Shown piece after piece: positions 1-24,098 of a stretch of 24,098 nucleotides of DNA; within the stretch, counting starts at the first letter, position 1; each line of letters starts with the position of its first letter. The notes below the pieces were generated by a model. It was not told the DNA's origin. It worked only from the letters and a program-made list of their open reading frames with translations, and did not search any database. The translations under genes and the position numbers were made by a program. The stretch lies in IMG/VR virus record IMGVR_UViG_3300036832_001629, positions 1 through 24,098 of that record; one strand, written 5' to 3'. Origin of the DNA: a virus.

Positions 1-589
1 CAGGCTGCGAGCGCGCCAGCGCGATGAACTCCCACACCGGATGCTTCGGCGACGGCACGACGCCTGGCGAGAAATCGTACATCGGCTGCAGCACGAAGAT
101 GATGCGCCGCGACGCGAAACGCACGCCGGTCGACGCCTGACCACCGCGCCGCGACGGCATGCGGCGGATACTCGCGGTCATCTTCTTGAACAGCTCGCCC
201 CACTCGCTCTTGGCATTGCCCGACAGCGCCGCGAGCACCTGCGCCGACACCACGTCGCACGCCCATTCCATGCCCATGTCGGTCGCCGCGAACTTGATCG
301 TCAATGGCGAAAGCGGATCGCCCGGGGTCGAGCGCACCGCGCCTGCAATGCCGATTTCGATGGCGAGCGACAGCGACCGGTTCTCGCCAGAGTAAATCTC
401 GCCGACTCCCATGACCGGCACAACGTCGTCCTGGTCGGTGTAGCAGACGATGTATGGTTTCGCGGGACCGCCATAAACCGCCTGCGCCAGAGGCGTTAGA
501 TCGCTGTCGTAAACTCTCTCCTCGCACCAAGTTTGATCGCGTAATGCACCCACCGCACAAGCGCGTAGGACCGCTCGAAGAAGACTCAT
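1..589 (-). CDS. Tail terminator / neck-like protein, partial (3' end outside window)
   Basis: An open frame starts at ATG 589 (MSLLRAVLRACAVG...) and runs without a stop to the left edge, giving at least 196 residues. The start overlaps the stop of the upstream gene as ATGA, the coupling used throughout this operon. I see no catalytic motif. Residues such as KPYIVCYTDQDD and the middle segment MGMEWACDVVSAQVLAAL look like a globular virion protein. Position just after DUF4054 and another small head-completion protein is where phages of this head type keep the tail terminator or neck protein, so the role is inferred from order. It probably acts at the head-tail joint. Confidence 0.72.
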   Translation of the reverse strand, partial: MSLLRAVLRACAVGALRDQTWCEERVYDSDLTPLAQAVYGGPAKPYIVCYTDQDDVVPVMGVGEIYSGENRSLSLAIEIGIAGAVRSTPGDPLSPLTIKFAATDMGMEWACDVVSAQVLAALSGNAKSEWGELFKKMTASIRRMPSRRGGQASTGVRFASRRIIFVLQPMYDFSPGVVPSPKHPVWEFIALARSQP

Positions 590-1029
590 GGTGGTCGCGC
601 CCAGGTCTCTTGCTCAGGGACCCAGCCGGGCCCTTGCTGCAGCCGGGCCAGCATCACCTGATAGCGCTTGGTCGCCGACGGATTGACCTTCAAGATTGTA
701 TGCCACTGCTGGTTCGGCAACTGGTCTGGCAAGAAGACTCGGTCGTAGGCGTGCCAGTTGGCGGGATCACCCATGTTTTGCTCGGTGATTTCAACCCACT
801 CCTGCGCAACCTGCGTCTGCACGGTAACGCCCGGCGCCATCACATCACCGGTCGCAGAGCCGGACGTGCGATAAACACCGACCGTGATGACAACCGCCCG
901 CGCCGGGTCCTGTGTGCCCTCGTCGGAAACACGCTGGCCGCCACTCCACGGAATCAAATGCACCGGCTCGGCGAACTGATCGTCGACGATACCGTCCATC
1001 CATCCCTGCAGGATGCGCCAGTCGAGCAT
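586..1029 (-). CDS. Head-completion / head-tail connector protein (147 aa)
   Basis: The protein starts MLDWRILQGWMDGIVDDQF and ends EQETWARPP. The open frame extends further upstream to 1317, but that part only mirrors the DUF4054 gene. The ATG at 1029 overlaps the upstream stop as TGATG, so I take it as the start; a GTG one codon earlier is possible. It has no signal peptide or membrane segment. Sitting between a DUF4054 adaptor and a tail-terminator-like gene, it most likely belongs to the neck or head-tail joining complex. The name is positional; I do not recognise a specific Pfam family by eye. Confidence 0.72.
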   Translation of the reverse strand: MLDWRILQGWMDGIVDDQFAEPVHLIPWSGGQRVSDEGTQDPARAVVITVGVYRTSGSATGDVMAPGVTVQTQVAQEWVEITEQNMGDPANWHAYDRVFLPDQLPNQQWHTILKVNPSATKRYQVMLARLQQGPGWVPEQETWARPP

Positions 1030-1439
1030 CACACCACCATGATGGGAATCACATTTCGATTGCGAAGCAACAAATAGAGCTGTCCGTAAGACGTCATCGA
1101 CAGCATTTCCTCGCCCGAGCCAGCGAGGCCCGCTTGCACACCGAAATTCAACCTGCGCCCAAACGCGACCGAGCGCTCGCCGAAGGTAATGCTCGACATG
1201 TAGAGATCGGCGGTGCCGATGCCGTTCGCCGAGTTCGCCAGCTGCATCTGCTGTATCGTCGCAAGGTGCGCAGCATAAAACAGCCGTGCATTGGCATAGT
1301 CGACCTGGTTCGGCCACACCGTGGGATCGAGCAGCATATCAACAACATTGAACGCCGAGGTCAGCGCAGCGTCGGGCACAGTACTGAACTCGCCGAAGCG
1401 CGCCTTCAGAGAGAAGACGTCCTGCGTCGTCGCGACCAT
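1029..1439 (-). CDS. DUF4054 head-tail adaptor protein (136 aa)
   Basis: The sequence MVATTQDVFSLKARFGEFST, followed by VDYANARLFYAAHLATIQQMQ, matches the pattern of DUF4054 phage proteins: a short helical protein with an F-K-xRF-PEF-like N-terminus and a YxxAHL helix. These are head-completion adaptors that dock under the portal. The longer upstream reading (to 1562) is rejected because it lies over the 3' end of the preceding gene in another frame and is Arg-rich. The start at 1439 lies two bases after the preceding stop at 1441 (TGATATG), with GGGG upstream. Length is usual for the family. Confidence 0.85.
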   Translation of the reverse strand: MVATTQDVFSLKARFGEFSTVPDAALTSAFNVVDMLLDPTVWPNQVDYANARLFYAAHLATIQQMQLANSANGIGTADLYMSSITFGERSVAFGRRLNFGVQAGLAGSGEEMLSMTSYGQLYLLLRNRNVIPIMVV

Positions 1440-1440
1440 A

Positions 1441-1950
1441 TCAGCCCCGGCCACGCGACGCAGGCGCCGTTGCCCGCGCAGCGGCCACCGCTGCGGCGGC
1501 AGCAGCCGCTGCGTCAGGCCCGTTGTCCTGGCGCGCCGACGGCAACGGATCAATGTCGACAAACCGCACCGGATGCATCGGCAGCGGCTGGCCGACGAGA
1601 TGCCCCGATGAATAGTACCCGCGATCGGCCTGCGTCTTCTCGCGGTGCGACTCGATATCGCTCACCGTCATCTCGAAGCACTTGGTCTCGCCAGGCGCGA
1701 GCGCCTGCGTCTGGTAATACCGATCGATCATGATGTGGGTCTGCACCGGGTGGAAGTTCTTCATCGTCACCCATTGCGAAGCTTCCCGCAGCCGATCCGG
1801 CGACGCCAGGATGGTATGCTGCGGAATGCCGCGCGGCTGCGGCCGTGGCTCATCAAGCACCGGCATCAGCGCCAGCGAGCTGGGCGCTTGCGGTTGACGG
1901 CCGGCCGATTTCGCGGCCATGGCTTCGAGATCGACGGGCCCTTCAAGCAT
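1441..1950 (-). CDS. Virion-associated protein of unknown function (169 aa)
   Basis: The gene starts at ATG 1950 behind GGAGAAACTATA and overlaps the upstream stop as TAATG. The protein has a proline-rich N-terminal third, a central segment (HTILASPDRLREASQWVTMKNFHP, then MIDRYYQTQALAPGETKCFEM) that looks folded, and an Ala-rich tail (about nine alanines) ending in Arg/Gly. Its place between the capsid region and DUF4054 suggests a head-associated structural or assembly role. I do not recognise the family. Confidence 0.8.
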   Translation of the reverse strand: MLEGPVDLEAMAAKSAGRQPQAPSSLALMPVLDEPRPQPRGIPQHTILASPDRLREASQWVTMKNFHPVQTHIMIDRYYQTQALAPGETKCFEMTVSDIESHREKTQADRGYYSSGHLVGQPLPMHPVRFVDIDPLPSARQDNGPDAAAAAAAAVAAARATAPASRGRG

Positions 1951-2165
1951 TATAGTTTCTCCGCTGTTGATGGATTTTCATATTTCGCCAGCACCCTGAG
2001 ATCATCCAACGACCATTTCATCAGGATGAAAGCAGGAGGCAACATCGCACCGGGTAGAGACCGAGGCGGCGGCGGATGCCGCGTCAGAATGCGCGATATC
2101 AGCGCGTGCTTCTTGAGCATCAGAGCGAGCGCGTCATAGGATGGGTCCACTCTGATATCAGACAA
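1950..2165 (-). CDS. Small head-module protein, unknown (71 aa, TTG start)
   Basis: A 71-residue frame (MSDIRVDPSYDALALMLKKH...) lies exactly between two well-supported genes. It begins at TTG 2165, two bases after the upstream TAG, and ends in a TAATG overlap with the next gene. An in-frame GTG at 2147 (VDPSYDALAL) is a possible alternative. The content is a helix (YDALALMLKKHALISRIL), a Pro-rich turn and a second helix. No domain is recognised. The tight fit argues that it is real; the weak Shine-Dalgarno sequence leaves the exact start open. Confidence 0.62.
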   Translation of the reverse strand: MSDIRVDPSYDALALMLKKHALISRILTRHPPPPRSLPGAMLPPAFILMKWSLDDLRVLAKYENPSTAEKL

Positions 2166-2167
2166 GG

Positions 2168-2488
2168 CTAGCCGCCGTTCAACAGTTCAACAACGGCAGC
2201 GCGCGTGGTTTGCAGCTTGATGTCATCGCCGCCCTCGCGGTGAATGATCACCGTCTCGGGCTTGCCGGGCACCGCCTCTTTTGCTTCGACCGCGGGCTTG
2301 GCCTCGACCGGCGGCTTGCCGGGATTGCCCTCGCTGGCGGGCTCGCCGGGCTCACCTTCCACTGCTTCCTGCGCGGGCACTGCTGGTTCGCCAGGTTCGC
2401 CCGGCTCGACATCGCACCCCGTCACCGTCGACAAAATGAGAACGTGCGGCTTGCCATCAACGTCGGTAATCAGAACTGCGTTTTTCAT
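2168..2488 (-). CDS. Collagen-like Gly/Pro/Glu-rich protein next to the capsid (106 aa)
   Basis: The start at ATG 2488 has a strong AAGGAG. The N-terminus MKNAVLITDVDGKPHVLIL and the C-terminus HREGGDDIKLQTTRAAVVELLNGG look folded. Between them, residues about 28-78, lies a low-complexity run of GEPGEP, PVEAKPAVEAKEAVPGKP type repeats. Gly-X-Pro runs are common in phage fibres and head-decoration proteins, so a head fibre or flexible linker is possible; this is inference. Its natural partner is probably the major capsid gene, from which it is separated only by the HNH gene. Confidence 0.82.
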   Translation of the reverse strand: MKNAVLITDVDGKPHVLILSTVTGCDVEPGEPGEPAVPAQEAVEGEPGEPASEGNPGKPPVEAKPAVEAKEAVPGKPETVIIHREGGDDIKLQTTRAAVVELLNGG

Positions 2489-2504
2489 AGAACTTCACTC
2501 CTTC

Positions 2505-3086
2505 TCAGAGAAGCCATGCCCATGACTCGCGATTGAGGATGCGGTGCGTCTGGGTGACGCCAACCCCAAACCGAAAGGCGATTTGCCTTCGAGGTATTAT
2601 CCCATCCAGCTTTCGCATTTTACGGATAATCGCAGAAGTCAGTTTTGTGCTGGTTCGATTGCGCTTAACAGCATCAATCAGATTGCGCTGTTGCGTGATC
2701 CATTTCAGATGCCGTGGCGCAATACACGGACGATTGTCACACGTGTGAGCAGCAACATGCCCTGGTGAAGGCGGCGGACCATGAACTGCTTCGCAGACAA
2801 TGCTCGAAGCGGTGCGCATTGTTCCTCGCGAATGAACGTTGCCATAGCCGCCGCTGCTTTTGGAAAACGGCCACAGCAGGCACGTGTTAGACTTGTGCTT
2901 GAGCGCCACATCGAAAATAAACTTCATCGCCTCGCCATTAGCGATGCGGTATCTGACCAACGGGTCGCCGTACTTCACAAATCGATGATAGTGTGTGGAA
3001 CAGTAGTCGTAGCCACCATGTGAGCCAACAATGTTGCGGCAATCATTGACGGCGCACTTACGACGTGTTGATAGACGGGGAGCCAT
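2505..3086 (-). CDS. HNH homing endonuclease with N-terminal zinc finger (193 aa)
   Basis: Three parts are visible. Residues 11-32 form a small zinc finger (C11, C16, C29, H32) ending in the HYHRFVKYGDP signature seen in phage HNH enzymes. Residues about 108-140 hold the HNH core, with AAHTCDNRPCIAPRHL (H114, C116, C121, H126) and N135. Residues about 148-188 form a helix-turn-helix (AFRFGVGVTQTHRILN) for DNA binding. These enzymes nick or cut DNA and promote their own spread. The start at 3086 has a strong GTAGGAGG. Base composition is clearly more A/T-rich than the capsid genes on either side, which fits recent acquisition of a free-standing homing gene. Confidence 0.9.
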   Translation of the reverse strand: MAPRLSTRRKCAVNDCRNIVGSHGGYDYCSTHYHRFVKYGDPLVRYRIANGEAMKFIFDVALKHKSNTCLLWPFSKSSGGYGNVHSRGTMRTASSIVCEAVHGPPPSPGHVAAHTCDNRPCIAPRHLKWITQQRNLIDAVKRNRTSTKLTSAIIRKMRKLDGIIPRRQIAFRFGVGVTQTHRILNRESWAWLL

Positions 3087-3112
3087 GGTCGCCTCCTACG
3101 CGATCGTGGTTA

Positions 3113-3149
3113 GGGGAATCGAACGGCGCTACAACGCTGTTCATTCCCC
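3113..3149 (-). other. Long hairpin between capsid and HNH genes
   Basis: The arms 3113-3128 and 3135-3149 pair over about 15 bp with one bulged base and one G-U, closing a six-base loop. There is no T-run on the minus strand, so it is not a classical intrinsic terminator. Lying 35 bases past the capsid stop and 27 before the HNH start, it could protect the 3' end of capsid mRNA or limit read-through. Alternatively, it may be part of the inserted HNH unit. Confidence 0.6.
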
Positions 3150-3183
3150 GCCTATATACCCCATCTAAACTATTGTCAAACCA

Positions 3184-4131
3184 TCAACAAACGCCATCTA
3201 CATACCTTATTGCGCCAGGCCTACGTATTTCTAATCCACCAGTTCTAAAAATTCCAGGCACGTCATATACTAATGGCCCCCTCTGCCACACTGGCAGGAA
3301 GCGATGCGGCATCGGCACGTGGACCTTGATGATCTCGGGGTCCTTGCGATACGCGATGATGCGGCCGCCGCCGGCCGTTCCGGCCGTATCGAGGCCGCGC
3401 ACGGCGCGCACGGTGAGTGGTTGCCCGGTCTGTTGCGTGTAGATGTTGTTTTTGAGAAGCCAGTCGTACACGTTCATCGTGGTGTTTGGCAGCTGGGCCA
3501 TGTTGATCGTCGACATCGCGGAGAACGGCAGCAGGAGCGTGTCGGCCATTTCGATGCCGAGAGACGATTGCCAGATGTTCGTCAGCGCAAGGTTGACGTC
3601 ATTGAGCATCGCTTGAATCAGCGGTGGCGCTTGCGCGAGATCATAGGCCCATGTGTGCGCGGTATTGATAACCGCGGGAAGCGTGTGATTTGTGAGTCCA
3701 AGCCAGTTCTTGGCAGTATTGCCGTACATCGAACAATTGTGCAGAAACTCTTCAGCCGCGCGGCGTGCTGCCGATGCGCGCTCGGTCGAAAGGCTGAAGT
3801 TCGGAATCATCATCGACTGGGCTAATTCCTCAGTATTATATCGGTAACCGATGGCGCCCATTTCGATGGCGACCTCGCCCTTCGCACGAACGACGTCTGC
3901 CAGGGGCACATCTTGCGCTTGCGCGTGGAACCAATCGGCAGCACCGACATGGTCGATCGAAAAGAACGTGATCGATTTAACCCATTCGTTTCCAGAACTG
4001 TCGACCGGAATCAAATCCCGCCAAACCAAATCTGGGTATTTTATGCGGTAGACAACCGGTTCTATGTAAGTGATTTGACTTACCAAGAAACTCAGGGCGG
4101 CTTGTTCGTTAGGCATATCGCGGAAAAACAT
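3184..4131 (-). CDS. Major capsid protein, DUF2184 type (315 aa)
   Basis: The 315-residue protein has the hallmarks of DUF2184 major capsid proteins: an early ITYIEPVVYRIKYPDLVWRD segment with VDSSGNEWVKSITFF, then the conserved EVAIEMGAIGYRYNTEELAQS segment, and the C-terminal R...PLVYDVPGIFRTGGLEIRRPGAIRYVDG strand region. It forms the icosahedral shell. The start at 4131 lies behind AGGAGAG. It follows the cement and protease/scaffold genes, the usual order for this head type. Length is normal for the family and I see no truncation. Confidence 0.93.
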   Translation of the reverse strand: MFFRDMPNEQAALSFLVSQITYIEPVVYRIKYPDLVWRDLIPVDSSGNEWVKSITFFSIDHVGAADWFHAQAQDVPLADVVRAKGEVAIEMGAIGYRYNTEELAQSMMIPNFSLSTERASAARRAAEEFLHNCSMYGNTAKNWLGLTNHTLPAVINTAHTWAYDLAQAPPLIQAMLNDVNLALTNIWQSSLGIEMADTLLLPFSAMSTINMAQLPNTTMNVYDWLLKNNIYTQQTGQPLTVRAVRGLDTAGTAGGGRIIAYRKDPEIIKVHVPMPHRFLPVWQRGPLVYDVPGIFRTGGLEIRRPGAIRYVDGVC

Positions 4132-4218
4132 CGAAAACTCTCCTATTGCGATGACAGTGGATCGCTCACAGCCGCGGCCCTGAAACGCGGCGAGAGCAGG
4201 ACACGGAAGCCAAGGGGA

Positions 4219-5088
4219 TCAAATCTGCAGCGCGAGCGACACGCGGGCAATGCCGCCAGCGGCGTTGACGGTGTCGAGCCAGCGGCCACCGGTAACGGCG
4301 GTCGCAGCGGCAGTGCCACCGAGCAGCGTGCCAGCCGACTTGGTCGCGCCAGCAGGGATCGTAGTGATGGCCAGCGCATTGCCAGCGGTGCCAGGGGCCA
4401 CTGCGCTGATCATGATGGTGTCGGCGCCGGAGCCCTGTGCCGAGCCACCGGGCGACGGCGGATAAGCATTGAAGTGCAACGCCGCGAAGCCAGCGGTGGC
4501 CGAGCCTTCGAGCACGGCCGCGGCCGCCGCGACGGTATCGCCAAGCGTCGGACCGATGTTAACCTGATCGCCGGTCGCGCCCGAGGCCACGAAGGTGAGC
4601 GTCGCAGCGTTGATCACCAGCGTGTCGCCAGCGTTGGGCTGCTTCGAGAACTGCACCCAACCGGTCGCCGCGGTGCCTGAAGCGCTGTTGGCGAAGACGC
4701 CGGTCGCACCATAGAACAGCGGATCGCCAGCATTGACACTTGCACCCGCTCCTACCCAAATGCGACCACGCGTCAGCACGCCAACGTTGGTGCGCAGCCC
4801 ATAAGCGTCGAGCGGATTGAGCGTGCTGCTGTACGGGTCGACCGGGCTGAGCGACAACGTGTCATCGCGAACGCTGATACCGAGAAACGAAGTGCCACCG
4901 AGCACGCAGCCGCGACCGCGGCCAAATGCATCAATGATGGTGCCCTGGCCGACGGCCATGCCGAACGGAATCCCCGCCGCGGTCTCGTTGACCCAAGTGG
5001 CAATGGCAGCTTCCGTCATATCGCAAACCATGCCGATCAGGGCAGGGCGTTGCTGCGGGCTGTAACTTTTCTGCAAAACAACAGTCAT
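4219..5088 (-). CDS. Capsid cement/decoration protein, gp24-like (289 aa)
   Basis: Residues 1-140 (SPQQRPALIGMVCDMTEAAIATWVNE ... GILTRG-like GVLTRGRIWVGAGASVNAGDPLFYG) match the structural cement protein family that clamps the outside of the shell. The conserved SYSPQQRPA start and the DP-Y-T motif region support this. Residues about 150-270 carry an added domain with the pattern GDTLVINAATLTFVASG, DQVNIG, then AVAPGTAGNALAI, a module also found in other phage tail and head proteins. GAGAGGAC precedes the ATG. It lies directly upstream of the capsid gene, so both should be made in quantity. Confidence 0.87.
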   Translation of the reverse strand: MTVVLQKSYSPQQRPALIGMVCDMTEAAIATWVNETAAGIPFGMAVGQGTIIDAFGRGRGCVLGGTSFLGISVRDDTLSLSPVDPYSSTLNPLDAYGLRTNVGVLTRGRIWVGAGASVNAGDPLFYGATGVFANSASGTAATGWVQFSKQPNAGDTLVINAATLTFVASGATGDQVNIGPTLGDTVAAAAAVLEGSATAGFAALHFNAYPPSPGGSAQGSGADTIMISAVAPGTAGNALAITTIPAGATKSAGTLLGGTAAATAVTGGRWLDTVNAAGGIARVSLALQI

Positions 5089-5132
5089 GTTGGTGTCCTC
5101 TCAGTTGATGCGCCCTGATGGTTAGCCAGCGT

Positions 5133-5798
5133 TTAGAGCTGGATGCCACGCGCTGCGGCTGCGGCCTTACGCTGCTCGGGATTCATCCACGCGGTTTCCA
5201 TGTCAAAGACGCTCATGGCGTACGCCGCATCGCGGATATGCTGCGGGTTGCTGCTGTCGAATACTGGCGTGCTCTGCTGCGGCTGGGCCCAGCCAGGCGA
5301 CGTCCGGCCAGCGAACACGCGCACGGCGTCGCTCACGGTCGAACCGCCACTACCAGCAACAAGCGTGTCGAAGCTCGCCTTGATCTGCTCGTCACTCCAG
5401 CCCTGTGCGGCTGCGCCGAGCTTGGCGTCGACAACCTGCTTGCGCATGTCCTCGATCGTCTTGCCATCGACAACGAGCTTGTCGCCGAGCACTTTGCGCG
5501 CCTTGTCGACCACCGCGTGACGATCCTTCACCAATTGATCGATCTGCTGCGGCGTCAACTTGGCGTCTTTGAGCTGCTGCTGCAACGTAGCGATCGTGGC
5601 ATCCTTCGTTGCAGATGCCGTGGTCAACTCGGTGATCTTGACCGCGCTGTCCTTCTTGCAGTCGTCGTCGTCCTTACCCTTCTTCTTCAAATTCTCGATC
5701 TGATCCTGCAGACCCTGGATCGAGCGCGCGACCAACGAAGCTGCAACGTCAGTCATTTGAGCCTCGATGCCGTCAATCATTACAGTTTTTAGATTCAT
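5133..5798 (-). CDS. Putative internal-start scaffold product of the DUF2213 gene (221 aa)
   Basis: Within the protease/scaffold gene an in-frame ATG at 5798 (MNLKTVMIDGIEAQM) sits six bases after a perfect AGGGAG (5805-5810). This is exactly where the protease region ends and the coiled-coil scaffold region begins. Several phages, such as lambda with C and Nu3, make a separate scaffold from a nested in-frame start at this position. Expression here is inference from the sequence arrangement. Confidence 0.55.
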   Translation of the reverse strand: MNLKTVMIDGIEAQMTDVAASLVARSIQGLQDQIENLKKKGKDDDDCKKDSAVKITELTTASATKDATIATLQQQLKDAKLTPQQIDQLVKDRHAVVDKARKVLGDKLVVDGKTIEDMRKQVVDAKLGAAAQGWSDEQIKASFDTLVAGSGGSTVSDAVRVFAGRTSPGWAQPQQSTPVFDSSNPQHIRDAAYAMSVFDMETAWMNPEQRKAAAAARGIQL

Positions 5799-6674
5799 GA
5801 CTTGCTCCCTTTTGCTGTCGTCGCCGATCGTCAAGCTGGGGCCGCCTCGGGCCGCGGCGACGACGGCCAAGTGGTTTGCCCTGATGTTTCGCTGGACCGC
5901 ATCGTAGGTCTCGCCGCGCTCGGTGACGCCCGGCAACCATTCGAGGTCGCAGGTGTAGCCGACGGAAAGTTGATTGGTGCCAGCCTTGAACGCCTCGATG
6001 GCGGCGGCGTCACGCAGCATCATGGGGACCCGTACGCTCTCGCCATCGCGCAGCACGTCCTCGCCGGTGTCCCCGACTGCGAACATTTTCCAATTGTCGG
6101 TCGTCACTGGCACCGGCGGATGATCAAGCGTTACCGGCATGTGCGTGTAAGTTTTCCACGCGTCCTTGTGGAACACACTATCGGCTGGGCGATACACCTT
6201 CACCCACTCACGGTCGGTGATCCCACATTCGTCACCGGCATAAAGCTGCACCCCGGTCCGAGCTATGCGCGGCATTGCCTTCATCACGCCGTCGGCCGTG
6301 TAGGTGACCTTGGCCGCATCGTCGAGGGCAACTGCATCAACCAGGTTGACCGTGGCCGCGCCGACGGGCGCTGCGTCGCCAACGATGCGAAACAATGGCA
6401 TGGCGTCCTCCTCTTCGAATTCGGAAATCAGGCGACCCATCGGATCGCGCTGCGTGACCTTGCGACTACCGCCGTAACGCTTGTTGCGCGGGTCCTGCGA
6501 TCCGGTAATCGGGTCGTAATACAGAAGGTCGATCACCCCGATCGGCATGGAGTCGACGCCGGTAATCTTTCCGGAATTTTTGCTGGCATAAAAAACCTCT
6601 TTGGCTTTTTCCTCAGAGCCGTATTGCTCAATCATGGCGGCCATGATTTTCTCGCCCTTGGCTGTCAACGGCAT
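5133..6674 (-). CDS. DUF2213 prohead protease fused to scaffold (513 aa)
   Basis: DUF2213 proteins mature the procapsid. Numbering here from the chosen ATG 6674 (MPLTAKGEKIMAAM), the chain has a short N-terminal MPLTAKGEKI...EVFYASKNSGKITGVD domain, then the protease-like region. That region contains TLDHPP (H185), LSVGY (S237) and NHLAVV (H268), arranged like the His/Ser residues of S78-type prohead proteases. From about residue 293 it becomes a highly charged coiled coil (IQGLQDQIENLKKKGKDDDD..., LQQQLKDAKL) typical of scaffolds. A TTG five codons earlier is in frame, but its TTGGAGGG supplies the Shine-Dalgarno sequence for the ATG. An internal start is annotated separately. Confidence 0.88.
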   Translation of the reverse strand: MPLTAKGEKIMAAMIEQYGSEEKAKEVFYASKNSGKITGVDSMPIGVIDLLYYDPITGSQDPRNKRYGGSRKVTQRDPMGRLISEFEEEDAMPLFRIVGDAAPVGAATVNLVDAVALDDAAKVTYTADGVMKAMPRIARTGVQLYAGDECGITDREWVKVYRPADSVFHKDAWKTYTHMPVTLDHPPVPVTTDNWKMFAVGDTGEDVLRDGESVRVPMMLRDAAAIEAFKAGTNQLSVGYTCDLEWLPGVTERGETYDAVQRNIRANHLAVVAAARGGPSLTIGDDSKREQVMNLKTVMIDGIEAQMTDVAASLVARSIQGLQDQIENLKKKGKDDDDCKKDSAVKITELTTASATKDATIATLQQQLKDAKLTPQQIDQLVKDRHAVVDKARKVLGDKLVVDGKTIEDMRKQVVDAKLGAAAQGWSDEQIKASFDTLVAGSGGSTVSDAVRVFAGRTSPGWAQPQQSTPVFDSSNPQHIRDAAYAMSVFDMETAWMNPEQRKAAAAARGIQL

Positions 6675-6688
6675 CGGGAAGCCCTCCA

Positions 6689-6874
6689 ATGAAAACGGCG
6701 CGGCAACGCGAGCAGCAGAGGCTTCGCGAGGCGTATGGCTTCGTGCAGTACTATTGGCTATTCAGCCCGTGGCCAACGGCACTGCTCGGGATCGCATTCG
6801 GCATCGCAATCTTCGGCTTGGGTGTCTGGGCGGGAAGCCGCTACACCGAGATCATCTGGTTTGGCGGCCGCTAA
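6689..6874 (+). CDS. Small single-pass membrane protein, plus-strand island (61 aa)
   Basis: Starting at ATG 6689 behind GGGAAG, the protein has a basic N-terminus (MKTARQREQQRLREAYGF) and one hydrophobic segment (residues about 29-48, TALLGIAFGIAIFGLGVWAG). It therefore likely sits in the inner membrane with the N-terminus inside. It runs against all surrounding late genes and its start lies only 14 bases from the divergent protease start. It shares a cassette with the zinc-ribbon gene downstream. Function unknown; a moron gene or small lysis/exclusion factor would fit. Confidence 0.65.
   Translation: MKTARQREQQRLREAYGFVQYYWLFSPWPTALLGIAFGIAIFGLGVWAGSRYTEIIWFGGR
6693..6717. repeat. Direct repeat, copy 1, left side of plus-strand cassette
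   Basis: A 25-bp segment beginning AAACGGCG and ending CGAGCAGCA recurs at 7194-7218 with 23 of 25 bases identical; both differences are transitions. The copies flank the two-gene plus-strand cassette and lie 501 bp apart. Confidence 0.8.
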
Positions 6875-6887
6875 AGGATGATGCGCG

Positions 6888-7187
6888 ATGCCTAAGCCTT
6901 CATGCCCCGCCTGCGGCCGCTTCCTGCGCATGAAGAGGTGCGGTGTGCCGGTGATCGAATACATGCCGAAGGTAAGTTTCCGTCCCGAGAGCGGCGCAGA
7001 GCACGCCAGCCAGTGGCAACCCTACAAGTTATGGCAGGCCGACCTCTGGCACTGCCTCGGCTGCGGCAACATGATCACCAGCGGGTACAGCGACATGCCG
7101 TACAGCGAGCGCCATCACAACGACTTCCAGACCAAGATCGAGACAGCCAAGCTCTCGGAGTACTGCGTCCATATCTACGACTGTTAG
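6888..7187 (+). CDS. Zinc-ribbon protein, plus-strand island (99 aa)
   Basis: Two CxxC pairs (C6/C9 in SCPACG and C56/C59 in WHCLGCG) form a treble-clef or ribbon-type zinc site. The remaining sequence (FLRMKRCGVPVIEYMPK, NDFQTKIETAKLSEYCVHIYDC) is well conserved-looking and not low complexity. AAAGGATG precedes the ATG, 13 bases after the membrane-protein gene stops, so the two form a mini-operon. Such small zinc ribbons often bind nucleic acid or modify transcription machinery, but no specific function can be read here. Confidence 0.82.
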   Translation: MPKPSCPACGRFLRMKRCGVPVIEYMPKVSFRPESGAEHASQWQPYKLWQADLWHCLGCGNMITSGYSDMPYSERHHNDFQTKIETAKLSEYCVHIYDC

Positions 7188-7193
7188 CTGGGC

Positions 7194-7218
7194 AAACGGC
7201 GTGGCAACACGAGCAGCA
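7194..7218. repeat. Direct repeat, copy 2, right side of plus-strand cassette
   Basis: This is the second copy of the 25-bp imperfect repeat at 6693-6717. It lies seven bases beyond the zinc-ribbon stop codon, in non-coding sequence. Confidence 0.8.
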
Positions 7219-7286
7219 AAACAGCAGACGTGCCCTGACTCACGCCAAGAGAACCGCCCCTTTTGCCGTCCTGTGTCAATTCCAGC

Positions 7287-7436
7287 TTACTTCACTTTCT
7301 CGCATACCGTCGTGGCCGGATGCTTTTTGGCATAGGTCGCGGTCACGAAGTTTCCGGTCTTGGCATCACGGCAATTGGTCTTGGCGCTTGCCGCCATCGG
7401 CGACAGCGTCAACATCACGATCAACAGAACGCGCAT
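7287..7436 (-). CDS. Secreted microprotein with signal peptide (49 aa)
   Basis: ATG 7436 follows a strong AAGGAGATGACC. The protein begins MRVLLIVMLTLSPMAASAKT, a textbook signal peptide cleaved after ASA. A mature 30-residue part follows with two cysteines (NCRDAKTGNF ... TTVCEKVK) that could form a disulfide. It should act in the periplasm. It is the last gene before the plus-strand island and the nearest neighbour of the peptidoglycan-binding protein, so an envelope or lysis-related role is possible but unproven. Confidence 0.8.
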   Translation of the reverse strand: MRVLLIVMLTLSPMAASAKTNCRDAKTGNFVTATYAKKHPATTVCEKVK

Positions 7437-7474
7437 GGTCATCTCCTTGTTTCGACATTGGCAAATTTGCGTTA

Positions 7475-7660
7475 TTAGCCGTGCCCCTTGATCGCTGCGT
7501 CGAGCGCGGCCGCGGTGAGCGGCCCCATCCAGCCGTCGGCTTCGAGACCATGTGCGGCCTGAAACTGCTTGATCACATCGTGCGTCTTCGGCCCCATATC
7601 ACCATCGACGACAAGGTCCGTGCCGAGCACTTTGTTCAAGCTATCTTGCACCCATTTCAC
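7475..7660 (-). CDS. Free-standing peptidoglycan-binding domain protein (61 aa)
   Basis: Almost the whole protein is one PG_binding_1 domain: KWVQDSLNKVLG, LVVDGDMGPKTHDVIKQFQ, AHGLEADGWMGPLTAAALD. The D-G-x-x-G-P-x-T and QxxxGLxxDGxxGPxT motifs are intact. It lacks any catalytic part and any signal peptide. The GTG start at 7660 overlaps the upstream stop as GTGA. Just upstream in the same frame, after a TAG, the codons read LSPKYDV, the normal lead-in of this domain, hinting that it was cut from a longer endolysin. It could serve as a targeting subunit for lysis. Confidence 0.8.
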   Translation of the reverse strand: MKWVQDSLNKVLGTDLVVDGDMGPKTHDVIKQFQAAHGLEADGWMGPLTAAALDAAIKGHG

Positions 7661-7863
7661 GTCGTACTTCGGCGAAAGCTACTTTGGGCATGGGAGCCAC
7701 GAGCACTCGTTTTTCCGCTTTCCAACCCGAGACGGCGGTTGATGCGAGCCCGCTCCAACTGAATCTTGTTATTTTGTTTTATGCTGCAATCGGAACAGCA
7801 GTACTTGGCAGCGGCCTGCCGGTGGACAATTGCGCCGCCACATTGAATACAGCGTTTATCCAT
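7657..7863 (-). CDS. Zinc-finger microprotein (68 aa)
   Basis: The start at 7863 has AAGGGGAG. Residues 5-26 form a CxxC...CxxxC knuckle (C5, C8, C22 or C23, C26 in KYCCSDC), followed by a basic helix. The gene lies between the minor head protein and the peptidoglycan-binding gene and ends by GTGA overlap with it. The last 20 residues are Ser/Arg-rich and look less protein-like than the +1 frame there (KNECSWLPCPK), so a frameshift near residue 45 is possible. It resembles the 10621 gene in plan. Function unknown. Confidence 0.7.
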   Translation of the reverse strand: MDKRCIQCGGAIVHRQAAAKYCCSDCSIKQNNKIQLERARINRRLGLESGKTSARGSHAQSSFRRSTT

Positions 7864-7883
7864 TGTTATTCGCTCCCCTTAGG

Positions 7884-8951
7884 TCACGCTGCCCACCACC
7901 TGTTGGTGTCATGCATGTGCTGATCGTGTACCAAAGGCGGCGCACGATCGCCAGCGAATCGCTTATCGAACCACGGAAACGGACGGCAGCGGCAACGCGG
8001 ATGCGCTGGGAATAGCCCAATGTACTCGGCCAGCGAGTATGGCGCATCAGCGGCGAGGTCCTCGCACTTCATGCACACGCGGTCATCGCCAGCCGTTAGC
8101 ACACCGACGAATTCCGCTTTGGCATATGCCTTGGGCACCGCCTTCTCGCGCAGCTCCCCATAGCGCTCCATCGGCGTCGGCGGATTGCGCCGAGGTGGCG
8201 CAGCGTCTGATGTCAGACGGCCTCCTGCGCCAGCCTCGGGCTCGACGCCCACCGCTTCGATGCCGGTCTGGCGGTAGACGTTGAGCATGGCGCGGGTGCA
8301 CGCCAGCACCGGCGCCGTATCGGCCAGGAGCGGCAGACGCTGGCCTGCCACCTTGGTAAGTTCTGCCTGGATGCGCCGAAACGCTCGCACCGGCGTTATC
8401 TGCTGGTGCGCGCTGGCTGCGATAATTACGTCGGCAACGCGCGCCAGCCGCTGCTCGATAGCGGCGCAGATGCCATCGAGCTCGCGCCGCGTCAGTGCCA
8501 TGAGGCCCTCGAACTCATCGTCGTCGGCGCCAGCGGCGGCGGCCCCCGTCTCGGAAACCGCCGCCGCCACACCATCCCGCCAAGCTCGCTGAAGGAAAAC
8601 GCGCGTCCAATCTCCACCCGCAACGCCCATCATAGCGGCGTGTACCGAATGGCCGAATGCGTCTAGCCGAACTTGGGCGGGATGAAACCCGAGCACGCTG
8701 TTCTGGCCCAGCGCCAAAACGTCATGGTCGATCACAAGCTTCCTGATCTGGGCATTGAGCCTGCGCAGCCGCATCGCCGCCTCGGCCCGGAAAGCACGGC
8801 GGACCGGACCGGTGCCGGTCGGATCGCTGCGCCGCTTCCCGTCATCTCCAAAAAAATGGGGCGACGAACGTGCCGCCCCAGTCTGGGAGGAAACCCCGGA
8901 GCCCCATGAGCCGGGCACCGAGCTACTAACGGCGGCGCGAGTCACGCGCAC
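7884..8951 (-). CDS. Minor head protein, SPP1 gp7 / Mu gpF type (up to 355 aa)
   Basis: The C-terminal domain carries the family signature: VLTAGDDRVCMKCEDLA, then IGLFPAHPRCRCRPFP (H317, C320, C322). The N-terminal segment PTGTGPVRRAFRAEAAMRL and the helical middle fit gpF-like minor head proteins, which sit with the portal and are injected or guide DNA entry. It follows the portal directly. The start is uncertain: a GTG at 8951 keeps the frame open, but the first 35 residues span a terminator-like hairpin (8850-8879) and look non-coding. The family-like sequence begins only around residue 41, and the first in-frame ATG is at 8774. Confidence 0.85.
   Translation of the reverse strand: MRVTRAAVSSSVPGSWGSGVSSQTGAARSSPHFFGDDGKRRSDPTGTGPVRRAFRAEAAMRLRRLNAQIRKLVIDHDVLALGQNSVLGFHPAQVRLDAFGHSVHAAMMGVAGGDWTRVFLQRAWRDGVAAAVSETGAAAAGADDDEFEGLMALTRRELDGICAAIEQRLARVADVIIAASAHQQITPVRAFRRIQAELTKVAGQRLPLLADTAPVLACTRAMLNVYRQTGIEAVGVEPEAGAGGRLTSDAAPPRRNPPTPMERYGELREKAVPKAYAKAEFVGVLTAGDDRVCMKCEDLAADAPYSLAEYIGLFPAHPRCRCRPFPWFDKRFAGDRAPPLVHDQHMHDTNRWWAA
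8850..8879 (-). terminator. Terminator-like hairpin at the 5' end of the minor head gene
   Basis: On the minus strand GGGGCGGC pairs with GTCGCCCC (one G-U) across a six-base loop and is followed by A and seven T. That is a strong intrinsic terminator by sequence. It lies about 75 bases past the portal stop and inside the nominal 5' part of the minor head frame. It may lower expression of downstream genes relative to the portal. Confidence 0.75.
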
Positions 8952-8952
8952 A

Positions 8953-10464
8953 TCAATTTCCGCCGTTATCTTTTGGCGGTGATTTTTGTTGCGGCGGCGG
9001 CAACTGCTGGGGCTTCGCTCCCGTCACCGCATTGGGATTGACCATGCCGACTGGCATATCAGGCTGCAGACTTTCTTCGGGGTCCCAATCATCCTCTTCG
9101 TCAATCGCCTGCTCCATTCCGGGATAGAGGAAACCATCCTCCATCAGGAAATTCTGCCGCCCGGTCTGCAGCACGTGGGGTGAGATGATCCCCGCATTGA
9201 CATCGATCTGATGCGCCTGCGCTGCCTTCAGATTCATGTCTGCCTTCTCAACCGCCGACAGCTGCCACAGCGGATTCCAATCGTAGCGGATCGACTTGTC
9301 GCGCGAGCCGAACGTCGTGCGGATCAACACCTCATCGAGCCGCGTGAGCAACGGCGTGTATTTCACTTTTTGATCGGACGACAAACGATCGTAGTAATTG
9401 CGGATGTCGCTTTCGCCGGTCGCATTCATGCCGTCGGGCGACTTGCCCATGAAGCGCGTCGCCGGGATATCCGCAGCAGCGCACGCCAGCATGTAAAAAA
9501 TCCCAATAACTTTATCATAATTAGAAAGCTGCGGCGTAATGCGCTCGAACTCTTCGGCGAGATCGACCAGCAGAGCGTTGATCGTCGACTTTCCGATGTT
9601 GCCCTGGCTGAAACGATTGAACAGCTCTTGCGTGCCTTCCGCCGTCATCATCTTGGCGGTGAGGTTCGGCACCTTGAAAATGTCGAGCTTGGCCTCGGCG
9701 ATCATCGACGAAACCGAAGACGACGCCATGCCCGCCGACTTGAGCGCGTCCTGCACCACCTGCAGCACGCTGTCGCCCCATGCATCAGGCGCGGTCTCGA
9801 TATCGGGATAGGCGGCGCCGACTAGCCGAATTACTCTACTCGGATGAATATAAATTGCATCGCCGGGCGCTTGCCCTAGCGTCGGCAGGCCGACATTGGC
9901 GATGCGCGGATCGGGCGGATCGGTGGTGACGGTGTTCGCCCGCATGTACCACGTCGGCTCGCCGTACCACGTCGAGGTGATCTCGCGCACCATCGGGCCC
10001 GCAGCGAGGAAGTTCTTGCTGACGACATGCACGAACTTGAGATCACCCTGCTTGATCGCATCGAGGTCCAGCTCGTCCTGAAACGATCCGCAATCGACGC
10101 CCATGATCATCGCGGCGCCACCATAGAGGCGGGCCTTGACGAGAGCGTCCATCATCTTGCCGGGGATGTTGAACATCCGCTCGGTGTCTTCGATCGCGGT
10201 AACCTGCTCTTTGCTCGCCTGCCACTGGCGCCATGCCCGCGTCATGTCGAAAGCGGGAATCTCGATGATCTTGCGCGCCGCCCAGTCGCCGCGGTAGGCG
10301 GCCTCCAGCTGCCCGGCGTCGAGCGGGCACAGCCACCACATCTGTCCCGTCGCCTTGTCGCGACCGGGTACACCGAAACCAGCGAGAAAATTGCGAAAGG
10401 AGTCGGACGTCATCCCGCTAAAAAACGCCTTCGGGAAGCGGACGATGTTCGACAGATCAACCAT
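8953..10464 (-). CDS. Phage portal protein, DUF1073 type (503 aa)
   Basis: The portal is the dodecameric ring through which DNA enters and leaves the head. Family features seen: the N-terminal AAYRGDWAARKIIEIPAFDMTRAWR segment, KARLYGGAAMIMG, and the diagnostic PATRFMGKSPDGMNATGESDIRNYYD stretch (about residues 345-370), followed by a long helical crown region. The tail is Pro/Gln-rich (QQLPPPQQKSPPK). ATG 10464 overlaps the small upstream gene (8 nt), with AAAGGG and GGAGG upstream. Databases sometimes label this family as anti-CBASS Acb1; I see no 2H phosphodiesterase motifs and do not adopt that. Confidence 0.93.
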   Translation of the reverse strand: MVDLSNIVRFPKAFFSGMTSDSFRNFLAGFGVPGRDKATGQMWWLCPLDAGQLEAAYRGDWAARKIIEIPAFDMTRAWRQWQASKEQVTAIEDTERMFNIPGKMMDALVKARLYGGAAMIMGVDCGSFQDELDLDAIKQGDLKFVHVVSKNFLAAGPMVREITSTWYGEPTWYMRANTVTTDPPDPRIANVGLPTLGQAPGDAIYIHPSRVIRLVGAAYPDIETAPDAWGDSVLQVVQDALKSAGMASSSVSSMIAEAKLDIFKVPNLTAKMMTAEGTQELFNRFSQGNIGKSTINALLVDLAEEFERITPQLSNYDKVIGIFYMLACAAADIPATRFMGKSPDGMNATGESDIRNYYDRLSSDQKVKYTPLLTRLDEVLIRTTFGSRDKSIRYDWNPLWQLSAVEKADMNLKAAQAHQIDVNAGIISPHVLQTGRQNFLMEDGFLYPGMEQAIDEEDDWDPEESLQPDMPVGMVNPNAVTGAKPQQLPPPQQKSPPKDNGGN

Positions 10465-10624
10465 CCTCCGCAGTCCCTTTCATATGATCATCCGGTGCTG
10501 GCCAGCCGCGCCAGCCAGGACCGCCAGCGGCCACGCGCTCGCGGATCGCCACATAGGCGAACTCAATGCTCTTGCGCAGATCGTCGGTGGCATCATAGCC
10601 GTCGTCGTCGGATGCATCAGTCAC
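10457..10624 (-). CDS. Small acidic protein upstream of portal (55 aa)
   Basis: The GTG start at 10624 overlaps the stop of the zinc-finger gene as GTGA, and the stop at 10457 overlaps the portal start. The protein (TDASDDDGYDATDDLRKS..., then IEFAYVAIRERVAAGGPGWRG) has an acidic N-terminus and a helix. Its coupling on both sides supports that it is translated. Function unknown. Confidence 0.68.
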   Translation of the reverse strand: MTDASDDDGYDATDDLRKSIEFAYVAIRERVAAGGPGWRGWPAPDDHMKGTAEDG

Positions 10625-10803
10625 GCATGAACGACCTTATGATAGGCGCGCTTCGGCCGATCCGGGTCCACCGGATTGCGCGGCAACAGCTTGCGTCGTT
10701 CTCTGTTGTATCCGTCGCAACACGAAGACGAACAAAACCTGGCGCGTTCCTGAGATTGCCGTCGCGGATTGAGCACAGCGCGGCACTTCAAGCAGCGTTT
10801 CAT
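10621..10803 (-). CDS. Zinc-finger microprotein (60 aa)
   Basis: ATG 10803 follows GGAGGATTCAA. C4/C7 and C24/C28 (RFCSSSCC) form a small zinc knuckle, and the rest is strongly basic (RRQSQERAR, NRERRKLLPR). It resembles in plan the 7657 gene and the phage microproteins that bind nucleic acid. It couples by GTGA overlap to the acidic 55-aa gene before the portal. Confidence 0.75.
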   Translation of the reverse strand: MKRCLKCRAVLNPRRQSQERARFCSSSCCDGYNRERRKLLPRNPVDPDRPKRAYHKVVHA

Positions 10804-10818
10804 TTGAATCCTCCGGCA

Positions 10819-10998
10819 TTACCAGCGCCGCGGCACCCGCGGCGAAGACAACGCCTTACGCATCCTGCGCTCGCGCCGCAACTGCTCACGCAGGCGGCGC
10901 AATGCAAGCTTCTTGTGATGACCGCGGCTACTGCAAAACGCAGCTGCGCAAAGGTTGAAGATGATCATAATGGCCCCGACAGAAACGTAGGAGACCAT
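10819..10998 (-). CDS. Small membrane-anchored basic protein (59 aa)
   Basis: I chose ATG 10998 (MVSYVSVGAIMIIFNLCAAAF); the longer frame upstream mirrors the neighbour. Residues 4-22 are hydrophobic, followed by an Arg/Lys-rich helix (HHKKLALRRLREQLRRERRMRK), giving a one-pass protein with a basic cytoplasmic tail. It starts one base after the upstream stop. Small holin-like or envelope-associated roles are possible. Function unknown. Confidence 0.62.
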   Translation of the reverse strand: MVSYVSVGAIMIIFNLCAAAFCSSRGHHKKLALRRLREQLRRERRMRKALSSPRVPRRW

Positions 10999-10999
10999 G

Positions 11000-11197
11000 T
11001 TACGAGCGCTGCTCGCTGGTCGGTGGCGTGCGTGGCTGACCTGGATTGACCAGCGCGGCGACCGCGGCTTCGAGCGCTTCGAGGCGGCGCTGAATATCAA
11101 CCATGCCGCGGATGAAACCGGGAATGCGCCGCACCAGCTCAACCGGATCATGCGCCGTCGCACGAAGCTCGTTGATCATGTCGTCCAGCGGTGACAT
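11000..11197 (-). CDS. Small helical protein, unknown (65 aa)
   Basis: ATG 11197 has a strong AAGGGAGTGG. The protein (MSPLDDMINELRATAHDPVELVRRIPGFIRGMVDIQRRLEALEAAVAALV) is mostly amphipathic helix with a short coiled-coil near residues 33-50 and a Pro/Thr/Ser tail. It couples tightly to the next gene. No family recognised. Confidence 0.75.
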   Translation of the reverse strand: MSPLDDMINELRATAHDPVELVRRIPGFIRGMVDIQRRLEALEAAVAALVNPGQPRTPPTSEQRS

Positions 11198-11209
11198 CGA
11201 CCACTCCCT

Positions 11210-11461
11210 TCATAGCGCCTCGCCACGAGGCACGCGAAACTCCATCTGATCGACGTTGACGATCGCCGCAAATTCGCCGATGCGCGCGCCGAACCGGTGG
11301 TGCCCGAGGCGCTCGTCCTCGATCACCGGGGTCGTCATATTATCCTGCAGCATGAGCACGAACTCGCACGTCTGCCCTTTGATCGTGCCGATACCGACCA
11401 GCGCAAAGCCTGCGTGATCGATCACCACGGCGCACAATCCGGCAATCAAAGTGGTAAACAT
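11210..11461 (-). CDS. Unknown protein with hydrophobic N-terminus (83 aa)
   Basis: ATG 11461 follows GAAAGG. The N-terminus MFTTLIAGLCAVVIDHAGFALVG is hydrophobic and may be a signal or anchor. The rest (CEFVLMLQDNMTTPVIEDERLG, IGEFAAIVNVDQMEFRVPRG) alternates in beta-strand fashion and looks globular. It is the first gene of the unit that resumes after the 11754 terminator, so a promoter should lie in the short divergent gap 11462-11490 or inside the plus gene; I cannot identify it. Confidence 0.7.
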   Translation of the reverse strand: MFTTLIAGLCAVVIDHAGFALVGIGTIKGQTCEFVLMLQDNMTTPVIEDERLGHHRFGARIGEFAAIVNVDQMEFRVPRGEAL

Positions 11462-11490
11462 GCGAAGCCTTTCACCCAAGGGGCAATCCA

Positions 11491-11817
11491 ATGCGACCGC
11501 CACGCAGCCAGCACGGCTACACCGATATCGACGAGGAAATGGAAACCATCGACAGCCTCGGCCCGCTGGCGCGCGCGCTATTCAACGATGCGCCGCGCGA
11601 GCTGTCGGCCAAGAGTATCGTCGAGCAATACGTGAACGGCAAGCGGATCAACCTGCGCAATCCCAAGTCAGACGCGAAGTTCGCCAGATGGCTGGCCAGC
11701 ACCTATCGGGTGGCCGCCGGCCACGACATCAACGACGGGGTGCGGCGGCGAATAAAAAAGGCGGCCGTGGTGGAAGGCCATGGCGGCCGCCAGTCAATCC
11801 CGGCACAACGAGCGTAG
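11491..11817 (+). CDS. Plus-strand orphan gene, unknown (108 aa)
   Basis: ATG 11491 lies behind AAGGGG with good spacing. The protein is soluble and helical (DIDEEMETIDSLGPLARALFND, RELSAKSIVEQYVNGKRINLRNPKSDAKFARWLASTYRVAAGHDINDGVRRRIKKA). It runs against the late operon, divergent from the 11461 gene (29-bp gap) and convergent with the lipoprotein gene (13-bp gap). The KR-rich helices could bind DNA, but no known domain is visible. It is a likely moron gene. Confidence 0.75.
   Translation: MRPPRSQHGYTDIDEEMETIDSLGPLARALFNDAPRELSAKSIVEQYVNGKRINLRNPKSDAKFARWLASTYRVAAGHDINDGVRRRIKKAAVVEGHGGRQSIPAQRA
11754..11791 (-). terminator. Intrinsic terminator of the terminase-tailspike unit
   Basis: On the minus strand GGCGGCCG... 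closes an 8-bp stem (11760-11767 with 11784-11791) followed by six T. It follows the lipoprotein gene stop by 40 bases and lies inside the 3' coding part of the plus-strand gene. Confidence 0.78.
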
Positions 11818-11830
11818 GCCGGGGGGCGTC

Positions 11831-12187
11831 CTATTTCCCGCTGGTGTCAACCATGCGCCCGCTCACCGGGACACCGTTGACGGCCACAGTGGCGCTGGTC
11901 GGCGTGATCGACTGCTGCGACGTCTGCGTGGCGGCCTTGTTCTTAAGCGCGCCGCACACGGCGTCGATCACCATGTTGGCGATGCCGATGGGAACGCTCG
12001 CTTTCTCGCCTGCATCGGGATTGAAACCCGCCACGATGGTCGAGATCACCTTGGCGATGTCCTGCCACTTGGTGACAAAGCCGCAGCCCTGCTGAACCTT
12101 GGTGACGATGTCAGCGACGTTGGTTGTCGAGCCGCCGCTGCACGCCACCAGCGCCAATGATAGTAGAGCCGCGTAAATGTTACGCAT
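11831..12187 (-). CDS. Lipoprotein (118 aa)
   Basis: From ATG 12187 (GGAAGGAGAAAACC upstream) the protein starts MRNIYAALLSLALVACSGGS, a lipoprotein signal with a lipobox LVAC and the modified cysteine at residue 16. The mature part has two cysteines (GCGFVTKW, DAVCGALK) and a helical core (AKVISTIVAGFNP, IANMVIDAVCGALKNKA), then a beta-rich tail. It should be anchored in the envelope. Phage lipoproteins near lysis genes can act as spanins or in superinfection exclusion; this is inference. It overlaps the upstream gene by 8 bases. Confidence 0.82.
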   Translation of the reverse strand: MRNIYAALLSLALVACSGGSTTNVADIVTKVQQGCGFVTKWQDIAKVISTIVAGFNPDAGEKASVPIGIANMVIDAVCGALKNKAATQTSQQSITPTSATVAVNGVPVSGRMVDTSGK

Positions 12188-12404
12188 TGGTTTTCTCCTT
12201 CCGCAGAATAGCAATCTCGGCGCGCAGTTGCGCGATCTCTTTGCGGTGAGCCCACAACAGCTCTTCCATGTGCTCGGAGACCAGCGCCACCCGGCGCTCA
12301 CGCGTGCGCAGCGGTATTTGCGGATCGTCGTAAAGCGCATTGATCACCTGCGCCAGATTGATCGCCAGCGCGTGAAGGTCCTGGCTGTAGCTCGCCACCG
12401 CCAA
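12180..12404 (-). CDS. Coiled-coil protein, unknown (74 aa)
   Basis: The frame opens at TTG 12404; a GTG two codons later (12398) has better spacing to AGGGA and may be the true start. The protein is all helix: SQDLHALAINLAQVINALYDD, then ERRVALVSEHMEELLWAHRKEIAQLRAEIAILRKEK, with heptad spacing in the last 35 residues. There is no membrane segment. It sits between the tailspike and the lipoprotein. Function unknown. Confidence 0.72.
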   Translation of the reverse strand: MAVASYSQDLHALAINLAQVINALYDDPQIPLRTRERRVALVSEHMEELLWAHRKEIAQLRAEIAILRKEKTNA

Positions 12405-12422
12405 TTCCCTGTGCTGCGGGCG

Positions 12423-15400
12423 TTATAACAGCGTTTGCACGATCCAGTTACCCGCCGAATTGCAAATCGCCTCGAAGCTTACAGTTCCTGTTCCAGTATT
12501 TGACCCGCTAGCTATATTTCCAACCGCAATTCCCGTATTACCGTTATTGACGATGGCGCGCAGCCCACGATAAATAGTAGCAAAACATGGTGGAACAGCA
12601 GAGAACGGGCTTCCGCTGTTTGCAACGGCAGCACTCACAATCCACAGATTCCCCGAACTACAGACAGCTTGCACCAAATTCGACCCGCCCCCAGCGATCA
12701 ATGTCCCCATTACGATTGTAGTCGAGTCATTGACAACCGCCTGCAGGCCCGCAGTAAAAGTCGAATTGCATCCCGGCAATTGACTGAAGGGGACACCTGC
12801 CGTCTCTGCGCCGATCACGCTCTTGATCCGGCCGCCAGCGACTTGCAGCGGCATGAGTGGAAATCGGCCTGTGAACAGGCTTGCCTGATTAAGTGTCAGA
12901 CTATTACCAGCGCCGCCCGCTACTGTAGCGATCTGTGTCCCGATATTGTATGGCCACGCAAATCCAGCATCAATATTGCCGGATACACCATTAAGATTGA
13001 ACGCCCAAATCGGATCGTTAGCATTCCAAATATTGGATAGAGTTTGGCCGCCAAGAGGACCAATATTCGATACAGTCGTCTGTCCGTTTACAAAATCACC
13101 GAACAGAAGAATAGCCGGGATCACAGTCGTCGTGTGGATGATGTAGGTATTTCCAGTCAAGCCCACACTTCCGGCAGTAGTGCCGAGTTTGCTTGCCAGA
13201 CACGTGCCATTATTTGGTGTATTGGTATACGTCATATTATTCATTTGGCGAGCAGTTACGGGAACGAACCCGCCACTCACTGCGCCAACACTCGTCACAA
13301 TGAAAATGGTTCCATCAGGGTGATAGTATAATATATCACCTACATTCAATCTGGTTGACTGATCTCCCTGCAGGGAGCTATCCCAACCCATTGTCAGGAT
13401 GTCGCATGAAATGGCTATGGGCGGAGTATGACTGTCGGTGCTTAAATCCCTGGCCGCCCCATATGGTTTACTTATAAACGTCACCAACTGACCGTGAAGA
13501 TCAACCAACCCTTTCATCGCCTGACTATGCGGAATACGTAGCCCGTTATATTTTGCATATTCATCGAGAAAAATATTGGTGCTCCCACCATCCGATGTAG
13601 GAGTAGCCATCCCTGATGCTTTCGCACCAAGCAAAAACCGCACATATAAGGCCTCCCCCGCTACTGACTGGAACGCATACGGAGTGCCTATGAAGTTGCT
13701 CCCGGACCAATTCATTGCAGTTTGTATTCCGATGCCGCCACCGGAAGTCGGGGCCGCTGCTCCAATCCAGCCCGTGTCCTGTCCGGCCTGCCATCCGCCA
13801 CCTTCGATATTGATACGCGATTGGATATTCCCGTGAACAAGTTGAGTCATCCGGGCCACGCCGTTGAGCGAACAACTTCTCAAAGTAATATCCACATTAC
13901 CTGTAATCTCGATAATGGCTGCAGGCGAAAGAAGAACATTTTCATCGTAGAAATTAAAACTGCAGCCGTCCAAAGTAACCATTCCCGAGAACGCGCCGCC
14001 ATTGTGAAAATCCCCTATCCGCACCAACTCCTCAGAATACATGTCATGACAACTAAAATCGCCTTGAGCTTGCATCTGAACTGAAAAAAGCTGATATCCA
14101 TTTGCAACAGTCACGTTGCCGCAGTACAAGCCTAGCGTGCCGATCTGCGCGCCAAAAGCATCGTTGGAAAGCGCAGTCCATAAGCCGCTTGTGCCGATAT
14201 TGGTAAACTGAACGTTGCGCGACTGGTTATGAGATATCGATACGCAATGCGTGCTATAAAGGCATTGTATCTTGTCAAACTTCATGAAATCAGCGTTGGC
14301 TTGAAAACCGCCGGGCTGGGTGACGAAGCCAACAGCAAAGCCACGAATACTAACGTTCGTAAATTCAACGTCTGACGACGAGTACTTGTTATATTGGCTC
14401 GTAATCCCTGTCCACGACGGATAAGTCACTGATGGATACATGGTCGGCACGTTCGGCGGACCATAACCTTGCATCACTTCGCCAGTAGTTATTGTATTAT
14501 TTTGGCTTATGACATAGTTGCCAATTCCTCCTGGAGTTCCGGAAGTCTGCGAAACAATCACTGTATTCGGAACGACCGCTACAGGCGCTGCACCGAGGAG
14601 TGTCTGTCCGGGACGAATCGGTGTCGGATTGCCGACGGCGCTTACCACCATCGTTGTTCCAGACATTGTGGCTGTGAACTGGCTGATCGTGCCGTTGGCA
14701 TAGGCATCGACACAGACAGCGGCGTAAGGCGAGTAGCGGGTGAGCCCTCCGGAGGCCTGGCTCGTCATCGACGTGCTGCCGACCGTCTGGCTCAGATTGA
14801 CAGTCCACGTCGTGCCAGCGCCGGATACAATGGTTGTGCCAGGAGCAACGCTCGTCCCTGCTACATCCAAAACAGTTTGTCCCGGAGCAATACCAGTGCC
14901 GCTGGAAACCGTCAGCGTGGTTCCAGTGATTGACCCCGTGAAAGACGCCTGAACCGGAGCCAACGCCGGATCGAACCAGCCACTTGCCACAGGCGGATAT
15001 GGCCCGTGCGCGCCACCTATGACATTATTTAAAATATATGTGTCGGACAGTCCCTGCAGAGAAATACCGCGCAGGGCTCCGCGGCGAGACCCCTGAAAAT
15101 TAATCGCGCATCGGTCTGTCTTCGTCGGATTGATCTGTACACCACCGACGTTGGCGCCAACATATGCGTCCCTCCCCATATTGCACGACACAAGGGACAG
15201 AGCGTTAACCGGATTGAGTCCAAACCCGTATCCAACATGCAGCGTGTCGCTCGTTTTGTAATTACCGTCGTTGAGACACACGCTTCCGTAAATGTACCTG
15301 ATCGCATAATCGAGCGCGGCCTGTATTGCGGCTGTGTCGTCGGCAGTGCCGTTCCCGATCGTGCCGAACTGACATGCCCGAATCGGACTTATGTCATAGA

Positions 15401-15761
15401 TCGGCTGCCAGTAAGTGCCACCCTTGTTCAGCTCGCCGGGGACACCAGTCGGTGTTGTTCCACCCTTCTGATAACTCAACGAGCAGGCATCTTTTGTCGT
15501 TCCGGACGCGACGCCATTCATCGAGGCGACGGTAACATAATTGATCGAAGCCGGCGGAGCCACAAAAGCCGCTGGCGTGTCGTAGATAATGACATTACCT
15601 GCACCACCACCACCCGTCGACGTCATCGGACGAGCTGGCGCTGGCGCCCCGGTCGGATTGCCGCACACTGTTCCCGCAGGAATGTTCCCCGTGCAAGTCT
15701 GTGCGCTAGCCGCCCCGCACAGCACCAGAAGAACTATCAACGCTCTCAAGATCGATACCAT
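12423..15761 (-). CDS. Tailspike with beta-helix domain and signal peptide (1,112 aa)
   Basis: From ATG 15761 (TGGAGG, 7-base spacing) the protein begins with a clear signal peptide, residues 1-20 (LRALIVLLVLCGAASA). Residues about 131-155 (QFGTIGNGTADDTAAIQAALDYA) are the classic start of a pectate-lyase-like right-handed beta-helix, as in phage spikes that bind or cleave surface polysaccharide. Residues about 270-335 and 359-430 are two divergent copies of a beta module (GTTLTV..., PGQTVL...). Residues about 989-1112 hold two copies of a C-terminal repeat. Composition is more A/T-rich than the neighbours, suggesting import. A TTG start at 15797 is also in frame but overlaps the preceding gene more. 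Confidence 0.85.
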   Translation of the reverse strand: MVSILRALIVLLVLCGAASAQTCTGNIPAGTVCGNPTGAPAPARPMTSTGGGGAGNVIIYDTPAAFVAPPASINYVTVASMNGVASGTTKDACSLSYQKGGTTPTGVPGELNKGGTYWQPIYDISPIRACQFGTIGNGTADDTAAIQAALDYAIRYIYGSVCLNDGNYKTSDTLHVGYGFGLNPVNALSLVSCNMGRDAYVGANVGGVQINPTKTDRCAINFQGSRRGALRGISLQGLSDTYILNNVIGGAHGPYPPVASGWFDPALAPVQASFTGSITGTTLTVSSGTGIAPGQTVLDVAGTSVAPGTTIVSGAGTTWTVNLSQTVGSTSMTSQASGGLTRYSPYAAVCVDAYANGTISQFTATMSGTTMVVSAVGNPTPIRPGQTLLGAAPVAVVPNTVIVSQTSGTPGGIGNYVISQNNTITTGEVMQGYGPPNVPTMYPSVTYPSWTGITSQYNKYSSSDVEFTNVSIRGFAVGFVTQPGGFQANADFMKFDKIQCLYSTHCVSISHNQSRNVQFTNIGTSGLWTALSNDAFGAQIGTLGLYCGNVTVANGYQLFSVQMQAQGDFSCHDMYSEELVRIGDFHNGGAFSGMVTLDGCSFNFYDENVLLSPAAIIEITGNVDITLRSCSLNGVARMTQLVHGNIQSRINIEGGGWQAGQDTGWIGAAAPTSGGGIGIQTAMNWSGSNFIGTPYAFQSVAGEALYVRFLLGAKASGMATPTSDGGSTNIFLDEYAKYNGLRIPHSQAMKGLVDLHGQLVTFISKPYGAARDLSTDSHTPPIAISCDILTMGWDSSLQGDQSTRLNVGDILYYHPDGTIFIVTSVGAVSGGFVPVTARQMNNMTYTNTPNNGTCLASKLGTTAGSVGLTGNTYIIHTTTVIPAILLFGDFVNGQTTVSNIGPLGGQTLSNIWNANDPIWAFNLNGVSGNIDAGFAWPYNIGTQIATVAGGAGNSLTLNQASLFTGRFPLMPLQVAGGRIKSVIGAETAGVPFSQLPGCNSTFTAGLQAVVNDSTTIVMGTLIAGGGSNLVQAVCSSGNLWIVSAAVANSGSPFSAVPPCFATIYRGLRAIVNNGNTGIAVGNIASGSNTGTGTVSFEAICNSAGNWIVQTLL
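12426..12797 (-). repeat. Two tandem copies of a C-terminal module in the tailspike
   Basis: Residues about 991-1043 (PFSQLPGC ... GLQAVVND ... QAVCSSGNLWIVS) align with 1052-1110 (PFSAVPPC ... GLRAIVNN ... EAICNSAGNWIVQ). The pattern PFSxxPxC, GLxAxVN and xAxCxSxxNWIV recurs in order. Such end modules may form trimerisation or receptor-binding tips. Confidence 0.8.
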
Positions 15762-16183
15762 GCACCGCCTCCAGGAACTGGACTTACTGTAACCCAACCG
15801 TATTTGTTGCCGATCGTAACCGTTGAAACACCATCACACAGCTCACCTCCGCTGAACTGTATCGTGATGATGTTGGTGTCAGCATCGCCCTTGACGTCCT
15901 TGATCAGGACATCGCCGCCGGCCATGGTCGAGGCCGTTGGAAAAGTCATAAAAGTTGCCGAGCCGGTAGCCTTGTTGACCAGCACTTGTCTTGCAGTGGT
16001 TGGCACCGAAAACGGACTGCCAGACGTCGCGCCACTGCTAACAGGTGCATTCGCCGTACCAGAAAACGCCGCCGCGTTGATATCATGCAAAACCTGGCGA
16101 GTATCGGACGCCAAAATAGCACCCGTGCCGGACGGAAACTTCGCATCGATTTCCGTGTCGATTTGAGATTGCGTCAGCGCCAT
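15746..16183 (-). CDS. Phage virion-type protein upstream of tailspike (145 aa)
   Basis: ATG 16183 follows GAGGACTTCGC. The N-terminus MALTQSQIDTEIDAKFPSGT plus ILASDTRQVLHDINAAAF is a pattern I associate with tail-fibre-linked or virion proteins of alphaproteobacterial phages. The C-terminus is beta-rich (DGVSTVTIGNKYGWVTVSPVPGGGAWYRS). It overlaps the spike start by 16 bases, so the two are translationally coupled and may assemble together. The exact role is unknown. Confidence 0.8.
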   Translation of the reverse strand: MALTQSQIDTEIDAKFPSGTGAILASDTRQVLHDINAAAFSGTANAPVSSGATSGSPFSVPTTARQVLVNKATGSATFMTFPTASTMAGGDVLIKDVKGDADTNIITIQFSGGELCDGVSTVTIGNKYGWVTVSPVPGGGAWYRS

Positions 16184-16192
16184 GCGAAGTCC

Positions 16193-17647
16193 TCATTGAA
16201 AACCGCTGTAGGACGAATCATACAAGGGCCCCATCGTCAGGTGCTGGAACGCCATCGCCGAGGCGTCGCCCTGGTCGAGCGTCTTTGAGAACGGCCAGCC
16301 CTCCAGTTCTTCGAGGTAGCCCTCGACCCAGCGGCCCGCGACCAGTAGCACGTTGCTGCCCTGGACCTGCGCCGCGAACGGCTCGGCGCGCACCGTCTTC
16401 TCGCCGGTGACCTTGTCGGCGACGACCACGAAGCCGGCGAGATTTCTGATCGTCGACTCGGCGGACTCCTTGCCGCCGCTGCCGGGCTCCTGCTCGATCG
16501 CCACCTTGAGATTCCAGCGCAGCTGGCCGAGCGATTGCCGCGCCGCCTCGGCCGCGCCCTTGATAACCTGCTCGCGCTCCAGCGCGCCCCACCGTCCACG
16601 CAGCACGGTCTCGATCAGGAATTGCCCGTTCTTGAGCTTGTGCATGAGGACGATCGCCGTGCAGGCGCCGTCGCCATCCTTGGTGCCAGCCTTGTCGACC
16701 GCGAGCACCGAGGCCTCGATCTGGCTGCGATCGAACACCGGAATGATGTGCAGCTTCTCGATGGGAAACATCCCACCGCCGACCAGGTACGGCTCTTGCT
16801 GATACTCGGCTTCCCACGACGCCTCGGACATCAGCCGCTGCTGGGCCCGCAACATCGGCAGTGGCTTGAAGTCCGGGAACAGCGGCTCGCCGCGCCGACG
16901 ATGCGCTTCGTCATGCTCGGCGATCGCCTTGAATTTGAGGACCTTGATTTCCGGCTCTTTCTCCAACGCGCGGCCGAGCGGATCATCGACGTGCCACCGC
17001 GTCATGATCCACAACATGCCGCTGTTGGCGGCAAAGCGCGGACGAAAAACGTCGGTGTACCAATTCCAGATTTTCTCGCGGATCACCACGCTGTTGGCGT
17101 CGGCGCGATCTTTCACCGGGTCATCGAGGATACCGAGGTGCAACTCTAGCCCATTGATCCCGCCGTTGACGGTGACGTTGCGGAAGCTGCCAGCCTTGTT
17201 GACATACTCGACGAGGCCGTTGTTGCGCACCCAGCCCTTGGCGCCGATCGTCGTTTCGAACACCTGCTGGTAGCGCTCGCTCTCGATCATGCGCTGCATG
17301 CCGATATTGCAGCGAAGGCCGAGGTCCTCGGAATGCGACGCGTAGATCGATTTCATGTCAGGCGCATTGCCCGCCAACCACGACACGAAGTCCTCGGCGC
17401 TCAGGCTCTTGCCGTGCTGCGGCGGCGCCATGATCGCAAGCTTCGGCCGCTTGCCGTCGACCATGTCCTGGTAGAATTCCTGCAGGGCGTCGCTCAGCGC
17501 CTGCGTGAACCAATTCCATTTCATGGTCGGGCGCATCATGCGCCGGTAGGCAGCGAAGCTCTTACGCGCGCGCTCGGCCTCGCGGATCAGGATGGCCTCG
17601 ACCTTCTCGGACGGCCACCGCAGCTTCGGCGCAATGTTTAGGTTCAT
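16193..17647 (-). CDS. terL: Terminase large subunit (484 aa)
   Basis: This is the ATP-driven DNA-packaging motor and nuclease. The ATPase domain has Walker A APPQHGKS (residues 74-81), Walker B LGILDD (171-176) and the coupling region MLWIMTRWHVDDP (211-223). The RNase H-like nuclease domain has D318 in VLAVDKAG, the acidic pair near E385/E387 (IEQEPGSGGKE) and a late Asp in LDQGDASAMA. Length is normal. ATG 17647 has only a weak ribosome site. The gene comes directly after a terminator (17664-17692), so its promoter or antitermination is not obvious. It heads the terL-spike-lipoprotein unit. Confidence 0.95.
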   Translation of the reverse strand: MNLNIAPKLRWPSEKVEAILIREAERARKSFAAYRRMMRPTMKWNWFTQALSDALQEFYQDMVDGKRPKLAIMAPPQHGKSLSAEDFVSWLAGNAPDMKSIYASHSEDLGLRCNIGMQRMIESERYQQVFETTIGAKGWVRNNGLVEYVNKAGSFRNVTVNGGINGLELHLGILDDPVKDRADANSVVIREKIWNWYTDVFRPRFAANSGMLWIMTRWHVDDPLGRALEKEPEIKVLKFKAIAEHDEAHRRRGEPLFPDFKPLPMLRAQQRLMSEASWEAEYQQEPYLVGGGMFPIEKLHIIPVFDRSQIEASVLAVDKAGTKDGDGACTAIVLMHKLKNGQFLIETVLRGRWGALEREQVIKGAAEAARQSLGQLRWNLKVAIEQEPGSGGKESAESTIRNLAGFVVVADKVTGEKTVRAEPFAAQVQGSNVLLVAGRWVEGYLEELEGWPFSKTLDQGDASAMAFQHLTMGPLYDSSYSGFQ

Positions 17648-17663
17648 GGGCCACGCGCCAATG

Positions 17664-17692
17664 AAAAACGCCGCAACAAAACCGCTGCGGCG
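17664..17692 (-). terminator. Intrinsic terminator upstream of terL
   Basis: On the minus strand CGCCGCA (17686-17692) pairs with TGCGGCG (17669-17675) over a 10-base loop and is followed by five T. It ends the small-gene unit 22 bases after the 17715 stop and 17 bases before the terL ATG. Confidence 0.82.
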
Positions 17693-17714
17693 TCGAAACT
17701 AAAAACAAGGTCGG

Positions 17715-17909
17715 TCAGCGCGACTGCGGGTTAGTCGGTATTGGCTGGCCGCCTGCCTCGTGCTCCTGATGCTGCGCCTTGAACTCCTCAATCTTGGCCT
17801 TGACCTCATCGACCTTGGCCTGCTGCTCAGGCGTCAGCGTGACGCCCTCCAATGCCGAATGCAGCTTGGCACTAATCTCTTGAAGCGCCGCTTTGGTTTC
17901 CTGTTGCAT
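17715..17909 (-). CDS. Possible internal-start product of the 17715-18110 gene (64 aa)
   Basis: This is an in-frame ATG with AGAGGAGGAGG just upstream, the best ribosome site in the neighbourhood. The encoded part is one amphipathic coiled coil plus a flexible PIPTNPQSR tail. Confidence 0.5.
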   Translation of the reverse strand: MQQETKAALQEISAKLHSALEGVTLTPEQQAKVDEVKAKIEEFKAQHQEHEAGGQPIPTNPQSR

Positions 17910-18110
17910 AAAGCCTCCTCCTCTTTGTTTACGCCGCTCCTCCCTCAGATCAAGCCACCGGCGCAGTAGTGGATGATCGCCGCCAGTCTCAAGCGCCAAG
18001 ATCAACTCGCCGAAAATCTTCGCAGCAAAAGATTTGCTGTCCGCCAGGGCGGCATCGCGGACTAACCGCAAGCCACGCAGTGACTGCTCGGCACGCTCGT
18101 CGTCCATCAT
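17715..18110 (-). CDS. Helical/coiled-coil protein with an internal start (131 aa)
   Basis: ATG 18110 overlaps the stop of the 41-aa upstream gene (ATGATGG). Residues 1-67 are helical (DDERAEQSLRGLRLVRDAALAD ... HPLLRRWLDLREERRKQRG). Residues 68-131 form a separate coiled-coil part (MQQETKAALQEISAKLHSALEG ... VDEVKAKIEEFKAQHQEHEAG). Methionine 68 (17909) has a very strong GGAGGAGG eight to ten bases upstream, so a 64-aa second product is likely, and the two parts may have been separate genes. The longer frame to 18191 is rejected. Function unknown; a terminase accessory role is possible from position. Confidence 0.72.
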   Translation of the reverse strand: MMDDERAEQSLRGLRLVRDAALADSKSFAAKIFGELILALETGGDHPLLRRWLDLREERRKQRGGGFMQQETKAALQEISAKLHSALEGVTLTPEQQAKVDEVKAKIEEFKAQHQEHEAGGQPIPTNPQSR

Positions 18111-18232
18111 GGCTTTTTCGCCAATTGACGCTCTGCCTTGCGATGACGCTTCCAGAACACACGCTTCCAATCCCGCAGGTGTTTCCACCACTGCGGCGCT
18201 CTAACCAAATGGCCCTTCTTCACATGCGCCAT
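18107..18232 (-). CDS. Basic Trp-rich microprotein (41 aa)
   Basis: This gene was found by reading the overlap. ATG 18232 sits in TGATG with the upstream stop, and its TGA at 18107-18109 overlaps the next start. The protein MAHVKKGHLVRAPQWWKHLR... followed by DWKRVFWKRHRKAERQLAKKP is very basic with four tryptophans. This composition suits nucleic-acid or membrane binding. Function unknown. Confidence 0.72.
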   Translation of the reverse strand: MAHVKKGHLVRAPQWWKHLRDWKRVFWKRHRKAERQLAKKP

Positions 18233-18432
18233 CAGGGTTGCTCCCCACTACCAGGCGACTTGGCAGCCGCCAGCTTGCGGATCAGTCCGCTGATCACATT
18301 GGCGATCGTGACCTTGTTGGAAGCCGTCAACGGACGCGCCTGCGTCAGATAGTCGACGAGCGGCCCGAAGTCGCTGTGGTCACGCTGCGCCTGCTCGGCC
18401 ACGGCGAAGTCCATTTCATCGCGCTTCGTCAT
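18232..18432 (-). CDS. Small protein, unknown (66 aa)
   Basis: ATG 18432 (MTKRDEMDFAVAEQAQRD) follows CGAGGGGGC; a GTG seven codons upstream is in frame but less likely. The chain is helical (FGPLVDYLTQARPL, NKVTIANVISGLIRKLAAAK). It overlaps the upstream gene by 17 bases and the next by the TGATG junction. No domain recognised. Confidence 0.72.
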   Translation of the reverse strand: MTKRDEMDFAVAEQAQRDHSDFGPLVDYLTQARPLTASNKVTIANVISGLIRKLAAAKSPGSGEQP

Positions 18433-18655
18433 TTGCCCCCTCGATTTCGGCACTCGCCTCGATCAGCGCTTCGATGATCGCGTCCTTAAGCATTTTGCGC
18501 GCCTCGCGCGTGTCGTCTTCCTTATTGCCCACCATCGCCAGCGCAAACATGAGGCCCTGGCACCTTATAATGCGCTCGGCGCGCGCCTCGATCCACTCGG
18601 CACGTGACCTCCTAACCTCGCCACCCCCGATGGGCACGCCACCGCTCTCGCTCAT
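18416..18655 (-). CDS. Small helical protein, unknown (79 aa)
   Basis: ATG 18655 follows GAGGCAGAGCG. After a Gly-rich start the protein is a helical hairpin (RAEWIEARAERIIRCQGLMFALAMVG, then REARKMLKDAIIEALIEASAEIEG). No catalytic motif. It is part of the chain of overlapping small genes between the small and large terminase genes. Confidence 0.75.
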   Translation of the reverse strand: MSESGGVPIGGGEVRRSRAEWIEARAERIIRCQGLMFALAMVGNKEDDTREARKMLKDAIIEALIEASAEIEGANDEAR

Positions 18656-18778
18656 CGCTCTGCCTCAGGGTGGTGCCGACACCACGCTTTGCGGATCGGG
18701 CCGATCGGCCACTTGCCTGGGGAGCCTCACGACGGACCGGCCCTCTCACCCTCGGGGTTGGGCCGAGGATTCGACTTA
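18656..18778 (-). pseudogene. Probable decayed or unconventional small gene
   Basis: On the minus strand one frame reads SNPRPNPEGERAGPS, then TGA, then GSPGKWPIGPIRKAWCRHHP and EAER before a TGA that overlaps the next ATG (CGATGA), exactly the junction style of real neighbours. The second half looks strongly protein-like. But there is no ATG, GTG or TTG start, and the in-frame TGA sits where TGG (Trp) would fit. Either it is a broken gene or a sequence error hides an intact one. Confidence 0.35.
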
Positions 18779-19075
18779 TCACGATTTACCAGACCCGCGC
18801 CGCTCCATGAATGCTGCTCGGACCTGCTGCATCTTGGCAATGCCAGGATCAGCGCAAACCTCGATCAACTCGGCACCTGTCAGCTGATGGATCGTGACGC
18901 TGTCAGAGTACTTCGCCAAGTGACCGCAATACATGCACATCGAAATATCGCCGGCCGACGGCGTGCCATCGTCTACCCCAAATGCAGAGTCCAGCACCTT
19001 GCCGCAGCCCAGACACGCCACCAGCGGATGATGATGCGGCTCGTCGGACTTTGCCCAAGGCGAAGAGCGCTTCAT
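18779..19075 (-). CDS. Zinc-ribbon protein (98 aa)
   Basis: ATG 19075 overlaps the upstream stop as ATGA. C21/C24 (ACLGCGK) and C47/C50 (CMYCGHLA) form a zinc ribbon, followed by a helical part (LTGAELIEVCADPGIAKMQQVRAAFMER). It resembles small phage zinc ribbons of unknown role and is one of several in this window. It may bind DNA or a host transcription factor, but this is a guess. Confidence 0.82.
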   Translation of the reverse strand: MKRSSPWAKSDEPHHHPLVACLGCGKVLDSAFGVDDGTPSAGDISMCMYCGHLAKYSDSVTIHQLTGAELIEVCADPGIAKMQQVRAAFMERRGSGKS

Positions 19076-19602
19076 GGCTTATCCCGCTTGTGCTGTCGGT
19101 ACCATGTCGCTTTCGAGACCCCTGCCGCCAACCACGGCTTGTCACCAGCAGGACGGCCGCCCTTGTCACGCACGGGTTTTGTCTCACGCACGGGTTTTGT
19201 CTCACCAGCCGCGACAAGCTTCACCACATCCCCAACTACTACAGCCCCGTCCACCATGCTGATGGACCGCAACGGCGGCACCGGCCTGTGCTTCGCCGTC
19301 AGGTTCACCACGACATAGCCATCACGCCGAGCAGTAGATGAATACGGATCGCATGCACGCGCAGCTGCCTCGCCAGTGGCGATCAGATTGCCGTCGTCAT
19401 CCCAGTCGTGCGCGCAGTACCACGGGCCCATCACCAGCCCAGACAACGGGTTCGCAAGATACGCACGCACGGTTTTGCTGCGGCTTTCCAACAGCTTAGC
19501 CATCTCATCGGGCGAGCCGTAATTGTCGTCTGGTTCCCGTAGCTTGCGCCGATTCCGCGGTGGCAAATGTGAGATCACATCCTTGTCGGTGAGCTTCGTC
19601 AT
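19072..19602 (-). CDS. DNA-binding-like protein with C-terminal helix-turn-helix (176 aa)
   Basis: ATG 19602 overlaps the stop of the small-terminase-like gene as ATGA; the frame extending further upstream is a shadow. The middle (DEMAKLLESRSKTVRAYLANPLSG, YCAHDWDDDGNLIATGEAA) looks folded. The end (GGRPAGDKPWLAAGVSKATWYRQHKRDKP) is a typical short helix-turn-helix of the recombinase/invertase kind, without any catalytic domain. Residues near 147-158 hold a duplicated ETKPVR from an 18-bp tandem repeat. A role in DNA recognition for packaging or regulation is inferred from location. Confidence 0.78.
   Translation of the reverse strand: MTKLTDKDVISHLPPRNRRKLREPDDNYGSPDEMAKLLESRSKTVRAYLANPLSGLVMGPWYCAHDWDDDGNLIATGEAAARACDPYSSTARRDGYVVVNLTAKHRPVPPLRSISMVDGAVVVGDVVKLVAAGETKPVRETKPVRDKGGRPAGDKPWLAAGVSKATWYRQHKRDKP
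19167..19205. repeat. 18-bp perfect tandem repeat (two copies)
   Basis: The unit CACGCACGGGTTTTGTCT occurs at 19167-19184 and 19185-19202, then CAC begins a third copy. It is in frame and adds six residues (ETKPVR twice) in the linker before the helix-turn-helix. Confidence 0.95.
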
Positions 19603-20060
19603 CCCCCCGACCTTTCCGGCGTGATGTCGATCATCTCGCCCTCGGCAGGCTCGGCGGCTTCCATCATGACGTCGTAGCTTATGCCCCGCGCCACGCACAG
19701 CGCCCTGATCTCGTCCTCGGTCTTGTAGCGGGCATTCTGCACGGTGGCGTGCACATGCATGGGCAACACCCGTAGGGCGAACGGCGCAAATAGCGCTTCG
19801 TTGTGCAGGGCGAGGTGCATCATGTAGCCCAGCATGCCGCCTGGCCCGGCCTTGTCCCACGCTTTTGTCTTAGGATTCCAGCGTTTCTCGCCAGCGTATT
19901 CCATTGCCTGAACCACCGCGTCGCGCATCGCGATCGTCACGTGGTTGGCCTGGCCCGGCTTGCGGCCAGAGGTTGGCGGCTTCGGCGTGCCCTTCTTAAA
20001 CGCCGTTTTTGGCAGGCGGCGGCCGCTCTTGGCAATCAATTCGCTGTTTTTGCCGCTCAT
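19599..20060 (-). CDS. Small-terminase-like protein (153 aa)
   Basis: The N-terminal KGTPKPPTSGRKPGQANHVTIAMRDAVVQAMEYAG is the pattern GRKPGxxNxVT-x-ALxxA common at the start of small-terminase-like DNA-packaging proteins. It is followed by GGMLGYMMHLALHNEALFAPFALRVLPM, the helical core, and a YKTEDEIRALCVARGI helix. First gene of the leftward unit. ATG 20060 is preferred; a TTG at 20069 is in frame. Neither has a strong ribosome site. Assignment rests on this pattern plus order ahead of terL, so it is moderate. Confidence 0.68.
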   Translation of the reverse strand: MSGKNSELIAKSGRRLPKTAFKKGTPKPPTSGRKPGQANHVTIAMRDAVVQAMEYAGEKRWNPKTKAWDKAGPGGMLGYMMHLALHNEALFAPFALRVLPMHVHATVQNARYKTEDEIRALCVARGISYDVMMEAAEPAEGEMIDITPERSGG

Positions 20061-20098
20061 GGCTTGCAACGTGGTGTGGCCGAGACTGCGAGGAACCT

Positions 20099-20236
20099 AT
20101 GACATTCTGGGACACCCCAAAAGGTGTATTGTTGGCAGCGACAGTCGCCGCGGCGCTCGGTGGCGTGCTCGGATTCGAGATCGGCCAATCAGCCGTGTCA
20201 ACACCCATCGTTATCGTCTTGAAATGGATAAGCTAA
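20099..20236 (+). CDS. Small membrane protein, first gene of the rightward unit (45 aa)
   Basis: ATG 20099 follows GAGGAACCT. The protein MTFWDTPKGVLLAATVAAAL... has one hydrophobic helix (residues about 10-24) and a second at the C-terminus (TPIVIVLKWIS). The start lies 38 bp from the divergent 20060 gene, so promoters for both directions must overlap neighbouring coding sequence or this gap. Function unknown. Confidence 0.7.
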   Translation: MTFWDTPKGVLLAATVAAALGGVLGFEIGQSAVSTPIVIVLKWIS

Positions 20237-20587
20237 ATGAAACTTGCGCTCGCTGTCACACTGACTCTGATCTCAGCGCCCGCATGTGCACAATGGCAAT
20301 ATGCGCAGCCATGGCCGCAGCCCTACTGGCCTCAGTTCGAACAGCCAGCCGTGCGCCACCACCAGCCAAGGCGCGAACAAGCCCGGCGCGAGCAGCCCAA
20401 GCACGAGCGCAAGGCCGAGGTCCGCCGACCGGTGCCGATCGTGAGAACCCGCACCGTGACGGTGCACCGCGAGAAGTCCTGGCGTGATTTCGACCAGGAT
20501 GGCGCGCGCGAATGGATCACACAACAGGCGCAGGGATTCTGCGGCAAATACCCCTCGGATCAAGCGTGCCACAAGAAGGAACCATGA
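20237..20587 (+). CDS. Secreted protein with low-complexity linker (116 aa)
   Basis: Directly after the preceding TAA. Residues 1-18 are a signal peptide (MKLALAVTLTLISAPACA). Residues 19-75 are Gln/Pro/Arg-rich (QPWPQPYWPQFEQPAV, REQARREQPKHER), a flexible linker. Residues 76-116 look folded with two cysteines (DFDQDGAREWITQQAQGFCGKYPSDQACHKK). It should be exported to the periplasm. It overlaps the next gene as ATGA. Function unknown. Confidence 0.78.
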   Translation: MKLALAVTLTLISAPACAQWQYAQPWPQPYWPQFEQPAVRHHQPRREQARREQPKHERKAEVRRPVPIVRTRTVTVHREKSWRDFDQDGAREWITQQAQGFCGKYPSDQACHKKEP

Positions 20588-20820
20588 CCAGAAAGATAGA
20601 AGCGCCCGAGCTGCTCGGCGCGCTGTTGTGGCTGCGCAATCAGTACGATGTCGGCAGCGTACCGCCCGCGCGAAGCCAGGTGTACACCGCGGATCACAAG
20701 CGCATGGTGCTGGCGGTCATCGACGCGGTGCTGCAAGCCGACGGTACCGAGATCAATTTCAAAGGCTTCCGCGAGGATTTTCTTCCGTCGCTCAAAGTCA
20801 TCCCCTACGAGGACATGTAA
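20584..20820 (+). CDS. Small soluble protein, unknown (78 aa)
   Basis: ATG 20584 lies in an ATGA overlap with AAGAAGGAACC upstream; the longer frame to 20512 is rejected. The chain (PELLGALLWLRNQYDVGSVPPARSQ, HKRMVLAVIDAVLQADGTEINF) is a helical protein with no known motif. A terminator follows its stop codon immediately. Confidence 0.8.
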   Translation: MTRKIEAPELLGALLWLRNQYDVGSVPPARSQVYTADHKRMVLAVIDAVLQADGTEINFKGFREDFLPSLKVIPYEDM

Positions 20821-20851
20821 AAAACCCGCCGGCGGCATTCTCCGGCGGGTT
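20819..20851. terminator. Bidirectional terminator
   Basis: AACCCGCCGG (20823-20832) pairs perfectly with CCGGCGGGTT (20842-20851). A run of six A on the left gives a strong T-run for the minus strand, ending the 20879 gene. On the plus strand the T-run is short (TTGCT), but the 10-bp G/C-rich stem abuts the 20820 stop. Confidence 0.8.
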
Positions 20852-20878
20852 GCTGGGGTAGCTATATCCTTTGGTACC

Positions 20879-21100
20879 TCAGCACCCTGACCCGGGATCG
20901 CGGCAAACAAAAGACGCTACCGTGGCACCCGCGCGGCGCCGCGGCCTTACCGGCTTGCGCCGACGCGGCGGCCGTGGCGATCGTGGCCTGCTCGCCACAT
21001 TGCTTTTCTGGTAGCAGCGGCCGCAGATCGCGCCGCCAGTCGCTTCGAACATCACCGTGGAAAGCTCACCGCAGCGCCCGCAGCGCCAGATCATCCCCAT
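20879..21100 (-). CDS. Zinc-ribbon protein with basic tail, isolated minus-strand gene (73 aa)
   Basis: C7/C10 (RCGRCGE) and C26/C29 (ICGRCYQ) form a compact zinc ribbon. From residue 36 the protein is extremely Arg/Pro-rich (RPRSPRPPRRRKPVRPRRR), suited to nucleic-acid binding. It is the only minus-strand gene in the rightward block and ends at its own terminator. The start could be ATG 21100 or 21094; neither has a good ribosome site, so expression may be low or from a leaderless mRNA. Confidence 0.65.
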   Translation of the reverse strand: MGMIWRCGRCGELSTVMFEATGGAICGRCYQKSNVASRPRSPRPPRRRKPVRPRRRAGATVASFVCRDPGSGC

Positions 21101-21147
21101 AGCAAAGCGCTGAAAACGCTAGACTTTAAGATTTTGACAAGGACGCC

Positions 21148-21175
21148 TTGCATTTTCTGAAGAACCCACTATTTT
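21148..21175 (+). promoter_or_regulatory. Possible promoter for the rightward unit after 21.2 kb
   Basis: TTGCAT (21148-21153) and TATTTT (21170-21175) are 16 bases apart in a locally A/T-rich gap between divergent genes. A TTGACA at 21134 has no matching -10. Weak by eye. Confidence 0.3.
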
Positions 21176-21242
21176 AGCACTGTCGGTGGCGCCCAGCCCC
21201 GACTTTCGACCGGATGCTCTGCACCGAGAAAGGTCCGCCAAA

Positions 21243-21443
21243 GTGACCAAGACTTTCCCCGAGATCGCCCGCGAATATCGGCCCTACGATACGCTGCCCG
21301 GCTTCCAAGAGGGCGCCGAGGCCTACATGGACCGCAAATACGACAATCCCTACACCGATCCGCGCGACGGCGTAAAAGCCCAGGCCTGGGATCGTGGCCT
21401 CGAAGCAGCCATGCGGTTCACCCGGCAACACGGCGGGTATTGA
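21243..21443 (+). CDS. Rmf/CrpP-fold protein (66 aa)
   Basis: The sequence GFQEGAEAYMDRKYDNPYTD then VKAQAWDRGLEAAMRFTRQ matches the plan of ribosome modulation factor and the related CrpP fold: a first helix with GxxxGxxA spacing, an NPY turn, and a second helix with AWxxGxxxA. Family members include ribosome-hibernation factor Rmf and plasmid/phage proteins of unclear activity. GTG 21243 follows GAGAAAGG; the longer GTG at 21186 has no ribosome site. As an early phage gene it might act on host ribosomes, but this is inference. Confidence 0.75.
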   Translation: MTKTFPEIAREYRPYDTLPGFQEGAEAYMDRKYDNPYTDPRDGVKAQAWDRGLEAAMRFTRQHGGY

Positions 21444-21480
21444 GCTAGGCGCCAGCCGTTCCCTACGGCGAGCGTCTCGG

Positions 21481-21521
21481 AGAGCGGCTCAATAGCGCCC
21501 CTATCCCTCACGGGCCGCTCT
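21481..21521. repeat. Inverted repeat after the Rmf-like gene
   Basis: AGAGCGGC (21481-21488) and GCCGCTCT (21514-21521) pair over 8 bp with a 25-base loop. No real T-run follows, so terminator function is doubtful. Confidence 0.5.
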
Positions 21522-21545
21522 TCACATTCATCCCCCACGAGGTAG

Positions 21546-21628
21546 TTCGACCAGCCGTCCCGCTCGGGACCAAATAAAACGCCTGTCGGTCAGCAGTGAG
21601 TCCGGCGAGACGGGACGGTTGATCGAAC
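21546..21628 (+). ncRNA. Large structured element ahead of the leader-sharing genes
   Basis: Arms 21546-21563 and 21611-21628 pair over 18 positions with one G-U and one mismatch. The stem can continue inward as CTCG/CGAG and GGAC/GTCC with small bulges, around an A-rich loop (CCAAATAAAAC). It ends 20 bases before the ATG at 21649. It could be a structured 5' leader, a small RNA or a DNA cruciform site; only the folding potential is seen. Confidence 0.6.
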
Positions 21629-21648
21629 CACCCAACGGAGACCACCCA

Positions 21649-21912
21649 ATGAACCTCTTGGAAATCAAACGCGCGTTGCGTGCCGGTCCGTACGCTTGGC
21701 CCGGCGGCTATCCCCTCTTTTTCCTCACGGCCGAAGGCGCCGCGCTATCGTTCGAGGCGGCGCGGAAGGAATGGCGGAACATCGTCGCCACCCACCTGCG
21801 TCGGGACACGCGGTCCGGCTGGTTCATCATCGCCACCCACGTGAATTGGGAAAACACCGAACTGGTTTGCGAGCACTCGGGCAAACCCATCGAAAGCGCC
21901 TACGGCGATTGA
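21649..21912 (+). CDS. Unknown small protein (87 aa)
   Basis: ATG 21649 follows GGAGACCACCCA, the first of the shared leaders. The protein (LEIKRALRAGPYAWPGGYPLFF, RSGWFIIATHVNWENTELVCEHSGKPIES) is small and mixed alpha/beta, with a single HxxxxxxxxLxCEHSGK patch. I do not recognise it. It opens the leader-sharing gene series, immediately after the large hairpin. Confidence 0.8.
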   Translation: MNLLEIKRALRAGPYAWPGGYPLFFLTAEGAALSFEAARKEWRNIVATHLRRDTRSGWFIIATHVNWENTELVCEHSGKPIESAYGD

Positions 21913-21941
21913 TCCCCGCGGCCGACAATGAAAGACACCCA

Positions 21942-22370
21942 ATGACCGAAATCACCGACCTCAGCAGACTCTACGAAATGGCGCGAATCCTTCGCGAAGC
22001 ACCCGGCAACGAGCAGCTCGCAAACGTGAGCCTGCACGACATCGCGAAGATCATCTTCGACCAGATCGTCAGCAAGAAAGAAAACCCAATGACCGACGGC
22101 GACTTCCCGCCACTCAAACCCGCAGAGGTCGCGTTGCGCCGCAATCTGTTCAACCGCATGGCCGAGGGCGGCACATGGGACATCCCGCGATCTGGCCTGA
22201 TCTTCCACAAGCTCGACGGCGCTCTCGTGCTCATGACGCAGATGCCATGGAACAAAGACATGCCGATCAGCCGCAAGCAATTTGAAGAACAGCAACGCCA
22301 CGAATTCGAAGCCACCCGTCGGCACTTCGGCGCCGCCGGGATTCCAGTCATCAAGAATAACTTCACCTGA
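21942..22370 (+). CDS. Unknown protein, possibly two fused small genes (142 aa)
   Basis: ATG 21942 follows GAAAGACACCCA. Residues 1-49 (ITDLSRLYEMARILREAPGNEQ ... LHDIAKIIFDQIVSKKENP) are helical. Residue 50 is an in-frame ATG (22089) with its own AGAAAGAAAACCCA leader, and residues 50-142 form a second unit (PPLKPAEVALRRNLFNRMAEGG ... FHKLDGALVLMTQM ... RHEFEATRRHFGAAG). No stop separates them. Either one gene with an internal start or two genes joined by loss of a stop. Function unknown. Confidence 0.75.
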   Translation: MTEITDLSRLYEMARILREAPGNEQLANVSLHDIAKIIFDQIVSKKENPMTDGDFPPLKPAEVALRRNLFNRMAEGGTWDIPRSGLIFHKLDGALVLMTQMPWNKDMPISRKQFEEQQRHEFEATRRHFGAAGIPVIKNNFT

Positions 22371-22390
22371 AATCAAACCAAGGCACATCC

Positions 22391-22582
22391 ATGCCATTCA
22401 CATTCAGCACCGAAGGCGCCGCCGAGCGCCACCTCATCACCAACGGTTTCCGCTGGGTCGGCAACGACAATACCGGCCACTGGTCGAGCCGCTTCGGCTT
22501 CCGCAGGGCCACCGTCCGATGGGCGTATCCTGGCTATCGGATCGCCGTCACCCTCGCGCCGCCGCAGGAGGAAAAACCATAG
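22391..22582 (+). CDS. Unknown small protein (63 aa)
   Basis: ATG 22391 follows AAGGCACATCC. The protein MPFTFSTEGAAERHLITNGF followed by RWVGNDNTGHWSSRFGFRRATVRWAYPGYRIAVTLAPP looks like a small beta-sheet protein with many aromatics. After its TAG the same frame continues acidic and protein-like (GEFDPDDEEPKSN) up to the next gene, so the tail may have been lost to a stop mutation. Confidence 0.78.
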   Translation: MPFTFSTEGAAERHLITNGFRWVGNDNTGHWSSRFGFRRATVRWAYPGYRIAVTLAPPQEEKP

Positions 22583-22654
22583 CGCGGCGAATTCGATCCA
22601 GACGACGAAGAACCTAAATCAAATCATCCCACAAAAATTAGAAAAGGCACACCC

Positions 22655-23134
22655 ATGAGCACTAACATCACGCCACCGCCGCGCCGACACCGACTTCATC
22701 GCGGGATCATCGCCACCATCCTTTTGGTGCCTCTGGCCCTCGCTATCGCCAGCAACAACAACCAAAAACGTGCCACGCAAGCAGCCACGGCAGATGTCAC
22801 GTCTAGCACGAGCACAGCAGACGTGAAGCGCGCTGAGATCGGCGAGACCGCAATCACCGTCGCCCACGACAACCACATGGTCGGCGTCTTCAAAAATACC
22901 AAAGCGATGGGCGAATACTGGAGTCTCAAAGAAGCCGGAGCCGACGATCATCTGCTCAACGGAAAGCTGTCATGCATCGTGCCAGCGGGAACACGCGTCT
23001 TGGTAACGAGCGGCGAAGGTGGCGACGGCGCTTTCTGGAGCGGCCTGACCAAGACCAGCGGCGTGGTCATTCTCAATGGTCCGCATTCCGGATGCCGCGG
23101 CACCGTAGGCATACGCGAGCTGCGCCCCGAGTAG
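22655..23134 (+). CDS. Membrane-anchored protein, unknown (159 aa)
   Basis: ATG 22655 follows AAAAGGCACACCC. After a basic start (PPPRRHRLHRG) residues 18-34 are hydrophobic (GIIATILLVPLALAIAS), giving an N-in anchor or uncleaved signal. A Thr/Ser linker follows, then a domain (about 60-159) rich in beta strands: VGVFKNTKAMGEYWSL, KLSCIVPAGTRVLVTS, VVILNGPHSGCRGTVGIREL. Two cysteines there may bond in the periplasm; the pattern recalls SH3-like envelope domains. Function unknown. Confidence 0.78.
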   Translation: MSTNITPPPRRHRLHRGIIATILLVPLALAIASNNNQKRATQAATADVTSSTSTADVKRAEIGETAITVAHDNHMVGVFKNTKAMGEYWSLKEAGADDHLLNGKLSCIVPAGTRVLVTSGEGGDGAFWSGLTKTSGVVILNGPHSGCRGTVGIRELRPE

Positions 23135-23202
23135 CAGCTCAGCGTCGTCCGCCGCGGCGACGCTGGTCGGCTATCCCAGCCGCCAACGAAAGGCACACCC
23201 AA

Positions 23203-23595
23203 ATGACGAAAAGAACCAATCCATTTCCCAGATTAGCCGAACCGCGCGACCGTTTGCGAGCAGCACATATCGCACGTGGCATAGCACCCTTGCCGGAAAC
23301 CTTGGAGGGGTGGGACGCAGCACGAGACGCCGCGCGAGCAAAAAGAAGCGCGCGCAGTAAAGCAGCGCGCGCAGTAAAGCAGCGCGGGCAAAACGCAAAG
23401 CACAGCCGCGATGACCGACGACAAAAAACCGGTGGTCGTGATCAAGCGCTTCAAAGCCGCCGTGTACTGGTACGGCACCGTCGACGGCAAGCTGATCGGA
23501 CCAAAGCATTACAAGCACGAGATCGACGAGCTTCTGAATCTGGAACAATGGCGCGAAGTCCAGCGACAGCTCGCAGCGAGGAAGAAAGCCAATGA
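23203..23595 (+). pseudogene. Small basic gene frameshifted by a 17-bp duplication
   Basis: ATG 23203 follows CGAAAGGCACACCCAA. The first 48 codons (MTKRTNPFPRLAEPRDRLRA ... LEGWDAARDAARAKR) look genuine. A perfect 17-bp tandem duplication (23349-23382) then shifts the frame, and the open frame now runs on across the next gene to 23595. Removing one copy restores a 64-residue Lys/Arg/Ala-rich protein that ends RKAQPR with a TGA overlapping the next ATG, the normal junction here. Function unknown; the tail would suit nucleic-acid binding. Confidence 0.6.
23349..23382. repeat. 17-bp perfect tandem duplication
   Basis: The unit CGCGCGCAGTAAAGCAG occurs at 23349-23365 and 23366-23382. Because 17 is not a multiple of three it changes the reading frame. 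Confidence 0.95.
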
Positions 23596-23605
23596 CCCAA
23601 CCTAG
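23411..23605 (+). CDS. Unknown small protein (64 aa)
   Basis: ATG 23411 sits at the ATGA that would end the unduplicated upstream gene. The protein DDKKPVVVIKRFKAAVYWYG then TVDGKLIGPKHYKHEIDELLNLEQWREVQRQLAARKK is a short beta hairpin followed by a helix. It overlaps the next gene by 14 bases. No family recognised. Confidence 0.78.
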   Translation: MTDDKKPVVVIKRFKAAVYWYGTVDGKLIGPKHYKHEIDELLNLEQWREVQRQLAARKKANDPT

Positions 23606-24098
23606 CGACTATCCGATCGAACTCTGTATGAAAAGCGTGAAGCCGTACATGGAAAACGGCTGCCATTTCCATCAAAAGTTCAGCTGCACCAAATGCGGTT
23701 CGCGCCAAGCCATCGAAGAGCAGGACAAGTTCTTCGCCGAAGGCAAATGCGAAGAGTGCGGCCATGTCACCGATATCCTAAACCGCGGCTGCAACTTCGC
23801 GATAATCGGCCCTCCCGATGTTGTCACATCGATCATGGCCGCGAATGCACCGGTCGAGCACGTGATGCGCGTCACCGGCTTTACCAACGGCGAGGCATGC
23901 CCAATCGCAGGCGAGTGGCTGAAGACCTTCGACTTCAACGCCCACGACGGCCGCGGTTTTGGCGACTTTACCGACGACCCGACGCAGGCGCAACGATTCA
24001 GCAGCCTGCAGAAGGCGATGGACTTTCACAACACGGTATCCACCGTCCGCCCTCTACGAAGCGATGGCCTGCCGAATCGCCCGCTCACCGCTTGCACC
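23592..24098 (+). CDS. Zinc-ribbon phage protein, partial (3' end outside window)
   Basis: ATG 23592 opens a frame that runs off the window (169 codons seen). C32/C35 (FSCTKCGSR) and C53/C56 (KCEECGH) form a zinc ribbon. The C-terminal part (WLKTFDFNAHDGRGFGDFTDDPTQAQRF ... AMDFHNTVSTVRPLRSDGLPNRPLTA) is a recurring domain of alphaproteobacterial phage early proteins: a D-x-x-A-x-D-G-R-G start, DDPxxAxRF and VRPxRxDGxPNRPLTA. Such domains may help the protein bind DNA or a partner. It is likely close to complete. Function unknown. Confidence 0.82.
   Translation, partial: MTQPSDYPIELCMKSVKPYMENGCHFHQKFSCTKCGSRQAIEEQDKFFAEGKCEECGHVTDILNRGCNFAIIGPPDVVTSIMAANAPVEHVMRVTGFTNGEACPIAGEWLKTFDFNAHDGRGFGDFTDDPTQAQRFSSLQKAMDFHNTVSTVRPLRSDGLPNRPLTACT

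Follow-up and report, generated by a model that had tools for sequence, protein, structure and literature searches.

A covarying hairpin with a near-invariant core between early genes of an uncultured tailed phage

Comparison of three related phage contigs supports a conserved structured element between early genes, a long hairpin whose stem covaries beneath a near-invariant core and whose function we infer. We put the probability at about 0.5 that this is a structured element under selection, most likely an RNA that belongs to the rightward early transcript and would act in cis on the whole early operon.

The window, that is, the whole stretch of DNA analysed, covers 24 kb as a linear fragment from an uncultured virus. 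The virus is a tailed phage, and its terminase and portal genes lie on the minus strand. From about 21.2 kb of the window, small genes run rightward on the plus strand. The hairpin lies inside the 205-base gap that separates the ORFs flanking it, and the features of this region are as follows.

21148 to 21175, plus strand: promoter-like TTGCAT-16-TATTTT, proposed by eye, with counterparts in related contigs L087, L088, L093 and L094
21243 to 21443, plus strand: ORF upstream of the element and first early ORF, with an alternative longer start at 21186
21541 to 21632, plus strand: whole hairpin element, 92 nt with 33 base pairs, delimited from its fold, homologs and pair counts
21545 to 21562, plus strand: 5' arm, variable covarying stem (alignment, pair counts)
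21563 to 21610, plus strand: near-invariant apical core, CTCGGGACCAAATAAAACGCCTGTCGG(T/C)C(A/T)GCAGTGAGTCCGGCGAGA, from comparison with L094 and L087
21611 to 21628, plus strand: 3' arm, variable covarying stem (alignment, pair counts)
21637 to 21640, plus strand: GGAG resembling a ribosome-binding site (RBS), just beyond the stem
21649 to 21912, plus strand: downstream gene in the window, 87 aa, from a widespread family and not beside the element in L087 or L094
22089 to 22370, plus strand: 93-aa early gene, which follows the element directly in L087 and lies about 2.5 kb downstream of it in L094

The arms pair over 18 positions, with one G-U pair and one C-A mismatch. Inward of them follow eight pairs (CTCG/CGAG and GGAC/GTCC, with GG and A bulges), two pairs more and a 3-pair tip, while GGT/ACC extends the stem outward to the limits of the element. 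Re-deriving the fold from the sequence thus confirmed the hairpin described in the initial annotation, including its arms, wobble pair, mismatch and eight inward pairs; the coordinates were accurate, except that the start was one base off and the short outward extension had been missed. The element has a minimum free energy of -48.0 kcal/mol (z -5.7), a stability reached by none of 200 dinucleotide shuffles. This energy is not exceptional in a GC-rich window where the stretch 3076-3180 scores z -6.1; the hairpin is notable because it is conserved.

Inspection of both strands found no T-run after the hairpin. The pairing had been said to go far beyond the needs of a terminator and to lack a T-run, and both points are right. 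An intrinsic terminator, recognised as a GC-rich hairpin followed by a T-run, was therefore rejected, and the terminator scan did not report one here either.

Terminase searches of IMG/VR yielded nine close relatives, with accessions all between 3300036779 and 3300036846, and the place in question was readable in six contigs including the window. Three of these six carry the element: the window, L087 (5256-5349, minus strand; terminase identity 93%) and L094 (3753-3847, minus strand; 68%), and all three copies come from IMG/VR contigs within that accession range. A covariance-model search of 17 whole records recovered one copy apiece from the three carriers and nothing from the remaining 14 records. 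The same copies matched more weakly on the opposite strand because the element is palindromic. L086, L088 and L093 lack it at the matching place. The clearest empty site is that of L093, which shares the flanks CACTGATCGGT(G/A)TC and CCGGCAATCCCGCCGGAT with L094 and is missing the hairpin between them. In L094 (3754-3900), the element falls within or just past the tail of a short coding sequence (QPSA..EAAALIG), whose reading continues in L093 without the element.

In a model-fitted alignment of the three sequences, every copy has all 33 pairs in standard form and eight pairs show two-sided changes, compared with 0 or 1 in controls with the register slid. A plain MAFFT alignment, which is blind to structure, still gave four such pairs. 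One pair, for example, reads G-C, A-U and C-G in the window, L087 and L094, respectively. Conserved and covarying pairing in relatives was the test proposed in the initial annotation itself, and across these three sequences the hairpin passed it. The A and GG bulges persist in the copies, as does the outer C-A mismatch, which is U-A in L094 only. The arms have therefore been neither homogenised to a perfect palindrome nor simply copied from each other.

The core and the stem differ sharply in conservation. Between the window and L094, 46 of the 48 core bases are identical, compared with 27 of 44 in the stem and 74% of the terminase gene DNA; between the window and L087, the core is identical at 47 of 48 bases. 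Our main argument, drawn from three sequences, is that the simplest reading of this pattern would be selection on the sequence of the core and only on the pairing of the stem, because, had the whole element been transferred recently, stem and core would be equally similar.

The element might instead have no present function and be a mobile or chance palindrome with arms kept complementary by template-switch repair. Its presence or absence as a unit, as in L094 versus L093, would fit such an origin, and template switching is able to mimic compensatory changes. However, it would not hold a 48-nt core at 96% identity while the stem is at 61%, and it would erase the bulges and outer mismatch that were kept. 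There is also only one copy per phage, and the covariance model found none in 783 sampled genomes (398 and 385, taken from the order and class to which a Hyphomicrobiales genome belongs), a set that had no positive control, the host being unproven. We consider this origin highly improbable. A dispersed palindromic mobile element of the MITE or REP-like kind was rejected because of the single copy per contig, the variable ends around a conserved core and the same lack of copies in the sampled genomes.

Searches for a known identity yielded no match to Rfam 15 at the gathering threshold anywhere in the window. The best relaxed matches were to microRNA hairpin models (26 bits, with 80 needed), which we dismissed as generic long hairpins. 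A tRNA search was negative, and phage and plasmid records held no match to the element. An exact scan of viral contigs for the left arm gave two matches, in L084 and L085, of 18-20 bases and without a hairpin. Seven matches to a degenerate core in a species-genome collection all proved to be chance on inspection, and a 33-base match on a Bradyrhizobium plasmid had neither a hairpin nor a match to the model. From these searches, we regard the element as a new, narrowly distributed candidate RNA motif that is listed in no catalogue yet. Structured-RNA motifs have come from comparative surveys of bacteria and metagenomes (for example PMC2864571). Such motifs typically have a variable, covarying stem beneath a conserved core and a function unknown at discovery. 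The element resembles them in its covarying stem and conserved core, but it has only three members and no Rfam family match.

We next considered the position of the element relative to its neighbouring genes. It had been called a leader; intercistronic is the better term, since a plus-strand ORF (without a Pfam or PHROG match) and the promoter-like sequence lie upstream. The promoter-like consensus across the window, L087 and L094, drawn by eye, is TTGCA(T/A)-16/17-TAT(T/C)T, and it precedes the element by about 360, 230 and 520 bases, respectively. Consensus promoter scans did not flag it, and none of them found an early promoter.

No two carriers share the gene next downstream, which is the 87-aa gene in the window, a 364-aa gene with no Pfam match in L094 and, in L087, a homolog of the window gene at 22089. 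This bears on whether the element is a leader regulating translation of the next gene, either as a riboswitch or bound by a protein. Its frozen core does resemble a ligand pocket. In the window, the 3' arm ends 20 bases ahead of the ATG at 21649, the distance first reported, and the full stem ends 4 bases ahead of the GGAG and 16 ahead of that ATG. In L094, however, the base of the stem is 41 bases from the start codon, and the RBS is not within the stem. With a different gene following in all three carriers, a dedicated riboswitch is distinctly unlikely. Nothing found here directly supports the initial suggestion that the hairpin senses a phage or host factor, and the differing downstream genes speak against a gene-specific sensor; the part of that interpretation that stood is the structured, conserved element itself, through its covariation. 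That the element stays close to the beginning of the early operon, with different genes around it, favours an operon-level or independent role.

The 87-aa gene belongs to a family widespread in phages (of Caulobacter, Brevundimonas and others), and its PHROG label and some records read 'DNA ligase', a doubtful label for so small a protein. The element was found near none of its homologs. Among homologs of the 364-aa gene, it occurred nowhere but in L094's own contig. The 93-aa gene is present in all three carriers and clear in no other record searched, with one weak match in the contig of L093, in a small sample of fragmentary contigs. Its AlphaFold model is confident (mean pLDDT 86), and the predicted fold gave no informative structural match. 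A peptide encoded by the core was not apparent either, as no frame in the plus direction is open and kept across the three copies.

Early genes on the plus strand flank the element on either side in all three carriers, on the same strand. We prefer the plus strand only because the genes before and after the element have that direction; in each of the three copies, the reverse complement has a slightly more stable fold, and the evidence from G-U versus C-A is balanced between strands. Since neither fold nor wobble pairs settle the strand, and each contig has a single copy, the structure could operate in DNA, as an extruded or single-stranded hairpin in replication start or recombination. This appears quite improbable given three relatives that lack the element and no replication or recombination gene identified next to it. 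The stable fold of the minus strand would also suit a trans-acting small RNA from either strand, processed from or made at the locus, as would a compact structure independent of the neighbouring gene. Promoter and terminator scans, however, found neither a promoter nor a terminator of its own, and we rate a small RNA as very improbable.

Under our preferred reading, an RNA acting in cis, the variable stem of about 20 pairs would present the fixed 48-nt core to a partner. The core would consist of two short helices with GG and A bulges, an A-rich strand, the 3-pair tip and a GCAGUGA strand, and its action would extend to the whole early operon rather than to a single gene. The likeliest single mechanism, which we propose tentatively, may be modification of RNA polymerase through put-like antitermination or anti-pausing. 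The next likeliest would be that it recruits an RNA-binding protein of the phage or the host.

To our knowledge, RNA elements that control a whole phage operon via their own transcript have rarely been described, and put of phage HK022 is the model. HK022 put, a processive antiterminator, spans about 70 nt in two adjacent stem-loops and exists in two copies, putL and putR, one per early operon (PMC9378689). Located about 270 nt from the start site, putR counters pausing and termination and needs no dedicated protein to do so, and antitermination by put works via the zinc-binding domain of the RNA polymerase beta' subunit (PMC9378689). Like put, the element is structured, of a similar scale (about 70-90 nt) and not tied to the next gene, and it lies in a tailed phage's early region, here with a promoter-like sequence a few hundred bases upstream. 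Unlike put, it is one 92-nt stem-loop in place of two, with one copy per contig (the contigs being fragments) and unrelated hairpins upstream. As the likeness is in position and scale and not in fold, the element may work like put, and we do not file it as put.

The R sites in the early region of phage T7 are RNase III sites, long irregular hairpins between early genes. The element is likewise a long irregular duplex between early genes, optional among relatives and tied to no single gene, as might be expected if RNase III cut the duplex, or if the duplex shielded the downstream message, in mRNA processing or stability. However, the enzyme needs duplex, whereas here the duplex sequence is free and it is the apical core, dispensable for RNase III, that is conserved. 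Such a role is unlikely.

A further proposal, rather doubtful at present, is that the element represents a new class of phage RNA, in which one long stem-loop carrying a 48-nt core would modify RNA polymerase or the early message operon-wide without a dedicated protein, as an optional module in some members of a group of related phages. If confirmed, a compact core on a freely replaceable stem, carried by some near relatives and missing from others, could point to a target in the host RNA polymerase or another host factor. Even with a humbler function, the element would be a new covariation-supported structured motif of uncultured phages.

Two further hairpins lie just upstream, the first listed corresponding to a second inverted repeat that had already been reported there.

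21479 to 21523, plus strand: hairpin I, pairing 21479-21490 with 21512-21523, nearly identical in L086 and L087
21447 to 21477, plus strand: hairpin 0, weaker and imperfect, just ahead of hairpin I, with counterparts in L086 and L087

Similar hairpins occur in L088, among them one (GGAGCGGCTC/GAGCCGCTCC) that resembles hairpin I. Of these relatives, L086 and L088 lack the large hairpin. Two-sided changes in 21447-21523 were not seen among the relatives compared.

Other repeats were observed elsewhere in the window. At 3079-3150, two tandem near-perfect hairpins (z -6.1) lie about one base apart at the start of an HNH endonuclease ORF (2505-3086, minus strand, PF13392). Two adjacent stem-loops are the geometry of put; around them, only a 40-base stretch matches one relative. 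Directly past a plus-strand ORF ending at 20820, a perfect 10-bp inverted repeat (AACCCGCCGG/CCGGCGGGTT, 20823-20851) is terminator-like, with no T-run. Within the early region, a 17-base unit (AAAGAAGCGCGCGCAGT) is repeated in tandem at 23342-23375.
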